Below, piece by piece: positions 1 to 64,000 of a stretch of 64,000 nt of DNA. A program made the position numbers and the translations under genes. The notes below the pieces were generated by a model. That model saw only the letters and a list, made by a program, of their open reading frames with translations, did no database searches and was not told where the DNA came from. The first letter of the stretch is position 1; every line of letters begins with the position of its first letter. Origin of the DNA: Pirellulales bacterium (GTDB taxonomy: Bacteria; Planctomycetota; Planctomycetia; Pirellulales; Thermoguttaceae); the NCBI GenBank assembly GCA_016935315.1, contig JAFGRD010000008.1:1-64000 (forward strand), read 5' to 3'.

Positions 1-41
1 CCAGCACCTCCAGAGGATCGGGACACCCAACAGATTCACCA

Positions 42-87
42 ATTTCCCCAAATAAGGCAATAGCAACCTAGCGCTGTAGTACTAACA
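42..87. repeat. 46-bp repeat, copy A (probable mobile-element end)
   Basis: This stretch aligns without gaps to 46114-46159 in the same orientation, with 39 of 46 bases identical. The core caacctagcg-tgtagtacta is almost unchanged. Similarity stops at the right edge of both copies, and the right edge here cuts the methyltransferase gene. That pattern is what the terminus of an inserted element looks like. The rest of the element would lie left of the window. No transposase is visible here, and the family is not identified. Confidence 0.6.
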
Positions 88-643
88 CGTATTCGTGAAG
101 CCCAACTGCATACCGCGACTTAGACCCGCCGCCGTAGCTCTTTTTCCAGACGAAGATATGAAACCGGTTTTCTTCGCCAAACACTTCGTCCATCAAGAGC
201 AGCAAATGCCGAACCTCGATGTCGTCGATTGAGACAAAGATGATGCCGTCTTCCGTCAGGAACTCTTTGAGCAGCATCAAACGAGGGTACATCATGCAGC
301 ACCACTTATCGTGGCGACATGCGTCTTCGCCTTCCTTCCCGACCGTCTGGCCTATCCATTCCTTGAATTGCGGCTGGGTCAGGTTGTCGTTATAAATCCA
401 TTTCTCGTCACCCGTGTTGTACGGCGGGTCGATGTAGACACAATTCACCTTGCCCGCGTGGGTTGGCAATAGTGATTTTAGGGCAAGCAGGTTGTCGCCC
501 TCAATAATCAGGTTCCCATCAAGCGATGGTTCTTCACCCTTGGGCAGACAAGACAGCTTCTTAGAGAACTCCAGCGTGTGATGCGGCACCGTGTGGTGGT
601 ACGTCTCAATCGCGGTCTTTCCCTTGAAGTTCAGAACGGGCAT
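68..643 (-). pseudogene. Truncated type III-like (Mod) site-specific DNA methyltransferase
   Basis: The 191 residues match the N-terminal part of beta-class adenine methyltransferases of the type III Mod kind. GDNLLALKSLLP is followed by the catalytic IDPPYNTG (around residues 72-79), then DGIIFVSIDD and HEYVLV. Family members usually exceed 500 residues and carry a target-recognition region and the AdoMet-binding motif further on; both are missing. The last codons and the stop come from the repeat at 42-87, so the gene was cut by an insertion. No restriction (Res) subunit is present. It is probably a non-functional remnant of a restriction-modification locus. Confidence 0.8.
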
Positions 644-688
644 TTCCTCACCCTCAGTTCAAGCCTGTGAACTCGCCGCAAACCCTGC

Positions 689-1114
689 ATGATTCCTGGC
701 TTGCGTATCCTGCTCGGGCGCAACGTGCAAGCCCAGAGTATACGGGCCGCAAGAGCGGTTGCCAAGAAGCGCCGAAGCCAGCGCGTCGACCGTCGAGATG
801 CGAACATCCTGCAGCAGATCCAGGTGCTGGGGAAGCTCGCGCCCGACCGGGCAGCGAAGAAGCGGCCGGCCGGGCGCGCGATTGCCGAAGAGACGTCGAA
901 ACGCTATTTCGAATTGGTCGCCGACAAGTCCCGCAAGTTCTGGGAGGTGGCCGTCGACGGCAAGAAAGTTACCGTGCGGTTTGGCCGGATCGGCGCCCAA
1001 GGCCAGACTCGGGTCAAGACGTTCGAAACACCCGCGGCGGCTAGCGCTCACGCCCAACGGCTGATCGGGCAGAAGACCGGCAAGGGATATCAGGAGCAGA
1101 GTCCGGCAGAGTGA
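689..1114 (+). CDS. WGR-domain protein
   Basis: The C-terminal ~75 residues (from about residue 68) form a WGR domain: KRYFELVADKSRKFWEV, then VTVRFGRIGAQGQT and a KTF-containing helix. WGR domains bind nucleic acid in PARPs and occur in bacterial MolR-like and stand-alone proteins. The first ~65 residues are basic, low in complexity and match no domain I know. No clear ribosome binding site marks the start, so the real protein may be shorter or the 5' part may be decayed. It is divergent from the broken methyltransferase, with 45 bp between them. Confidence 0.6.
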   Translation: MIPGLRILLGRNVQAQSIRAARAVAKKRRSQRVDRRDANILQQIQVLGKLAPDRAAKKRPAGRAIAEETSKRYFELVADKSRKFWEVAVDGKKVTVRFGRIGAQGQTRVKTFETPAAASAHAQRLIGQKTGKGYQEQSPAE

Positions 1115-1128
1115 TGCGCGGACGCCGT

Positions 1129-2736
1129 TCAGTCGGGGAATTCAACGCAATAGATGTGCACGGCCAGGGGCTCGAAGGAGTCCGTCCAGCGACCGGCGGC
1201 GGACCGGATCGCCCGGGACTCGTCGAGCACGTCGATCGGTGTGCCCGCCGCCAGGCCGGGCAACTCGATCGTGGCGGCGGTCGGCCGTGCCCGCTCGTCG
1301 TAGTTGACCGCGAAGACGTAGAGCTTGCCCTCGTGCCGGCGGGCCAACGCGTCCAGCTTGACGTCGTCTGGCGAGGCGATGCGGATCGGTTGCCCGGGCA
1401 ACTCCCCGAGAATGGCGGGCGCCAGGCGCGTGATTTGCCCGTTGATCTCCCGCAGGGCCGCGCGGTTCTGCTCCGGCACGCCGAACTGGTGGTACGACGG
1501 TTTCCAAACGTGCGTGAAGTAGCCGATGGCGGTGGCCCCCCGACAAACGGCCATCCAGACCTCCGCGCGGATGTGGGCCGGCGTGACGTCTTGCTGACGC
1601 TCCAGCGGACCGGTCCACTGTCCGCCCTTGCTGGTTTCGATCCAGGCGTAAACCGGCCGGTCCTTCGCCATGCCGACGAGTTGCTCCGTGGCATCGTGGA
1701 CGAGGTAGAGCCACTCGGGCTTGTTCCAGCCATAGATGGGGTAGATGTCGTAGCCGACCACGTCCGTGGCGCGGAGGTACGCGGGGTACAGATGATCGCG
1801 CTGCGCTTCAGACCACTTCCCAAACCGGGGATGGAAGTATCCCGTGAGCGTCATGAACACGGGCCGCAAGGGGGCGGCGGCCTTCATCGCCCGGTACTTG
1901 CGAAGCGTTTCCTCCGGCGTCGTCCGCGGCTCGTAGCGTGGCGGCGAGCAAAGCACGTTCTTCCCCGCCGCGTCGTAGCCGGCGATTTCGCCGATCGACC
2001 CCCAAACGTGTTGCCCGGGGTGCGTCGACTCGACCGTGATCGTCAGGCTCGCTAGCGTCGCCGGTTTCGAGAGCGAGAACTTCTGCTCCTCCCGCTTTGC
2101 CTCCAGAGTCGCTTTGAGAATCTCCTGTCCGTCGGCGGCAAGGGAGACTTCCTTGGCCACGGCCAGGCCCTCGGACGCCGTTACCCAAACGCCGACGGTT
2201 TCGATCGTCACGGGTTGTTTCGGACGGATCGTCACCGAAGCCCCTTCCAGCGGATCCAGCACCGACCAACTGTGCCACACGCCGTCGACGATCCGCCACA
2301 GCGGTGTGCTGGGGTTCGGACGCAGGTGCTTCGCCGGCACGACCTCGGCGTCGCTCACCTGTCGAGGCATGTCGGGCTCGTCGTCGTGGATGTAGCCGAG
2401 CAGACTGTGGCGGTCCTTCAATGCCGGATCGTAAGGCATCACGCCATAGAATCCCGCCTGTTCGACCAGCGTGAGATACTCGCCGACGCTCTTGGTGTCG
2501 CTCGACCCGGGATGATAGCCGGCCACGGTGTTCATTCCGCACTGCTCGACCAACGGGAAGTTCTTCGCATCCTGCAGCCAGGCCATCAAGGGGAAGAAGG
2601 GCCGGCCATTGACCTCGAAGGCCCGACCGGGCCGGATCTCCACTTGCCGGATCGGCGGGAGACCGTCGCCACCCAGGCCCGTTGTCCCAGAGGTCCCCAA
2701 CAACACGATCATCGACAGTCTCGCCCACGTCTTCAT
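1129..2736 (-). CDS. Secreted TIM-barrel glycosidase-like protein
   Basis: This start was chosen because a strong GGAGGGGG-type site lies just upstream and a signal peptide (KTWARLSMIVLLGTSG) follows; the open frame extends 31 codons further upstream without these. After the signal comes a beta-galactosidase-like opening (FEVNGRPFFPLMAW), then an inserted beta-sandwich-like stretch (about residues 140-260, discoidin-like in feel). The barrel then continues with VVGYDIYPIYGWNKPEW, RPVYAWIETSKGGQW and EVWMAVCRGATAIGYFTH. A small all-beta domain closes the protein. It is probably an extracellular or periplasmic glycoside hydrolase; substrate and exact GH family are not assigned. Confidence 0.7.
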   Translation of the reverse strand: MKTWARLSMIVLLGTSGTTGLGGDGLPPIRQVEIRPGRAFEVNGRPFFPLMAWLQDAKNFPLVEQCGMNTVAGYHPGSSDTKSVGEYLTLVEQAGFYGVMPYDPALKDRHSLLGYIHDDEPDMPRQVSDAEVVPAKHLRPNPSTPLWRIVDGVWHSWSVLDPLEGASVTIRPKQPVTIETVGVWVTASEGLAVAKEVSLAADGQEILKATLEAKREEQKFSLSKPATLASLTITVESTHPGQHVWGSIGEIAGYDAAGKNVLCSPPRYEPRTTPEETLRKYRAMKAAAPLRPVFMTLTGYFHPRFGKWSEAQRDHLYPAYLRATDVVGYDIYPIYGWNKPEWLYLVHDATEQLVGMAKDRPVYAWIETSKGGQWTGPLERQQDVTPAHIRAEVWMAVCRGATAIGYFTHVWKPSYHQFGVPEQNRAALREINGQITRLAPAILGELPGQPIRIASPDDVKLDALARRHEGKLYVFAVNYDERARPTAATIELPGLAAGTPIDVLDESRAIRSAAGRWTDSFEPLAVHIYCVEFPD

Positions 2737-2994
2737 CCGATCCCCCTCCCTTATCTGCTGTTTCCTACTCGCATCGCATGGGTGCAGCACCGTTTTCGAT
2801 GGCCCCGGATTGCGATGGTCCCGGACCATGCCCCGATTCTACTTCCCGAAGCATACCCGCCGCAAGTGGGGACATGACGGCCGGTGTGCTGGGTCGGTCA
2901 ATTTCCCGACGACGGCCGGCCCGGTGCGAGTGGGGGCGAGTTGGCAACGGGGGGGCGCTGACGCTTGCCGTGCAAAGGATCGCGACCGGGCGGC

Positions 2995-5004
2995 TCAGCG
3001 GAGCTCGGCCCCGTGCTGCGCACCACAGGCGGCCACGATCTGGTCGCGAAGCTCGTCGGCCTGTTGGTTGGTCATCGTGCCGTCCTTCGAGCGCAGCGTG
3101 ATGCTCAGCAAAAGGCTCTTCTTGCCCGGACCGAGTCGCTGCGGGTCGCGATAGGTGTCGATGTACGCCAAGTCCTCGAAGAACTTGCCGCAGTTGGCCT
3201 GCACCGTGGCGGCCACGTCGGCAAAGCGAATCGCCTCGTCGACGACCAGGTTCAGATCGCGGGTGAGGGCCGGGTAGGGCGGCTGCGGTACGTGACGCGG
3301 AACAAGCTGGGCCGCCCGGAACAGCAGCGACAGTTTCACCTCGGCCACGGTGGCCGGCGCGCGGAGCTCGAATTGCCCCAGACCCGCGTCGGTCAGCCGG
3401 CCGACGTAGCCGAGCAGCTCGCCGTCGAGCAGCAGCTTGCACGACTGGGCCGGATCGAGCAGTTCCAGGCCCCCGTCGGTGGCCTCCAGCCGCACGGCCG
3501 GGCACAGCGACGCCACGACCCCTTCGATCACGCCGCGGACCGCCAGGTAGTCGCGGCCGCTGGTCAGGCAGAGCATCGGCTGCTCGTCGGGCAGCTTCTT
3601 GCGGGGCAAATACACCCGGGCAATCTCGAACAACTCGATCTCGACGTTGGCCAGCGCTTCGTTGGCGCGCCGGGCCATAAGCAGGCTGGGCACCAGGCTG
3701 GTCCGCAACCGATCGGCCCCGCGCAGCGCCGCCGTCAGGCTCCGCAAGGGCGCCGCGTCGGTCCACGGGCTGAAGACGCCCGCCATCCGCTCTTCGACCA
3801 TGCTCGACGTCACGGCTTCGTCGAACCCGACCGCCGTGAGTACCTGCCGGGCCTTTTCCACCACGCGATCTTCCCGCCGCCGGGCCGAAGGAACCATCGG
3901 CACGCCCACGTCCTCGGGGATCTCGTCGTAGCCGTGGATCCGCGCGACCTCTTCGACCAGGTCGATCTCCCGGCCCAGATCGCGCCGCCAACTGGGCGGG
4001 CGGACCTCAATCGTCTCGCGGTCCTGCCGGATCTCCTCGTTGCCCAAGGCGACCAGGATCTCGCGGACCCGCTGCGGCGGTACCTCGATGCCGAGGACTC
4101 GCTTCAGTTGCGCCAGGCGCAACACGATCGGCTCCCGCCGGGCAGCCGACGATCCGACGTCGACCACGCCCGCGGCCAGCTCACCCCCGGCCAGCTCGAG
4201 AATCAACTCGCAACAGCGCCGGCTGGCCCAGTCGAGGTTCTCGGTGTCGACGCGACGCTCGAAGCGATAGGACGAATCGCTGTGGAGGTTGAGCGTGCGG
4301 GCCGTGTTGCGGATCGAGATCGGGTCGAAATCGGCGGCCTCGATCAGCACGTCGGTGGTCTTCTCGGAGATTTCCGTTTGGGCGCCGCCCATCACGCCGC
4401 CGATGGCCACGGGGTCGCGGGCGTCGGCGATCACGCAGGTGTCGGGCCCCAAGGGGTAGGTCTTGTGGTCGATGGCCTCGATCGCCTCGCCCGGCTGCGG
4501 ACGGCGGACGATGATTTCGCGGCCCCCCAGCCGGGCGAAGTCGAAGGTGTGCAACGGCTGGCCACACTCCATCAGCACGTAGTTGCTGATATCCACCACG
4601 TTGTTGACCGCGGTGATGCCCAGCGTGTCCAGCCGTCGGACCATCCACGACGGGCTGGGGCCGATCTTCACGCCGCGGATCACCCGGGCCGTGTAGCGGT
4701 AGCAAAGGTCGGGGCAATCGACCCGCACCTTGACCAGCTCGTCGACGGGCGTTTTGCCCTCGGGCGGCTGGGCCGGGGGAATCGTCAGCGTCGAGCCCCA
4801 GAGCACGGAGACCTCGCGGGCGATGCCGAGGTGGCCCAGGCAGTCGGGCCGGTTGCTGGTCACCTCGAGATCGATTGCCAGGTCGCCGCCGACCTCTTCG
4901 GTGCCCTCGTGGTTCAGGCCTGCCATCATCAGCCGCCGTTGCAGCTCCTCGACCGGCATGGTCAACGGCACGTACTGTTTCAGCCAGTTCCAGGAGACGA
5001 TCAT
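2995..5004 (-). CDS. pheT: Phenylalanine--tRNA ligase beta subunit (short form)
   Basis: PheT pairs with PheS as an alpha2beta2 enzyme that charges tRNA-Phe. The protein has 669 residues against roughly 790 in most bacteria. It runs straight from the N-terminal helix (IVSWNWLKQYV) to LAIDLEVTSNRPDCLGHLGIA, so the ~100-residue EMAP-II-like tRNA-binding domain normally between them is absent. The B3/B4 region (MECGQPLHTFD, IGGVMGG), the B5 domain and the C-terminal FDX-ACB anticodon-binding domain (YPALTRDLNLVVD, SLLLSITLRSKDGTMT) are all present. It lies downstream of pheS with a 68-bp gap. Short PheT forms are known in some phyla, so this is a lineage trait rather than damage. Confidence 0.96.
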   Translation of the reverse strand: MIVSWNWLKQYVPLTMPVEELQRRLMMAGLNHEGTEEVGGDLAIDLEVTSNRPDCLGHLGIAREVSVLWGSTLTIPPAQPPEGKTPVDELVKVRVDCPDLCYRYTARVIRGVKIGPSPSWMVRRLDTLGITAVNNVVDISNYVLMECGQPLHTFDFARLGGREIIVRRPQPGEAIEAIDHKTYPLGPDTCVIADARDPVAIGGVMGGAQTEISEKTTDVLIEAADFDPISIRNTARTLNLHSDSSYRFERRVDTENLDWASRRCCELILELAGGELAAGVVDVGSSAARREPIVLRLAQLKRVLGIEVPPQRVREILVALGNEEIRQDRETIEVRPPSWRRDLGREIDLVEEVARIHGYDEIPEDVGVPMVPSARRREDRVVEKARQVLTAVGFDEAVTSSMVEERMAGVFSPWTDAAPLRSLTAALRGADRLRTSLVPSLLMARRANEALANVEIELFEIARVYLPRKKLPDEQPMLCLTSGRDYLAVRGVIEGVVASLCPAVRLEATDGGLELLDPAQSCKLLLDGELLGYVGRLTDAGLGQFELRAPATVAEVKLSLLFRAAQLVPRHVPQPPYPALTRDLNLVVDEAIRFADVAATVQANCGKFFEDLAYIDTYRDPQRLGPGKKSLLLSITLRSKDGTMTNQQADELRDQIVAACGAQHGAELR

Positions 5005-5067
5005 CGTGGGGGCCTGTGAACAAACAAGTTAGGCACTCTTAGAGAGCAAGGGGCTACGGGGTCCTCT

Positions 5068-6099
5068 TCAAAACTGCCGCAAGAACCTCACGTCGTTTTT
5101 GTAGAACTCGCGGATGTCGTCAATGCCGTGGCGGCCCATGCAGATCCGCTCGATGCCCACGCCGAAGGCGAAGCCGGTTACCTGCTCCGGATCGTAGCCC
5201 ACCGCCCGCAAGACGTCGGGATCCACCATGCCGGCCCCGGCGATCTCGATCCAGCCGCCCTGCCAACTCATGTCCACCTCGACGCTCGGCTCGGTGAACG
5301 GGAAGAAGGAGGGGCGGAAGCGGATGTGGACGTCGTCCTCGAAGAAGCTGCGGGCGAACAGCCGCAACACGCTCTTCAAGTCGGCCATGGTCACGTGATG
5401 GTCGACCAACAGGCCTTCGATCTGATGGAACATCGGGTAGTGCGTGGCGTCGGCCGTGTCCGGACGGTAGACGCGTCCCAGGGAGATGATCCGGACCGGC
5501 GGGCTGGTCTGCTCCATCACCCGAATCTGCACCGTGCTCGTCTGGCTCCGCAACAACCACGCCTTCCGACTCGGCACGGCGGCCGTCTTCTCGGCCGTGG
5601 CCAGGTAGAAATTGTCCAAGGGGTCGCGGGCGGGGTGGGCGGCCGGGATGTTCAACGCCTCGAAGTTGTGCCACTGGTCCTCCACTTCCGGCCCTTCGGC
5701 CACGGAGAATCCCAACCGGCCCATGATGTCCTTGAGCTCCTCGATCGTTTGCGTGATCGGGTGTAAACGGCCCAGCCGCGGCCGAATACCCGGCACCGTG
5801 GGGTCGAAGCCCGTGGTTTCTTCCGAGGGTCCGGCGCCGCGGGCGAGCCGCTCGACGGCAGCGGCCTGGGCGGCCTCGATCCGTTTCTTCGTCTCGTTGA
5901 ACTGCTTGCCGGCGGCCGGCTTGTCCGCCTTGCCGATCTTGCCGAGCCCCTTCTGGACGGCCTTGAGCTGCCCGCTCTTGGCGCCGAGGAACTGGACCCG
6001 AGCGGCCTCCAGCGCCTCGGCGTCGCCGGCCGCCTCGAAGGCCGCCACCGCTTGCTGGGCCAACGCGTCGAGTTCGGCGAGGAATTCAGGCAGGGGCAT
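5068..6099 (-). CDS. pheS: Phenylalanine--tRNA ligase alpha subunit
   Basis: This is the catalytic subunit that makes Phe-AMP and charges tRNA-Phe. The start at [12 protein letters not shown] gives 343 residues, normal for PheS. An N-terminal coiled-coil arm (about residues 1-95) binds tRNA. The class II core follows: [21 protein letters not shown], motif 2 [46 protein letters not shown] and motif 3 [22 protein letters not shown]. The open frame continues 16 codons upstream but lacks homology there. It sits between rplT and pheT in a minus-strand operon. Confidence 0.96.
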
Positions 6100-6142
6100 G
6101 GGGCGGCAACAGAGTATAAGTGGCCAGTGACGAACCGTACGT

Positions 6143-6179
6143 CCCAAATCCGAAGTCTTGCGACTTCAGCTACCATTTC
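6143..6179. repeat. Short hairpin repeat, copy 1
   Basis: The sequence reads gaagtc-ttgc-gacttc, a 6-bp stem with a 4-base loop, inside a conserved 36-bp context (cccaaatcc ... agctacc). A second copy lies at 48710-48745 with a 7-bp stem. It sits in the gap between rplT and pheS, so the transcript would carry the hairpin. It could be a small REP-like repeat or an RNA-processing hairpin; the function is unknown. Confidence 0.55.
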
Positions 6180-6282
6180 GCGGCAACGTTGCGTCGAACT
6201 CAGGACCGGCGGATGCGGGCCGAGGTTCGCAACGGATCGGCACGAGGCGCCGGCGCTGGGCGGGCCGGATCGGGCCTGGCCG

Positions 6283-6651
6283 CTACGGCGATGCTGCGGC
6301 CGGCAACGACGCCCTGGCCAGCTCGACAACCTGGTCGAAGGCCCCCGGATCGCTCACGGCCATCTCGGCCAGCATCTTGCGATCGAGCTCGACGTGGGCC
6401 CGGCTCAGGCCGTAGATGAACTCGCTGTAGCGGAGCCCCCGCTCGCGGACCGCCGCGTTGATGCGGATAATCCAGAGCCGTCGGAAGTCGCGTCGTCGGG
6501 CGCGGCGGTCGCGATAGGCGTATTGCCCGGCCCGCAGCAGCGTTTCCTTGACCGTTCTCAACAGTCGCCCGCGCCCGCCGTGATATCCCTTGGCCTTGCG
6601 ATAGAGGCGATTTTTCGCCCGATTTCGGGCCGAACCTTTTGTGGTACGCAT
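6283..6651 (-). CDS. rplT: 50S ribosomal protein L20
   Basis: The 122-residue protein starts [15 protein letters not shown] and contains [36 protein letters not shown] and [21 protein letters not shown], all hallmark L20 stretches. L20 binds 23S rRNA early in 50S assembly and in many bacteria represses its own operon. An AAGGA site lies upstream of the ATG. It follows rpmI by 160 bp and precedes pheS. The last ~8 residues are an alanine-rich extension. Confidence 0.97.
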
Positions 6652-6811
6652 GGGAAGTCCTTCACGATTGAAGCGGAATCAAGGCCCTCCCCTCTGTGGG
6701 GGAGCGTTATCCTGCCCGTCCCGCCATTTTCCGGAGCCGTCGCGCGTAAGGCTCTCGTGGGTCTGGCCCTTGATCCAGCGGCAGAGAATTGCCGGGATCA
6801 AACAAGGCCAC

Positions 6812-7015
6812 TCAGTAGCTGTTTCCGGCCAATGCCCGACGGATCCGCTTGGCTTCGAGCTCTTCGACCGACGCAGTTCCACGGAGGTTGCGCTTTCGCT
6901 TGTGGCTCATTCGTGCGGCCAAATGGCTGGTACCGCTCTGGCGGTGCCGCACTTTCCCCTTGGCGGTCAAACGGAAGCGCTTCTTCGTTCCCTTGTGAGT
7001 CTTCTGTTTCGGCAT
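6812..7015 (-). CDS. rpmI: 50S ribosomal protein L35
   Basis: The 67-residue basic protein starts PKQKTHKGTKKRFRLT and includes GKVRHRQSGTSHLAARMSHKRKR, matching L35 over its whole length. It is the first gene of the rpmI-rplT-pheS-pheT cluster. infC (IF-3), which often leads this operon, is not upstream here: the next gene is a divergent DUF1559 gene. Confidence 0.96.
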   Translation of the reverse strand: MPKQKTHKGTKKRFRLTAKGKVRHRQSGTSHLAARMSHKRKRNLRGTASVEELEAKRIRRALAGNSY

Positions 7016-7453
7016 GGCTTGGCTGCACCTACGCGGTCTTCGGCTACGGGTAACCAGACCCGTTATTATAAATCCTAGGTTGCCGGCGAAAAGGGGGATC
7101 GGCGAAAAAGGTCAAACAGCCGCCGGGACGGCGCGCAGGCACACTCCCCGGAATGGCATCGTCCCGCGTAAATGGGTTAGCTCCAGCCCGGCCCCAGATG
7201 CGCTGCTTCGCCAGTCTTCCCATTTTGTTTATTCAGCCTGATTTTATCCGACGGAACCACGGAGGAGGTGTGGACATTTTCGGAAAAGGCCGATGGGTGC
7301 TGCCTCCAGGGGCTTCCATCGTCAGCCGATTTCGGCTATCATAAAGTCTGTCTTCTCGGAACGGTCCTTGACATACAGCGATCGCTCGAGCGAAGTTCAG
7401 TTTTGTCCAGTAGTCTTCAAGTCTCCCCTTTTTTCTGATCAGGAGGGCATGTC
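7016..7453. promoter_or_regulatory. Divergent intergenic region between rpmI and a DUF1559 gene
   Basis: No gene fits this 438-bp stretch. On the minus strand a consensus TATAAT (7065-7070) lies about 50 bases from the rpmI start and could be the -10 of the ribosomal operon; its -35 is weak. On the plus strand ttgaca occurs at 7368-7373. It is followed by two overlapping 10-bp palindromes, agcgatcgct and cgctcgagcg, which could be an operator. The second contains CTCGAG, the site class cut by PaeR7I/XhoI-like enzymes such as the one at 54585-55319. Confidence 0.4.
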
Positions 7454-8743
7454 GTGCACGCTTTAGGAACTCGTCTGCAATCTAAGAGTCGTGGCCGGCG
7501 ATTCGGCTTTACGCTGGTCGAGCTGCTGGTGGTCATTGCCATCATCGGCATCCTGGTCGCCTTGCTGTTGCCGGCAATCCAAGCGGCCCGGGAATCTGGG
7601 CGGCGTGCCGCCTGTGCGAACAACCTGAAGCAGATCGGCTTGGCGCTGCAGAACCACCACAGCACGTTTGGTTGCTTCCCGCCGGGGGCGCCCTGGTTCA
7701 GTGGGGAGAACACGCTTTGTGAAAACGGCGGCAGCAGCAACGTCGTGGTGGGGCCCAACTGGGCCTGCAACATCCTCGGCGCCTTGGAGGAGAACTACCT
7801 GTACCGCGGCGTCCAGGAAGTCGCCGAGCGAGAGTACCATGTCGCCGATGATGGGGAGCGCTACCCGCTGATCAACGGGAACGTGCAGGACGAAGGCCTG
7901 GGGTTGGGGTGTTGGACGCCAAACTGCTTCATCTGCCCCAGCAGCCCCGCGATGTCCATCGATATGGTCAATTACGACGGGCCGGGAGACCAGCGCCTGG
8001 GGCACACCGACCCGGGCACCATCTGGCTGCTCGACCATCTGGCGAAGGGCAACTATGCGGCCTGCTACGGCTCGGGCGACTACGTGACCTGCCACGAGCT
8101 GCCCAGAGGCAGCTATGTCGACCACCCCTACGAAAGGCAAGGGGCGTTCGCCGTGGAGTTCATCACGCTGATCTCCAGGAACAACCAGCCGTATACCAGC
8201 CAGAGCGGCGGCCAGGGCCCGTTCAAGATGGGCAACAAACACGGCAAGAAGCTCGACAAGGATTTCCCCGACGGCACTTCCAAGACGATTGCCGTCAGCG
8301 AAGTGATCGGGTACGACGACTGGCGCGACGGGCGAGGCGCCTGGATCTCGTACTTTATGGGTGGTTCGATCTTCAGCACCAAGACGCCGCCCAACGCGGA
8401 GCCGCAGGTTACCAGGAACCCCCTGATCGGCGATCTGACGAACCAGAACGACTACCTCGACCACATCGGGGCCTGCTTCAGCGGGATCCCGGCAGGCGAT
8501 CCGCTGGTCTGTGTCCAGAACCAAGTCAGTTCCGGCAGCACGGGCTGCAACAGGTGGGCAGCGGCCCGCAGCGGCCACGGCAGCGGGGTCAACGCCTGCA
8601 TGGCCGACGGGTCGGTCCACTTCTTCCCGAACAAGATCAACCTGGCCGTCTGGCGGGCCCTGTCCACGCGAAGGGGGCGTGCCGCGGACCTGGCCACCAA
8701 CCGAGAGCCGGGGAACGTCGAAGAGGGAATGCAAGTCGAGTAA
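7454..8743 (+). CDS. DUF1559 pilin-like protein
   Basis: The start is GTG, set by AGGAGGG six bases upstream; the nearby ATG at 7449 leads to a stop after five codons. Residues ~18-48 form a type IV prepilin signal and hydrophobic helix ([20 protein letters not shown], then a [10 protein letters not shown] helix). The following [22 protein letters not shown] and the C-terminal [19 protein letters not shown] are the DUF1559 (SBP_bac_10) signatures. Planctomycetes carry many paralogues of this family. They are thought to be exported pseudopilin-like proteins; the function is unproven. A lipoprotein gene follows after 61 bp. Confidence 0.93.
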
Positions 8744-8804
8744 GGGGCTGTTTGCCGGTTGCCCAGCAATCGATCTGTTTCATTGTCGAGAAGGAGTTGA
8801 CAGG

Positions 8805-9245
8805 ATGCACCGACGATTTCTTGATAGGGGCCGTCTGTTCTTGGTCGGCCCCGTAGCCGTGCTTGGATTGCTGGCGGCGTTTGCCGGCTGCGGCGGGAAG
8901 GCCGTGGACCCGACCAGCGTGGTCCAACCGGAGGCCGCATTGCTCAAAGGCCTCGTTTCCAACGTGTCGGGCGCTCTGCGGGACGGCGGGGCAAGGGCCG
9001 AGGGATTGTTCACCGAAGGGGCGGCTCCCACGGGCGCCGATCTGGCGAAGTACATCACGCCGGTCGTGTTCAGCCTGGAGGGCGAGCCGGAAATCTCCGG
9101 CGACTCGGCCACGCTGACCGTCAAGATGTGGAAGCCCTCGGAGAACCCCAACGCCGTCGATGAGTACACGGAGGTGGGCCAGACCAAGTGGAACGCGGTG
9201 AAGGTCGACGGCAAGTGGAGGCTCAAGGACGTCCCGCTTCCGTAG
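8805..9245 (+). CDS. Small lipoprotein next to a DUF1559 gene
   Basis: The start is fixed by AAGGAG eight bases upstream. An arginine-rich N-terminus and hydrophobic segment lead to a lipobox-like LLAAFAGCGG (Cys about residue 29), so it should be lipid-anchored. The 146-residue mature part ends in a short beta-rich stretch (EVGQTKWNAVKVDGKWRLKD), as in small lipoproteins often found after DUF1559 genes in planctomycetes. No enzyme motif is visible. It is probably co-transcribed with the preceding DUF1559 gene. Confidence 0.75.
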   Translation: MHRRFLDRGRLFLVGPVAVLGLLAAFAGCGGKAVDPTSVVQPEAALLKGLVSNVSGALRDGGARAEGLFTEGAAPTGADLAKYITPVVFSLEGEPEISGDSATLTVKMWKPSENPNAVDEYTEVGQTKWNAVKVDGKWRLKDVPLP

Positions 9246-9278
9246 CCTCGGAAAAGGACGACTTGCGGCGTACACGAT

Positions 9279-9427
9279 CAAAGGGGAAGGGCGCGCAGCA
9301 GCCTTGCGCTGGTCGAACTGTTGGTCGTGATCGCGATCCTCGGGACCCTGGTCGCCTTGCTGTTGCCGGCGGTCCAGACGGCGAGGGAAACAGCGCAGCG
9401 TTGAAGAGGGGATGAGAGTCGAGTTAG
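9279..9427 (+). pseudogene. Collapsed remnant of a DUF1559 gene
   Basis: The frame reads [20 protein letters not shown] followed by [13 protein letters not shown] and a stop. This is the prepilin helix of DUF1559, very like residues 21-50 of the gene at 7454. One base out of frame and immediately after comes VEEGMRVE, matching the last eight codons (VEEGMQVE) of that same gene. Some 370 codons between the two ends are missing. It is best read as a tandem duplicate that lost its middle. No intact start remains. Confidence 0.7.
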
Positions 9428-9504
9428 GGGCTGCCCCCCCCTTGCAAACTCCGCCTGAAAAGCACAGACTGGTGGTATCGTCTGTGCCGTGGACGGAGAT
9501 TCGC

Positions 9505-10134
9505 ATGCGTTTGTCGCCGGAGCCCAGAACGGCTGAAGTTCCCGATTGGGATGCCCTGTATCGCCAGGGAACCCCTCCGTGGGAAACAGGCCACCCCGCC
9601 AAAGAGCTGGTCCGCGTGCTTGACCAGGGACTGATCCCGCCGGGGCGGACGCTGGAAGTCGGCTGCGGAACCGGTGCCGACGCCGTCTATCTGGCAACGC
9701 TGGGGTTCGAGGTCACGGCGGTCGATTCGTCGCCGCTGGCCATGGAGCGTGCCCGGGTTCGGGCGGAGCAACAAGACGTGGTCGCCCGATTCGTGCTGGC
9801 CGATGTGTTCGAGTTTGCCGCGACGGCCGGGCAGTTCGATCTGGTGTACGATGCGGGCTTCTACCATTTCATCCGCCGGACGGACCTTTCGCGGTTTTTG
9901 GACATGCTCTGGCGGGTGACGCGGCCGGGGTCGTACTATCTGGCCCTGGTGGGCAGCAGCGCGGAACGGGCAGCCGGCGGACCGCCCAGGGTGACCAACC
10001 AACAGGTTCGCGATGAGCTGGGGCGGGTGTTCGAGTTCGTCCACTTGCGGTCGTTCCGGTTCGAGAGCCCACGGCGCGAGCAGGGCTATCGCGGGTGGTC
10101 CTGTCTGATGCGGCGGCCGAAGATCCCAAGATGA
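9505..10134 (+). CDS. Class I SAM-dependent methyltransferase (TehB/TPMT-like)
   Basis: ATG at 9505 has GGAG six bases upstream; the open frame starts 31 codons earlier, inside the DUF1559 remnant. The opening DWDALYRQGTPPWETGHPAKEL is typical of thiopurine/tellurite-type small-molecule methyltransferases. AdoMet motif I is TLEVGCGTGADAVYLA, followed by VTAVDSSPLAMERA (acidic residue after strand 2) and FDLVYDAGFYHFI. At 209 residues it is full length. The substrate is unknown: it could be a thiol, a metalloid oxyanion or another small acceptor. Confidence 0.85.
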   Translation: MRLSPEPRTAEVPDWDALYRQGTPPWETGHPAKELVRVLDQGLIPPGRTLEVGCGTGADAVYLATLGFEVTAVDSSPLAMERARVRAEQQDVVARFVLADVFEFAATAGQFDLVYDAGFYHFIRRTDLSRFLDMLWRVTRPGSYYLALVGSSAERAAGGPPRVTNQQVRDELGRVFEFVHLRSFRFESPRREQGYRGWSCLMRRPKIPR

Positions 10135-10157
10135 CTCAACGACCAGGGAGAATACTG

Positions 10158-10556
10158 ATGAGAGCGACGGGCTGGACAGGCGTGCTTCTGGGCGTGGCTT
10201 TTTTGATAGCGGCCGGATGTGCCGGCCAGCCGGCGGAGGAAGCCGGCGATGCCGCGCCGGCGCCAACGATCGAATCGTCGCCGCCTGCTGAATTGCCGGC
10301 TGATCTCGACTCGCCCCCGGGTACGTCCGGCGAGGCCCAACTGCCGACCGCACCGGCGGTGGACACAGCACCGGCGGTGGACACAGCACCGGCGGCGGAC
10401 ACAGCACCGGCGGCGGACACAGCACCGGCGGCGGACACAGGGCCCAAGGAAGGCACGGTGGTCAGGGCCGTGGGCAAGGCGTTGTGGAAAGGGCTCCTCC
10501 GCACGGATTCCTCGGCCCCGGAAGACCCCGGCGAAGCGCCGCCGTTTGGCCCATAG
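10158..10556 (+). CDS. Proline/alanine-rich lipoprotein with tandem repeats
   Basis: AGGGAG lies eight bases before this ATG. A signal peptide ends in FLIAAGCAG (lipobox, Cys about residue 23). The mature protein is rich in Ala, Pro, Glu and Asp and contains five copies of A-P-A-[VA]-D-T in a row, which looks like a spacer or stalk. A short hydrophobic-basic tail (VRAVGKALWKGLLR) follows. No domain is recognised. It is probably an extracytoplasmic anchored linker protein. Confidence 0.6.
   Translation: MRATGWTGVLLGVAFLIAAGCAGQPAEEAGDAAPAPTIESSPPAELPADLDSPPGTSGEAQLPTAPAVDTAPAVDTAPAADTAPAADTAPAADTGPKEGTVVRAVGKALWKGLLRTDSSAPEDPGEAPPFGP
10350..10439 (+). repeat. 18-bp tandem repeat, five copies
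   Basis: The unit gcaccggcggyggacaca is repeated five times in frame inside the lipoprotein gene. The first two units have t and the last three have c at the variable base. Each encodes A-P-A-[VA]-D-T. Length variation by slippage would stay in frame. Confidence 0.9.
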
Positions 10557-10607
10557 CCGCCCCTGCCCGCCCGCGGAAGAAGCAGGGCCGCGCCGGCCAA
10601 GGGGTCC

Positions 10608-11558
10608 TCAGGGCGCGTTCCGAGATTCCGTTTCCGCTTTGACGTCCTCGTCCAGGCCGCCTTCGAGTTCGCGCTGGGCGATCCAGAAGCGACCGCCCCG
10701 ATCGACCCAGGCGGGCGCCGTGTTGGCATAGACGTCGCAGTTGCGGAGCACCGTTTCCGAATAGGGCAAGGTCAACACCTGGGCCCGGCCGTTGTTGCCG
10801 ATAATCGACCCGTCGATCTCCGCCCGCGAAGCGCCCCCGACGGTCACGCCGCTGCGGCCGTTGCCGCGCACGACGACGCCGGCGAGATAGACGTCGCGGG
10901 CACTGTTGCAGAGGTTGATGCCGTCGAGCTGAAATCCCTGGACGGTCAGATCGAGGATGGCCACGCCTCGAACGTGCAGCAGGGTGACGCCGGTCGGCAG
11001 ATGGGCATAGCTCAGGCGGTAATCCTGCGGCAGCTTGTTCGGCTCGACGCAGAAGTAGATGTGGCCGCCGTGCAGAGACCATTGCAGCGGATCGAGCTTC
11101 GGCGGGCTGTGGGCGAGGCTCTCGGCCACCACGCGAGTCACCGGAACATCGTCGAGAAACAACTGTTGATGGCTCATGTGCGGCGGGCGGAAACGAAACA
11201 CGGCGTCCCGACAGTGCTGCCAGGATTCCGGCGGAACCGGAGCCGAGCCGTCGAGGATTGCGCCGTTGCCCTGAATCGTCAACGGCTGCTGGTAATAGCC
11301 GCCGTGCCGATTGCCGACCAGGCTGATGCTCTCGCGGTACGGCTGATCGGTCTTGGCCAACACGATGCGGTCGCCGGCTTGGGCCAGTTGCAGGGCCCGG
11401 CCGATGGTCTGCACGGGCCCGGAGCCATCGGGGAGGGCCTGCTGTTGACGGCCGTTGTAGTGGTCGTCGCCCGCGGTATTGCTGACGTGAATCTCTCGCC
11501 CCACCGCCGACCCGGCCGATACGATCCACACAGCGAGCACAAAACTCATAGCACGCAT
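10608..11558 (-). CDS. Secreted right-handed beta-helix protein
   Basis: A short signal peptide (SFVLAVWIVSAGSAVG) is followed by EIHVSNTAGDDHYNGR, the usual opening of planctomycete parallel beta-helix proteins. PVQTIGRALQLAQAGDRIVL and the later run of short beta repeats (VAILDLTVQGFQLDGINL, VYLAGVVVRGNGRSGVTV, AEIDGSIIGNNG) fit the pectin-lyase-like / PbH1 fold. The 316 residues may include a carbohydrate-active site, but no lyase catalytic set is recognisable. It is probably periplasmic or extracellular. Confidence 0.75.
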   Translation of the reverse strand: MRAMSFVLAVWIVSAGSAVGREIHVSNTAGDDHYNGRQQQALPDGSGPVQTIGRALQLAQAGDRIVLAKTDQPYRESISLVGNRHGGYYQQPLTIQGNGAILDGSAPVPPESWQHCRDAVFRFRPPHMSHQQLFLDDVPVTRVVAESLAHSPPKLDPLQWSLHGGHIYFCVEPNKLPQDYRLSYAHLPTGVTLLHVRGVAILDLTVQGFQLDGINLCNSARDVYLAGVVVRGNGRSGVTVGGASRAEIDGSIIGNNGRAQVLTLPYSETVLRNCDVYANTAPAWVDRGGRFWIAQRELEGGLDEDVKAETESRNAP

Positions 11559-11596
11559 CAGCGAAGCTCCCCCGGTGAATTGCGATGGCCAGGCTG

Positions 11597-11670
11597 GGGC
11601 CTGTCAGGGCATGCACGGAAGAGGAAGGACTCGCGCGGCCGCCCTGCTCAACTTGTTGTCTGACAGGCCC
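11597..11670. repeat. 10-bp inverted repeat upstream of the beta-helix gene
   Basis: gggcctgtca (11597-11606) and tgacaggccc (11661-11670) are perfect inverted copies 54 bases apart. The same decamer opens the gap after the SH3b gene at 18937. It lies just upstream of the minus-strand beta-helix gene and abuts the MITE-like repeat. It could be an operator or the scar of an element. Confidence 0.4.
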
Positions 11671-11673
11671 TTA

Positions 11674-11771
11674 TTGATGTTTGTATGATGAAGGATCCGG
11701 GCCGACCAGCGGCAGGCCGGCCAAGTCGGGCTCCCGTTGGTCGCCCTTGCGCATGGAGTGTGTAAGCGTCA
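11674..11771 (-). repeat. MITE-like hairpin repeat, copy 1
   Basis: Reading the minus strand, it starts TGACGCTTACACACTCCATG, contains gcgaccaacgggagcccgac, and ends CATACAAACATCAATA. Three other copies lie at 23854, 25349 and 53336. The ends are imperfect inverted repeats (TTGACGCTTGCA-like against TTGATGTTTGTA), and on the left side of the plus strand it abuts TA. It separates the beta-helix gene from the phosphatase gene and encodes no protein. Confidence 0.8.
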
Positions 11772-11855
11772 GTAGAAAACCTAGCACACGTGGGCGCCGC
11801 GGGACGGCGGGAGGCCGAGCCTCCCTGCCAGCGGGATCCGCGCCGGCGCCGGCGA

Positions 11856-13667
11856 CTACTGTTTCGCATCGGATGCGGGCTTGCCGGCGGGCGTTTCCAG
11901 CCGCTTGGCTCGGGCATCGGCTTCGGCGGCGCGTCTGGCCGCGGCCTGTCTGGCCTCCTCTCGGACGCGCTCTCGGAGCGCTTCGCGGAGCCGCTGGCGA
12001 GGGTCTTCGCCGGCGCGAATGGGCACACGGCGCGGCACGGTCCCCGGTCCGACGCGGTTGCGGCTCTGCAAGGCACGCTCCCGCGGCGCATTGGTGGCCG
12101 CGTCCGGCTGCGGCGTCTCGACCGCGGCGGCCGGCTGCAGCGCCTCGGGAGCGGGTTGCGGCGGCGAATCGGTCCGGGAGCCGAAGGCGGCCTTCATCAC
12201 GGTGAACACGTCGGTATTATCGACGTACTTCCCGGAAAAACCCCAGAACTCGCCGGCCTTGGCATCGGTGCCGTCGACCAGCTCGGCGAACCGCTCGCTC
12301 CCCGGGCCGTTTGCCCAGAGCGGGACCAGCGCGTTGGTATGGCCGCCGGATCCGTACTGGCACTGGGGCAGGCGCCCCTTGCCTTGGCTCTTGACGGGCT
12401 GCCAGTTCAGGAACGTGTCGGTTCCCGCGTTGTAGTGGGGGTCGTCGTCGCCGTTGGCATAGGTGCCTTGACCCCAAAGCATGCCGCACTCGTGATCCGC
12501 GGTGACAATCACCAGCGTCTCGTCCCAACTGCTGTTGGCCTCGACCCAATCGACCACGGCCTGGACCGAGCGGTTGAAGTCGCCCATTTCTTCGACCATG
12601 CGGGCCAGGTTGTTGCTGTGGTTGGCCCAATCGACGGCGCCGCCCTCGACCATCAGGAAGAACCCGTCGGGATCTTCGGCCAAGACGTTCAGCGCCGCCC
12701 GGGTGATGGTCGCCAGCGCGGGGACGTTGGCGTTTTGCGGGGAGCCGGGGGCCATGTCTTTACCCTTGCGGTCGGCTTGCAGCGTGCTGTGCACGGGGGC
12801 GATACCCACGACCCGCCGGGACGGGCCGTCGCCGCCGGTTGCGGAGCGTTCGGCCAACGCTTCGAACTCGTCTTTTTGCTGGATAAGCTGCAAGCCGGCG
12901 TCCGGGTCGGCGCTGGTCAGGTCTTTCCACGCCTGTTTGCCGCCGACGTACTGGTAGTCGTCGTCGGAGCCGCCGTTGCGTCGTTTGCCGTTGTTGTCGT
13001 ACAGCGGATGGCCGGCGCCCATGATCACGTCGAGTCCGCTTTCGTAGAGCATTTCACGGAAGAGGGCGGCGTAGTTGTTTCGGCTGGGGTTGTGGGCCCA
13101 AACGGCCCCCGGCGTGGCGTGGCTGACCTGCACGCTGGAGATCGTGCCCGTGGCCTTGCCCAGGCGATCGGCGATTTCGGCGATGGTGGTCAGCCTCTTC
13201 TTCCCTTCCCAACTCATGGCCATTCGCCCGCGCGTGGTCTTCACCCCGGTGTACAGGGCGGTGGCCGCGGCGGCCGAGTCGGTGGCGGCGGTGTAGTTGT
13301 CCTTGCCGCGGGCGTAATTGAAGTTGCGCCACATCTGGCTCGGGTCGTATTCCTGGGCGATCGTGCCCGAGGCCCCGTTGGGGATCTTGCCGACCGACGC
13401 GGCCATCATCGCCCCGTCGGCGTTGACGTAATTGAGCATGTAGGTCGTGCAGCCGTAGTGGACCGCGAAGCGGTCGTAGGGCTGCTGGCCGAGCTGGCCG
13501 TGCTCGTAGTAGCTGGCGGCCTGCCAGGCGTTGAACCCGGCCCCGTCGGCGATCAGAAGAATCACGTTCTTCGCCGGTTGGGCCGCGAAAGCCTGCGAGA
13601 CCCACAGCACCATCGCCCACCCCAGCAGAACCGCAACCGACAACCTCATCCTGAACCTGTGCCACAT
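11856..13667 (-). CDS. Alkaline phosphatase (PhoA superfamily), exported
   Basis: The start has CCGGAGGG upstream and leads into a signal peptide (RLSVAVLLGWAMVLWVSQAFA). The alkaline phosphatase core follows: NVILLIADGAGFNAW (metal Asp), TAATDSAAAATALYTG (nucleophile Ser), FFLMVEGGAVDWANHSNN, IVTADHECGMLWG and GGHTNALVPLW. The first ~465 residues are a complete enzyme. The last ~140 residues are an added proline-rich linker and a highly charged Arg/Ala/Glu helix ending in Lys-Gln, of unknown role. It should release inorganic phosphate outside the cytoplasm. Its open frame runs far upstream in the wrong gene, so the internal start is preferred. Confidence 0.9.
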   Translation of the reverse strand: MWHRFRMRLSVAVLLGWAMVLWVSQAFAAQPAKNVILLIADGAGFNAWQAASYYEHGQLGQQPYDRFAVHYGCTTYMLNYVNADGAMMAASVGKIPNGASGTIAQEYDPSQMWRNFNYARGKDNYTAATDSAAAATALYTGVKTTRGRMAMSWEGKKRLTTIAEIADRLGKATGTISSVQVSHATPGAVWAHNPSRNNYAALFREMLYESGLDVIMGAGHPLYDNNGKRRNGGSDDDYQYVGGKQAWKDLTSADPDAGLQLIQQKDEFEALAERSATGGDGPSRRVVGIAPVHSTLQADRKGKDMAPGSPQNANVPALATITRAALNVLAEDPDGFFLMVEGGAVDWANHSNNLARMVEEMGDFNRSVQAVVDWVEANSSWDETLVIVTADHECGMLWGQGTYANGDDDPHYNAGTDTFLNWQPVKSQGKGRLPQCQYGSGGHTNALVPLWANGPGSERFAELVDGTDAKAGEFWGFSGKYVDNTDVFTVMKAAFGSRTDSPPQPAPEALQPAAAVETPQPDAATNAPRERALQSRNRVGPGTVPRRVPIRAGEDPRQRLREALRERVREEARQAAARRAAEADARAKRLETPAGKPASDAKQ

Positions 13668-13922
13668 GGCTGGGAAACCCTCCGGAAAAGATAGGAAACC
13701 AACTTGCCCTGTTTGCTCCGCCGCGAGCGCAGCCGTGGCCGGCCCCCTTGCGAAATCGCCCGCGACCCTCATTATAGCCAAAAGGCAAATCCGGGCCAGC
13801 GCGAAGGGCCGCCAAACAAAGCGGTGGGGGCCCAACCAGTTGACCGGTGGGGGCATGCGCGGTATTAATTCCCGTGGAATCGTTGCATTTTGCCGGCAGT
13901 CATCGACGCAAAGGGGCCGTTC

Positions 13923-14465
13923 ATGCGCGCAGAAATCAACGGCGGGACGCTTCAGTTGCACCAGGGCGACGTCACGCTCCAGGAGGTGGACGCGATCGTC
14001 AACGCGGCCAACAGCCGGCTGGCCGGAGGCGGGGGCGTCGACGGGGCCATCCATCGCCGCGGCGGCCCGACGATCATGGCCGAGACCGACGCGAAGTACC
14101 CCGAAGGATGTCGGACCGGGTCGGCCGTGATCTCCACGGCCGGAAACCTCGCGGCGAAGTTCGTCATCCACGCCGTGGGACCGGTCTGGCGCGGCGGCAG
14201 CCGCGGCGAGGCCGACCAGTTGGCCGGGGCCTATCGCCGCTGCTTCGAGTTGGCCGTCGAAAACGGCTGCCGCGGCGTCGCCCTGCCTGCGCTGAGCACC
14301 GGCGCCTATGGCTACCCGGTCGACCGGGCCGCGCGGGTGGCGCTGTCGACGGCGATCGAGTTTCTGCGGGAGCACGGCAAGCCGGAGCTGGTCCGGTTCG
14401 TGCTGTTCGACGCCGGCGCGTACGGGGCATTCGCGGCGGCGCTGGAGGAGCTGACGCGGGTCTAG
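13923..14465 (+). CDS. Macro-domain ADP-ribose hydrolase (YmdB-like)
   Basis: The 180-residue single-domain protein fits the O-acetyl-ADP-ribose deacetylase / ADP-ribosyl hydrolase group. Motifs are LHQGDVTLQEVDAIVNAANS, then LAGGGGVDGAIHRRGGPTI, CRTGSAVISTAGNL, FVIHAVGPVW, and GVALPALSTGAYGYPVDRAA. Asn and Asp residues of the ligand pocket (AIVNAANS, GGVDGAIH) are present. The ATG after the phage-like extension of the open frame is preferred, since homology begins with RAEINGGTLQLHQGD. It converges on leuS, with four bases between the stop codons. Confidence 0.92.
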   Translation: MRAEINGGTLQLHQGDVTLQEVDAIVNAANSRLAGGGGVDGAIHRRGGPTIMAETDAKYPEGCRTGSAVISTAGNLAAKFVIHAVGPVWRGGSRGEADQLAGAYRRCFELAVENGCRGVALPALSTGAYGYPVDRAARVALSTAIEFLREHGKPELVRFVLFDAGAYGAFAAALEELTRV

Positions 14466-14469
14466 TCGG

Positions 14470-17337
14470 CTACCTGACCACAAAATTCACCATCCGGCCG
14501 GGCACCACGATCACCTTCAGGATCGTCTTGCCTTCGAGCTGCTCGACGATGCGCGGATCGCTGCGGGCGGCTTTCTCCAACGCCGCCTTGTCGCAGTCGG
14601 CCGGCACCTGGATGCGGCTGCGGAGCTTGCCCTTGATCTGCACCGGCACCTCGATCGTGTCCTGCTTGATCCGCGCTTCGTCAAACGCCGGCCACGGCTC
14701 GTAGGCCAGCGTCCGGTCGTGGCCCAGGACCGCCCAGAGCTCTTCGGCCAGATGCGGTGCGAAAGGCGACAACAGCAGCAGGAACGACTCCAGGGCCGAC
14801 CTCGGCCGCGGGTCCTGCTTGAAGAAGTAGTTGGTGAACTCCATCATCCGGGCGATGGCCGTGTTGAACGCCATCGCGTCGAGGTCCTCGGTCACGGCCT
14901 TGATCGTCTTGTGCAGCACGCGGCTCTGCTCGGCGTCGGGCTCGACGTCCCGCACGGCCGGATGCAGTTGCACGGCCTCGGCCCGGTCGTCGACGATCAT
15001 CCGCCACACGCGATCCAGGAAGCCCCGCACGCCGCTCACACCGTCCATGCTCCAAGGCTTGACCGATTCGAGCGGTCCCATGAACATCTCGTACAGCCGC
15101 AGGCTGTCGGCGCCGTAGTCCCTAACCACGTCGTCGGGATTGACCACGTTGCCGCGACTCTTGGACATCTTGTACGCCCGGCTGTCGATGGCGATCTCGG
15201 TGTCGGCTTTCAGCACGAAGGCGTCGCCCTGCTTCTGAGCATGGTCGGCCTCGATCTTGACCGCAGTGACGGGTTCGCCGGTCTGTTTGACGACCTTTTG
15301 CCCTTCCGCGTCGCTGTGGACGGCCGACGCACTGACCCACTGGCCGGAAGGCGTCTGGTATGCGGTGAATTCCATCTCGCCGAGGATCATGCCCTGGTTG
15401 ACCAGCTTCTGGAACGGCTCGCTGGTGCTGACGTAGCCGCGGTCGTAGAGCACTTTGTGCCAGAAGCGGGCGTAAAGCAGGTGCAGCACGGCGTGCTCGG
15501 CGCCGCCGACGTAGAGATCGACCGGCATCCAGGCCTTCTCCACCTCGGGATCGACCAGAGCCCGGTCGTTCTTCGGGTCGAGGAACCGCAGGTAGTACCA
15601 GCAGGAGCCGGCCCATTGCGGCATGGTGTTCGTCTCGCGCTTGTACCGCTTGCCGTCGAGCGTAACGAAGAGCCAGTCGTCCGGCGCGGCGTCCAGCGGC
15701 GGCTCGGGGCGGTCGTGCCCGGCGTCGAAGGCCATCTTTTCGGGCAGGTCCAGCGGCAAGTCCTCGGGCGAAAGGGCGCGGATGTTCCCGGTGGGCTGCC
15801 CGGCGTCGTCCAGCTCGTGCAGGATCGGGAAGGGCTCGCCCCAGAAGTGTTGCCGGCTAAAGAGCCAGTCGCGGAGCTTGTAGTTGACGGCCGTTCGCCC
15901 TTGGCCGCGGGCGGCAAGGTCCTCGGCGATTTGCCGCTTGAAGTCGGGCGTGGCCAGCCCGTCGTACTTGCCCGAGTTGATGGCGACCCCGTCGGCGATG
16001 AACGCCATCTCGCCGGCCAGCAACTCCGCGCGCGGCACGTCGGCCCCTTCGCCCGGATCGACCACGGCCACGATCGGCAGATCGAACTCCTGGGCGAACT
16101 CGAAGTCGCGGGTGTCGTGGGCGGGCACGGCCATGATGGCCCCGGTGCCGTAGCTGATCAGCACGTAGTCGGCCACCCAGATCGGAATCGCCTCGTCGTT
16201 GACGGGATTGATCGCGTAGGAGCCGGTGAACACACCGGTCTTCTCTTTCGAGAGGTCGGTCCGATCGAGGTCGCTTTTCTGGGCCGCCTTGCGGCAATAG
16301 GCCTCGACGGCCGCTTGCTGGCCGGGCGTGGTCAGCCGCTCGACGAACGGGTGTTCCGGGGCGACGACCATGTAGGTGGCGCCGAAGAGCGTGTCGGGGC
16401 GGGTGGTGAAGATCCGCAGCACCTCGTCGCCCGGCTTGCGCGGATAGCCGGCCAGGCGGCGGTCCGACTGCCAGCCTTGGTACTCCCTGTCCGTCGGCCT
16501 GCCGTCGGCGCCGGCCAGCGTGCCGATGAAGAAGTCGACCTCGGCCCCGGTGCTGCGGCCGATCCAGTTGCGCTGCAGGGCCTTGATGCTGTCGGACCAG
16601 TCGAGGCCGTCGAGGTCCTTTTCGAGCCGGTCGGCGTAGGCGGTGATTCGCAACATCCACTGGCGCAGGGGGATTCGCACGACGGGGTGGCCGCCGCGTT
16701 CGCTCACCCCGCCGACGACCTCCTCGTTGGCCAGCACGGTGCCCAGGGCGGGACACCAATTCACCGGCGCTTCGAGTTGATAGGCAAGGCGATGCTCGTC
16801 GCGGTATCGGGCAACCGCCGCGTCGCCATCGGCCGCGACTTCCTCGGGAATCGGCAGCTCGGCGATCGGGCGGCCCTGCTGCCGCGCACGGTCGAACCAG
16901 GTGTCGAACAGCACCAGGAAGATGAACTGGGTCCAGCAGGAGTATTCGACGTCGGTGGTGGCCAGCTCGCGGTCCCAGTCGTAGCTGAAGCCGATCATCT
17001 TCAACTGGCGGCGAAAGTTGGCGATGTTCTTCTCGGTAGTCACCCGGGGATGCGTGCCCGTCTTCTTGGCGTGCTGTTCGGCCGGCAACCCGAAGGCGTC
17101 CCAGCCCATGGGGTGGACGACGCTGGTGCCCTTCATGCGGTGGTAGCGGCAGACGATATCGGTGGCCGTATAGCCTTCCGGATGGCCCACGTGCAGTCCG
17201 TCGCCGCTGGGGTAGGGGAACATGTCCAGCACGTAGAGCTTGCGGTCCTTGGGCAGCCGGGGGGCGGCGAAGGTCCGGTTGTCTTCCCAATACTTCTGCC
17301 ACTTCGGCTCGATCGTGGCGGGATTGTAGCGAGGCAT
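14470..17337 (-). CDS. leuS: Leucine--tRNA ligase
   Basis: Class I synthetase of 955 residues. The HIGH motif appears as [12 protein letters not shown] (about residues 47-58). The CP1 editing domain has [20 protein letters not shown] (about residue 310) and [16 protein letters not shown]. The KMSKS motif is [17 protein letters not shown] (about residue 725). The C-terminal helical tRNA-binding part ends in [19 protein letters not shown], close to the family's usual tail. A large insertion after the editing domain (about 630-720, with [17 protein letters not shown] and [13 protein letters not shown]-like text) matches the leucine-specific domain region. Function: charging tRNA-Leu with proofreading. 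Confidence 0.97.
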
Positions 17338-17583
17338 GGTACGGTCCGCTTTCGGGAGGTGCGAGGATGAACAAACCTACCATATTAACGCTTTAGGCCA
17401 AACGCGGCAAAGGGAGCAAGCTGCACAGGCCTGCTCCCGCGCCGGTCCGCGCCTCGGCACCCCGGCAACGCGCTGGAACTGCCCTTGAATCGCGCGGCGT
17501 TTTTCGCTACAAGCCCGCGGTCTACCTTTCTCTGTGCTTTTCACTTTCTCCATATCGAACCCGTTTCGACCGGGAGGCATCTC

Positions 17584-18936
17584 ATGCGCCGGTATTCTGC
17601 TGCGTTCGTTCTCTGTCTGGTACTCGCGTCGTCCGCGATGGGCGAAGAGCGGATTTTTCCCTACAAGGCCTATATTTCCCGCGACGACGTCTATGTCCGC
17701 AGCGGCCCCGGGCAGACCTATTACCCCACCGACAAGCTCAAAGCAGGCCAGGAGGTCGAGATCTACCGCCATGACCCCGGAGGGTGGTACGCAATCAAGC
17801 CGCCGGAGGCCAGCTTCACCTGGGTCTCTGCACGGTTTCTCAAGCCGGGGGTCGATAATCTGGCCGTGGTGACCGAAGACCGCGTGGCCGCCCGGGTGGG
17901 CAGCCGTTTCAGCGACATCCGCGACGTCATCCAAGTGCGGCTCCACAAGGCCGAGGTGGTCGACATTCTGGAGATGGCCGAAACGGGCAGCGCGTCCGAT
18001 CCGGTGAAGTGGTGTAAGATTGCCCCGCCTTCGGGCGAGTTTCGTTGGGTTTTCGGCAAGTACGTCGACCCCGACTACCAGGATGGAATCCGCAAGACGC
18101 CGGCCGCCGACAAGGGCCCGGTGCCGGGCGATTCGGTCGTCGTGCCGCCGCCGACCGCCCCAATTGCCGCCGATTCGCCCAAGACTGCCGCAGGGCCGCC
18201 GCAATCGCGGCCACCGGACAACCCCATGTCGCCGGAGCGGACCGAATCGCCGGAGGATCCGCCCGTTGCCGCTGCTTTGCCGGCCGGGACGGCGGTCGCC
18301 GTGCGGTCGCCGGGCGATCGGCAGTTGCCGCCGGACGACGTGGACCGGTTGGACCTTGCCCCGCTGGTGCCTCGGACGCTCTCGCCGGATGAATATCGCG
18401 AGCGGATCCAGCAGCTCGACGTCGATCTGTCGGTCATGGTGGCCGAAGAGCCCACCGTGTGGGACTTCCGCGACATGCGGCTGCAGGCCGATGAGCTGGC
18501 CGACCAGGCCCAGACGGCCGTCGAGCGGGGCTTTGCCCGCGTGCTGTTGAACAAAATCGACCGCTTCGACGACCTCAAGCTGCGTTACGATCGGATCGAG
18601 TCGGTCCGCAGGCAGGCGGAACACTCCCGGAGTTTTGCCGACCTGGAGCGACGGGACCGGACCGTGGTCAGGCGGCCGCAGCCCGAGGACCGCTTCGACG
18701 GGGTGGGCCAGTTGACGCGGGTGGTTTCCGAAAAGCTCGGGGCCCCGCGATACGCGCTGGTCGACCGCGACGGCCAGGTACGCTGCTACGTGAGTCCCGC
18801 GCCGGGAATGAACCTGCGCTATTACGTCGGCCAGGAAGTGGGTGTCAGCGGCACTCGCGGCTACATGCCCGAGCAGAGGGCCCACCACGTCATGGCCCAG
18901 CACGTCAACGTGCTCGACGGCGGTCGGATTCGCTGA
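17584..18936 (+). CDS. Secreted protein with tandem bacterial SH3 domains
   Basis: GGGAGG nine bases upstream marks this start; a signal peptide (RRYSAAFVLCLVLASSAMG) follows. Residues ~24-85 (AYISRDDVYVRSGPGQTYYP ... WYAIKPP) and ~100-165 (VAARVGSRFSDIRDVIQVRL ... WCKIAPP) are two SH3b-like units. A proline-rich stretch (about 180-260) leads to a helical region and a C-terminal beta domain (YALVDRDGQVRCYVSPAPGM, VGQEVGVSGTRGY) that looks like another SH3-type barrel. Bacterial SH3 domains usually bind cell-wall or surface ligands. It is probably an envelope protein. Confidence 0.75.
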   Translation: MRRYSAAFVLCLVLASSAMGEERIFPYKAYISRDDVYVRSGPGQTYYPTDKLKAGQEVEIYRHDPGGWYAIKPPEASFTWVSARFLKPGVDNLAVVTEDRVAARVGSRFSDIRDVIQVRLHKAEVVDILEMAETGSASDPVKWCKIAPPSGEFRWVFGKYVDPDYQDGIRKTPAADKGPVPGDSVVVPPPTAPIAADSPKTAAGPPQSRPPDNPMSPERTESPEDPPVAAALPAGTAVAVRSPGDRQLPPDDVDRLDLAPLVPRTLSPDEYRERIQQLDVDLSVMVAEEPTVWDFRDMRLQADELADQAQTAVERGFARVLLNKIDRFDDLKLRYDRIESVRRQAEHSRSFADLERRDRTVVRRPQPEDRFDGVGQLTRVVSEKLGAPRYALVDRDGQVRCYVSPAPGMNLRYYVGQEVGVSGTRGYMPEQRAHHVMAQHVNVLDGGRIR

Positions 18937-19088
18937 GGGCCTGTCAAAGGGCGCGCCGCGCGGTTACGATGTCGGGTGTAGCGTCGCTTCTTGCGCAGTG
19001 AGAACGGAGCGGCTCCGTCTGGTCGCGTGTGCAGACACTTGCCCGCTCCGCGGAGCTGGTGGCAAGAGGAATCCGGCCGAGGAGTGCC

Positions 19089-19997
19089 ATGAGGGAAATG
19101 CTCCCGATCCTGATCGTCCTGGGCCTGCTGCTGATCCTGGCCTTCGCGGTGGCGGTGGGGCTGGTGGTTTGGCTGTCGGGCACGCCCCAGCAGATCGTGG
19201 GCGCCGTGCTGGTCTACGAAATCGATCCCGAGGCCGCGATCGACCCAAGGGCGGTCGACATGGAAACGCTGGTCGCCGCGATCGACCGCCGCATCAATTC
19301 CCCGTGGTCGCCGGTGGCCGACGTCCGATCGCTGGGCGACCGACGCGTCGAGATCCGTGTCTTCGGCGACGACCGCCGAGTGGTCGACCAGATCCAGCGG
19401 CTGCTGGCACAGGCCGGCACCCTCGAATTCCGCATCCTGGCCAATCCCGCCGATCACCAGAAGCTGATCGAGCAAGCCCGCCAGCAGGAGGACCAGCAGG
19501 TGCGCAACGAGGTGGGCGACGTGCTGGCGTGGTGGGTACCGATCGAAGAAGGCCGCGAAACCAGCGTCGTGGTGGATGAGACGACTGAGCGACGCACCAA
19601 GCAAGTCGATGGCCGACAGCGGTACGAGGTCCTGGTCGTCGCGGACTCATTCGACGTGACCGGCCAATACCTGCGGCAGGCGACTCCCGGCATGGACCAG
19701 CGCGGACAGCTTTACGTGAACTTCCAGCTTACCCCCGAGGGCGGAAGGCTGTTCGGCGGCCTGACCGGCGCCAATCTGCCCAACCCCGTGACCGGCACCG
19801 CCCGCAAGTTGGGCATCATCCTCAACGGATGCCTGTGTACGGCCCCGACGATCCAAAGCACGATCCACGATCGCGGGCAGATTACCGGGGTGTTCACCCG
19901 GCAGGAGGTCGAGGATCTGGCCGGCGTGCTTACGGCCGGACCGCTGCCGGTGGCGATCCGGTTGGTGGAGGAGCGATCGGGCGAGCCGAAGCCGTAA
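19089..19997 (+). CDS. Stand-alone SecD periplasmic (P1) domain protein
   Basis: A single N-terminal membrane helix (LPILIVLGLLLILAFAVAVG) is followed by sequence that tracks the large periplasmic domain of SecD. Matching stretches are VGAVLVYEIDPEAAID, LVAAIDRRINSPW, VEIRVFGDD, LLAQAGTLEFRILANP, VNFQLTPEGGRLFGGLTGAN, LGIILNGCLCTAPTIQSTI, and ITGVFTRQEVEDLAGVLTAG with PLPVAIRLVEE. Real SecD continues with five more helices that form the membrane core; here the protein stops after the P1 domain. It therefore cannot act alone as a SecDF motor. It might bind exported proteins or modulate SecDF. The preceding SH3b gene is 152 bp upstream. Confidence 0.75.
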   Translation: MREMLPILIVLGLLLILAFAVAVGLVVWLSGTPQQIVGAVLVYEIDPEAAIDPRAVDMETLVAAIDRRINSPWSPVADVRSLGDRRVEIRVFGDDRRVVDQIQRLLAQAGTLEFRILANPADHQKLIEQARQQEDQQVRNEVGDVLAWWVPIEEGRETSVVVDETTERRTKQVDGRQRYEVLVVADSFDVTGQYLRQATPGMDQRGQLYVNFQLTPEGGRLFGGLTGANLPNPVTGTARKLGIILNGCLCTAPTIQSTIHDRGQITGVFTRQEVEDLAGVLTAGPLPVAIRLVEERSGEPKP

Positions 19998-20035
19998 GCG
20001 GAAACCATGAAGGGACCCGCTGGGCACGTCTCCGC

Positions 20036-21565
20036 TCAGTGGCCGGGTTTGCCGGCAACGCGGGCCGCCGACTTCCGCGCGAGATAGCGCTGCGGGTCCT
20101 TGCCGAACTGTGCCAGCGTGGCCGTGCTGGAGAACATGTAGAGCTGTCCCTCGTACGTCACACAGAAGTCGGTGCTGCCGGCCGCGCGACGGTTCGCGTC
20201 GACGACCAGCACGGGATCGCAGCCCGCGTAACGCGGCGTGTAGCGGTCCGGGTCGGCCAGGAATCGCTGCCGCTGGGCCGGACCGGCCAGCAGGTAGGTT
20301 CGGCCTTGATGCACGGCGGAGAGCCCCGGCTTGCCCGGCTGCCAATGCTCCCGCTCGACCAGTTCCACCGGACAGAAACCGTCGAGCCCGACCACCGGGC
20401 TCCGGGCGGATGGCGCGGCAGAAGCTTCGGCGGGCGGCTGTTCTGCGGTTGGTGACGGCGACTGGATGGTCGCCTGGTGCACCACCGGCATGGCCGGGCT
20501 GGTGACCGGATGCGTGCTGATCAGACGGCTCGCGTCGCCGCGGAAGCCGGGATGCAGCGCCGCCATCCAGTTGGCTTGAAGCGTCGCCGGCGCCGGCTGT
20601 TGCGGTGGCTGTTGGCTTGCGGAAGCGTCGGCCGAATGGGACGTCGGCAGCGTGGCCGGCTCTCCGGCGGCCGGTGGCGGACCGACCTTGGGCAGCTCGA
20701 CGGTGCCGGCCTCGTGCAATGCCGCCGGGACATCGCCCCGCGGTGTCACACGGTCCGGTGGTGTCGCCGAGGCGCCGGCCGGCTCGGACTGGTCCGGCGT
20801 CGGCAGCGGCTCGCTTGCCGGCGGGGTTGCCTGGGGTTGTGTTGGTGCCGCGGGCTTCTGCGGCCTGTCCGGCAGCGAGGCCACCAGCGGCGGACCGGCC
20901 TGCGGCGGATCGACCACCTCCGGTTCCACGGGACCCTGTTGGACGACCGGCGGCACGGCAGCCGGCTCCTGCAATTGGGCGCCGTCGTCAGGCAATGTCG
21001 GCGGCAAGACGACCGGCGGCGGCTCCAGGGCCGGGGGACCGGTCGGGCCCGTCGGCCCGGTCGGGGACTGGTCGGGCAGCAACGGCGGCGTCGCGGGCAA
21101 GTCCTCCGGCATTCCCGGCAGCAACGGCTCGATATCGAAGCCATTCTCCGGCGGCAGGGCGCCACCACCGGGCAGCGGATCGATCAGTGGCGGCTCGGTC
21201 AAGGGCGGCTCGGTCAAGGGTGGCTCGGTCAAGGGCGGCTCGGCCAGCGGCGGCTGCATCGGAGCAGCGGCGCCGGGCAGCAACCCCGGCGCCGCCGACG
21301 GCGCGTGTGGCTGGCCCTGGGGCGTCGGCAGCACTTCGGCGCCGATCGATTGGGGAAACGCGATGCCCGGCCGCGGTTCGCCCGGCCATGCCCGCCATTG
21401 GGTCGGAAAATAGCCAAAGTTCTTTGTGTTGGGGATGCAGCGGCCGCCGCGGCAGTCTTCGCCGCACGACAGGCAGGTCCCCGCCCAAGCGGCCCCGCCA
21501 AGCAGCATCCACGCGGCCAAGGCGGACCAGGCCGCTGGGCGCGCCGATCGGATGGTTTCTTTCAT
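20036..21565 (-). CDS. Proline-rich exported protein with YHS-like C-terminus
   Basis: The N-terminus is a signal peptide (AWSALAAWMLLGGAAWA) followed by CLSCGEDCRGGRC and NTKNFGYFPTQWRAWPGE, a stretch common at the start of planctomycete envelope proteins. Residues ~80-350 are almost all Pro, Ala, Glu and Leu, including tandem EPPLT units. The last ~120 residues hold two YHS-like units: VVGLDGFCPVELVEREHW with TYLLAGPAQRQRFLADPDRY, then STDFCVTYEGQLYMFSS with LAQFGKDPQRYL. YHS domains are linked to metal binding. Probably an envelope protein with a long flexible spacer. Confidence 0.65.
   Translation of the reverse strand: MKETIRSARPAAWSALAAWMLLGGAAWAGTCLSCGEDCRGGRCIPNTKNFGYFPTQWRAWPGEPRPGIAFPQSIGAEVLPTPQGQPHAPSAAPGLLPGAAAPMQPPLAEPPLTEPPLTEPPLTEPPLIDPLPGGGALPPENGFDIEPLLPGMPEDLPATPPLLPDQSPTGPTGPTGPPALEPPPVVLPPTLPDDGAQLQEPAAVPPVVQQGPVEPEVVDPPQAGPPLVASLPDRPQKPAAPTQPQATPPASEPLPTPDQSEPAGASATPPDRVTPRGDVPAALHEAGTVELPKVGPPPAAGEPATLPTSHSADASASQQPPQQPAPATLQANWMAALHPGFRGDASRLISTHPVTSPAMPVVHQATIQSPSPTAEQPPAEASAAPSARSPVVGLDGFCPVELVEREHWQPGKPGLSAVHQGRTYLLAGPAQRQRFLADPDRYTPRYAGCDPVLVVDANRRAAGSTDFCVTYEGQLYMFSSTATLAQFGKDPQRYLARKSAARVAGKPGH
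21189..21258 (-). repeat. 15-bp tandem repeat in the proline-rich gene
   Basis: About four and a half copies of a ggcggctcggtcaag-like unit encode repeated E-P-P-L-[TA] pentapeptides in frame. Slippage here would lengthen or shorten the spacer without breaking the frame. Confidence 0.85.
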
Positions 21566-21642
21566 GTTATTCCCCCTGGGATGAGAGATCGCTGAATAAG
21601 GTTGCGCGATGCTGGGAATTGCCCAGTTTCCAGTAACGGTCT

Positions 21643-22707
21643 CTAGTAACGGTTGCGGTTGTAGTTGCGGCCGGTGGTCTGCAGGCTGCGGATCGTCGAG
21701 GCCGACAACGACGTGATGCCGAGCAGGCGTTCGGCCGGGCCGGTCAGCCGGCCGATGAAGTTGGTCAAGGCGATCGTCTCGTTCTGGGCGATGAACAGCC
21801 GGTCGTCGGGCATCATCTGGTAGTTCGTCGCGGGCGAGCCCCCGCGCGTGATCGCGATGTAGTCGACCGGCAAGATCTGCTCGCAGCCGAAGCCGCCGGG
21901 CGCGGGTCGGGCGATGTACACGTTCGTGCTGGATAGCTGCGACAGACCGCCCACGTTGCTCAACGCGTCCAGCACTGTCTCGTTGCCCGTGATCGGCACC
22001 CGCACGAAGTTGTCGCCCAGACCGGCCCCCTCGGTGATGATGTAAAACACCTTGCTGTTGTATGCCAGCACGGTCAGCGAGACCTCGGGCGAGTCGAAAT
22101 ACTGCGCAAGGTGCTTCTCGATCGCCGCCTTGGCCTCCGCCACCGTCTTGCCCGCCACGGAAACCAGTCCGTATTGACGCAGGTTCACCGTGCCGTCGGG
22201 CCCCACCAGGTACTCGCCGGCGATCGGTTGGCTGCCGGCCGAGCGGGCCAACTGGACCGAGACTTCGGGCCGGGCGAGAATCTGGCTCAAGTGCCGCGTG
22301 ATCGACTCGCGGATCTCCGCGATCGTCATCCCGATCACCCGGACCGTGCCATAGGACGGACCCAAGTTGACCGTCCCTTCCGCCTCGACCATGTAATAGT
22401 CGTAGATCGGCGCGTCCATGAACGTGCCGACCACCTGGATCTGGAGCACGTCGTAGGCCTCGGCCCGATAGGGCGGCAAGGGAACCTGCTTGAGCATTTC
22501 GAGCTGGAGCACGTCGGGCGGTTCGATCCGGTAGGCCGGCAGCGAGGCCATCGACAGCTCGCGCGGCGGTTCCATCTCCAGTGCCACCGGACCCTCCAGC
22601 GAGGTATCGTAGAAATCAATCGAATGGCACCCGCACAGCCCCACGACGGCAAGTAGCGCGGCGGCCAACCGCCGAAACCGTGCAGTTGGTATGCAAGCTG
22701 CGATCAT
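21643..22707 (-). CDS. Polysaccharide export lipoprotein (Wza-like, SLBB)
   Basis: A signal peptide ends in LLAVVGLCGCHS, a lipobox, so the protein should be an outer-membrane lipoprotein. Two stretches match the polysaccharide biosynthesis/export (Poly_export) domain: YRAEAYDVLQIQVVGTF with VEAEGTVNLGPSYGTVRVIG, then LVGPDGTVNLRQYGLVSVAG with TVAEAKAAIEKHLAQYF. An SLBB-like part (VFYIITEGAGLGDNFVRVPI, TVLDALSNVGGLSQL) follows. In Wza these parts form the periplasmic rings of the export channel. No other polysaccharide-synthesis gene is adjacent. The C-terminal ~50 residues lack the typical amphipathic exit helix, so the channel type is uncertain. Confidence 0.85.
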   Translation of the reverse strand: MIAACIPTARFRRLAAALLAVVGLCGCHSIDFYDTSLEGPVALEMEPPRELSMASLPAYRIEPPDVLQLEMLKQVPLPPYRAEAYDVLQIQVVGTFMDAPIYDYYMVEAEGTVNLGPSYGTVRVIGMTIAEIRESITRHLSQILARPEVSVQLARSAGSQPIAGEYLVGPDGTVNLRQYGLVSVAGKTVAEAKAAIEKHLAQYFDSPEVSLTVLAYNSKVFYIITEGAGLGDNFVRVPITGNETVLDALSNVGGLSQLSSTNVYIARPAPGGFGCEQILPVDYIAITRGGSPATNYQMMPDDRLFIAQNETIALTNFIGRLTGPAERLLGITSLSASTIRSLQTTGRNYNRNRY

Positions 22708-23034
22708 GATCTGGGGGTTTCCGCGTAGTTAGGGGATTTAGCGGGACTTGTGAAGGCGTCGGCGGCCGGGCGGACCCTTCGCAACGGCGCACGATCCCAC
22801 AAAGTCATTGCATTTCGTGCTGTCGGGATAATCGGCAGAGTTTACCAACGACTTGAGTCTCAGTGGCACTTTGACCCAGTGGCCGGCCGTGCCGCTTGAC
22901 CGACCTCGGGCCGGCGGCTATCCTGGAGGTTTTGGCCGGTTCTCACCTTCCCATGGGCTCACCCAAAGCGCCCAGAACCCGCCATTCTGAAGACGGCCGC
23001 TCTCAACCGGCCCCGGCTCCGGGAGACTGTGTGC
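22708..23034. other. Divergent intergenic region
   Basis: No gene is supported in this 327-bp gap between the Wza-like lipoprotein and the GmhA-like gene, which diverge from it. It should hold both promoters, but no hexamer pair stands out. A GGGAG site at 23021-23025 serves the downstream ATG. Confidence 0.4.
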
Positions 23035-23658
23035 ATGCTGGGCACCCAACTCGACGTCAATGACTACCTGACACGGCTGCAGACCGAATTGGCGCGGGTC
23101 GACCGCGACGAGGTCGGCCGGCTGGCCAACCTGATCTTCCACGCCTGGGAAAACGAGCGGTTCGTGTTCCTCTTCGGAAACGGCGGCTCGGCCTGCACGT
23201 GTTCCCACCTGGCCGAAGACTTGGGCAAGAACTGCCTCAGCGAGGCGGCCGTCGACTATCGCAGCGACCAGACGCATCGGCGGCTGAAGGTGCTCAGCTT
23301 GACCGACAACGTCGGCTGGCTGACGGCGCTGGCCAACGACTACAGCTACGACGAGGTCTTCGTGCAGCAGTTGATGCACTACGCCGGGCCGGGCGATTTG
23401 GCCGTGGCCATCAGCGGCTCGGGCAACAGCCCCAACGTCCTGGCCGCCGTCGATTGGGCCAATCGCCACGGACTGATCACCTACGGGCTGACCGGCTACG
23501 ACGGTGGCAAGCTCCGGCAGATGCAGCAGCACGGCCTGCACGTCGCGCTGGACGACATGGCCATGGTCGAAAGCATCCACCTGGCCGTCGCCCACTGGAT
23601 CGTCGACGATCTGTACGCGCGGGTGACCGAACAGGGGCGTTACGGGCGGGCGAAGTGA
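23035..23658 (+). CDS. SIS-domain phosphosugar isomerase (GmhA-like)
   Basis: ATG at 23035 is preferred to GTG at 23029 because the GGGAG site is nine bases from it and only three from the GTG. The 207-residue protein has the SIS motifs of sedoheptulose-7-phosphate isomerase: FVFLFGNGGSACTCSHLAED, LTALANDYSYDEVFVQQL, DLAVAISGSGNSPNVLAAV and the end helix VESIHLAVAHWIVDDLY. GmhA makes heptose precursors for surface polysaccharide, which fits the neighbouring export lipoprotein. DnaA-initiator-associating protein DiaA is a related alternative. Confidence 0.85.
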   Translation: MLGTQLDVNDYLTRLQTELARVDRDEVGRLANLIFHAWENERFVFLFGNGGSACTCSHLAEDLGKNCLSEAAVDYRSDQTHRRLKVLSLTDNVGWLTALANDYSYDEVFVQQLMHYAGPGDLAVAISGSGNSPNVLAAVDWANRHGLITYGLTGYDGGKLRQMQQHGLHVALDDMAMVESIHLAVAHWIVDDLYARVTEQGRYGRAK

Positions 23659-23853
23659 AGGCTGTAGCTGACGTGCGACGCAGAGAAAGCCTCCCCGCCA
23701 GGATTTGTGCGCGGACTCCTTTCTCGGGTCGTTTGCAGTTGCCCAGGCAGCGTCCACGGGGAACGTGGGGTGAGTGATCCCCACGTTGCAGCTTGCCGGG
23801 CGGGCACGTAGAATGCAATATCCGGCCCTTAACCGCCCACGTCGCGCGATTTA

Positions 23854-23952
23854 TTGACGCTTGCACACTCCATGCGCGAGGGCGACCAGCGGGAGCCCGA
23901 CTTGTCCGGCGCCCGGTTGGTCGACCTGGATCGTTCACGATGCAAACCTCAA
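23854..23952 (+). repeat. MITE-like hairpin repeat, copy 2
   Basis: It is flanked by TA on both sides and runs from TTGACGCTTGCACACTCCAT to GATGCAAACCTCAA. The ends are imperfect inverted repeats. The centre can fold, with gaccagcggg pairing imperfectly to cccggttggtc. It lies in the 326-bp gap upstream of the NTT-like transporter and supplies an in-frame ATG (23940) 15 codons before that gene's likely start. Nothing else is recognised in that gap. Confidence 0.85.
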
Positions 23953-23984
23953 TAGTCGCGAGGCACTGCCAACCGCTTTCCGCC

Positions 23985-25304
23985 ATGCCTTCGTCGTCCC
24001 CGCCCCATCGCCTTGCCCGACTGGTCAGCCGCCTGTTGGCCGGAGCGACCGATATCCGCCGCGGCGAGGGCCGGGACGTGCTGGTCGCGGGGCTGCTGTT
24101 CTTCCTGATCCTCTCGGCGATGATGGTCCTGCGGCCGGTCCGCGAGGCCATGGGGTTGAAGCATGGCGTGGAGAACGTGCGGCGGCTGTTCCTCTGCACC
24201 GTGGGGGCCACGGTCGTCCTGGTCCCGGCGTTCGGATATCTCGTCTCCCGAATGCCCCGGCGGGCGTTTCTCTCAGTGTCGTTTCGCTGTTGCGGGCTGA
24301 TCCTGCTGGGGTTTTACCTGGTGCTGACGCAAATGCCCCGGCCGATCGCGGAGTTCTTCGCCCCGGTCTACTACGTCTCCTACTCGGTGATCAACCTGTT
24401 CGTGGTCTCGCTGTTCTGGGCGCTGATGGCCGACCTGTTCCACGCGGCCGAGAGCAAACGCCTCTTTCCGGCCATCGCGGTGGGGGGAACGCTGGGGGCC
24501 ATTACCGGCTCGCTGGTCGCCGAGCTGTTTGCCCAACAGTCGGCCGGTCACATCGGCTGGCTGTTTCTGATCTCCGTCGCGCAGCTCGAGTTGGCCGTTT
24601 GGATCGCGGCGCTGGTGACGCGCATGCGAACACCCCAAACCCGGGCACCGGCCGAGGCCCGACCGATCGGAGGTCACCCGCTGGGGGCCGTCGTGGAAAT
24701 CGTGCGATCACCCTATCTTATGGGAATCGGCCTGTTTATCCTTCTCGGCGCGATGATTTCCGCGTTCTTCTATTTGACGGGCATGCGGATCGTCGCTGCG
24801 GCCGCTGGAACGGACCAGCAGCGGACCATGCTGTTCGCGCAGATCAACGTTTGGACGCAAGTTGCCACGCTGCTGGCCCAGGCGTTCGTGGCCGGGCGGA
24901 TCATGCGGCTGATCGGCGTGGGCTCGGCCCTGGCCGTGTTGCCGGTGTGCTCCGCCGCCGGCTTTCAGGTGCTGGCGCTGACCCCCACGCTGACGGCCTA
25001 TATGCTGATCAACGCCACGTACCGGGCGGCCCAACGCGGCATCGCCCGGCCGGCGCAGGAAACGCTGTTTACGGTCGTGCCACGCGAAGAGAAGTATAAG
25101 GCCAAGTCGTTTCTCGACACCTTCGTCTTTCGCGCCGGCGACGCCAGCGGGGCCCAGCTCGAACGCCCGCTGGTGGCTGCAGGACTGAAGCTGGCCGGGT
25201 TGGCCACCGCCGTGCTGCCGATCGCCCTGGGCTGGGCCGCGCTGTGCCTGGCGCTGGGCGTTGCCCAATCGCGGCGGGCCCGCCGCGAAGCCCAGAAGCC
25301 GTAG
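23985..25304 (+). CDS. MFS-like transporter related to NTP/NDP exchangers
   Basis: A 439-residue integral membrane protein with about 12 hydrophobic segments. The opening region (DVLVAGLLFFLILSAMMVL, then RPVREAMGLKHGVENVRRLF) and RLFPAIAVGGTLGAITGSLV match the bacterial branch of the ATP/ADP-translocase superfamily, often annotated NTP/NDP exchange transporter or MFS transporter. The substrate cannot be told from sequence: free-living planctomycetes carrying such genes are not nucleotide parasites. ATG 23985 begins the conserved part; ATG 23940, inside the preceding repeat, is in frame and could be used instead. Confidence 0.75.
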   Translation: MPSSSPPHRLARLVSRLLAGATDIRRGEGRDVLVAGLLFFLILSAMMVLRPVREAMGLKHGVENVRRLFLCTVGATVVLVPAFGYLVSRMPRRAFLSVSFRCCGLILLGFYLVLTQMPRPIAEFFAPVYYVSYSVINLFVVSLFWALMADLFHAAESKRLFPAIAVGGTLGAITGSLVAELFAQQSAGHIGWLFLISVAQLELAVWIAALVTRMRTPQTRAPAEARPIGGHPLGAVVEIVRSPYLMGIGLFILLGAMISAFFYLTGMRIVAAAAGTDQQRTMLFAQINVWTQVATLLAQAFVAGRIMRLIGVGSALAVLPVCSAAGFQVLALTPTLTAYMLINATYRAAQRGIARPAQETLFTVVPREEKYKAKSFLDTFVFRAGDASGAQLERPLVAAGLKLAGLATAVLPIALGWAALCLALGVAQSRRARREAQKP

Positions 25305-25348
25305 CCGGATGGGCGAGAATTCAGCAGGAATCCAGGTTCGTGCGACTG

Positions 25349-25447
25349 AGCGACGTTTGTACACTCAACGCGCGAGGGCGACCAACGGGAGCCCGACTTG
25401 TCCGCCTCCCGTTGGTCGGCCTGGATCGTCCACGATGCAAACATCAA
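25349..25447 (+). repeat. MITE-like hairpin repeat, copy 3
   Basis: This copy has the cleanest internal hairpin: a 13-bp perfect stem, cgaccaacgggag (25379-25391) with ctcccgttggtcg (25406-25418), and a 14-base loop. The ends are CGACGTTTGTACACTC and CATCAA. It sits 45 bp after the NTT-like gene stop and could act as a transcript-end or mRNA-stabilising hairpin. Confidence 0.85.
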
Positions 25448-25587
25448 TCACTGGAGAGTTCCCCAAGAACTTGCATCCCGCTGCGCTGCCAGCTATCTTG
25501 ATGGGAGTTGCAGGTCGTTCCGCCGGTGTTGGGGCGGGGCGCCGTTTCCCACCAGACAGACAAACAGCCAATTCGAGGTGCACGCTC

Positions 25588-26475
25588 ATGAGTCAACCCG
25601 TTACTCGCCGTTCCGCGTTGCGTACCCTGGCCGGCGGCAGTGCGGCCGCGGTGGCCGCCGCGTCCGTTTCCACTCGTCTGGGCGCCGCCGAAGAAAACGC
25701 GGCCCCGTCGCTGAAAGGGAACATCAACCACTCGGTCTGCCTCTGGTGCTATCGGGGTTTCTCGCTGGAGGACCTCTGCAAGCAGGCCAAGTCGATCGGC
25801 CTCGGGTCGATCGAGCTGCTGGGACCCGACCAGTGGCCCGTCGTGCAGAAATACGGCCTTACCTGTGCCATGGCCAACGGCGCCGGCATGGGCATCGCCA
25901 AGGGATTCAATCGCGTCGAGTATCACGACAAGCTGGTGGAGAGCTACGAGGCGCTGATCCCCAAGGCCGCCGACGCCGGGCTGACCAACGTCATCTGCTT
26001 CTCGGGCAACCGCGAAGGCCTCGACGACGAGCAGGGCATCGTCAATTGCGCCCAGGGGCTGAAGCGGCTGATGAAGCTGGCCGAGCAGAAGAAGGTCAAC
26101 GTGGTGATGGAGCTGCTCAACAGCAAGGTCAACCACAAGGACTACCAGTGCGACCATACGGCCTGGGGCGCCGAAGTCTGCCGGCACGTCGGCTCGGAAC
26201 GCTTCAAGCTGCTCTACGACGTCTACCACATGCAGATCATGGAAGGCGATCTGATCGCCACCATCAAGGAATATAGCCAGTACATCGCCCATTACCACAC
26301 CGGCGGCGTTCCCGGGCGACACGAGATCGACGAGACCCAGGAAATCTACTATCCGGCGGTGATGCGGGCGATCGTCGAGACCGGCTTCAAGGGATTCGTG
26401 GGTCAGGAGTTCGTGCCCGCCGGACCCGATCCCATCGCCTCGCTGCGCCGCTGCGTGCGGATTTGCGACGTGTAA
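25588..26475 (+). CDS. Sugar isomerase/epimerase-like TIM-barrel protein, Tat signal
   Basis: The N-terminus TRRSALRTLAGGSAAAVAAA is a twin-arginine-type export signal. The rest resembles the hydroxypyruvate isomerase / xylose isomerase-like TIM barrel (AP_endonuc_2). Candidate metal ligands are the Glu in VNVVMELLNSK, Asp and His in LLYDVYHMQIMEGDL, His in IAHYHTGGVPGRHEIDE and Glu in GFVGQEFVPAG. It has 295 residues. The partner downstream, an AhpD-like gene 72 bp away, suggests an operon. The real substrate is unknown and the protein is probably extracytoplasmic. Confidence 0.82.
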   Translation: MSQPVTRRSALRTLAGGSAAAVAAASVSTRLGAAEENAAPSLKGNINHSVCLWCYRGFSLEDLCKQAKSIGLGSIELLGPDQWPVVQKYGLTCAMANGAGMGIAKGFNRVEYHDKLVESYEALIPKAADAGLTNVICFSGNREGLDDEQGIVNCAQGLKRLMKLAEQKKVNVVMELLNSKVNHKDYQCDHTAWGAEVCRHVGSERFKLLYDVYHMQIMEGDLIATIKEYSQYIAHYHTGGVPGRHEIDETQEIYYPAVMRAIVETGFKGFVGQEFVPAGPDPIASLRRCVRICDV

Positions 26476-26547
26476 GCGCGGAATCGTCGCCAGAGTTGCA
26501 TCAGTTCGGTCCGGAAACGGAAAGTGTGTCAAGCAAAGGAGCCATTC

Positions 26548-26871
26548 ATGCGAATGCTGGCCGAGTCTTTTCCCGAGTTTGCCGAAGCGTTGGACCAGAT
26601 GGACGCCCTCTACGCGCGGCAGCGGACCATCGACGAGAAGACCTATCAGTTTCTCTGTTTCGCCCTCTCGATCAAGGCCCGATCCAAGCCGTGCGTGCTG
26701 AAGCATTTCAAGGGCGCCCTGGAAGCCGGCGCGACCGTCAAGGAGCTGGCCTACATCCTGGCGCTGGTGATGCGCGAAGCGGCCGGCGCCGACGACTGCT
26801 GGACCCACGACGTGCTGGGCAATTGGAAAGAAATCCTCTCCGGCGACGTCTGCTGCGACTGCCGGAAGTAG
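26548..26871 (+). CDS. Carboxymuconolactone decarboxylase (AhpD-like) family protein
   Basis: AAAGGAG six bases upstream fixes this ATG. The 107-residue protein fits the CMD/AhpD helical fold: DEKTYQFLCFALSIKARSKP, CVLKHFKGALEAGATVKEL, AYILALVMREAAGADDCW. In AhpD-type members the active site is C-x-x-C-x-x-x-H; here it reads S-K-P-C-V-L-K-H, so the first Cys is Ser while the second Cys and the His remain. That rules out a standard CxxC disulfide mechanism. The C-terminus adds CCDC. It is likely co-transcribed with the upstream isomerase-like gene. Confidence 0.75.
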   Translation: MRMLAESFPEFAEALDQMDALYARQRTIDEKTYQFLCFALSIKARSKPCVLKHFKGALEAGATVKELAYILALVMREAAGADDCWTHDVLGNWKEILSGDVCCDCRK

Positions 26872-26946
26872 CGCAGTTCGCCCCGGACACGGCGGCCGCG
26901 GTCGTTTCGGATGCTGCCGGGTCGAAGCTCGATTTGCCCAGCGGGC

Positions 26947-26967
26947 CCTGGGCAAGGACTGCCCAGG
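26947..26967. terminator. Strong hairpin downstream of the CMD gene
   Basis: cctgggca-aggac-tgcccagg is an 8-bp perfect stem with a 5-base loop, 75 bases after the CMD stop. There is no following T-run, so it may be a factor-dependent terminator or an RNA-protecting hairpin. The rest of the gap to 27119 holds nothing recognisable. Confidence 0.4.
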
Positions 26968-27118
26968 CAAGCTTCCTCCCTCGATGGGACCGATTCCGCC
27001 GATTCCCTCCGCTGGCTCGTCACAAACGACGTTGCAGCGGCCCATAGATTGTCGGGGCGTTGGGGCCGCGCGGCGTAGCCCTGCCTAACGACTGGATGGT
27101 TTGGGCGGGATCGGAAAG

Positions 27119-27703
27119 ATGGAGCGATTGGCTGCCGGAATGACCGTTGTGGTCGCCCTGCAAACGGGGGTTTCTGCCCTCGGGGCCTTCTGGACGGAGG
27201 CAGGCGACGCGGGTCAGCTTCTGCCGACGGCTCAGGTCATTCGCGGCACCGGCCGGCTCGACCAGATCGCCGGCACTCTGGCCGGGGACGACGATGTGGA
27301 TCTCTACCGGATCCGAATCACCGATCCCGACGCCTTCTCGATTACCGTGTCGGCCAATCTGAGCACCGACAACGACGCGCAGTTGTTTCTCTTCGACTCG
27401 GCGGGATACCTGGTCGCCGACGACGACGATAGCGGCTACCAACTGCTTCCCCAGATCAACGCGGGCGTACTTTCCGCACACGCCGCGGGCATCTACCACG
27501 TCGCCATCGACCTGTACAACACGGATCCCGTGGGGAGCCCGTTGTCGGGCTGGCATTCGCGGCCGGAACCCCGACAGACCGGACCCTACACGATGACCTT
27601 CACCGGCGCGGCGCCGGTCCCTGAGCCTGCGACACAGACCGTTTGGCCGATACTCGGGGCCCTGGCTATCGGCTATTGGCGACGGCGGCGCAAGACTTGT
27701 TGA
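27119..27703 (+). CDS. PEP-CTERM sorting-domain protein
   Basis: The 194-residue protein has a signal-peptide-like start (ERLAAGMTVVVALQTGVSAL). A beta-rich domain (GTLAGDDDVDLYRIRITDP, FLFDSAGYLVADDDDSGY, AAGIYHVAIDLYN) resembles pre-peptidase C-terminal / DVUA0089-type domains. The end has the tripartite sorting signal VPEP, a hydrophobic stretch (IWPILGALAIGYW-like) and a basic tail RRRRK. PEP-CTERM proteins are processed by an exosortase and displayed on the surface. No exosortase is in the window. Confidence 0.85.
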   Translation: MERLAAGMTVVVALQTGVSALGAFWTEAGDAGQLLPTAQVIRGTGRLDQIAGTLAGDDDVDLYRIRITDPDAFSITVSANLSTDNDAQLFLFDSAGYLVADDDDSGYQLLPQINAGVLSAHAAGIYHVAIDLYNTDPVGSPLSGWHSRPEPRQTGPYTMTFTGAAPVPEPATQTVWPILGALAIGYWRRRRKTC

Positions 27704-27721
27704 CCCTTGCGGCATGGCGGG

Positions 27722-29425
27722 TCACGGGCGTGTGGGAGGTTGGGCAGGGGACTTCGGCGGCTGCCGGAGTTTGACCTTCTCCGCCCAGCGGTCCCACATC
27801 GCGGCCATCTGCGCGACGCGCTGCGGATGCCGGTCGGCCAGATCGGTCGTCTCGGTGCGATCGGTGGCCATGTCATACAACTCCCACCGTCGGCGCTCGG
27901 CCGCGACCAGCTTCCAGTTGCCTTGGCGCACGGCCCGGCCCCCTTCGTGCTCGAAGTACAGAACCGGATGGCCCTGGCGTCTTTCGCCTCGCAGGATGGG
28001 CACCAGCGAGCGGCCTTCGACCGGGAGAACGTCGTGCCCGCCAAAGGTCTGCGGGTACTCGGCTCCGGCCAACTCCAGGCAGGTCGGCATCACGTCGATC
28101 ACGTGGCCCGTCTGCGCCGTCACGCCGCCGGGCGGGGTCTTCAGGCCGGCCGGCCAGTGGACGATCAGCGGCGTGTGGTTGCCGCCCTCGAACGACTCCT
28201 TCTTCCAGTAGCGAAACGGCGTGTTGGCCGCGTTGGCCCAATAGGCGCCGATGCCCGTGTAGGTCGTCTCCCCGCCGATCTCCTCGGGCGCGAAGCCCCG
28301 ATAGCGAACGGGCGTGCCGTCGCGGGTGGCCCCCGTGCGGTCGTAACCGGGCTCGGCGGGCACCTCGGGCGAGGCGCCGTTGTCCGCCAGAACGAAGAGG
28401 ATCGTGTCGTCGAGACGCCCGGTCGCCTCCAGCGCCGCGAGCACGCGGCCGACCCCCTGGTCCACCCGGTCGACCATGGCCGCGTGCACGGCCATCTTGG
28501 CCGCCTGGAGCTTCCGCCCCGGCCGGTCCAACTCGTCCCAATCGCTTCCGCGGCCCATCAACTCGGGCAACGGCGTGCTGGCCGGATCGAACAGGCCCTT
28601 TTCGATCTGTCGCCGGTAGCGGGCCTCGCGCAGCGCGTGCCAGCCGTCCCGGTACGCGTCGCGGTATTTCGCGATATCCTCCGGCAAGGCGTGCAGAGGC
28701 CAGTGCGGCGCGCAATGGGCGACGTACAGAAAGAACGGCCGGTCCCGCCGTGCCATGTCGCGGACGCAGCGGACCGCGTAGTCGGTGATCGCGTCGGTAA
28801 TGTAGTAACCGTCGGGCACCTCCTTGACGGGCCGCTCTCCCTCGACCAGCGAGAAGGGATCGTAGTAGTCGATTACGCCCCAGATGATGCCGTAGTGGCG
28901 TTGAAAGCCGCGGTGGATCGGATAGCTGTCGATCGGGCCGAACGGCTGCCCCGGCGGATCGATCTGGTGGTTGACCCATCGCAGGTGGTCCGCGTCCAGA
29001 GTAAGCGTCTTGGAAAGGTGCCACTTCCCGGCCATGGCCGTCTGGTAACCGGCCGCCCGCAGAACCTCGGCGATGGTGACGCCGTCGTGGGTGAGGCTGC
29101 GGCCGTTGTACCGCAGGCCGACCTGGTGCGGATACAGCCCGGTCATCAGAGCCGCGCGCGTCGGACAACAACGCGACGCGTTGTAGAACTGCGTGAAGCG
29201 CAACCCGTTCTCGGCCAGACGATCCATGTTCGGTGTCTGGATCTCGCCACCGTAGCAGCCCAGGTCGGAGAAGCCCAGGTCGTCGAGCAGGATCACGAGG
29301 ATGTTGGGCCGCGGGGCCGCAGCGCCTGGCTCCGCGGCTCCGCCCCGGCGGGCCGGCCAGCCAAAGATCAACAGGCCGCCGCTCAGGATCAGCGGCAGCA
29401 GGAATCGTCGCGACGATCGATGCAT
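27722..29425 (-). CDS. Formylglycine-dependent sulfatase (arylsulfatase family)
   Basis: The start has AGGGAG upstream and a signal peptide (RRFLLPLILSGGLLIFGW). The sulfatase core begins NILVILLDDLGFSDLGCYG (metal Asp pair). The active-site motif is C-C-P-T-R (Cys86 would become formylglycine), followed by AALMTGLYPHQVG. Later elements are AGKWHLSK (catalytic Lys/His), LFVLADNGASPE and the C-terminal subdomain with VRQGNWKLVAAERRRWELYD. The 567 residues are full length. Maturation needs a formylglycine-generating enzyme encoded elsewhere. Likely role: removing sulfate from polysaccharide outside the cytoplasm. Confidence 0.93.
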   Translation of the reverse strand: MHRSSRRFLLPLILSGGLLIFGWPARRGGAAEPGAAAPRPNILVILLDDLGFSDLGCYGGEIQTPNMDRLAENGLRFTQFYNASRCCPTRAALMTGLYPHQVGLRYNGRSLTHDGVTIAEVLRAAGYQTAMAGKWHLSKTLTLDADHLRWVNHQIDPPGQPFGPIDSYPIHRGFQRHYGIIWGVIDYYDPFSLVEGERPVKEVPDGYYITDAITDYAVRCVRDMARRDRPFFLYVAHCAPHWPLHALPEDIAKYRDAYRDGWHALREARYRRQIEKGLFDPASTPLPELMGRGSDWDELDRPGRKLQAAKMAVHAAMVDRVDQGVGRVLAALEATGRLDDTILFVLADNGASPEVPAEPGYDRTGATRDGTPVRYRGFAPEEIGGETTYTGIGAYWANAANTPFRYWKKESFEGGNHTPLIVHWPAGLKTPPGGVTAQTGHVIDVMPTCLELAGAEYPQTFGGHDVLPVEGRSLVPILRGERRQGHPVLYFEHEGGRAVRQGNWKLVAAERRRWELYDMATDRTETTDLADRHPQRVAQMAAMWDRWAEKVKLRQPPKSPAQPPTRP

Positions 29426-29487
29426 CGGTGATAGCTCCCTGTGGATGGGTACCCTTCGCCCCGGGCCGTTGGCTGTTATCTTAACGG

Positions 29488-29540
29488 CTGGGCGGCCCTG
29501 TGGCCAATTGGGGGCGGCCCCGTGGCCGATTGGGAGCGGC
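29488..29540. repeat. ~22-bp tandem duplication
   Basis: gggcggccctgtggccaatt is followed directly by the near-copy gggcggccccgtggccgatt and then a partial third copy (gggagcggcccgt). It lies in the gap upstream of the minus-strand sulfatase. It is probably a slippage duplication; a regulatory role is possible but not supported. Confidence 0.6.
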
Positions 29541-29622
29541 CCGTCCCGCGTATCCCGACGACCGTACACCGCAGAATGCCGTGCCAAGAGAGTCCGATTG
29601 ATGCCGATTCCTGCCGGCGCAG

Positions 29623-30141
29623 GTGGCGGCGCCGGTGGACCTCGACGCGGCGGAAAGCCAAGCCGCGGCTCCCGGCACGGACTCGGCTCCCGCCATGGGC
29701 GATCCTTACGACCCGGCGCCCGTTGTCCTGCACTCCGACGTGGACGCCCAGGAAGTGTCGATCGACTGGTGGGAGCAGATCATGGCCGGCGGCTGGACGA
29801 TGGTCCCGCTGGTCGTGCTGTCGGTGGCCGGCGTCTTCATCAGCGTGCAACGGCTGTTGACCATTCGGGTAAGCCGTATTGCCCCGCTGGAGCTGGAGCC
29901 GGCGGTGATGTACGTCGCCGTGGGCACCGACGACAGCGGGAAGGTCTGGATCAACGGCAAGGAGATCTGGCAGGACCGCGGCATGAGTTGGTACCACATC
30001 GACGAGCACATTCAGCCGTTCCGCTTCCGGCAGGGCGTCAACCGCGTGCTCGTCCGCCTGGAAAACGACGGCGGCGGCGCCACCGGGTTCAGCTTCCTCG
30101 TCTGCCCGGTGGAGGCGCTCAGCCAGGACGCGAAACCGTGA
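29623..30141 (+). CDS. Chimeric ORF: TolQ/ExbB-like N-end plus sugar-binding-like C-end
   Basis: Residues ~45-85 (SIDWWEQIMAGGWTMVPLVV, LSVAGVFISVQRLLTIR) match the first membrane helix of MotA/TolQ/ExbB proton-channel proteins. The rest of that family's ~200 residues, including helices 2 and 3, is missing. It is replaced by MYVAVGTDDSGKVWINGKEI, WQDRGMSWYHIDEHIQPFRF and RQGVNRVLVRLENDGGGATG, the signature of galactose-binding/PA14-like modules at the ends of planctomycete enzymes. The GTG start lacks a clear ribosome site. It may be a genuine anchored binding protein, or a fusion of two broken genes. Confidence 0.45.
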   Translation: MAAPVDLDAAESQAAAPGTDSAPAMGDPYDPAPVVLHSDVDAQEVSIDWWEQIMAGGWTMVPLVVLSVAGVFISVQRLLTIRVSRIAPLELEPAVMYVAVGTDDSGKVWINGKEIWQDRGMSWYHIDEHIQPFRFRQGVNRVLVRLENDGGGATGFSFLVCPVEALSQDAKP

Positions 30142-31566
30142 TCGCGGTCGTCCGATCGTGCGGTGACCGCCGACTGCAGCAGCGGTGCCCTCGATGCAGG
30201 GTGACATAAGCCACGACCGCGGGCAATATCGATGTGTCCAGACACGGCAGGGCCATCTGCCTCGATGCGTCAGGGCACTCCCTTCCGAGAATGGCCCCGA
30301 CGAACAGATACACGATCCAGCCGGCCAGGGTGCAGGCATCGCGGAGTCCGGGAGCCGCATCGCAACTATTCCGATTGGGCAAGGTGCGTGCGCGCTGCGC
30401 ATCCGCCCGGATAGCGCAAGGGTTGCCCGTTGTTCCCGGGAATCGGCGGGCGGCCCCGGGCGCGGATTCGCAGGTTCTGCGGGATTCGTCCGGCACCGGC
30501 GTTTGGGGTATTTTACCCAGCATCGGAATCCGTGCCGATCAAGAAGAGCGTGCGTGCGCTGCCCGCGCGACGCCGAAAGATTTTTTCTCCGGCCCCAATC
30601 GCTTGGCAGCAGCGGAGTTCAGCCGAAGCGGCTCGATCCGCGCGGGGCATTCTTGCCGAACTTGTTTTGACTTCGCGCCATCATCGTGTATAACCAATTG
30701 CCGGAGGACAACAACGTGGAATTCGACGGCCGTTTCTTGCGATGGCCGCGCGTTGTTTCCGAAAAGGCCCCAAGAGTCCCGAGCGCGGTGATAGGAGTCG
30801 TCGAGTCGCCGACCGATTCGTGGTGTGCGGCGCAGTGCGAACCGGATAAGCCCTCGGCCGTGGTCGTCCTCCGGCAAGGTGAGAAGAACCCGCGGAACCA
30901 CGCAGCACGCATCACCGTCGCTCGGACTCGTACTCGATCCACCGTACCCGATGATCCGCTTGATCGGCCCCTTGTACCACGGTTGGACCCACTCGCGCAG
31001 CGTGAGGTTGGCGCGATCGGGGCCTGAGCCGGGGGCACTCAGCCGCCAACTGAGTGCCCTGAAACGTCGTCGGCAGTTGCGAGTGCAACAGCAGCAACTG
31101 CAGGCCGGCGAGGTCGGATGTTTGGCACTGCCGCCCTATCCGCCCCGACCCCGGCCGCCTCCATAGTCCGGACCTTTTGTTTGTCTCAGATCCATCCATC
31201 CAACAGGAGGACGCATCGAACGCTTGTCCGGCCCGGCCGCTTCGCGAAAGGGCCATGCACATTCCCTTTTTTCCCGTCATCGGTAGATAGGAGTCCGTTG
31301 TCAGTTTCCGTAACCAAATAGATTCGCCGGCGCGTTTGCCGCTTTCGGACGCGCAATGATCCGAGGGCTCGCCGATTCCTCATCGAGCAGCTCCCACAGC
31401 GTGCAGTGGCACGCCTCCCGTCCCAAGCGGCAAACGCGTTTTTTCTTTTCTTGCCATCCGCCGCGCGCCGGCTGGCGTTTACTCGCGCGGCGTCTTGGGC
31501 TATCCTGGCGGCACATCGACTCGCCTGGCGCGTCGTCTGATTCCCCTGGCCCCTGCCGCCCGACCC
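30142..31566. other. 1.4-kb gene-poor region
   Basis: No gene is well supported here. The best candidate is a 103-codon frame at 30716-31027 (plus), starting GTG with GGAGG eight bases upstream; its protein (EFDGRFLRWPRVVSEKAPRV ...) has no recognised domain and an arginine-rich, low-complexity end. A plus-strand frame ending at 31166 carries a Gln/Arg-rich helix (RRRQLRVQQQQLQAGEVG). On the minus strand a short hydrophobic stretch (LAGWIVYLFVGAILG) occurs near 30340. These could be decayed gene pieces. Base composition remains GC-rich until AT-rich runs near 31440. Confidence 0.4.
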
Positions 31567-32181
31567 ATGCGACCCTGGCTGCGAGTGCTGATTGTTTGCG
31601 TGCTGGCGGGCTGCGTCGTGCTCAGTGCGATGGTGTTTGCCTATCGCGGACCGCTGGTGCGGCAATGGCACTGTTACCAGGTGGGCACCGCCGAAACGCT
31701 CGACCGGGCGCGGCAGGAGATCGCCTGGTTCGAGACGGGCGCCGACCGCGAGGCTCGCATCGCGGAGTTGGTGCGCACCTGGGGAACCGGCAACGCGCGG
31801 TTCGACCTCCATCTGGCCCGATATCTCTACGACCCCGCCGGCAGTGATCTGTTGCGCGAGCGTTTCGCCGGCGAGTTGGGCCGCCGCGAGGAAGCCTTGC
31901 CGCGCTGGGCCCGCTGGTGGGCCTATCGGGCGCCGGAAGAGCCGGACCGGCACATGGCCTCGATCCTCGGCTCGCTGGAGGTGTTGGCCACCGCCGATCC
32001 GCCCAGAACAATCACCTGGCGCGAGGTGCTCGATCTCCAGGCCGTGTTCCAGCTAACCGGCAAACCGCGGCGCGCCCGGGGTCTGACGCCCACCAACTGG
32101 CAAGATCATTACCGGGTCTGGAACGAATCCCGGCCCGATCCGTTCCCCCACGTTGCCCGACCGGAGCAGCCGTTTGACTGA
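31567..32181 (+). CDS. Hypothetical single-pass membrane protein
   Basis: The 204-residue protein has an N-terminal membrane helix (LRVLIVCVLAGCVVLSAMVF) followed by a soluble helical region rich in Arg and Glu. Examples are LVRQWHCYQVGTAETLDRA, RQEIAWFETGADREARIAEL and PRWARWWAYRAPEEPDRHM. It ends with an aromatic stretch (NWQDHYRVWNESRPDPFPH). I do not recognise the family. The stop overlaps the start of the DNA methyltransferase gene, so the two are translated from one mRNA. A link in function is possible but not shown. Confidence 0.7.
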   Translation: MRPWLRVLIVCVLAGCVVLSAMVFAYRGPLVRQWHCYQVGTAETLDRARQEIAWFETGADREARIAELVRTWGTGNARFDLHLARYLYDPAGSDLLRERFAGELGRREEALPRWARWWAYRAPEEPDRHMASILGSLEVLATADPPRTITWREVLDLQAVFQLTGKPRRARGLTPTNWQDHYRVWNESRPDPFPHVARPEQPFD

Positions 32182-33841
32182 TTGCAATCTGAGCGACTGC
32201 GATTTGCCGGCCGATTCGGCTCCGCCCGGCGTTGCCACCGAAAGGGGCCTTGCCGCGGTCGCCGTGGCACTTGGCGCCAGCCGGGTCCGGGGATGGTCGC
32301 CGCAGGAGCAACGGCTGGCCGGAAATCTCCCGGCGGCCGACCGGCGGATCGTCGACGAGATGCGGCAGCGGATCCATCGCGGCGAAGACCCGTTGGGCGA
32401 GCTCTTCTGCCGGATCCGTTCGCCGCAGACTCGCCGACGCCGAGGCGCCACGTTCACACCCCGCGGCATCGTGCAGGCCATGGTCGATTGGGCCGGCCAG
32501 CTCGGCTCGCCGATCCGGGTAGTCGATCCGGGCACCGGCTCCGGCCGGTTCCTGATCGCGGCCGCCAAGCGTTTTCCCGACGCGTCGCTGGTCGGCATGG
32601 AGGTCGATCCGCTGGCGGCGGTGCTGGCTCGGGCGAACCTCGCCGTCTTGGGATTGGCCGATCGGGCGGAACTGATTCTGGGCGACTATCGCGGTGTTGG
32701 CCTGGCGCGGACACCGGGCCGAACGCTGTTTGTCGGCAATCCGCCGTACGTGCGTCACCATCTGATCGGGCCCCGGTGGAAGCAGTGGCTGGTGACCGAG
32801 GCGGCCCGGCACGGATTGCCGGCCAGCCGCCTGGCCGGCCTGCACGCCCATTTCTATCTGGCCACGGTTTCGCACGCGGCGCCGGGCGACTTCGGCACGC
32901 TGATCACCGCGGCCGAATGGCTGGACGTCAACTACGGCGAGCTGGTCCGCCGGCTGTTCCTGGGCCCGTTGGGCGGGCGGGGCATCGTCATCCTGGAGCC
33001 CACGGCAAGGCCCTTTCCCGATGCGGCCGTCACGGGCGCGATCACGCAGTTCGAGATCGGCAGCCGGTGCGAATTCGTGCGGCTGAAGCGCGTCAAGGTA
33101 GCCGAGGGCTTCCACGCCCAACACGGCGAGCAAGCAGTTTCTCGCGAGCATCTCCAGCGGCAGCGGCGCTGGTCCGGGCTGGCCAGGCCGCCACGAAAGG
33201 TCCCGGCCGGCTACGTCGAGCTGGGCGAGATCTGCCGCGTCCACCGGGGACAAGTGACCGGGGCCAACAAGTTCTGGATCGAAGGACCGCACAGCGAAGG
33301 CCTTCCGCAGTGCGTGTTCTACGCGACGGTGACCAGGGCCCGCGAGCTGTTCCACGCCGGCAAGGTCCTGAGCGACGCCTCGGCACTGCGGCGCGTGATC
33401 GACTTGCCGGTCGACCTGAGCGGTTTCGACCGGTCGCAGCGCAGCGTGATCGCCCGGTTTCTCCGGCACGCCCGGGCGTTGGGCGTGCCGCTGGGATACG
33501 TGGCCTGCAACCGCAGGGCCTGGTGGTCGGTCGGGCTGCACCGTCCCGCCCCGATCCTGGCGACGTACATGGCCCGCCGCCCGCCGGCGTTCGTACTCAA
33601 TCACGCGGCGGCCCGCCATCTGAACATCGCCCACGGAATCTACCCGCGCGAGAGGCTCGGCCGACGGGTGCTTCGCCGATTGGTCGCCTGTCTGTGCGAA
33701 GCGGCACAAACGGCCGACGGCCGCACCTATGCGGGCGGTCTGACGAAGTTCGAGCCGCGCGAGATGGAGCGCATCCGGGTGCCCGGCCCGGAGTTGCTCC
33801 GGCAGTTCAACGACCGACTCGCACGAGAATGCGCAAGTTGA
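32174..33841 (+). CDS. Solitary gamma-class N6-adenine DNA methyltransferase
   Basis: The AdoMet motif (IRVVDPGTGSGRFLIAAA, about residues 115-130) precedes the catalytic TLFVGNPPYVRHH (about 185-195), the gamma order of TaqI- and Eco57I-like adenine methyltransferases. The C-terminal half (VPAGYVELGEICRVHRGQVT, LGYVACNRRAWWSVGL, AFVLNHAAARHLNIAHGIYP) looks like the target-recognition part. A TTG start at 32174 has GGAG eight bases upstream; TTG 32153 is the other choice. No nuclease gene is adjacent and no nuclease motif is evident in the protein. It is probably an orphan methylase or the survivor of a restriction system. Confidence 0.85.
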   Translation: MTDCNLSDCDLPADSAPPGVATERGLAAVAVALGASRVRGWSPQEQRLAGNLPAADRRIVDEMRQRIHRGEDPLGELFCRIRSPQTRRRRGATFTPRGIVQAMVDWAGQLGSPIRVVDPGTGSGRFLIAAAKRFPDASLVGMEVDPLAAVLARANLAVLGLADRAELILGDYRGVGLARTPGRTLFVGNPPYVRHHLIGPRWKQWLVTEAARHGLPASRLAGLHAHFYLATVSHAAPGDFGTLITAAEWLDVNYGELVRRLFLGPLGGRGIVILEPTARPFPDAAVTGAITQFEIGSRCEFVRLKRVKVAEGFHAQHGEQAVSREHLQRQRRWSGLARPPRKVPAGYVELGEICRVHRGQVTGANKFWIEGPHSEGLPQCVFYATVTRARELFHAGKVLSDASALRRVIDLPVDLSGFDRSQRSVIARFLRHARALGVPLGYVACNRRAWWSVGLHRPAPILATYMARRPPAFVLNHAAARHLNIAHGIYPRERLGRRVLRRLVACLCEAAQTADGRTYAGGLTKFEPREMERIRVPGPELLRQFNDRLARECAS

Positions 33842-33854
33842 TCTGTGGCGAGTC

Positions 33855-34175
33855 CTACGGACCGATACTGGGCGGATTCACGGCGAGGAAGTCGCGTGGG
33901 CCGCGGTTGGTGTAGTAGGGATAGGTGATCGCGCCGGTGGGCGGGCCGGGGACGAACGGCGCCCGGCGGCACAGGCCGCAACCATGTCCGCCACACGCCT
34001 GGCAGGCGGCAACGCCGCAGGCGTCGCAGTCCGAGGCACAGGTCTGGCAGTTCTCCGGAACGTTTGCGCAACTGCCTTGAATGCAGTCGGTCACGCGATG
34101 GCCCTGGTGGCCGCAACACCCGGCCAAGGCCGTCACGACGGTCACTGCCAGTAACAGGAAGAAAGCACGTTTCAT
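33855..34175 (-). CDS. Small Cys-rich lipoprotein
   Basis: An AAAGGA site precedes the ATG. The signal peptide ends in VVTALAGCCGHQ, a lipobox. The next ~55 residues carry about 15 cysteines in CxxC-like spacing (CIQGSCANVPENCQTCASD, CDACGVAACQACGGHGCGLC), suggesting metal binding or dense disulfides. A Pro/Tyr tail (PFVPGPPTGAITYPYYTNRG) follows and resembles ends of other planctomycete envelope proteins. 106 residues; function unknown. It faces the DNA methyltransferase gene, with 13 bp between them. Confidence 0.7.
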   Translation of the reverse strand: MKRAFFLLLAVTVVTALAGCCGHQGHRVTDCIQGSCANVPENCQTCASDCDACGVAACQACGGHGCGLCRRAPFVPGPPTGAITYPYYTNRGPRDFLAVNPPSIGP

Positions 34176-34422
34176 ATCCGACGATTCCTTTCTGAAGGTC
34201 TGTGGTCTTCTCCCGAGTCGGTCGATATCGGGCCTCCTTGAGAAGTCATCGGCCCGGCAACCGGCGCAGTCCAGAAAATCGTTAGAACCCACGCACGCCA
34301 CAGAACCGATAGGATCGAGTGTCCCCTGAAGGCGGCCCCAACCGGCGACAGAATAGATAAAGGGCGCCGAGATTAACGAGGCGCTGGACGAAAAGCCGGG
34401 GAATTGATACCGTTGACCCATT

Positions 34423-35289
34423 ATGGTTGCTTCCATTGAGTACATCGAGAAAGTGATTGCCGCGTTCGGCCAGGCGGCCGGGGCCAATCGCCAGACGCCC
34501 GGCCGCGAGGGCAACATCGTGGTGCTGACGCCCGAGTTGGCCGAGGACGTGATGATCACGGGCGATTTGCACGGGCATCGTCGCAACTTCAACCTGATCA
34601 AGAAGATCGCTCGGCTGGATCATCATCCCGGACGCCACCTGATCTTGCAGGAAGTCTGCCACGGCGGCCCCACGTACCCTCAGAACGGAGGGTGTATGTC
34701 GCACACGATGCTTGAGGACGTGGCCAAGCTCAAGGTCCAGTATCCCGGCCGGATCCATTTCATCCTTGGCAACCACGAGCTGGCCGAGTTGGCCGACTAT
34801 CCGATCCAGAAGAACCGGCAGATGCTCAATCTGCTGTTCCGGCTCGGGCTCCAGCAGATGTACGGCCCGGCCGCCGACAAGGTCCGGGATTCGTTCTTCC
34901 CCTTCCTGAGGTCCTGTCCGCTGGCGGTCGTGCTGCCGGGCGGCGTCTTCGTGACCCATAGCGTGCCCGAAAACGTGGATACCCAGGGCTTCGACAAAAC
35001 GATCTTCACGCGCGAGCTGGAAGACCTCGACTTCTACGAGCGGACCGGCATTTTCCAACTGGTTTGGGGGCGCGACTACCGCCAGGAGAACGCCGACGCG
35101 TTTTCCCAACTGGTGGGGGCCAAGGTGCTGATCAACGGTCACGAGCCATGTCCCGAGGGGTTCAACGCGCCGAACCAGACCCAGATCATCCTCGATTGCT
35201 GTGCCGAGAAGGCCTCGTACGCGATCCTGCCGACCAACGTGGCGCTGACCCACAACGAAATACTCCAGCGTGTGAAGAAGCTGGCGTAG
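34423..35289 (+). CDS. Calcineurin-like metallophosphoesterase
   Basis: The metal-binding motifs are in order: VMITGDLHGHRRNFNLI (GD-x-H-G, about residue 47), IHFILGNHELAELADYP (GNHE, about 116), GGVFVTHSVPEN (His) and KVLINGHEPCPEGF (GHEP). The 288-residue protein is a soluble serine/threonine-phosphatase-like or nucleotide phosphoesterase. The insert QEVCHGGPTYPQNGGC is unusual and would lie near the active site. Substrate unknown. A small membrane protein gene follows after 11 bp. Confidence 0.88.
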   Translation: MVASIEYIEKVIAAFGQAAGANRQTPGREGNIVVLTPELAEDVMITGDLHGHRRNFNLIKKIARLDHHPGRHLILQEVCHGGPTYPQNGGCMSHTMLEDVAKLKVQYPGRIHFILGNHELAELADYPIQKNRQMLNLLFRLGLQQMYGPAADKVRDSFFPFLRSCPLAVVLPGGVFVTHSVPENVDTQGFDKTIFTRELEDLDFYERTGIFQLVWGRDYRQENADAFSQLVGAKVLINGHEPCPEGFNAPNQTQIILDCCAEKASYAILPTNVALTHNEILQRVKKLA

Positions 35290-35300
35290 AGGGCGAGCCG

Positions 35301-35549
35301 ATGCCGGACGCCGAACCCGAGAAGCCACGGCCGCCGTTCCAGTTCAGTCTCGCCGGGCTGCTGCTGGTCACGGTTATGGTCAGCGTGCTCGCCGCGGCGT
35401 TCGGGGGCATGTTGCGGGCCCACGCCGGCAGCCTGTCGACGCCGCCCGGCGTCTATCGCCTGATGGCGGTCGTTTCCCCGCTAGCCGTGCTGATCGTGGT
35501 CAGTCTCTGGTACTCCGCAGTGCGTTGGTTCAAGCGGCGCGGCCGCTAA
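35301..35549 (+). CDS. Small two-helix membrane protein
   Basis: The 82-residue protein starts 11 bases after the phosphoesterase stop. It has two hydrophobic segments (FSLAGLLLVTVMVSVLAAAF and LMAVVSPLAVLIVVSLWYS) and a basic tail (RWFKRRGR). The opening RPPFQFSLAGLLLVTVMVSV resembles N-termini of many short planctomycete membrane proteins. No function is assigned. Confidence 0.65.
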   Translation: MPDAEPEKPRPPFQFSLAGLLLVTVMVSVLAAAFGGMLRAHAGSLSTPPGVYRLMAVVSPLAVLIVVSLWYSAVRWFKRRGR

Positions 35550-35816
35550 GCGCGATAATAGGATAGGGGCCGCTTCGGGACTGGATTCCTGCAAGACGCC
35601 ATTCCTGCAAGAAGTCCTGGACTTGCCGTTTTGCAGAAGTGCGGTCGGCACCGCAGAGAGCCTGGGCTGTCTGGGAAACTCGGGTAATCGCCGGCCATCA
35701 CGCCCGTGGGTCGATCTTGGTGCAACGGCCCGAATCTGCTAAAAGAGCGGCTTTCAATCGGCTTCTTGTGCGCATGGGGGCCGGCCGCACGTTGTCCGTC
35801 GGGGGTGAAATCAGGG

Positions 35817-37841
35817 ATGAAGAATTTCAGCAGGGTCTTGCGGCTGGCCATCCAATATCGGGTGACCCTTGTGCTGTCGGTCGCGTGTGCGTTGGGAGTG
35901 GCCGTACTCTGGGGGGCCAACATCGGCACCGTCTATCCGTTCGTGGAAGTGGCCTTCAAAGGCGAGTCGCTGCAGAACTGGGTCAACCGGCGGATCGAGA
36001 CGGCCGAAGCGACGATCACGGAGAAGACATCACAGATCGAGCAATACGAACGTCTGCTTGAGCAGAGCCCGTCCGATCAGCACAGGGATCTGCGGGTGAA
36101 GCTGAATTTGGCCGTCTCGCGGCTGGAAGCGGAGCAGAAGGCCGCCGTGCGCTATCGATGGGCCAAGCCGCTGATTGACGATTATCTGCCGAACGACCCG
36201 TTTCGGACCCTGGCGTTGGTCACCGGCTTGCTGCTGGTAGGCACGCTGCTGAAGGTCATTTTTCTGATCGGCCACAATATCCTGGTAGCTCGCTTGGCCC
36301 AACTTTCCACGTTCGAGCTGCGCAAGCTCTTCTACCGCCGCACGTTGCGAATGGACATCCATGCCTTCGGCAGCGACGGCACGACCGACCTGATGAGCCG
36401 CTTCACCCACGACACCGAACACGTCGCCGAAGGGCTGGTCACCTTGTTCGGCAAGCTGGTCCGCGAGCCGATGAAGATGGCGGCCTGTCTGATCGGGGCC
36501 GGGCTGATCTGCTGGCGACTGCTGTTTCTGTCGCTGTTGATCGCGCCGCTGGCCGCCTTCCTCATCCGTTGGCTGGCCAAGACGCTGAAACGGGCCAACC
36601 GCCGGGCCATGGAGGAGATGGCCCAGATCTACTCGACCCTGGAAGAGACCTTCCGGGGTATCAAGATCGTCAAGGCGTTCACCAACGAACGCCAGGAACG
36701 AAGGCGGTTTCACCTCGGCAGCAAAAAATACTACACCAAGGCCATGGGGATCGCCCGATACGACTCGCTGGCGCGGCCGATCACCGAGGTGATGGGCATC
36801 GTGGCCATCTGCTTGACGCTCCTGGCCGGCGCCTGGCTGGTGCTCTCGAACGAAACCCACCTGCTGGGAATCCGCATGAGCTCGCGGCCGCTGAGCTTCG
36901 GGTCGCTTTTGCTGTTTTACGGGCTGTTGGCCGGGTCGGCCGATCCGATCCGCAAGCTCTCGGAGGTCTTCACGCGGTTGCAGCGGGCGGCGGCGGCCAG
37001 CGACCGGATCTTCGCCCGCCTCGACCGCGAGCCGACCGTCCGCGATCCCGAGCATCCCGTTGCGTACACAAGGCACGGCCGCGACCTGGTCTTCGATGGG
37101 GTCGGCTTCGCGTATCAGCCGGGCCAGCCCGTGCTGAAGGATATCAACCTGCGGATCGGTTTCGGCCAGACGGTTGCCCTGGTGGGGCCCAACGGCTGCG
37201 GCAAGAGCACGCTGGCCAACCTGATTCCCCGGTTCTACGACCCGACCGCCGGCACGATCTGCCTGGACGGCGTGTTGCTGAAGGAAATGCGGGTCCGCGA
37301 CCTGCGGAGACAAATCGGTCTGGTCACCCAGGAGACCCTCCTGTTCGACGACACGATCCTCAACAACATCCGCTACGGATCACCGCACGCCACGCGCGAC
37401 GAAGTGATCGAGGCGGCCCGGCGGGCGCAGGCCCATCCGTTCATCGAGCACGAGTTGCCCGAAGGGTACGAGACCCTGGCCGGCTCGATGGGCGGCCGCC
37501 TTTCCGGAGGCCAGCGGCAGCGGATCGCGCTGGCCCGGGCGATTCTGCGGGATCCGGCCCTGTTGATTCTCGACGAAGCGACCAGCCAGGTCGATCTGGA
37601 GAGCGAGCAGGCGATTCACCAGGTGCTCGAAGAGTTTATCCACGATCGGACGGTCGTGATCATTACCCATCACATGTCCATTCTCTCGCTGGCCGACCAG
37701 ATTGTGGTGATGCAGTCGGGGCAGATTCTCGATGCGGGCACGCACGACGAGTTGCTCGGCCGGTGCGATCTCTATCGCCGGGTCTACCGGATTCAGTTCG
37801 AGGAGCCCGGCAAGGGAGCCGACCCGCCGCTGGCGGCGTAG
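35817..37841 (+). CDS. ABC exporter, fused membrane and ATPase domains (MsbA-like)
   Basis: 674 residues. An ABC_membrane domain with about six helices (residues ~15-400) includes a long extracytoplasmic loop after helix 1 (IETAEATITEKTSQIEQYER ...), longer than in MsbA and coiled-coil-like. The ATPase part has Walker A VGPNGCGKSTLAN, Q-loop VTQETLLFDDTILNNI, signature RLSGGQRQRIALARAIL, Walker B LLILDEATSQVD and switch His in VVIITHHMSIL. It works as a homodimeric exporter of lipid, polysaccharide intermediate or drug. The open frame extends 37 codons upstream without homology; this ATG begins the conserved part. Confidence 0.92.
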   Translation: MKNFSRVLRLAIQYRVTLVLSVACALGVAVLWGANIGTVYPFVEVAFKGESLQNWVNRRIETAEATITEKTSQIEQYERLLEQSPSDQHRDLRVKLNLAVSRLEAEQKAAVRYRWAKPLIDDYLPNDPFRTLALVTGLLLVGTLLKVIFLIGHNILVARLAQLSTFELRKLFYRRTLRMDIHAFGSDGTTDLMSRFTHDTEHVAEGLVTLFGKLVREPMKMAACLIGAGLICWRLLFLSLLIAPLAAFLIRWLAKTLKRANRRAMEEMAQIYSTLEETFRGIKIVKAFTNERQERRRFHLGSKKYYTKAMGIARYDSLARPITEVMGIVAICLTLLAGAWLVLSNETHLLGIRMSSRPLSFGSLLLFYGLLAGSADPIRKLSEVFTRLQRAAAASDRIFARLDREPTVRDPEHPVAYTRHGRDLVFDGVGFAYQPGQPVLKDINLRIGFGQTVALVGPNGCGKSTLANLIPRFYDPTAGTICLDGVLLKEMRVRDLRRQIGLVTQETLLFDDTILNNIRYGSPHATRDEVIEAARRAQAHPFIEHELPEGYETLAGSMGGRLSGGQRQRIALARAILRDPALLILDEATSQVDLESEQAIHQVLEEFIHDRTVVIITHHMSILSLADQIVVMQSGQILDAGTHDELLGRCDLYRRVYRIQFEEPGKGADPPLAA

Positions 37842-38047
37842 CCGCTGCCGCTGCAGTGGTCGCTCATGGCGGCCGGCGCCCTCGGGCGTGGCGGCGTTCG
37901 GTCGTAAGGCCCTCCGGTCCCGATATCTGTTGTAATCGGCCGGTGGTTGCTGATAATGGAAGGGTGGCTCGCGAAGGGTTGCGTGATTCTGGGTATTGCC
38001 CAGCGCCTTGGGGCCGAGTCAGCCAACTGCACAGCGGAGGCAGAACC

Positions 38048-39415
38048 ATGTCGGGGAAACCGGTTTCGCGTCGGAGGTTTGTGGAAACGGCGGCCGCGGC
38101 GGCCGGATGGTGCTTGGGCACCTCCCAAACGCCGGGGCAGGGTCTGGCGGCGGAGACTGCCGCGCCGGCTCAGGCCGTGGTGCCCAACGCGCCGATCGGC
38201 GTGGCGCGGGGAATCCATCCGGGACGAGTCGTCTGGGCACACGAGCCGGCGGCCACCCGTTGGCAAGGGCCGGGCAACGGGCATTGGTGGCAGGGCGACC
38301 ATACCGACCAGTCCCTGGTCGATCGCATGTTGTCGCAAAGCCTCTGCCGGCTCGTCGGGGTCGATAGCACGGCCGACGCATGGGATCGGCTGCTGCGACA
38401 CTTCAACCAGGCCCGCGGCAAGGGCCACGTCGGTTATCGGCCGGGCGAGAAGATCGCGGTCAAGGTCAACTTCGTGGGGTTCCTCTGGCGTTTGGACGGG
38501 GTGAATCCGGAGAACTACAATCTGGAGCGGCGCCGGGACTACATGAACACCTCGCCGCAGATGATGCGGGCCGTGCTGCGACAGCTCGTGCAGGCCGTCG
38601 GCGCGAAGCAAGGGGACATTGCCCTGGTCGATACCCTGGCCCATTTTCCCAACGAATACCACCAGATCCTCCACGCCGAGTTTCCCCAGGTGCAGTACGT
38701 GGATTTTGCCGGCCGGTTCGGCCGCGTGGCCGCGAAACCGTCGTCCGTGCCCTTGTACTGGAGCTGTCGCCCCGAAGGAAGCCGCCAGGACTACGTGCCG
38801 GGCTGCTTCGCCGAGGCCGATTACCTGATCAACCTGGCCAACCTCAAGGCCCACACGGGCGCGGGAGTGACGCTGTGTGCCAAGAACCACTACGGGTCGC
38901 TGGTGCGCTGGCCGGCCGAGGAGGGTTACTACGATCTTCACGCGACGGGCTTTGCCCCGGGCGCGGGCAAGTACCGCAACCTGGTCGACTTGATGGGCCA
39001 CGCCCACCTCGGAGGCAAGACGCTGGTCTACCTGATCGACGGCCTCTACGCGGGAAGGCACCCGATCGATCCGGCGCCCTTGAAGTGGAACTCGGCCCCG
39101 TTTGACGGCCATTGGAGCTCGAGTCTGCTGGCCTCCCAGGACCCGGTGGCGATCGATTCGGTCGCGCTCGATTTTCTTCGGGCCGAATGGGACGACTATC
39201 CCCACCGGCCCGGAACCGAGGACTATCTGCACGAGGCGGCCGAAGCAGACAGCCCGGCCTCGGGCACGTTTTACGATCCCGACCATGCGTCCGGCGTCCG
39301 GCGACTGGCGAGCCTCGGGGTGCACGAACACTGGAACGACGCGCGGGAAAAGCAGTATTCGCGCAACCTGGAAACCGCCGAAGGGATCGAGTTGGTGGCC
39401 GTGCGTCGGGCGTGA
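38048..39415 (+). CDS. DUF362 protein with twin-arginine signal
   Basis: The N-terminus KPVSRRRFVETAAAAAGWCL is a Tat-type signal. The body matches DUF362: GEKIAVKVNFVGFLWRLDGV, PQMMRAVLRQLVQAVGA, INLANLKAHTGAGVTLCAKN, LVYLIDGLYAGRHP, and LLASQDPVAIDSVALDFLR. DUF362 proteins are often tied to Fe-S clusters, but no ferredoxin cysteine motif is present here. 455 residues. The start lies inside a much longer open frame that shadows the ABC transporter in another phase; the Tat signal fixes it. Function unknown. Confidence 0.85.
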   Translation: MSGKPVSRRRFVETAAAAAGWCLGTSQTPGQGLAAETAAPAQAVVPNAPIGVARGIHPGRVVWAHEPAATRWQGPGNGHWWQGDHTDQSLVDRMLSQSLCRLVGVDSTADAWDRLLRHFNQARGKGHVGYRPGEKIAVKVNFVGFLWRLDGVNPENYNLERRRDYMNTSPQMMRAVLRQLVQAVGAKQGDIALVDTLAHFPNEYHQILHAEFPQVQYVDFAGRFGRVAAKPSSVPLYWSCRPEGSRQDYVPGCFAEADYLINLANLKAHTGAGVTLCAKNHYGSLVRWPAEEGYYDLHATGFAPGAGKYRNLVDLMGHAHLGGKTLVYLIDGLYAGRHPIDPAPLKWNSAPFDGHWSSSLLASQDPVAIDSVALDFLRAEWDDYPHRPGTEDYLHEAAEADSPASGTFYDPDHASGVRRLASLGVHEHWNDAREKQYSRNLETAEGIELVAVRRA

Positions 39416-39515
39416 GAGCCCGTCAAAGAAGCGAGTTGGGCACACGTACTCCGAAGCAGGTGCCTGTGCTGACTTGCGGCCCGTCGTTTCACGAGTTCCA
39501 GAGAATTCCCGACCG

Positions 39516-40169
39516 ATGCCCGATTCCCTGCTGCCAAAGCGATTTCTGTTCCGTTTCTCCTTGGCGTGCCGCTACCACGATCCGCTGTGGGGCGCCGAGG
39601 GCGCGACGCTGGATGAGACGTATCGCCTGGTGAGCCTCGCCGAGCTGGAAGATCGCGCCGCGCCGGCCGAGGTGCGCGCGGCATGGAGCGAGGCGGGGCT
39701 GGCGTTCCGGGTCCGCGTCAGCGGCAAGCGGCAAGCGCCCTGGTGCCGGGCGAACCGGCCCGAAGACAGCGACGGGCTGCAGGTCTACGTCGACACCCGC
39801 GACGTCCACAACGTGCATCGCGCCGGGCGGTTCTGCCACCGCTTCGTGTTCCTGCCCGGCGGCGGCGGACGGCGGCTCGACGAACCGGCGGCGGAATGGC
39901 TGCCGATTCACCGTGCCCGTCAACAGCCTCAGGCGATTCCGGCTCGAGCGCTGCAAGTTCGCAGCGAGAAGCGGATCGACGGCTATCTGCTGGAGGCCCT
40001 GGTGGCCGCCGAGGCCCTGACCGGCTTCGATCCGGCCGAACACCCGCGGCTCGGGTTCACCTATGCGGTGCTCGACCGGGAACTGGGTGAGCAAACGCTG
40101 GGGGCGGGCAGCCCGATGCCCTATCAGGAAGACCCCAGCCTTTGGGCCACGTTGGAGCTGACGCGGTAA
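39516..40169 (+). CDS. CBM9-like sugar-binding domain protein, cytoplasmic
   Basis: The 217-residue protein has no signal peptide. It resembles family 9 carbohydrate-binding-like domains: LVSLAELEDRAAPAEVRAAW, SEAGLAFRVRVSGK, DSDGLQVYVDTRD (the usual D-x-x-x-v-y-i-D-t-R box), FCHRFVFLPGGGG, and GYLLEALVAAEALTGFDPAEH with PRLGFTYAVLDRE. This domain is normally found secreted, so a soluble intracellular form is unusual. It lies 100 bp after the DUF362 gene, on the same strand. The ligand is unknown. Confidence 0.7.
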   Translation: MPDSLLPKRFLFRFSLACRYHDPLWGAEGATLDETYRLVSLAELEDRAAPAEVRAAWSEAGLAFRVRVSGKRQAPWCRANRPEDSDGLQVYVDTRDVHNVHRAGRFCHRFVFLPGGGGRRLDEPAAEWLPIHRARQQPQAIPARALQVRSEKRIDGYLLEALVAAEALTGFDPAEHPRLGFTYAVLDRELGEQTLGAGSPMPYQEDPSLWATLELTR

Positions 40170-40185
40170 GGACTCGCAGAGGGCG

Positions 40186-40587
40186 TTATGCCTCGATGTT
40201 GCAGCAGCCGGGCGCTTCCTTGGCCAGCCCGCACTTCTCGCACTTCACGGCGTCTTCGGCACAACATGCCTCCGTGCCCTTGACTTGCCCGCATTGCGCA
40301 CACAAGGTGACGTCCGTTCCCTTGGCGATCGCGCAGCAGCCGGGCGCTCCCTTGGCCAGCTCGCATTTGCCACACGTCGCCGCGTCTTGGGCACAGCAGA
40401 CGGCGCCGCCCTCGAGTTGGCCACATTCGCCGCAGAGGACCACGTTGACCAGAGCCGCGTGCGCCCCCGGCGCGCCGACGGCGGGCGAAGCATCCGAAGC
40501 GGCCGGGTCCTCGGCCGACGGGCCGCATCCCCAAACCACGACGGCCGCCAGCGTCACGAGGCAAAGCATCCACGGAACCTTGTTCAT
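40186..40587 (-). CDS. Lipoprotein with four CxxC...CC repeats
   Basis: GGGAG lies nine bases before the ATG. The signal peptide ends in LAAVVVWGCGPS, a lipobox. The mature part holds four repeats of ~20 residues, alternating two types. Type A is LCGECGQLEGGAVCC / LCAQCGQVKGTEACC; type B is CGKCELAKGAPGCC / CEKCGLAKEAPGCC. Each repeat has a CxxC pair and a CC pair, 16 Cys in all. Such spacing suggests metal (Zn, Cu or Fe) binding or a redox role at the membrane. 133 residues. I do not recognise a named family. Confidence 0.72.
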   Translation of the reverse strand: MNKVPWMLCLVTLAAVVVWGCGPSAEDPAASDASPAVGAPGAHAALVNVVLCGECGQLEGGAVCCAQDAATCGKCELAKGAPGCCAIAKGTDVTLCAQCGQVKGTEACCAEDAVKCEKCGLAKEAPGCCNIEA

Positions 40588-40839
40588 CGCATTTTCTCCC
40601 GTTGTTCAAAAAGGGTAGGACGCTCGGTCGCAAACTCCGTCGCGGAAGCTTCGCGAGGTCGGCGCCGGATTTTCCTCAGGAACTCTAGGCAAAAAACATG
40701 GCGACGACGCGCCCATTCGCGCAACCCGTTTCATGGCAACCGGTTGGGAGCACAGACGCCGGTTGGCCACTTGGGTGCGCGGGCGCGTCGCCGGGGGAGA
40801 CAGGCCTGGAAACCTGGGGCCGCCGACGGCCGGCGCGAT

Positions 40840-40872
40840 GGTCGGCCTGGATCGTCTGCCACGCCGGCATCA
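40840..40872 (+). repeat. Degenerate end of a MITE-like repeat
   Basis: ggtcggcctggatcgt followed by an acg-tgc/cgc-catca pattern matches the last third of the repeats at 23854, 25349 and 53336. The preceding ~130 bases are GC-rich and only loosely related. It lies in the 319-bp gap 40588-40906, which otherwise holds nothing recognisable. Confidence 0.45.
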
Positions 40873-40906
40873 CGAAGACCGGCCGCGTCCGGGCGGCGTT
40901 GCGCCT

Positions 40907-41161
40907 TCAATCGGCCGGCGGGTCCGACTCGATCAGTGCCAGCGGCTGGCCGGTGGTCAACTCGTCGTCCTCGTCGACCAGCATTTCGATCAGCACGCCG
41001 TCGGCCGGCGCCGGCAGATCGATCGTCGCCGGGCCGGCCAGGACCTCCAGCACCGGGGTCCCTTCGACAACGCGGCTCCCCTGCGCGACCAGCCACAGGC
41101 TGGCCACCACGGACTGCTCTTCCAGGCCCAACGGCGGAAGCGTCAGATGATGGCGCGGCAT
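40907..41161 (-). CDS. Stand-alone lipoyl/biotinyl-like domain without its lysine
   Basis: The 84 residues align along a whole lipoyl domain: LGLEEQSVVASLWLVAQGSRV, VEGTPVLEVLAGPATIDLPAP, ADGVLIEMLVDEDDELTTGQ, PLALIESD. In E2-type domains the hairpin reads E-V/I-E-T-D-K-A; here it is E-V-L-A-G-P-A, so the modified Lys is replaced by Pro. The fold should still form, but lipoate or biotin cannot be attached at the usual place. No dehydrogenase or carboxylase gene is nearby; the next gene upstream is a polyferredoxin. Function unknown. Confidence 0.75.
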   Translation of the reverse strand: MPRHHLTLPPLGLEEQSVVASLWLVAQGSRVVEGTPVLEVLAGPATIDLPAPADGVLIEMLVDEDDELTTGQPLALIESDPPAD

Positions 41162-41270
41162 GAAGGCCTCGTGGCGGAAGCTGCAAGAGTGCCGATGGTT
41201 GCGCTGCTGGCAACGCTACGATTGTTGTCCAGCGAACCGCCGGTGTCAAGCGGCCGCCTGTCTGTGCCGG

Positions 41271-42434
41271 TCAGGCGGGTCGATCCGAGGGCGGCGCGAA
41301 GACGCTTCGATAGGCGATCGCCTCCTGCGGGCAAACGTTTAGGCAGCGGGCGCAACTGTAGCAGTCGGCGCCGAAGTGCTTGCCCTCGATCTTGTCGGCG
41401 GCCGCGGAAAGCGGGCACGCTCGGGCGCAGGCGCCGCACGTGTTGCAGCGGCTGTGGTCGATGCGAACGCGCACCAGGCTGAGCCTCTCGGCCAGCCAGG
41501 AAACGAACCCGAACGGGCAAATCAACTGGCAGAACGGCCGGTACACGGCCAACGCCAGCCCCAGGGCGATGATCACCGTCAGCAGAATCGAGAGCGTCTC
41601 GAATCGCAGCGCGAACAAGTTGAAGGGATTCATGAAGTGGTAGACGACGTAGCCCTTCTTACCTCCGACCAGGCCGAACAACAGCAGCACCATCAGCACG
41701 AACAGACCGCCGCGGATCAGGTTCGTCAGCGCGAAAGGCAGCTTGCGGCGCTTGATCCGCTTGAGGAGCGGCAGGCTGTAGAGCAGCTCCTGCAAGGCCC
41801 CGAAGGGGCACGCCCAGCCACAGATCAGCTTGTTTCCGACGACGGCCAACGCGATGAAAAACACGAAGGCCCAGACCACGGCCGGAATCGAGGGCTGCAA
41901 TCCCACCATGCCCTTCAGCAACTTCACGGCACCTTCCATCGGATTCGGCGATTTGCCCAAAGCGAAGCCGCACAGGCCCACCGCCACCGTCAACGCGGCC
42001 AGATAGGGCCAGCGGGGATACCAGGTCTTGCGCTCGGCCACGGGCGAGCCGTCGGGGCGACCGAGACGCATCAGCCAGACCAGCCCGAACAGCGTCAACG
42101 CCGTGAAGACGTAGTACTTCAGAACGGTCGGGCGGTGTGAGAGAAGATGGGCCACCACCTCGTCGAACTGCTGCGGATCGATTCCCAGCTCCCCGAGCGG
42201 CTTGTCCTTCGCGACGCTTCGCGGCAAGTCCAGCTCCTTGGCCAGGGCCAGTCCGGTCGTCCCCAGCGCCGGGGCAATCTGGCGGATGGACATCTCCAGC
42301 GTCAGCGAGACCGCGGCGGCCTCGTCCGGCTCCGGCTCCAGAATCCAGCCGGCAGCGACGATCGCAATCATGCTCAGCAGCGTAGCAGCCAGCCAGACGT
42401 GCTGGCGTCTCGACAGGCTTCTCAGATACGACAT
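41271..42434 (-). CDS. Membrane-bound polyferredoxin (NapH/NosR/CcoG-like)
   Basis: The 387-residue protein has six or so membrane helices and four cysteine clusters. Two are CxxxCP motifs on membrane loops (LICGWACPFGALQE, FCQLICPFGFVSW), as in NapH/NosR. Two are ferredoxin-type clusters at the C-terminus (CNTCGACARACPL and CYSCARCLNVCPQEA) for two [4Fe-4S] centres. An extracytoplasmic loop (residues ~33-105) is helical. It should pass electrons between the quinone pool and an unknown partner. The start codon lies in a 20-bp tandem duplication. Confidence 0.88.
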   Translation of the reverse strand: MSYLRSLSRRQHVWLAATLLSMIAIVAAGWILEPEPDEAAAVSLTLEMSIRQIAPALGTTGLALAKELDLPRSVAKDKPLGELGIDPQQFDEVVAHLLSHRPTVLKYYVFTALTLFGLVWLMRLGRPDGSPVAERKTWYPRWPYLAALTVAVGLCGFALGKSPNPMEGAVKLLKGMVGLQPSIPAVVWAFVFFIALAVVGNKLICGWACPFGALQELLYSLPLLKRIKRRKLPFALTNLIRGGLFVLMVLLLFGLVGGKKGYVVYHFMNPFNLFALRFETLSILLTVIIALGLALAVYRPFCQLICPFGFVSWLAERLSLVRVRIDHSRCNTCGACARACPLSAAADKIEGKHFGADCYSCARCLNVCPQEAIAYRSVFAPPSDRPA

Positions 42435-42456
42435 GGGCTTCTCAGATACGACATGG
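42417..42456. repeat. 20-bp tandem duplication over the polyferredoxin start
   Basis: ggcttctcagatacgacatg occurs twice, back to back. The gene uses the inner copy's ATG. The outer copy's ATG on the minus strand opens a ten-codon frame (M-S-Y-L-R-S-P-C-R-I, stop) that overlaps the true start and could act as a small leader peptide. Confidence 0.85.
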
Positions 42457-42738
42457 GCTCGGGATCATTTGCGATGCAGGCAGAAACAAGAGGCAGGACC
42501 ACCCGTTGGGACGGCCAGACGCACGGGAGTGCTATCTATATAGAGTCGCGTGCGGCGAAACGGTTACACGCAATCTCCCCGGCTCCCGCGGAGCACCCAA
42601 TCTCCTCAGCCGGGTGGTCGTACGCTACAATACGGTGGTCGGCGGCGCCGGGCTGCGATTTCCGGGCGGCAGGGGCGCCCGGCTGCGATTGCCGGACCGA
42701 AGGGCGCCTTCGCTAACCAAGAGGGGAGAACACCTGAC
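42457..42738. other. Divergent intergenic region
   Basis: The gap between the polyferredoxin and the first of two tandem sulfatases contains no supported gene. Near 42650-42700 there is a short imperfect direct repeat (cgggctgcgatttccgg ... cggctgcgattgccgg). GGGGAG at 42722-42727 serves the sulfatase start. Promoters for both directions should lie here. Confidence 0.35.
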
Positions 42739-44109
42739 ATGCATCGAACATGGCTTCTACTGGCAGCCGCGGCGGCGAGTGTCATCGTGCTGGCCGGCAC
42801 GGCCGTTGCGGCCGAGCGGCCCAACGTGATCTACATCATGGCCGACGACCTCGGCTACGGCGACCTGGGATGCTACGGGCAGAAGCAGATCCGGACCCCC
42901 AACCTCGACAAGCTGGCCGACGAGGGCATGAAGCTGACCGACTATTACGCCGGCTGCACGGTCTGCCGGCCGTCGCGGCTGGTGCTGTGGACCGGACGCC
43001 ACACGGGCCACACGCCGATCAACTCCAACGCGTCGTACGTCTTCAAGCCCGAAGACGTGACGGTCGCCGAGCTGCTGCACCAGGCGGGCTACGCCACCGG
43101 CGGCGTGGGCAAGTGGGCCATGGGCGCGCCCGGCTCCGGCGGCGAGCCGAACCGGCACGGCTTCGATTTCTGGTGCGGCTATCTCAATCAGAGCGAGGCA
43201 CACAACTACTACCCCACGCATCTGTACCGCTGCGCCGGCGAGCGCGTCGAGGAGCTGCCGCTGGAGGGCAACGTGCTGATGGACGTGCCCCGCGCCCGGG
43301 GACGCGTCGCCGAGCCGGAGCACCGCGTGACCTACTCGCACGACGTGATGACCACCGAGGCGCTGCAGTTCATCCGCCGCAACCACCGGCGGCCGTTTCT
43401 GCTGCACGTCCACTGGACGATTCCGCACGCCAACAACGAGGGCGGGGCCGTGACCGGCGACGGCATGGAGGTGCCCGACTACGGCATCTACCAGGACAAG
43501 CCCTGGCCCAGCACGGCAAAGGGTCAGGCGGCGATGATCAGCCGCATGGACGCCGACGTCGGCCGCTTGGTCGCCCTGCTGGGCGAACTGGGCATCGACC
43601 GCAAGACGCTGATTTTGTTCACCTCCGACAACGGCCCCCACAGCGAGGGCGGGCACAAGCACGAGTACTTCGACGCCAACGGGCCGCTGCGGGGTTTCAA
43701 GCGCGACCTCTACGAAGGTGGCATCCGCGTGCCGACCCTCGCCTGGTGGCCCGGCGTGGTCGCGGCCGGGTCGCAAAGCGGCGAGCCGCTGGCCTTCTAC
43801 GATTTCCTGCCCACCGCCTGCGAGCTGGCCGGCGTCGAAGCCCCCCAGAACATCGACGGTGTGAGTTTCCTGCCTACCCTGCTGGGCAAGCCGGACCGGC
43901 AGGCGCACCACGAGTATCTCTACTGGAAATTCGGCAACAAGGAAGCGGTTCGCATGGGTCAGTGGAAGGCCGTTCGCTTGGCGCCCAACCGGCCGAGCGA
44001 GCTGTACGACCTTGGCCGCGACGTCGGCGAGACCAACGACCTGGCCGACAAGCAGCCGGAGGTTGTTGCGCGGATGGAGCAGTTCATGCGCCAAGCCGTG
44101 TCGCCGTGA
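42739..44109 (+). CDS. Arylsulfatase A-like sulfatase, exported
   Basis: A signal peptide ([20 protein letters not shown]) ends before [20 protein letters not shown], the metal-binding start of sulfatases. The active-site motif is C76-R-P-S-R, then [13 protein letters not shown]. Other elements are GKWAMG (catalytic Lys), [11 protein letters not shown] (His), [17 protein letters not shown] (metal Asp-Asn) and the C-terminal [20 protein letters not shown]. 456 residues, complete. It needs formylglycine maturation. A second sulfatase follows after 95 bp, suggesting combined desulfation of one polysaccharide. Confidence 0.94.
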
Positions 44110-44204
44110 GCCAGATTGGACAGTCAATGCACCGTATTGTCGGGGATTGCCCCTCGGTCGAGCGAGCAGACATCAATGGGACTCGTTCCATGAAAGGGCC
44201 GACC

Positions 44205-46004
44205 ATGAAGGACACCGCCGTGCTCCGCAAGCTCCTGTTTCCCGCCGCGGTCGCTCTGATCGTTTGGCCGGCGGGCCGGCTGCCGGCGGCCACGCCGCCG
44301 AGCGTCGTGGTGATTCTCAGCGACGATCAGGGGTGGGGCGACTTGAGCCTCCACGGGAACCAGAACCTCAGCACGCCCCACGTCGATTCGCTGGCCGCCG
44401 ACGGGGCCAGCTTCGGCCGGTTCTTCGTCTGCCCCGTCTGCTCGCCCACCCGGGCCGAGTTCCTCACCGGGCGATACCATCCCCGCAGCGGCGTCCACAG
44501 CACGTCGGCGGGCGGCGAGCGGATGGATCTGGACGAGACGACGATCGCCGAGACGTTTCGCGCGGCCGGATACGCCACCGCCGCCTTCGGCAAGTGGCAC
44601 AACGGCATGCAGTATCCCTACCACCCCAACGGCCGGGGCTTCGACGAGTATTACGGCTTCTGCTCGGGTCACTGGGGCAATTACTACAGCCCCATGCTCG
44701 AGCACAACGGCCGGCTGGTCCGCGGCAACGGGTTCGTGATCGACGATTTCACCGACCGGGCAATCCGGTTCATCGAGCAGCACCGGGATCGGCCGTTCTT
44801 CGTCTACCTGCCGCTGAACACGCCCCACTCGCCCATGCAGGTGCCCGACCGCTGGTGGGGCCGGTTCAAGGACAAGAAGCTGCCGATGCACCATCGCGAG
44901 CCCGAGCGGGAGACCGTTCCCCACGTGCGGGCGGCCTTGGCGATGTGCGAGAACATCGATTGGAACGTGGGCCGGCTGCTGCGCCGGCTCGACGAGTTGG
45001 GGCTTGCCCGCAACACGATCGTCGTCTACTTCTGCGACAACGGCCCCAACGGCTTCCGCTGGAACGGCGGCATGAAGGGCCGCAAGGGATCGACCGACGA
45101 GGGCGGCGTCCGCTCGCCGTTGCTGATCCGCTGGCCGGGCACGATCGAAGGCGGCCGCAAGATCCCGCAGATCGCCGCCGCCATCGACTTGCTGCCTACC
45201 TTGGCCGACCTGGCCGGCGTCGAGCCGATCGGCAAGAAGCCGCTGGACGGCGTGAGCCTGAAGCGGCTGCTGCTGGAAGATTCACCCCGGTGGCCCGAGC
45301 GGATGATCTTCTCGCACTGGAACAAGCGGGTGAGCGTCCGCACGCAGCAGCATCGCCTGGACCACCAGGGCAAACTCTACGACATGGTCGCCGATCCGGG
45401 CCAGTACCGGGACGTTGCCGGCCAGCAGCCGCAGGTCGCCGCCCGGCTGCGGCAAGCGGCGGCCGATTTCCGGCAGCAGGTCCTGGGCGAATACGAGCCG
45501 GACGACCGCCCGTTTCTCGTCGGGCATCCCGACTACCGCTACACCCAGTTGCCCGCCCGCGACGCCAAAACCCACGGCAACATCCAGCGCTCGAACCGCT
45601 TTCCCAACTGCTCCTATTTCACGAACTGGACCAGCCTGGACGACCGCATCACCTGGGACGCCGAAGTCCTGGCCGGCGGGACGTACGAGGTGGAGGTCTA
45701 CTACACGTGTCCGCCGTCGGACGTGGGCTCAATCATCGAGCTGAGCTTCGGCCGGAGTCGGCTCCGAGGCCGGATCGTCGAACCGCACGATCCGCCGCAG
45801 CACGGGCGGGAGCACGACCGCGTCGAGCGCATGGAGTCGTACGTCAAGGACTTCAAGCCGCTGAAGCTCGGGGCGATCCGGCTCGAAGCCGGTCGCGGGG
45901 AGCTGACCTTGCGGGCCGTGGAGATGCCCGGCTCGCAAGTGATGGATTTCCGGCTGCTGATGCTCAGCAGGGCACGCGACGCGGGCGAGGTCTCTCACCG
46001 ATAG
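44205..46004 (+). CDS. Sulfatase with extra C-terminal beta domain
   Basis: This ATG has GAAAGGG six bases upstream; ATG 44190 is the alternative. A signal peptide ([18 protein letters not shown]) precedes [20 protein letters not shown]. The active site is C79-S-P-T-R in [35 protein letters not shown] and [16 protein letters not shown] complete the core to about residue 430. The last ~165 residues ([58 protein letters not shown]) form an added beta-sandwich like binding modules on other planctomycete sulfatases. It is out of frame with, and separate from, the preceding sulfatase. Confidence 0.93.
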
Positions 46005-46113
46005 TCTGCTCGGCACAAATCCGGCATCAACAAGAAGATACTGGCCCTCTTGCGCTTGCAGCAGCACTCATGCCCAGTCCTCCTATGTGTTCGTGGACGG
46101 CACAGTTTCCTTG

Positions 46114-46159
46114 ATTTCCGCAAATGACGCAAGATCAACCTAGCGTTGTAGTACTAGCA
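46114..46159. repeat. 46-bp repeat, copy B
   Basis: Direct repeat of 42-87 (39 of 46 identical, no gap). Its right edge fuses to a gene fragment and supplies that fragment's first codons, including an ATG at 46124. As at the left edge of the window, the similarity ends at tagtacta-rca. An element, if complete, would extend left toward the sulfatase stop, but only ~110 bp separate them, so at most an end remains. Confidence 0.6.
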
Positions 46160-46550
46160 GCACTGGCACAAGCACAGACCACGGCGGACCCTGACACCAA
46201 TGCCAAGTTACTCGCCCCCGCCGTTGATGCGACCACCGCAGCCTTGAGAAGTCTAACGGACGTTGGATTGAGAACGCGGGGGATGTTTGAGGAACTGAAT
46301 CGGGCGACTGCTGAGTATCAGGCGAAAATGAGTCTGGCCGAGTCCTTTATCGGTGCCAACCAACAAGGTCGGGTTGACCTGCTGAAAGGAAAGGCCGCCG
46401 CCACTGAGTTGCTCGCACAAGGGGGCGACTTCAACCGTCTTGATATTGAGCAACAACAGCGGGCACTGGGCCACTTGAATCAAGTTGGCAACGTGCGGGG
46501 TGCCGTGGTCGGTTCTGACTTCACCGGACAACAGTTGAAGGAAGCCGCTA
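46160..46550 (+). pseudogene. Gene fragment between a repeat end and IS630
   Basis: An open frame of ~130 codons reads ALAQAQTTADPDTNAKLLAP, LTDVGLRTRGMFEELNRATA, QQQRALGHLNQVGNVRGAVV. It is helical, rich in Ala and Gln, and lower in GC than the neighbours. The 5' end is cut by the 46-bp repeat and the 3' end by the IS630 element. Long Ala/Gln helices suggest a phage tape-measure-like or coiled-coil protein, but this is a guess; no domain is identified. Confidence 0.5.
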
Positions 46551-46607
46551 TGATTGACCTTCGCAGAAGTAGTGAACAGCGTTACATTGTGATCCGTATG
46601 GGAATAC

Positions 46608-47626
46608 ATGCACAGAACACTCGGAAGCAAGCGGGAGCAGGAGGCTCGTCGTCTGGCCGCTGGCCGTCTTCTTCTGGCAGGCAAGAAGAACATCGATGTG
46701 GTTCGAGCGTTGAACGTGTCGCCATCGTCGGTGAGGCGATGGAGGAAGATCGTCCAACGCCACGGCCTCGAAGGGTTGCGGACGAAGCCTGCCGGCGGGC
46801 GGCCTCCCAAACTGTCCAAAGCACGAAAGAAAACGCTCGTGCGTATCCTCTTGAAGGGCGCACAAGCCGCCGGGTTTCCCTCCGATCTGTGGACCGGAAA
46901 ACGCGTAGCCCAAGTCATCCGGCGGAGGTTCAAGGTAGACTATCATCCGCATCATGTGCTGAAGATCCTTCGCCAACTGGACCTCACTCCGCAAAAACCC
47001 CAACGCCGGGCGCGACAACAAGACCCCGACGCACTGCAACGTTGGCGCAACGTCGAGTGGCCGCGGATAAAAAAGGGGCGGCCCGTTGGCGCCAGCCGAT
47101 AGTGTTCTTGGACGAATCCGGCTTCATGCTTCAGCCGACGGTCCGTCGGACCTGGGCCCCGTCGGGCCAAACGCCGATGCTCGTCGAATCGGCCCGGCGT
47201 GATCGGCTCTCGGCGATCGGGGCGTTTTCGATCTCGCCTCTCCGTCGATGGATGGATTTCTCTTTTCAGTTGCACCACCGCAACATCGACACGTCGCTGC
47301 TGATCCCATTTTTGCATGCGCTGCACGGTCGTTTCCGTCATCGGGTGGTGCTCGTCTGGGACAACCTTCGGGCCCATTTCAAGACGGCCAAGTACTTCTC
47401 GATCAAGCACCCCTCCTGGTTCCGCTTCGAATGCCTGCCGCCCTATTGCCCGGAGTTGAATCCGGTGGAAGACGCGTGGAGCTACGTCAAGTACGGATGC
47501 TTGGCCAACTCTGCCGCCGCTGATGTAGACCATCTCTATCAACAGACGGCCGATTCCTTGTCCTTCCTGCGCTGCAACCAAAACCTCCTGCCCGCTTTCC
47601 TCGAACACACAAAGCTCCAACTCTAA
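46608..47626 (+). CDS. IS630 transposase made by -1 frameshift
   Basis: The first frame (46608-47102) encodes the helix-turn-helix part: GKKNIDVVRALNVSPSSVRR and the second winged helix with PPKLSKARKKTLVRILLKGA. The second frame (to 47626) encodes the DDE catalytic part: IVFLDESGFMLQPTVRRTW, RVVLVWDNLRAHFKT and CPELNPVEDAWSYVKYG, giving the Asp-Asp-Glu set. The frames are joined by a -1 shift at A-AAA-AAG (47069-47075). The joined product is ~339 residues, normal for IS630. All catalytic residues are intact, so the element may be active. Confidence 0.88.
47069..47075 (+). promoter_or_regulatory. Programmed -1 frameshift site
   Basis: The heptamer A AAA AAG is phased exactly as needed (zero-frame codons ATA AAA AAG). 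After slipping, reading continues AAA AAA GGG into the DDE frame. The following ggggcggcccgttggcgcc can fold, a possible stimulator. The zero-frame product alone would end at 47102. Confidence 0.8.
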
Positions 47627-47656
47627 CGGAGTCACTACTTCTGCGAGAGTCAATAG

Positions 47657-47863
47657 TCAGAGGGCGACACGGGTTGCCGGAAAACTGGCCGATTGCATGA
47701 CCACCCCCAGAGAGTGGCGCTTGCCTAGATTAGGCGGGAGAATTGCGAGGGGTCTGACTTTCTTTTCTCGCGGGAGGCTCTGCACCCGGAGACCGTTCTT
47801 CACCGCTTCGGTAAGCTTCTCCCAAGGCGAAATCACGGCAACGAGTTTCTCTTGAAGACTCAT
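47657..47863 (-). pseudogene. Small ORF ending at the IS630 edge
   Basis: A 68-codon frame (SLQEKLVAVISPWEKLTEAV, KNGLRVQSLPREKKVRPLAI, LPPNLGKRHSLGVVMQSASF) ends within three bases of the IS boundary, and a GGAGG lies upstream of its ATG. It could be the surviving 5' end of a gene cut by the insertion. No family is recognised and the neighbouring ~250 bp hold nothing else. Confidence 0.35.
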
Positions 47864-47906
47864 TCTGTGTTCACGCCTCCGTGTTTCGGGACAAAAAATC
47901 ACCCGA

Positions 47907-48584
47907 TCACTTCTTGCGAGGAATTTCCCGCAGGTAGATGTTCTTGAACCAGAGCGTGTTGCCGTGGTTTTGCAGCTCGATCTGGCCCATCGGATAGATG
48001 GGCTTGTCCCGCTCCCAGTAGTTTTCCATCACCACGTCGTTGACGACCAACTCGCCGTTGAGCTTCACGGTCACCCGCTCGCCGACCATCTTGATGTAAA
48101 AGGTGTTCCACTGCTCGACCGGCTTGTCGGCACTCTTGCTCGGCTTGCTGGGGTTTTTCTGGTTATTGTAGAGTCCGCCCGAGCCTTCCGAGCGGTCCCA
48201 GATCTGCACTTGGGGGCTGCCGCGGAGATAGATGCCGCTGTCGCCGGCGGGCAGGATCTTCCAATCGACGTACAGCTCGAAGTCGCCGTAGTCCTTCGCC
48301 GTGCAGAGGCTTTGCCCCTTGCCGTCGAAGACCAGCGCGCCGCGGTCGACCTTCCAGTGTTCCCGCATACTCTGGTCGGCCTTTTTCTGGGCCTCGGCCA
48401 GTTGCTCGGGTGACATGGCGGCCCGGCTCTTGGGGTCGCCCACCAGGCCCTTCCAGCCGCTGAGGTCTTTGCCGTTGAACAGGGCGGCAAACCCTTCCGG
48501 CGGCGTGTTGTCGGCGGCTTGCGCCGGCTGGCAGCAGGCCCACAACAGCGTGCAGGCCGACAGCGTGCAAAGCAGTGTTCTCAT
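47907..48584 (-). CDS. DUF1080 (3-keto-disaccharide hydrolase-like) secreted protein
   Basis: AGGAG eight bases upstream marks the start. A signal peptide (RTLLCTLSACTLLWACCQPA) precedes PPEGFAALFNGKDLSGWKG, the opening of DUF1080. The LamG-like fold continues with ALVFDGKGQSLCTAKDYGDF, ELYVDWKILPAGDSGIYLRG, EQWNTFYIKMVGERVTVKL, and PIYPMGQIELQNHGNTLWFK. DUF1080 members include 3-keto-glycoside hydrolases and are common in planctomycetes. 225 residues, full length. The next gene upstream encodes a PmoA-family (DUF6807) protein. Confidence 0.92.
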   Translation of the reverse strand: MRTLLCTLSACTLLWACCQPAQAADNTPPEGFAALFNGKDLSGWKGLVGDPKSRAAMSPEQLAEAQKKADQSMREHWKVDRGALVFDGKGQSLCTAKDYGDFELYVDWKILPAGDSGIYLRGSPQVQIWDRSEGSGGLYNNQKNPSKPSKSADKPVEQWNTFYIKMVGERVTVKLNGELVVNDVVMENYWERDKPIYPMGQIELQNHGNTLWFKNIYLREIPRKK

Positions 48585-48709
48585 GAGATGGCTCCTGACA
48601 GTAAGGTGGGATGGTGATTGGCAGTTACGGACTCGCAAAAGAACAAGTTGGACATCCATGTGGCCGAACCGGCACGGATGCAGGTTGCTGTGGTATGGAA
48701 AGGCCCCAA

Positions 48710-48745
48710 CTCTGAAGTCCTGCGACTTCAGCTACGGTTCGGCCG
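48710..48745. repeat. Short hairpin repeat, copy 2
   Basis: tgaagtc-ctgc-gacttca, a 7-bp stem with the same loop and flanks (ccaactc ... agctacgg) as the copy at 6143-6179. It sits between the DUF6807 and DUF1080 genes, in the likely transcript of both. Confidence 0.55.
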
Positions 48746-48770
48746 AAGTGTTGCTGAAGATGCACAGTCC

Positions 48771-49991
48771 TCACCTGAAAGTAACTTGAACCGGATCGAC
48801 GAAGTCGGCACTTAGCGCGGCCACCTGCTCGACCGTCATCTCGCCGTCCTGCAACCAGACACGATAGTCCACCTGGAGATCTTTCCCGTCGTCCAGCTCA
48901 TACTTGAAGAAGGAGCCGAAGCGGCCGTAGGTCCGCTCGTTGTATTCGACCGGCTTGGGATTGGTGGGCCTGTCGAGATAGGCGAGCGTATAGCGTGTTT
49001 CGCCCAACACGAAACTGATCGCGTCCCAGGGAAGGTCCATGGCCGACGCCCGGGCCCGGCCCATCTCGCCCTTGCCGTCGGGGCGGACGTAATAGGTCAG
49101 CTTCTCGGTCCCGGCGGCCACTTCCTGATCGGCGCGGAAGTGGAATCCGGCATGGGGGGCGTTGCCGTCGAGCTTGATCGGGCCCCCGGCCGAGACAAGC
49201 CGCGAGGCAAACTCGATTAGCCGTCCGCCCGGCGTGTTGTAGACGCAAAGCTCACGCTTCTCGTGAAGATAGACCTCGCGGTCCTTTCCGCGCCACTGGA
49301 CGTCCAGCAGGTGTCGGCCGAGCACGGGGCCGGCTTCCTCGGCCAACACGCCCCCGTGGGTCTGCGGCGTGTTGTGGCCCGACCAGGTGTCGGCCTTCCG
49401 GCCGTTGCCGTAGCCGACGTTGCAGTAGCCGAAGAACAGCCCGCGATGGTGCGGGTAGAGTCCGCCCGACCCCTTGGTTACCAGCCGGGTGCCCGCCGGG
49501 TCGTAAAGGTGATGGAACACCTTGTAGGCCTCTTCGCGGTTCTCTTCGGTGAGCGTTTTGCAGATGTATCGCACGACGGGCCGGTCGCCAAGGCTCAGTT
49601 CGCAGTATTCGCCGGGGACTCGTTGCCAGGCGAACGTCTCGCCGCCGGGATCGCCGCCGCCGCCGCCGATCGCGGCGGTCAGCTTCAGCGTCCGGCCCTT
49701 CTTCAGGCTCGGCAGGATGAAGTGCAACTCGCGTTGCCCCGCAGCCGAGTCGCGCAACAACCCCGGCGCGGTCAACTGGGCGTCAAGCCGGTTGCCGTCG
49801 GCGTCGGTCAGCGCGACCGAGTTGGCATCGGCGGCGGCGGGCAACAAGACCACCACCGGTGTGTTCGCCCGGTCGTGGCCTCCGGCGGCGACCGTCAGCT
49901 CGAAAGACGGCCCGGCCGCCAAGGCCGGCGCCATCGCCAGAGCGAACCACAATACGGCACAAAGAATCGCTCGCGGAAGGCTGGGCTTCAT
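48771..49991 (-). CDS. PmoA-family (DUF6807) secreted protein
   Basis: A signal peptide (AILCAVLWFALAMAPALA) is followed by a beta domain (PVVVLLPAAADANSVALTDA, LHFILPSLKKGRTLKL). The DUF6807 core has YHPHHRG-like GLYPHHRGLFFGYCNVG, DTWSGHNTPQTHGG, HAGFHFRADQEV, and NERTYGRFGSFFKYELDD. The name PmoA is historical; members are not methane monooxygenase subunits and occur in polysaccharide-use clusters of planctomycetes and Bacteroidetes. The His-rich stretches may bind metal or sugar. 406 residues. Confidence 0.88.
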   Translation of the reverse strand: MKPSLPRAILCAVLWFALAMAPALAAGPSFELTVAAGGHDRANTPVVVLLPAAADANSVALTDADGNRLDAQLTAPGLLRDSAAGQRELHFILPSLKKGRTLKLTAAIGGGGGDPGGETFAWQRVPGEYCELSLGDRPVVRYICKTLTEENREEAYKVFHHLYDPAGTRLVTKGSGGLYPHHRGLFFGYCNVGYGNGRKADTWSGHNTPQTHGGVLAEEAGPVLGRHLLDVQWRGKDREVYLHEKRELCVYNTPGGRLIEFASRLVSAGGPIKLDGNAPHAGFHFRADQEVAAGTEKLTYYVRPDGKGEMGRARASAMDLPWDAISFVLGETRYTLAYLDRPTNPKPVEYNERTYGRFGSFFKYELDDGKDLQVDYRVWLQDGEMTVEQVAALSADFVDPVQVTFR

Positions 49992-50232
49992 CAGTGGGGT
50001 CTCCTTGTGGCGTGAAACGGGCAGGCGGGGATCGTCGGCCGGCGCGACGAGTCCCTACCAGCCTAGCACGACCGGAAGCCGTCTGCAACCGGCGGCGCGG
50101 CCGCGGCAGGCCGGGTTTACGGACGCGGCCGGGAAGGCTATTATGCGGGCAATTTCAGCCACATGGCGACCAAGGCGACTGGTAGCTGGATTCGCAGGAA
50201 TTCAGGTTGCTGGCACGGCGTAGGAAATCTCC

Positions 50233-51252
50233 ATGAAACTCCAACGGTACGGGGGCAACCCGATCCTCTCGCCCCACCCGGATCACGATTGGGAAGACTT
50301 GGCCGTGTTCAACCCGGCGGCATGGTACGACGCCGAGAAGCAGCAGGTGCTGTTGCTGTACCGGGCGGCCGAATCGCATCCGGAGTACAAGTGCTATTTC
50401 GGACTGGCCACCAGCGACGACGGCTATCAATTCCAGCGCGTCTCCGACCGGCCGGCACTTGCCCCAAGCGTCGACGGCTTCGACGCCAGCACGATCCAGG
50501 ACCCGCGGATGGTGAAGATCGGCGAGTACTACTACGTCACCTACGCCTGTCGGCACTTCCCGTTCGGCCAGTTCTGGGTCCCCAAGCAACAACAGTACCG
50601 GCCGCCGGAGTGTCCGGCCGATTTTCCCTGCTACTTGCGCCACAACGCCACGCTCACCGGCCTGTTGCTGACCAGGGATTTCCGGACGTGGATTCGCGCC
50701 GGCACCCTGACCGATCCGTTGCGGGACGACCGCGACGTGGTCCTGTTTCCCGAAAAGGTCGGCGGCAAGTACGTGATGCTGCACCGGCCGCTGCAGTGGG
50801 TCGGCCCGCCGTACGGCACCGAGCATCCGGCGATCTGGATCTCGACGGCCGACGACCTGATGGGCTTCCGCGAGAGCCGGCTGCTGGCCCGGCAGCAATT
50901 CGCGTGGGAGGCGAACAAGATCGGGGCCAACACCCCGCCGATCAAGACCGAGCACGGCTGGCTGACGATCTATCACGCGGTGGGAACCGACAAGTATTAT
51001 CGCTTGGGCGCGTTGCTGCTGGACCTGGAAGACCCCAGCCGGGTCACCCATCGCACGACCGATTGGATCATGCAGCCGGAGGCCGACTACGAAATCGACG
51101 GCTATTACCGCGGCTGCGTGTTTCCTTGCGGCAAGGTGGTGATCGACGGCACGTTGTTCGTTTACTACGGGGCGGCCGACAAGTGCGTGGGCCTGGCCAC
51201 CTGTCGCTGGGAGGAGTTGCTTGACTACGTCTTGTCGTGCCCGGTAGTGTGA
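50233..51252 (+). CDS. GH130-family mannoside phosphorylase-like enzyme
   Basis: The 339-residue protein has no signal peptide and folds as a five-bladed propeller: QRYGGNPILSPHPDHDWED, AVFNPAAWYDAEKQQVLLLY, ASTIQDPRMVKIGEYYYVTY, DDRDVVLFPEKVGGKYVMLH, WLTIYHAVGTDKYYRLGALL, VIDGTLFVYYGAADKCVGLA. The NPA and QDPR boxes, with the Asp that donates the proton, are hallmark GH130 elements. GH130 enzymes split beta-mannosides with phosphate. It would act in the cytoplasm on sugars brought in by the symporter encoded 93 bp downstream. Confidence 0.88.
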   Translation: MKLQRYGGNPILSPHPDHDWEDLAVFNPAAWYDAEKQQVLLLYRAAESHPEYKCYFGLATSDDGYQFQRVSDRPALAPSVDGFDASTIQDPRMVKIGEYYYVTYACRHFPFGQFWVPKQQQYRPPECPADFPCYLRHNATLTGLLLTRDFRTWIRAGTLTDPLRDDRDVVLFPEKVGGKYVMLHRPLQWVGPPYGTEHPAIWISTADDLMGFRESRLLARQQFAWEANKIGANTPPIKTEHGWLTIYHAVGTDKYYRLGALLLDLEDPSRVTHRTTDWIMQPEADYEIDGYYRGCVFPCGKVVIDGTLFVYYGAADKCVGLATCRWEELLDYVLSCPVV

Positions 51253-51345
51253 GCAAGAAGGAAACCACAAAGGGACGGAGAGCAACGCAGATAGCCGAGG
51301 CAGGGTGAGACGTCGCCCAACGGATCGATCGAGAAAGGAGAACCG

Positions 51346-53292
51346 ATGGGACTGTTCGCGATAGGCGCTGCCGAACCCCGCGCGGCCCACGGCGTCGCGC
51401 TGCACGGGATCGACATCGGTATCATCATCGGCTACGTGGCGTTGGTTCTGGCGCTGGGCTGGATGCTGTCGAAACGGGCGTCGAAGAACCTGGACGCGTA
51501 TTTCCTCGGCGACAAGAGCCTGCCCTGGTGGGTCATCGGCACTTCGCACGGGGCCAGCGGGTTCGACATCACCGGCACGATGTGGTTCGTGGCCATGGTC
51601 TTCACCTACGGCGTGAAAGCCGCGTTCACGCCCTGGATCTGGCCGCTGTTCGATCGGATCTTTCGCCAGGTCTACCTGGGGCCCTGGATCCGCCGTTCCA
51701 ACGTGCTGACCGGCGCCGAGTGGATGCAGACGCGTTTCGGCCGAGGCCGCAGCGGCAATCTGTCGCATATCAGCGTCGTGGTCTATGCCCTGGTGGCCAC
51801 CGTGGCCTTCCTGGCCTACGCCTTTGAAGGCATCGGCAAGTTCGCCGAAGTCTTCTTTCCCTGGCAACTGGTCGCGGTCGAAGGGCCGCTGAGCAACGCC
51901 GACGCCTACGCGATCCTGATCCTGGCCCTGACAACCGCCTACCTGCTGCTGGGCGGCTGGTACAGCGTCGTGCTGACCGACCTGATTCAATTCGCCCTGC
52001 TGACGGTCGCCTCCGTGTGCATCGCCTGGCTGGCCATGTCGCACGTCACCCCCGAGATGCTCGATGCCAAGGTGCCGGCCGGCTGGTACGACCTGCTGCC
52101 CGGCTGGAAGCTCGACACGGACTGGAGTGGGCTGATCGGAGGGCTCAACACGAAGATCTACGGCACGGCGGCACAGGGCGGCGACGGCTTCTCGCTGTTC
52201 GGCGTGGTGGTGATGATGATGTTGCTGCGGGGGTTCCTGGTGAGCATGGCCGGTCCCACGCCGGGCTACGGCATGCAGCACCAGCTCTCCACGCGCAACG
52301 CCCGCGAGGCCGCCCTGGAAAACTGGTGGATGTCGATCGTGCAGCTCGTGCCCCGCTCGTTGATGATCGCGGGCATTGCCGTGCTGGGGGTGGTTTTCTT
52401 CAGCGAAGACATCAACACCATGGTGGCCGGGAGTCTGGCCGGCGGCGACAAGGCCGCCTTCGACTTCGAGCAGGTCTTGCCCTTTGTGATCAGCCGGTTC
52501 GTGCCCGTCGGGCTGGTGGGGATTCTGATGGCCGGTCTGCTGGCGGCGTTCATGAGCACGTTCGACTCGACGGTCAACGCCGGGGCCGCCTACCTGGTCA
52601 ACGACGTCTACAAGCGTTACATCCAACCCAACGCCTCGCCGCGACGCTACGTCGCGCTGGCCTACGCCGCCTCGATCCTGCTGGTGGTCGTGGGGATCGT
52701 GGTGGGCTTCAACATCCGTTCGATCAACGCGATCACCAAGTGGATCACGTTTGCGCTGTACAGCGGATACATGGCCCCCAACGTGCTGAAGTGGCACTGG
52801 TGGCGGTTCAACGGCTACGGCTACTTCTGCGGCATGCTCGGCGGCATTGTGGCGGCGGTCCTCTCGCGGTGGCTGCTGCCGGACGTGGAGCTGATGTACC
52901 ACATGTTCCTGATCTTCCCGGTCAGCCTGATCGCCTCGGTCGGCGGCTGCCTGCTCACGCCGCCGGACGACCGGCAGGTGTTGCGGGCCTTCTACCGCAA
53001 CGTCCGCCCCTGGGGCTTCTGGCGGCCGATTCGCGAAGAGTTGCAGAGAGAGGTTCCCGGCCTGAAGGCGAACGGGGACTTCGGCATCGACATGTTCAAC
53101 GTGGTCAACGGCATCGTCTGGCAGTTGATGCTGATGACCGCGCCGATCTGCCTGGTCATCCGCCAGTGGACCACGTTCTGGATCTCCGTGGCCGTGCTGG
53201 CAGTCACGTCGGTGATCATGAAGTTCACCTGGTACGACCGGCTCGGGTCGGCAGAGGTGGACGACGCCGAAGCGGCGCCAAGCGGCAGCTAG
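51346..53292 (+). CDS. Sodium:solute symporter (SSS family)
   Basis: 648 residues with about 13-14 membrane helices. Typical SSS stretches: IIIGYVALVLALGWMLSKRA, DAYFLGDKSLPWWVIGTSHG, WIRRSNVLTGAEWMQTRFGR, AYLLLGGWYSVVLTDLIQFA, FVPVGLVGILMAGLLAAFMS and TFDSTVNAGAAYLVND. The ATG has GAGAAAGGAG just upstream. It takes up a sugar or related solute with sodium. Position after the GH130 gene points to a mannoside or another oligosaccharide, by inference. Confidence 0.9.
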   Translation: MGLFAIGAAEPRAAHGVALHGIDIGIIIGYVALVLALGWMLSKRASKNLDAYFLGDKSLPWWVIGTSHGASGFDITGTMWFVAMVFTYGVKAAFTPWIWPLFDRIFRQVYLGPWIRRSNVLTGAEWMQTRFGRGRSGNLSHISVVVYALVATVAFLAYAFEGIGKFAEVFFPWQLVAVEGPLSNADAYAILILALTTAYLLLGGWYSVVLTDLIQFALLTVASVCIAWLAMSHVTPEMLDAKVPAGWYDLLPGWKLDTDWSGLIGGLNTKIYGTAAQGGDGFSLFGVVVMMMLLRGFLVSMAGPTPGYGMQHQLSTRNAREAALENWWMSIVQLVPRSLMIAGIAVLGVVFFSEDINTMVAGSLAGGDKAAFDFEQVLPFVISRFVPVGLVGILMAGLLAAFMSTFDSTVNAGAAYLVNDVYKRYIQPNASPRRYVALAYAASILLVVVGIVVGFNIRSINAITKWITFALYSGYMAPNVLKWHWWRFNGYGYFCGMLGGIVAAVLSRWLLPDVELMYHMFLIFPVSLIASVGGCLLTPPDDRQVLRAFYRNVRPWGFWRPIREELQREVPGLKANGDFGIDMFNVVNGIVWQLMLMTAPICLVIRQWTTFWISVAVLAVTSVIMKFTWYDRLGSAEVDDAEAAPSGS

Positions 53293-53335
53293 GCCACCCG
53301 GGCGCAACCGCCGAATCAGCGAGCCGCGGGGTTCA

Positions 53336-53425
53336 TTGACGCATGCACACTCAATGCGCGAGAGCGACCAACGGGAGCCCGACTTCCCATTGGTTGGCCT
53401 GGATCATTCACGAGGCAAACATCAA
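53336..53425 (+). repeat. MITE-like hairpin repeat, copy 4
   Basis: It runs from TTGACGCATGCACACTCAATG to GGCAAACATCAA, followed by TA. The left flank is CA instead of TA. The central palindrome is weaker than in copy 3. It lies between the symporter and the restriction-modification pair, exactly where base composition drops, so it may mark the left border of a transferred block. The 319-bp gap 53293-53611 holds nothing else. Confidence 0.8.
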
Positions 53426-53611
53426 TAGCCCCGCGCCCCGCGCACGGGTAGAGCCAACGGCACTCGGTTCACTATCCTCCGTGAGTGCCACCTCGCCGTC
53501 AGTGATATTCTGGACACTATCTCTCATCTGCCACCCCGTTGGGGACCACTTGCTTGCGGCGTCCGAATGCCTGTAGAATGCATGAGTTATTACGGCCCGC
53601 GGGAACCTGCA

Positions 53612-54592
53612 ATGAACACACAGACTGCACAGGATGCGGAATTCCGTGCGGAGGACTTCGTGCCTCCCGAGCTTCACGAGTTGCCGAATCCGCAAACAGC
53701 CATACCCGCAATCGCCAAAAACAAGCGGCTGCTGAGCCTGATCGCCGAGGCTGTTCAGCAGATTCCCACCCGGCACGAACTCCATCGGTCTGACGCCCGC
53801 ACGATGCGGTTGGAACCCGAGTCCGTCCACTTGGTCATAACCTCTCCGCCGTACTGGACGTTGAAGGAATACAGAGATACCGAAGGCCAACTGGGACACG
53901 TGGACGACTATCGCGAGTTTCTTCGAGAACTGGACAAAGTATGGAGCCGATGCTACGAGGCCCTGGTTCCCGGTGGCAGGCTTGTCTGCGTTGTCGGCGA
54001 TGTATGTCTATCTCGGAGGAAGAACAAAGGCAGACATACCGTGGTTCCTCTGCACGCCTCGATCCAAGAGCATTGTAGGGCAATCGGCTTTGACAACCTG
54101 GCACCCATCATCTGGCACAAGATTGCCAACGCGGTCTACGAAGTCTCGAACGGTTCCTCATTCCTCGGAAAACCCTATGAGCCCAACTCCGTGATCAAGA
54201 ACGACATTGAGTTCATCCTCATGCAGCGCAAGCCGGGCGGATATCGCAAGCCAAGTGTCGCCACGCGCGTGCTGAGCGTGATATCGGCCGAGAATCATCA
54301 GAATTGGTTTCAACAGATATGGATGGGTTTGACGGGAGCGTCCACGCGAAGGCACCCAGCCCCGTACCCGCTCGAGTTGGCGGAACGGCTTGTCAGGATG
54401 TTCAGCTTCGTTGGGGACACAGTCCTAGACCCTTTCCTGGGCACGGGAACCACGGCGCTTGCCGCGCTGAAGTATGGCAGAAACAGCCTGGGGTTCGAGA
54501 TCGACGAAGAGTATTTTGCTCTGGCGCGGCGCAGCGTCGCCGAAGCAAGCGCAGACTTCTTCCGCAGGGCAACGGTGAAGTATCATGGATGA
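53612..54592 (+). CDS. Beta-class DNA methyltransferase of a type II R-M pair
   Basis: The catalytic motif VHLVITSPPYWTLKEYRDTE (about residues 70-90) comes before the AdoMet motif TVLDPFLGTGTTALAALKYG (about 275-295), the beta order. SPPYW is most often seen in N4-cytosine methyltransferases; adenine methylation is possible. 326 residues, no target-domain anomalies visible. ATG 53612 is preferred; the frame opens 15 codons earlier. The nuclease gene starts eight bases before this gene's stop, so the two are translationally coupled. The region is lower in GC than the flanks, a sign of transfer. Confidence 0.9.
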   Translation: MNTQTAQDAEFRAEDFVPPELHELPNPQTAIPAIAKNKRLLSLIAEAVQQIPTRHELHRSDARTMRLEPESVHLVITSPPYWTLKEYRDTEGQLGHVDDYREFLRELDKVWSRCYEALVPGGRLVCVVGDVCLSRRKNKGRHTVVPLHASIQEHCRAIGFDNLAPIIWHKIANAVYEVSNGSSFLGKPYEPNSVIKNDIEFILMQRKPGGYRKPSVATRVLSVISAENHQNWFQQIWMGLTGASTRRHPAPYPLELAERLVRMFSFVGDTVLDPFLGTGTTALAALKYGRNSLGFEIDEEYFALARRSVAEASADFFRRATVKYHG

Positions 54593-55319
54593 CCTGAACG
54601 CACGAGTTGGCAAGGCGGTCAAGCTCTTTTGGCAGGTGCGAGACAAGCAGGCAGCCAATCAAGGTGGGCGCACGGGGCAGCGAGACGCCGATCTCCGGAC
54701 TGCTGTCACTGGCGGGAAGCATCTGGATGGATTCGTTGCACTGTGCCGGGACCTGCTGATCGAGTCCGGTCTGCCGGAAGCCCATCTTTTTTGGGCCAAG
54801 AAGTTGGAACTGCCTGGCTTCTTTCGTGCGGAGAAAAGCTGGGACTTGCTTGCGGTCGTGGATGGCCAATTGGTGGCCATCGTCGAATTCAAGGCACAGG
54901 TCGGGCCGTCATTCGGGAACAATTTCAACAATCGCACGGAAGAAGCCTTGGGAAACGCCACGGACCTGTGGGCTGCCTATCGTGAGGGGGCATTCCAGCC
55001 GTCACAGCGTCCTTGGTTGGGCTATTTGTTCGTCTTGGAGGAGTGTCCGCGTTCCGTGGCCCCCGTGCAGGTTCGCGAACCTCATTTCAAAGCATTTCCC
55101 GAATTCCAGGGAGCATCCTATGCCAAGCGATACGAGATTCTGTTGCTGAAGCTGCAGAGGGAGCGTCTCTACGATGGGGCGTGCTTGTTGCTTTCGACAA
55201 GGAAAGGCGGCCTGCGGGGGCAATTCCGAGTTGCCAACGAAGAGTTGAGTTTCTCCCAATTCGCTACGTCGCTTATGGCGCATGCGATGGCATTCGCCAA
55301 GACTCACAAGGCAAGCTGA
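54585..55319 (+). CDS. PaeR7I/XhoI-family restriction endonuclease
   Basis: The 244-residue protein follows PaeR7I closely: GGKHLDGFVALCRDLLIESG, KLELPGFFRAEKSWDLLAVV, EFKAQVGPSFGNNFNNRTEE, ALGNATDLWAAYREGAFQPS, QRPWLGYLFVLEECPRS and EFQGASYAKRYEILLLKLQR. The PD-(D/E)xK site is D87 ... E101-F-K103. PaeR7I and XhoI cut CTCGAG, so that is the probable target; it is not proven here. The gene overlaps its methylase. Known PaeR7I-type systems use a gamma-class adenine methylase, whereas this partner is beta class. Confidence 0.9.
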   Translation: MDDLNARVGKAVKLFWQVRDKQAANQGGRTGQRDADLRTAVTGGKHLDGFVALCRDLLIESGLPEAHLFWAKKLELPGFFRAEKSWDLLAVVDGQLVAIVEFKAQVGPSFGNNFNNRTEEALGNATDLWAAYREGAFQPSQRPWLGYLFVLEECPRSVAPVQVREPHFKAFPEFQGASYAKRYEILLLKLQRERLYDGACLLLSTRKGGLRGQFRVANEELSFSQFATSLMAHAMAFAKTHKAS

Positions 55320-55976
55320 GGCTAATGGCGTCGGCGGTTTCCGAACTGGCCGGAGGGCGGTCTCCGCGCGTGGAATCAGGCTTTTGAAACGGTGTGGCTT
55401 TGCCACGAGAGGTTGGGGCGAATCGGTCTACCCGCTGAATAGGAACTCCTAGGCAACGACGCCACTCGTATCAGCCAGCGGACCTCCGCTTACAGTCGGT
55501 TGCCCGCTGGACGAGTCCTGAAGGCAACCTCCCAGGGCTTCGTCCCAGCGGCTCAAGAACACCCGCTGTCGATTCTCACTCGACGTGTGCACCAGGTGCG
55601 AGTTTCCGTGGCCGACCACGAGGGCACAGCGTCGAATTGAACCCAAATCGCTGCTTGGCGCAAGGCCGTTGACTCCACCTATCTTGTGCGGGGATAAACC
55701 CTGCGGCTCGACGTCGTACACAACGGCCTGATTGGGTGGTATGGTTGTGTATTGACAAGAAACCGCGACACATTCGGGCCGCATCGCGCAAAAGGAATTA
55801 TGGGGCGTTTTGGCCTTGCGAAGCCGGACCCATTGTGCCCGACCTTTTGTGGCTCCGCAAGCGTTTTGTGAAACTTCTTGGGGCTCCGGATCGTCCAAGC
55901 CAATAACACGGAAATCGAGGCCGTGCCGAGTCGGCGGCGACGGCACACGCCCTGGTGGCACCGAGAACACGCGTCG
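55320..55976. other. 657-bp intergenic region after the R-M pair
   Basis: No gene is supported. A long minus-strand frame covers 55449-56258 but overlaps the sigma factor gene; its text (VYDVEPQGLSPHKIGGVNGL, SSENRQRVFLSRWDEALGGC) fits no domain clearly. This may be the decayed end of a transferred segment. GC rises again near 55900, where the sigma factor gene begins. Confidence 0.35.
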
Positions 55977-56591
55977 ATGAACGCCCAGCAGGAACACGAG
56001 GTTGCCGAAGGCTTGCGGGAAGGCCGCATCGAGGCCTGGCACGCGCTGTACGACGCCTACTGTCGGCGGGTCTGGTCGGCCGTGGCCCGCCAGATGGGAC
56101 CCCATGCGACCGACGTGGCCGACGTGGTGCAGGAGACGTTCCTGGCCGCGGCCCGTTCGGCGCGCAGCTACGACCCCTCGCGGGGATCGCTCTGGTTGTG
56201 GCTCGGCGGGATCGCCCGCAACCACGTGGCCCTGCACTTCCGCAACCAGCGGCGGCACGACCGGCTGAGGCGGGCCGACGACCCCTTGGCGGCAGCCAGC
56301 CTACAGATCAGCCGCTGGCTGCAAAGCCGCGAGGCGCCGCCCGGCGCCGCCTTGGCTACGGCCGAGGTGGCCACGGCGGTGCGTGCCGCGTTGACCGAGT
56401 TGCCGGCGGACTATGAGACCCTGTTGACGGCCAAGTATTTCGACGGCGCCACGGTCGAGCAGATCGCCACGGTCGAGCAGTCCACTTCGGAGGCCGTCCG
56501 TTCCAAGCTGGCCCGAGCGAGGCGCGCGTTTCGCCGGGTGTTCGCCAAAACCTCTGCATGCGCCGACGACGGTCATGGGAGGCACCCATGA
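55977..56591 (+). CDS. ECF RNA polymerase sigma factor
   Basis: 204 residues. Region 2 (LYDAYCRRVWSAVARQMGPH, DVADVVQETFLAAARSARSY, GSLWLWLGGIARNHVALHF) and region 4 (RAALTELPADYETLLTAKYF, DGATVEQIATVEQSTSEAVR, SKLARARRAFRRVF) fit ECF sigma-70. The region-4 turn holds a 15-base direct repeat that encodes ATVEQ twice. The stop overlaps the start of the giant gene as ATGA, so the two are coupled in translation. That is the usual arrangement of a sigma factor with its membrane anti-sigma. The start is the ATG before NAQQEHEVAEGLREG. Confidence 0.92.
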   Translation: MNAQQEHEVAEGLREGRIEAWHALYDAYCRRVWSAVARQMGPHATDVADVVQETFLAAARSARSYDPSRGSLWLWLGGIARNHVALHFRNQRRHDRLRRADDPLAAASLQISRWLQSREAPPGAALATAEVATAVRAALTELPADYETLLTAKYFDGATVEQIATVEQSTSEAVRSKLARARRAFRRVFAKTSACADDGHGRHP

Positions 56592-59500
56592 ATGATCACG
56601 ACGACAATCGGACCGACGAGCGTGTGGCAGCCCTGTTCGCCGCGGTGAACACGGATGCGGCCGTCCCCGAGCCCCAGTTTCTTGACCGGCTGCGCGAGCA
56701 ATCGACCCAGGTGTTCGCGGCCGAGTCCGCCCAACCAGCTCAACTTCCCGTTAGGAGACGAAACATGTTCACCCTGGCCATGCGAGGTGTGATGGTGACG
56801 GCCGCGGCCACGATTGCCGCCGCGGCCTTCCTTTGGTCCTCGATCTCCCCCGACGATTCGGCCCTGGCGTTTGGCAAGGTGCTCGACAAGGTCGCCCAGG
56901 CCGAAACCGTCCAACTGGAAATCACCCGCGACGGCAAGTCCGAACGGGCCTGGGCCCGGCGGCCGGATCAGTTGCGGATCGACCATGCCGACGGGACGTA
57001 TCAGATCGCCCGCGGGTCGAAGTTGTGGCGCGTCGATGAAAAGGCCAACCGGGCCACCACGCAAGCCTCTCCCTACTTCCGCGCCGACCAGCCCGGGTTC
57101 GATCTGCTGGCCCTGGTCGAGTTGCCGCAGCCGGCCGACCGCAAGGAGCTGTTGGCGGCGCGGCCGGCGGAGCGGGTGCGGCGCGACGGCCTCGATTGTG
57201 ACGTCTATCGCATGGAAGTCCCGGCGTCGGCGGGCAAGGTCGCGATCGAGGCGGTGGTCGACGCGGCCACCGGCCAACTGCGGTCGCTGGAAACCCTTTC
57301 CTGGGTTGACCGCGCGATCCGGCCGAGGGTAAAAGTCAAGGTGCTGGCCGTCGACCAGCCGGTCGACGAGGGGCTGTTCGTCGTCGGCGACACACTCACC
57401 GAGGACGGCCGCGTGGGCAAGGTGACCGACGTGCAGGGAATCGTCTCCGTCAAGCCGGCAATGCACCGCCGCTTCACACCCGTGGCAACACACATGCTCC
57501 TGAAGCCTGGCGATTGGCTGCGGACCGACAACCGCGGCGCCAACGCAATGGCTTTCCGCCTGGTCCAGCGGGCCGACGTGACGCTGGGCCCCGGCTCGCT
57601 GGTCGAAGTGGTCTCGCCCGAACAGCTCCGCCTGAGCTCGGGCGAGCTGAAAGTGGTCGCCGACGGCAAGGCCCCGTTGACGCTGATCGGCCCGGGCGAG
57701 CAGAAGATCACGGTCGCCGGGACGCAGGTCTATCGGTTGCAGAAGGAAAAGCTGGTGCGGGTCGAGCAGGCGCCGCTGTGGGTGGCCGGGTTCGAGGGTG
57801 CGACCGCCAACGAGTCGATCGGCTCGCTGATCGCCAACGTCGACGGGCGCAACGTGCCGCTGACGGTCGGCTATCACAAGGTCTCCGTCGACATCCGCGA
57901 CCAGATCGCCCGCACCGTGATCGAAGAGTCGTTCGTCAATCATACGGTTAGTCGGCTGGAGGGCGTGTTCTACTTCCCCTTGCCTCAGGACGCCTCGATC
58001 TCCGGGTTCGGCATGTGGATCGGCAACGAGCTGGTCGAAGCCGACGTGGTCGAGAAGCAACGCGCCCGCGAAATCTACGAAACGATCCTCCGCGAGCGTC
58101 GCGACCCGGGGCTGCTGGAATGGTCGGGCGGCAATATCTTCAAGGCCCGGGTGTTTCCCATCGAGGGCCGTTCGGAGAAGCGGATCAAGATCACCTACAC
58201 CCAGGTGCTGCCGCTGCAGGGCGACCGCTACCGCTACAGCTACGGGCTGCAGAGCGAGCTGCTGAAGCAGCATCCGCTTCGCGAGTTGGCGATCGACGTG
58301 AAGATGAGCTCGGCGATGCCGCTGGCCGGCGTCAGCTCGCCCACGCACACCACGCGAATCGATCGGACGGCCCATTCGGCCCACGTGGAATTCGCCGCCC
58401 AGGACTACACACCCGAACGCGACTTCGAGGTGCTCGTGGAAACCGGCGGCGAGCGGTCGGACGTGGTGGTGATTCCCCATCGCCGCGGCGAGGACGGTTA
58501 CTTCATGGTGCAGCTTACCCCGCCGGCCGGCCGGGACGCCTGGCAGCGCGAGCTGCTGCCCGACGGCAAGCCGCTGGAGTTGCTGATCCTGGCTGACACG
58601 TCGGCCTCGATCGACGCCGACAGCCGGGCCGCGCAGGCCGACTTCCTGGCATCGTTGCTGGGATCGCTGACGGCCGAGGACAAGTTCAACCTGGCCGGGT
58701 GCGACGTCGATTGCGACTGGGTCTTCAAGCAGGCGCAGCCCGCCACCGAGAAAAACACCACGACGGCGCGCCAGTTCCTGGCCGATCGCATCTCGCTGGG
58801 CTGGACCGATCTGGACAAGGCGTTCGCCTCGGCCGCAGGCCAATGCGGAAAGCAGACGCAGGTGCTCTACATCGGCGACGGCATCGTGACCGGTAAGGAC
58901 GTCGATCCGGTGGCTTTCGGCAAGCGGCTGTCGCGGCTCTGGCAAGGCAAGGCCACCCCGGCCCACGCCGTCGCCCTAAGCAGCAGCTTCGAGCCGATGG
59001 TGCTCAAGACGATCGCCTCGCTCGGCGGCGGCTCGCTGCGGCAGATCGGCGGCGAGAACCGCCCCCAGGACGTCGCCCTGGGGTTGCTGGCCGAAATGGC
59101 CAGGCCGACCTTGCGCAATCTGAAGATCGAGTTCCGCGGCCTGCGTACCGCCCGGGTCTATCCCGAACAACTGCCGAACCTGTCGGTCGGCACGCAGCAG
59201 ATCATTCTGGGCCGCTATCTGCCCGAGGAGGAAGACCAGGTCGGCGAGGTGATCGTCACGGGCACGTTGGACGAGCAGCCGGTTACGTTCCGCGGCCGGG
59301 TGACGCTGCCGTCGGCCGACGCGGGCAACTCCTTCATTCCCCGACTGTGGGCCCGCATGCACCTGGACGCACTGCTGCGGCAGGGCACTTCAGAAGCGAT
59401 CAAGGACGAGATCATCGCACTGTCGGAGGAATACCACATCATGACGCCGTACACGTCGCTCCTGGTGCTGGAGAGCGACGAGGACCGCGAGCGGTTCAAG

Positions 59501-62500
59501 GTCAAGCGGCGCTTCCAGATGCGCGACGGCGAGCGGTTCTTCGCCACCGGCCGCGACAACGTGGATTACGAATTGATGCAACAGCAGATACGGCGGGCCG
59601 GCAACTGGCGGATCGGCCTGCGGCACGACGTCTTGCGGCAACTGATCGCCATGGGCCGCAACCCGCAACTGTTCCAGCCACAGCAGTATTACGAGCGCTA
59701 TGGCGGGCGCTACAGGGGCGATTACTCCTTCCCGGCGTCCGGCCCCATGGGCGCGGGAGGCATGGGAGGCCTTGGCGGCATCGGAGGCTGGGGCATGGGG
59801 GGAGGAAGTCTGGGCGGGATCTCGCTCCCCGGAGTGGACATGGAAGTGGCGGGAAGCGTTAGCGCCTGGTACGCCAATGGGCGTATCGCGCACGCCATCG
59901 ACGAACTGGCCGTTGACAAGCAAGCGGATCTCGGCTTCGAGATGATGGGCGAGAGGAAGCGCGAGCTCAGCTTCGATTCCGCCGAGGGTCTGGAGGCATT
60001 CGAGCCCATGGACGATTGGGCCGACGGCGATGAGTTCTTCCAAGGCAGATTGTCCGATCGAATTGCCGGGCCTGCTGATGCTGCCGAACCCGTCTCTTTC
60101 GAGGGCCTCGAAGAACTCGCTCGACGTCCCGCTTCGCTCTCTTCGTTGCGACAACGGTCCACCCGCGGGCTGCTCGAGCTGAGCCGGAAGAGCCTTGGCG
60201 CGGGGTCGCGAGCGTTCAACGCCCCGATGACGGCCGGACTATTCTTCCGCGAGTCGCAAGAACAAAGCCAGTACACGCAATGGCTCGACACGCTCTTCCC
60301 CAACCTGCCGCCCGTGCCGCAGGAAGAGAAGCCGATCGAGCCGAAGCAGGTCTGGCCGGACGACGCCCGGGCGCTGGCCAAGAGCCTGTTGCGAACCGAC
60401 ACCTTGGCTGGATTGCAGGGCGGTCTGAAGATCGAGAGCCGCAGCGAGTCCTTCGACGCCCGCTGGGACATGCTGACCTCGCGCAGCGAGACGCTGATGC
60501 TGGTCTCGCCCCAGGCCTGGCTGGTACGCGGCGGCGGATACGGCTCGCAAACTACGATCCAGTGGTGCAACGAGCAAGAGCGCGGCGTGCTGTCGAAGGC
60601 ATTCCAGCTCGGCCGCACTCGGGCCTCCGAGCCGCTGGACCTGAGCAAGCCCCCGTTGAGCCTCGAAGGCCCTCTGCTGACGCCGCTCGATCGGACTTAT
60701 CACGCCTATCGGGCCGAAGTGAGCCCGCAGGGGGATGACCGGGCACTGCTGGTGCTTCGGCAGCCCTCCAATGCCGACTACGCGATCCGCTTCCTGATCG
60801 ACACGGCTCGGCACGTGGTCTTGCGGATCGAGAGCCATCAGCAGGGCGCGATCGCGTCGACGGCCACCTTCGGCGAGTTCGTCGAAGTGGCCGGCGCTTG
60901 GTGGGCCACGCGCATCGAGCGGACCGACAAGGAGGGCCGGCGGACCTCGCTGGCCACGCTGCAATTCACCCCGTTGGCCGCCGAACCGTTTGCCGGAGAG
61001 ATCAACGGTCAACTGGCCGGCCGCGACCACGTGGCCTTTCTCCGCGTGCCGCTGGTGGAGGTCAACGACGCCAGGCGGGCCGTCCAAGCGGGCAAGGCCA
61101 CTTTCGACGACCAGATGGCCATGGTGCTCTACTTCGCCGACAGCCAGCGATGGCAGCGCGTGATGGAGCACCTCGCGCAGGCCGAACAACTAGCCGCCGA
61201 CAAGCCTGGGCTGCGCTGGGTCCGCGACGCACTGATGAACGTCAGCCGCCGCCGCGAGGAGCTCAGGCAGCGGTTCCTCGACGAGGCCGCCCGCATCGCC
61301 CGACCGACCGCCAAGGGGAACTCGGAGGAGTGCTTCCTGGCCGAGTATCTCCACGGCCAGGCGTCCGGTTTCCTGGAAGCCAACGAGCGGATGCAACTGC
61401 TCGATGTGCTCAAACCCGTCTATGCCCGGCAGGTGCCTCATCTGCAGCGCATGAAGCTCTGGAACCAGTATCGCGTGGACTTGTTGCGTCAGACCGGTCA
61501 GGCCGACGAGGCGATGCGGCTGCAGGAAGAGATGGCTAGGCAGCATCCACACGACAGCAATCTCCAGCAGCAATACGCCCAGGCCCTGGCCAACGCGGGC
61601 GATCACGAAGCGGCCTACGCCTGGCTGAAGCGCGTGCTCACCGACGACGCCAAGTGGCACTCCTATGAAGAGGATTCGCTGCGCAATACGTACACGAATC
61701 TGTTGCGCAACCAGGGGCGCTATCCGGAACTGGTCGATCTTCTGGCCGAATGGATCGGGCGGAAGCCCGAGAACTCCACGGCCTATCACCAATATCTCGC
61801 GGCGTTGATCCAGTCGGATCGGATCGACGAGGCCAACGGCCTGATCGGCCGCTGGCTGGAGGAGGCCCGGACGCCGGAAAGGCTGAAGTCCGACGTGGCG
61901 GCCCGGCTCAGCGCGGCCGTTTCCCAGGCCCTGGGACAGGGTTACAACCTTTATACCAACCGGATCGACGAGCGCTGGCTGGAGCCGCTGGCCCAGACGG
62001 CCCTGTTCTTCGCGCGGCACCCGAGCCACGCCTCGACGGCCGATCAGATCATGGGCCACCACCGCTTCCGCGACAGCGACGCCTGCCGCCAGGTTCGCCG
62101 GAAAGTCGCCGCCATCGTGGTTGCCGAGATCGAAACGCTCGAGCCCGACCAGGTCCGGCGGCTGGTCGACTGGATCTGGCCGAACGACCCGGCGGTGGAG
62201 GCCCGCGCGTGGAAGCGGATCGCGGACGTGCTCCAGCAGCGTTGGTCCAACGAGTCCGACCTCGAGGCCAGGCACCAACTCGCCCAGCCGCTGGTCAAGA
62301 TCCTCTCGGGCCGGCTGACACCCGAGGAGCACTTGGCGTTTCTGCGGCGGCAGGTGCAGGAAGGTCCCGAGAAATACCGCACTGCGTACATCAATCAACT
62401 GTTCGACACCCTGCTGACGCAGCCCTGGTCGGCCGAATGCGAGAGCGAGGCCTTCTCGCTGTTGCCGAAGCTCTCCGACGCCGAGCAGCCGGCCCAGCGG

Positions 62501-64000
62501 CTCTGGGCCCAGGTGGCGGCGCTGCACCGCCTGACCGACGCCATGGTCCAGGCCCGCTACGACGCCCGGATGGCCAAGGTCGAGCACCAGGAAGAACTCA
62601 CTCGCACGGAGTTGCGGGACAAGCAGTCGGAGAACCTCAAGGCCGCCCGACAGGGATTCGCCGACCGGCTCCGCGAGGCCATGTCGGCCGCCCCCGGGCA
62701 GTCGGCCTCGTGGATGCAGGCGGAGCGTCTCTATCTCGACGTGCTGACGGGTCGGAACCTCGACCGCGCGGCGGAAGATTGCTGGGAGGTCCTCGGGCCG
62801 AAGCCGCCGAAGCCGGTCGAGGAGCCGGAGCTGCAACAGCAGCTCGAAGAGGTCCTCCGCGACCGGCTCTTGCTGACGCTGGCCAATCTGGCGGCCCGGC
62901 GCAACGCCGATCCGGAGTTGATCACCCGGCTGCTGAAGTACGCCGACGACGGGATTGCCGCCGACGCCAAGGACCTGCGCTGGAAACTGCTGAAGTATCA
63001 ACTGTTGATTGCTCTGGATCGCCCCAAGGATCTACAGCAGGATCTGCGCCGGTGGCTCACGCCCGACGAGCCGGACAGCTTCTGGCGGCTCTCGCTGGGC
63101 TATCTGCTGGCCGAACAGGGGGAGATTCCCGAGGCCATCAAGCACTTCGAGGCGGTCGAGACGGCCAACGAGCTGGGCGCGGCCGAGTACCGCACCTTGG
63201 CCGACTGGTACATGGTCGTCGATCGCCGCGACGAGCACGAGCGGGCGCTGATTTCCGTCTTCAAGCGCATGGAGGAATGGCGGCTGAACGACTGGCTCTA
63301 CCAGAAGCTTCGCCCTTGGCAACAGCGCCAAGGCGAATTGCCCGGCGAACTGGATCAGGACGTGCTGCGGGTGTTTGCGGCGCTGTTCGAGAAGTCGGGT
63401 TCCCCGCAAAACTACCTCAGCCGGCTGAGAGATTACTATCGCGCTTCGCGCGATTTCCGACTGTTGGCCGGCCTGGCCGACGGCATCGTGGGCCACACGG
63501 CGGCCTGGGTCTATCCGTTCCTGCAAGGGATGGACTCGATCCTGCGTGAAGTCCGCGACGAGGCCACCGCCGACTCGATAGTCGAGCATCTGGCCACGGT
63601 TCGCCGACGGGCCCGGACCGAGGTGGACCACCGGGCGATCGATCTGCTGGAGGCGCTGGTCGAGCGCCGCGCGGCCGAAGTGCTCAACCAGCCCGGCCCG
63701 CACGCCGAGCGGGCCCTGGCCGCCATGCACCGGGCCTTCCACCGGGAGTGGACGCCCGGCGAGCCGCGTCTGATGGCCGACCTGCTGGCCAGCCTGGGGC
63801 GGATTTCCCATCCGGAGTTGGCCGCGGAGCAAATCCGGCAGCTCGAGGTCCTTCATCAACAGGCGGCCGAAGGCACGATCGATCGGCTGCACATCGCCCA
63901 TCGCCTGGCCAACGGCCATTGGAGCTACGCACGGCAGGACGAGGCCATCGATCTGTTGGAGGCGGCGCTTGGGGAATTCCTGGCCACCGTCGACGGAGTG
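56588..64000 (+). CDS. Giant membrane protein: LolA-like, FecR, VIT, VWA, helical repeats (partial)
   Basis: The frame stays open for 2,471 codons and leaves the window. Order: cytoplasmic N-end (DDNRTDERVAALFAAVNTDA, PEPQFLDRLREQSTQVF), as in sigma-linked anchors; one membrane helix (about 60-82, MFTLAMRGVMVTAAATIAAA); LolA/RseB-like beta domain (85-265); FecR-like domain (270-395, DVQGIVSVKP ... KPGDWLRTDN); VIT domain (420-570, VEADVVEKQRAREIYETILR); VWA domain (660-835) with metal site D670-T-S-A-S; Gly/Met-rich linker (~1050-1085); second LolA-like domain (~1270-1470); then >950 residues of TPR-like helices. No zinc anti-sigma motif is seen. AGGAGA lies before an internal ATG at 56765, a possible second start. 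Confidence 0.85.
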   Translation, partial: MNDHDDNRTDERVAALFAAVNTDAAVPEPQFLDRLREQSTQVFAAESAQPAQLPVRRRNMFTLAMRGVMVTAAATIAAAAFLWSSISPDDSALAFGKVLDKVAQAETVQLEITRDGKSERAWARRPDQLRIDHADGTYQIARGSKLWRVDEKANRATTQASPYFRADQPGFDLLALVELPQPADRKELLAARPAERVRRDGLDCDVYRMEVPASAGKVAIEAVVDAATGQLRSLETLSWVDRAIRPRVKVKVLAVDQPVDEGLFVVGDTLTEDGRVGKVTDVQGIVSVKPAMHRRFTPVATHMLLKPGDWLRTDNRGANAMAFRLVQRADVTLGPGSLVEVVSPEQLRLSSGELKVVADGKAPLTLIGPGEQKITVAGTQVYRLQKEKLVRVEQAPLWVAGFEGATANESIGSLIANVDGRNVPLTVGYHKVSVDIRDQIARTVIEESFVNHTVSRLEGVFYFPLPQDASISGFGMWIGNELVEADVVEKQRAREIYETILRERRDPGLLEWSGGNIFKARVFPIEGRSEKRIKITYTQVLPLQGDRYRYSYGLQSELLKQHPLRELAIDVKMSSAMPLAGVSSPTHTTRIDRTAHSAHVEFAAQDYTPERDFEVLVETGGERSDVVVIPHRRGEDGYFMVQLTPPAGRDAWQRELLPDGKPLELLILADTSASIDADSRAAQADFLASLLGSLTAEDKFNLAGCDVDCDWVFKQAQPATEKNTTTARQFLADRISLGWTDLDKAFASAAGQCGKQTQVLYIGDGIVTGKDVDPVAFGKRLSRLWQGKATPAHAVALSSSFEPMVLKTIASLGGGSLRQIGGENRPQDVALGLLAEMARPTLRNLKIEFRGLRTARVYPEQLPNLSVGTQQIILGRYLPEEEDQVGEVIVTGTLDEQPVTFRGRVTLPSADAGNSFIPRLWARMHLDALLRQGTSEAIKDEIIALSEEYHIMTPYTSLLVLESDEDRERFKVKRRFQMRDGERFFATGRDNVDYELMQQQIRRAGNWRIGLRHDVLRQLIAMGRNPQLFQPQQYYERYGGRYRGDYSFPASGPMGAGGMGGLGGIGGWGMGGGSLGGISLPGVDMEVAGSVSAWYANGRIAHAIDELAVDKQADLGFEMMGERKRELSFDSAEGLEAFEPMDDWADGDEFFQGRLSDRIAGPADAAEPVSFEGLEELARRPASLSSLRQRSTRGLLELSRKSLGAGSRAFNAPMTAGLFFRESQEQSQYTQWLDTLFPNLPPVPQEEKPIEPKQVWPDDARALAKSLLRTDTLAGLQGGLKIESRSESFDARWDMLTSRSETLMLVSPQAWLVRGGGYGSQTTIQWCNEQERGVLSKAFQLGRTRASEPLDLSKPPLSLEGPLLTPLDRTYHAYRAEVSPQGDDRALLVLRQPSNADYAIRFLIDTARHVVLRIESHQQGAIASTATFGEFVEVAGAWWATRIERTDKEGRRTSLATLQFTPLAAEPFAGEINGQLAGRDHVAFLRVPLVEVNDARRAVQAGKATFDDQMAMVLYFADSQRWQRVMEHLAQAEQLAADKPGLRWVRDALMNVSRRREELRQRFLDEAARIARPTAKGNSEECFLAEYLHGQASGFLEANERMQLLDVLKPVYARQVPHLQRMKLWNQYRVDLLRQTGQADEAMRLQEEMARQHPHDSNLQQQYAQALANAGDHEAAYAWLKRVLTDDAKWHSYEEDSLRNTYTNLLRNQGRYPELVDLLAEWIGRKPENSTAYHQYLAALIQSDRIDEANGLIGRWLEEARTPERLKSDVAARLSAAVSQALGQGYNLYTNRIDERWLEPLAQTALFFARHPSHASTADQIMGHHRFRDSDACRQVRRKVAAIVVAEIETLEPDQVRRLVDWIWPNDPAVEARAWKRIADVLQQRWSNESDLEARHQLAQPLVKILSGRLTPEEHLAFLRRQVQEGPEKYRTAYINQLFDTLLTQPWSAECESEAFSLLPKLSDAEQPAQRLWAQVAALHRLTDAMVQARYDARMAKVEHQEELTRTELRDKQSENLKAARQGFADRLREAMSAAPGQSASWMQAERLYLDVLTGRNLDRAAEDCWEVLGPKPPKPVEEPELQQQLEEVLRDRLLLTLANLAARRNADPELITRLLKYADDGIAADAKDLRWKLLKYQLLIALDRPKDLQQDLRRWLTPDEPDSFWRLSLGYLLAEQGEIPEAIKHFEAVETANELGAAEYRTLADWYMVVDRRDEHERALISVFKRMEEWRLNDWLYQKLRPWQQRQGELPGELDQDVLRVFAALFEKSGSPQNYLSRLRDYYRASRDFRLLAGLADGIVGHTAAWVYPFLQGMDSILREVRDEATADSIVEHLATVRRRARTEVDHRAIDLLEALVERRAAEVLNQPGPHAERALAAMHRAFHREWTPGEPRLMADLLASLGRISHPELAAEQIRQLEVLHQQAAEGTIDRLHIAHRLANGHWSYARQDEAIDLLEAALGEFLATVDGV

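Follow-up and report, generated by a model that had tools for sequence, protein, structure and literature searches.

The DNA analysed here (the window) is a 64,000-nt stretch of contig JAFGRD010000008.1 (positions 1 to 64,000) from a Pirellulales bacterium, and it ends in two overlapping genes with a promoter-like element upstream. The features are as follows, all on the forward strand:

55765..55792, +, two-box promoter-like element GCGACACA-N13-GCGCAAA, lying 185 to 212 nt upstream of the sigma start codon
55977..56591, +, ECF sigma gene, 204 aa, regions 2 and 4
56588..64000, +, giant protein gene, open past the window's last base and ending at contig base 66016, full length 3,142 aa
56588..56767, +, residues 1-60, cytoplasmic end of two helices, a candidate anti-sigma domain
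56777..56845, +, residues 64-86, membrane helix with RRRN before it
56852..57406, +, residues 89-273, LolA/RseB-like half-barrel (Foldseek, VIA-align)
57404..57763, +, residues 273-392, divergent FecR-like beta domain (hhalign, 5ix9 match)
57875..58198, +, residues 430-537, VIT domain (Pfam VIT 3e-27)
58577..59038, +, residues 664-817, VWA domain (Pfam VWA_3 1.3e-10), metal site D670, S672, S674, T740, D764
59705..60142, +, residues 1040-1185, variable linker, partly Gly/Met-rich (sequence; low conservation and occupancy)
60350..61048, +, residues ~1255-1487, second LolA-like domain (AlphaFold2, LolA3)
61055..64000, on to base 66016, +, residues ~1490-3142, helical region with TPRs (Pfam; AlphaFold2 at its start)

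The sigma ORF matches Sigma70_r2 (2.1e-13, 50.3 bits) and Sigma70_r4_2 (2.6e-9, 37.0 bits) in Pfam, both above cut-off, and TIGR02937 above cut-off; against TIGR02989 it scores 74.8, under the cut-off of 124.55. Having only regions 2 and 4 in about 200 aa, the product is an ECF (group IV) sigma factor. Its TGA is overlapped by the ATG of the giant at 56588 (ATGA), with GGGAGG upstream. The original prediction of an ECF sigma gene tied by this overlap to a protein of more than 2,471 residues was thus borne out, and extending the gene past 64000 led to its stop. An operon with the downstream ABC-2 exporter was ruled out, as the exporter is not common to the neighbourhoods of relatives.

Anatomy of the giant protein

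The short cytoplasmic N-end that had been read from the sequence appears in the AlphaFold2 model of residues 1-425, built with relatives' alignments and confident (mean pLDDT 86.7), as two helices at 8-22 and 29-47; just these two precede the membrane. What kind of domain is it? By sequence it does not qualify as a known anti-sigma domain: no Pfam family matches it at E 0.5 in a search with residues 1-425 of the window protein, no anti-sigma family is among the 25 listed of the 32 Pfam families found in a search with all 46 members, and its best match among solved structures, at E 1.2, is not an anti-sigma factor. The single membrane helix of the original prediction is placed at residues 64-86 by hydropathy and is only weakly predicted in the model (helix 73-85, low confidence).

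The first domain beyond the helix, claimed to be LolA/RseB-like, is so by structure prediction. The top 13 Foldseek rows for residues ~89-273 are all RseB/MucB (best E 9e-7), with LolA after these, and VIA-align superposes the region on RseB 3m4w_C with Z 10.3, rmsd 4.0 and 161 aligned residues, a Z that several other half-barrels equal or exceed. VIA-align superposes RseB on the LolA-type part only (model 91-268); residues ~89-273 form a LolA-type half-barrel. The FecR-like domain that had been proposed next stands by profile-profile comparison and fails by Pfam, as FecR (PF04773) matches neither this protein nor any other encoded in the genome. Compared with 16 real FecR domains by hhalign, residues 273-392 reach 92.3% probability (score 43.1), against at most 0.7% and a score of at most 14.8 for 20 column shuffles and at most 0.6% for four other domains; an earlier comparison with just 5 divergent FecR rows had given 4.1%. 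A match to 5ix9 (VIA-align Z 8.2, rmsd 2.6, 75 aligned) accompanies this remote homology.

VIT and VWA follow in order, as predicted, with a complete metal site, and VIT is the best-conserved part of the giant. D670, S672 and S674 are kept in 80/80 aligned rows, T/S740 in 79/79 and D764 in 78/78 rows having a residue there. Past the Gly/Met linker, seen where it had been described, the confident model of residues 1185-1625 (mean pLDDT 91.0) contains the anticipated second LolA fold, which matches LolA3 (E 5.7e-9), 4z48_A (Z 12.5) and 9tp6_A (Z 12.4). Sequence kinship of the two LolA folds was not found by profile comparison (0.2%). Helices run from residue 1492 to the end of that model. The repeats behind the fold, covered by AlphaFold2 at their start and by Pfam in parts, include TPRs, with the best stretches above cut-off at 1634-1689 (TPR_19) and 2955-2993 (TPR_14/TPR_11); the helical repeats of the original prediction are therefore present, in a region of about 1,650 residues and not 1,000.

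The cytoplasmic end and the sigma gene among relatives

Among the 393 genomes searched in the window's phylum, 36 carry a VIT-VWA-TPR giant. A scan of named genomes yielded 112 relatives, of which the best 80 were kept. Cultured carriers of the giant include Zavarzinella formosa DSM 19928 (L064) and Thalassoglobus neptunius KOR42 (L102). The first set held 84 loci; 13 were dropped for being 5'-open, having less than 700 nt upstream or a broken frame (L085, L088, L095, L097, L098, L108, L115, L116, L118, L120, L124, L125 and L130; a sigma gene lies at L098 and none was seen at the other 12), and 71 were evaluable. Of the 36 matching genomes, G000 and G055 had been covered by the first set; the others supplied the 34 stretches of the second. 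From these, 9 duplicates of the first set, 3 stretches without the core, 4 that were 5'-open and L186 (frame broken) were removed, and 17 were counted, L192 and L193 being near relatives. Three loci were assigned to the class-1 group by hand: L063, which a loose threshold had placed in the class-3 model and which finds no match in a model built without it, and the weakly matching L043 (E 0.14) and L082 (E 0.021). The sigma gene of L089, split in two pieces, was scored present.

An ECF sigma gene lies directly upstream at 51 of the 53 first-set loci whose protein has the cytoplasmic end, versus none of the 18 whose protein starts with a signal peptide, and both exceptions keep sigma gene fragments at the right place. 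In the further genomes the counts are 6/6 with the end versus 0/11 without it. These numbers rule out a chance neighbourhood, and co-encoding with the sigma gene, a mark of membrane-bound anti-sigma factors, thus holds at nearly every evaluable locus with the end. The core (FecR-like, VIT, VWA and the rest) occurs without an adjacent sigma gene in 29 evaluable relatives (18 + 11). The proposal that the whole chain is tied to the sigma factor accordingly narrows to its cytoplasmic end. Relatives with no sigma gene beside them had been named as a refutation; such relatives exist, and because they are those lacking the cytoplasmic end, the idea is refined.

Is the RseB-like fold needed for this tie? 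Of eight evaluable relatives with the end and without the first LolA/RseB-like domain, six keep the sigma gene and two keep fragments of it; the domain is dispensable for the tie. Moreover, there are two dissimilar ends (profile comparison 0.4%), each paired with its own sigma type. The two types share 21% mean identity, versus 48% and 43% within each; the second makes up a single clade (5 of 52 sigmas), and the end that goes with it, as in L122 and L134, has a Pfam FecR domain after it in all three cases examined. On the tree, 4 independent contrasts fall on well-supported branches and nearly all of 200 pairings agree, with a median p of 0.125 in a sign test over only these 4. In L072 and L073, which stand among sigma-linked rows, the end, the LolA domain and the sigma gene appear to have been lost together.

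When neighbours were clustered (not annotated) at 78 loci, the sigma clusters covered 34 loci and 6 loci (4 of the latter second-type sigmas), and the largest non-sigma clusters 7 loci each; the sigma gene is the sole widely shared neighbour of the giant. Partial Mantel tests on 39 pairs were positive for sigma against both the FecR-like part and the end (partial correlations 0.35 and 0.48), so that co-evolution does not single out the end. Measured from VIT to the protein's end, the four classes have median lengths between 2,666 and 2,757 residues; the outliers, as short as 698 residues, are truncated frames. The counts of end and sigma gene strongly support the view that the sigma factor and the membrane-anchored chain are linked in regulation. 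The original prediction had spoken of a signalling scaffold that holds the sigma factor: the regulatory tie stands, and the protein is better described as a putative anti-sigma factor.

A probable self-regulating loop and its alternatives

How might the pair work? We consider it likely that the giant is a membrane-anchored anti-sigma factor for its ECF partner and that the two form a mainly self-regulating loop controlling its own supply; that the giant binds sigma and that the promoter is used are the steps we infer. Through its first ~60 residues the giant would retain the sigma factor on the membrane's inner face. One membrane helix would link this end to a chain, probably located outside the membrane, of the LolA/RseB-like, FecR-like, VIT, VWA, second LolA-like and TPR-type parts, an anatomy shown by HMMs, profile comparison and AlphaFold2. 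A change of state in the envelope part, through a ligand, misfolding or loss of a partner, could then release the sigma factor, possibly by regulated proteolysis as with RseA. Once freed, it would transcribe chiefly its own operon from the two-box site, which is present upstream, and the loop would thus mainly set the amount of giant. The envelope part seems to be a self-sufficient protein, which other lineages have with no sigma gene beside it and to which dissimilar anti-sigma ends were apparently joined at least twice. A further-reaching version strikes us as quite possible, though we hold it only tentatively: the sigma factor may have essentially one target, its own operon, and serve to control how much is made of a single giant envelope machine braked by its own inner end. 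The core of that machine, nearly constant in size and lacking an adjacent sigma gene in several lineages, may have come under sigma control on more than one occasion through exchange of the first ~100-300 residues.

In the 7.1 Mb genome the two-box element occurs exactly once, before the sigma-giant operon, with no copy at one mismatch; its two-mismatch copies are at background (12, against 8 with the motif reversed as control), and a reading-frame check of these was uninformative because spurious long frames cover 13/13 sites, the true one included. Among relatives, the pattern, defined after inspecting the first set, lies upstream of 20/39 related (class-1) sigma genes vs 0/24 sigma-free giants, and CGACAC upstream of 25/39 vs 1/24. 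That leaves 19/39 class-1 upstream regions without the pattern and 14/39 without CGACAC, one of the 14 being L098, where upstream sequence is missing. Out of sample, at five class-1 loci (the class-3 locus L200 excluded), the pattern is absent in 3/5, and CGACAC alone occurs at 3/5 vs 2/11 sigma-free loci, the two being L192 and L193 with identical sequence. A wider pattern gave 22 sites in 60 relatives vs 9 for the reversed control; just 3 of them (G000, G005, G015) are at sigma-giant loci and the others lie elsewhere, also in genomes free of giants, so that there are good grounds for a single target in the window genome alone. A looser motif was at background in 18 genomes (95 sites vs 83 for the reversed control) and recognised just 1/8 sigma-giant loci (G320).

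Could the sigma factor instead drive a broad regulon from looser promoters, with the giant as anti-sigma sensor of an RseA/MucA-like envelope stress system? A fold like that of RseB, adjoining the membrane helix, would suit this, as would the M50 proteases encoded in the window genome (and equally in all 14 control genomes), and the many sigma-linked loci lacking the strict pattern mean that the consensus may be loose. Such a system is nevertheless unlikely, given the missing one-mismatch copies and background-level two-mismatch copies in the window genome and the 6 sigma-linked relatives that lack the LolA/RseB-like domain. Slightly less probable again is that the cytoplasmic end acts mainly as an activator or chaperone of the sigma factor. 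FecR-type regulators have pro-sigma activity, and the giant has a FecR-like domain; on gene pairing itself, inhibitor and activator make the same prediction. In the Leptospira pair LIC12757-LIC12756, according to PMC13118517, the N-end of the FecR-like LIC12756 binds the sigma factor and inhibits it, and full activation requires the entire LIC12756. That the sigma factor merely transcribes the operon and the N-end is a signal anchor not touching it would fit a short end without a match to a known anti-sigma family and a core existing without an adjacent sigma gene; we regard this as very improbable, since end and sigma gene occur together and the other sigma type is accompanied by a second, dissimilar end.

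The preferred reading, a giant anti-sigma factor in a self-regulating loop, would make this protein, at 3,142 residues, an unusually large one of its kind and the relatives a natural series in which one envelope protein gains, exchanges and loses an anti-sigma module. The locus would then provide a candidate promoter, a possible anti-sigma domain of only two helices that matches no Pfam family, and a route to the function of VIT-VWA-TPR giants.

Likeness to known systems

No publication on this pair was among the matches listed in a literature search, which did not extend to the principal paper on ECF classification or to two surveys of planctomycetes. In sigmaE-RseA-RseB of E. coli and AlgU-MucA-MucB of P. 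aeruginosa, an ECF sigma factor is paired with a membrane-anchored regulator and RseB/MucB acts in the envelope; the window pair resembles them in the ECF sigma factor, the putative membrane-anchored regulator and a fold of RseB/MucB type. Unlike in RseA/RseB (PMC8999054, PMC8103513), the RseB-like fold is here in the same chain as the regulator and dispensable, the chain continues into FecR-like, VIT, VWA, LolA and TPR parts, and the sigma gene alone is a widely shared neighbour (neighbours clustered, not annotated). With FecI-FecR and LIC12757-LIC12756 the pair shares a one-helix regulator with a cytoplasmic end, a FecR-type envelope domain and an ECF sigma factor. It differs from these in a FecR domain too divergent for Pfam and in the lack of a common partner gene such as a receptor among the clustered, unannotated neighbours; the giant chain is also about ten times the length of FecR. 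RsgI and RsiV offer an analogy of working, without a claim of homology, in that an anti-sigma end sits on a membrane protein with an outer sensing domain. The VIT plus VWA arrangement recalls the sortase/exosortase-associated TIGR03788 and TIGR04477, although the giant is far under their NCBIfam cut-offs (203 vs 552 bits and 71 vs 250 bits) and no sorting tail was seen by eye at its C-end.

Closer at hand are the sister giants L044, L045 and L046 (2,200-2,409 aa; L045 runs off its contig and L046 begins 87 nt from a contig end), which align to the window protein mainly across VIT-VWA and have a canonical Pfam FecR domain before VIT. An ECF sigma gene lies 28 nt upstream of L044 and 135 nt upstream of L045. 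L045 and L046 have TPR matches at their ends, like the window giant, and L045, unlike it, has weak secretin/STN matches mid-protein.

The sigma gene and the domains of the giant

An ECF sigma factor gene overlapping the gene of a giant protein through ATGA had been predicted, and this is what contig C149 (79,871 bases) holds: the giant's ATG overlaps the sigma stop and is preceded by GGGAGG. The end of the window at 64,000 falls within the giant gene; beyond it the frame stays open to 66016.

55977-56591: sigma gene
56588 (ATG) to 66016: giant gene, 3,142 residues

Regions 2 and 4 of the sigma factor both score over the Pfam cut-offs. Directly 5' of the operon lie genes for a DNA methylase (N6_N4_Mtase) and an XhoI-type restriction endonuclease (window 53567-55319).

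What is the giant made of? Pfam confirms the anticipated VIT domain (residues 430-537) and VWA domain (VWA_3, 664-817), whose metal site is intact in every aligned row having the residues, and finds TPRs, which are strongest at 1634-1689 and 2955-2993. Residues 1-425, modelled by AlphaFold2 from 46 aligned sequences, fold with confidence (mean pLDDT 86.7; 10-residue blocks of at least 85 all along 91-400). The model has two helices (8-22 and 29-47), a membrane helix that is itself poorly predicted (73-85), then a half-barrel at about 91-273 and a beta domain at 273-392. Foldseek places RseB and MucB at the top for the half-barrel (E 9e-7), with LolA next. VIA-align gives Z 10.3 against RseB 3m4w_C, and LolA, EPDR1 and other half-barrels score equal to or above this, so that the LolA/RseB-type fold is shown in the predicted structure while a special kinship with RseB is not. 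A second confident model (residues 1185-1625, mean pLDDT 91.0) has another LolA-type domain followed by helices, and both LolA-like parts of the original prediction stand.

The FecR-like domain fared less simply. Pfam finds no FecR in this part, nor is there a canonical FecR domain in the whole genome, but a profile comparison with 16 real FecR domains from related genomes gives 92.3%, against at most 0.7% for 20 shuffles and at most 0.6% for four other domains of the giant. An earlier comparison with only 5 FecR rows was negative.

The cytoplasmic end and the adjoining sigma gene

A scan of named genomes gave 112 loci, of which the best 80 were kept, and 4 were added from the window and further relatives. 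The proteins were sorted by what stands before the core: class 1L has the two-helix end, a membrane helix and the LolA/RseB-like domain; class 1n the same end and helix but no LolA domain; class 3 an end unlike this one and a membrane helix, with a Pfam FecR domain next in 3/3 examined; class 0 only a signal peptide. Among 71 evaluable loci, a sigma gene lies directly upstream in 40/40 of class 1L, 6/8 of class 1n, 5/5 of class 3 and 0/18 of class 0. The two class 1n exceptions keep sigma pieces just upstream of giants with a cytoplasmic end.

L078:8856-8999: sigma fragment, first ~47 residues
L081:9841-10011: sigma fragment, last ~57 residues

This is apparent sigma decay in two bins grouping with Gemmataceae rows; both are draft metagenome bins in which mis-assembly is possible, though they lack N runs. 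For replication, the second LolA region was used as query in 393 genomes of the phylum (E 1e-20); 36 match, once apiece. Of 34 stretches taken, 17 were both new and evaluable, and a sigma gene is present in 6/6 with a cytoplasmic end vs 0/11 without. The predicted pairing holds for nearly all evaluable giants with a cytoplasmic end (51/53 before replication) and for none of the evaluable ones without it. In one giant of this search (L186, G400:C53) the frame of the second LolA region is interrupted by stops (2 TGA, 1 TAA), from a broken gene or a sequencing error. Two loci titled Candidatus Nealsonbacteria (L055 and L056, JABMRB01) bear planctomycete-type giants at match places equal to those in G015, a 9.1 Mb relative, and the records are probably a mislabelled bin.

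Are the two kinds of end related? Class-1 and class-3 ends show no recognisable likeness: they reach 0.4% in profile comparison, and no class-1 end scores better than E 0.88 with a class-3 end model. Their sigmas average 21% identity between kinds and 48% and 43% within the two, the class-3 sigmas forming one clade of 5 among 52. The VIT-VWA core tree (78 rows) is unrooted, so gain and loss are in general not separable. Class 1 occupies one large part and class 3 another, with class 0 relatives in both, some titled Verrucomicrobia, Kiritimatiellae or Latescibacterota. A close class 0 pair (L072 and L073) sits among class 1 rows, with no convincing remnant of end or sigma upstream (best tblastn E 0.017). 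Fisher's test on the pooled class-sigma table gives p 6e-15, ignoring kinship; a kinship-aware count gives 4 independent contrasts on well-supported branches, nearly all pairings concordant, with p 0.125.

Across 78 loci the only widely common neighbour is the upstream sigma cluster (34 loci; the greedy gene choice skipped some sigma genes that the per-locus counts include). A cluster of 6 loci includes four class-3 sigmas, and the largest remaining clusters have 7 loci each, at scattered places. The unit is therefore sigma and giant, or the giant by itself. Directly 3' of the giant lie an ABC ATPase and ABC-2 permease (L004:16247-18360; contig 66246-68359); this exporter was rejected as part of the unit, not being common to relatives' neighbourhoods.

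A promoter-like element and a proposed circuit

Upstream regions of class-1 sigma genes have a promoter-like two-box element in common, with CGACAC in the first box; in the window it consists of the first box, N13 and GCGCAAA.

55765-55792: exact two-box element (pattern match in window)

Among 38 regions that have no 20-mer in common, the top gapped 5+4 pattern turns up 11 times; 5 resampled sets yield 4 at most. CGACAC is found in 25/39 class-1 regions, 0/5 class-3 regions and 1/24 sigma-free giants, and the two-box pattern in 20/39, 0/5 and 0/24 (opposite strand 2/39). Five further sigma-linked loci have the first box in 3/5 and both boxes in 2/5; eleven further sigma-free loci have CGACAC in 2/11 and both boxes in 0/11. 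The site at 55765-55792 is the sole exact copy in the window genome, which has no one-mismatch copies and 12 two-mismatch copies, near the background of 8 (reversed pattern). A wider pattern has a single site in G000 and a single one in G005, each at the sigma-giant locus; of its two sites in G015 one is at the locus; the sites of G022, G026 and G055 lie away from it. Over 60 genomes it gives 22 sites in 20 genomes, most without a giant, vs 9 for the reversed pattern.

How does such a pair most likely work? Co-occurrence and two independent unions of end and sigma suggest that the giant's cytoplasmic end binds the sigma factor, and release would be governed by the envelope part, tethered through one helix. 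The original prediction of a signalling scaffold holding the sigma factor keeps its sigma tie, with the role narrowed to that of a probable anti-sigma factor. Proteolytic release is possible; M50 proteases are encoded in the window genome, likewise in all 14 control genomes. Freed sigma would transcribe chiefly its own operon, where the site was found, and such a loop would set the giant's amount. The intact metal site and the near-constant core length across relatives suggest that the giant has a conserved task in binding or assembly for which sigma is not needed.

ECF sigmas with membrane anti-sigmas, FecR-type and RseB-type envelope parts and VIT-VWA proteins are all known kinds. Within the literature searched, it is new that a single very long chain combines them, as are the swapping of anti-sigma ends on a shared core and, in the window genome, a putative promoter aimed almost only at itself. 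VIT giants of another family (2,200-2,409 aa; L044:7128-15171, L045:4207-11544, L046:2669-9547) have a canonical FecR before VIT, with an ECF sigma upstream of L044 and L045 and, in L045, weak secretin and STN matches mid-chain.
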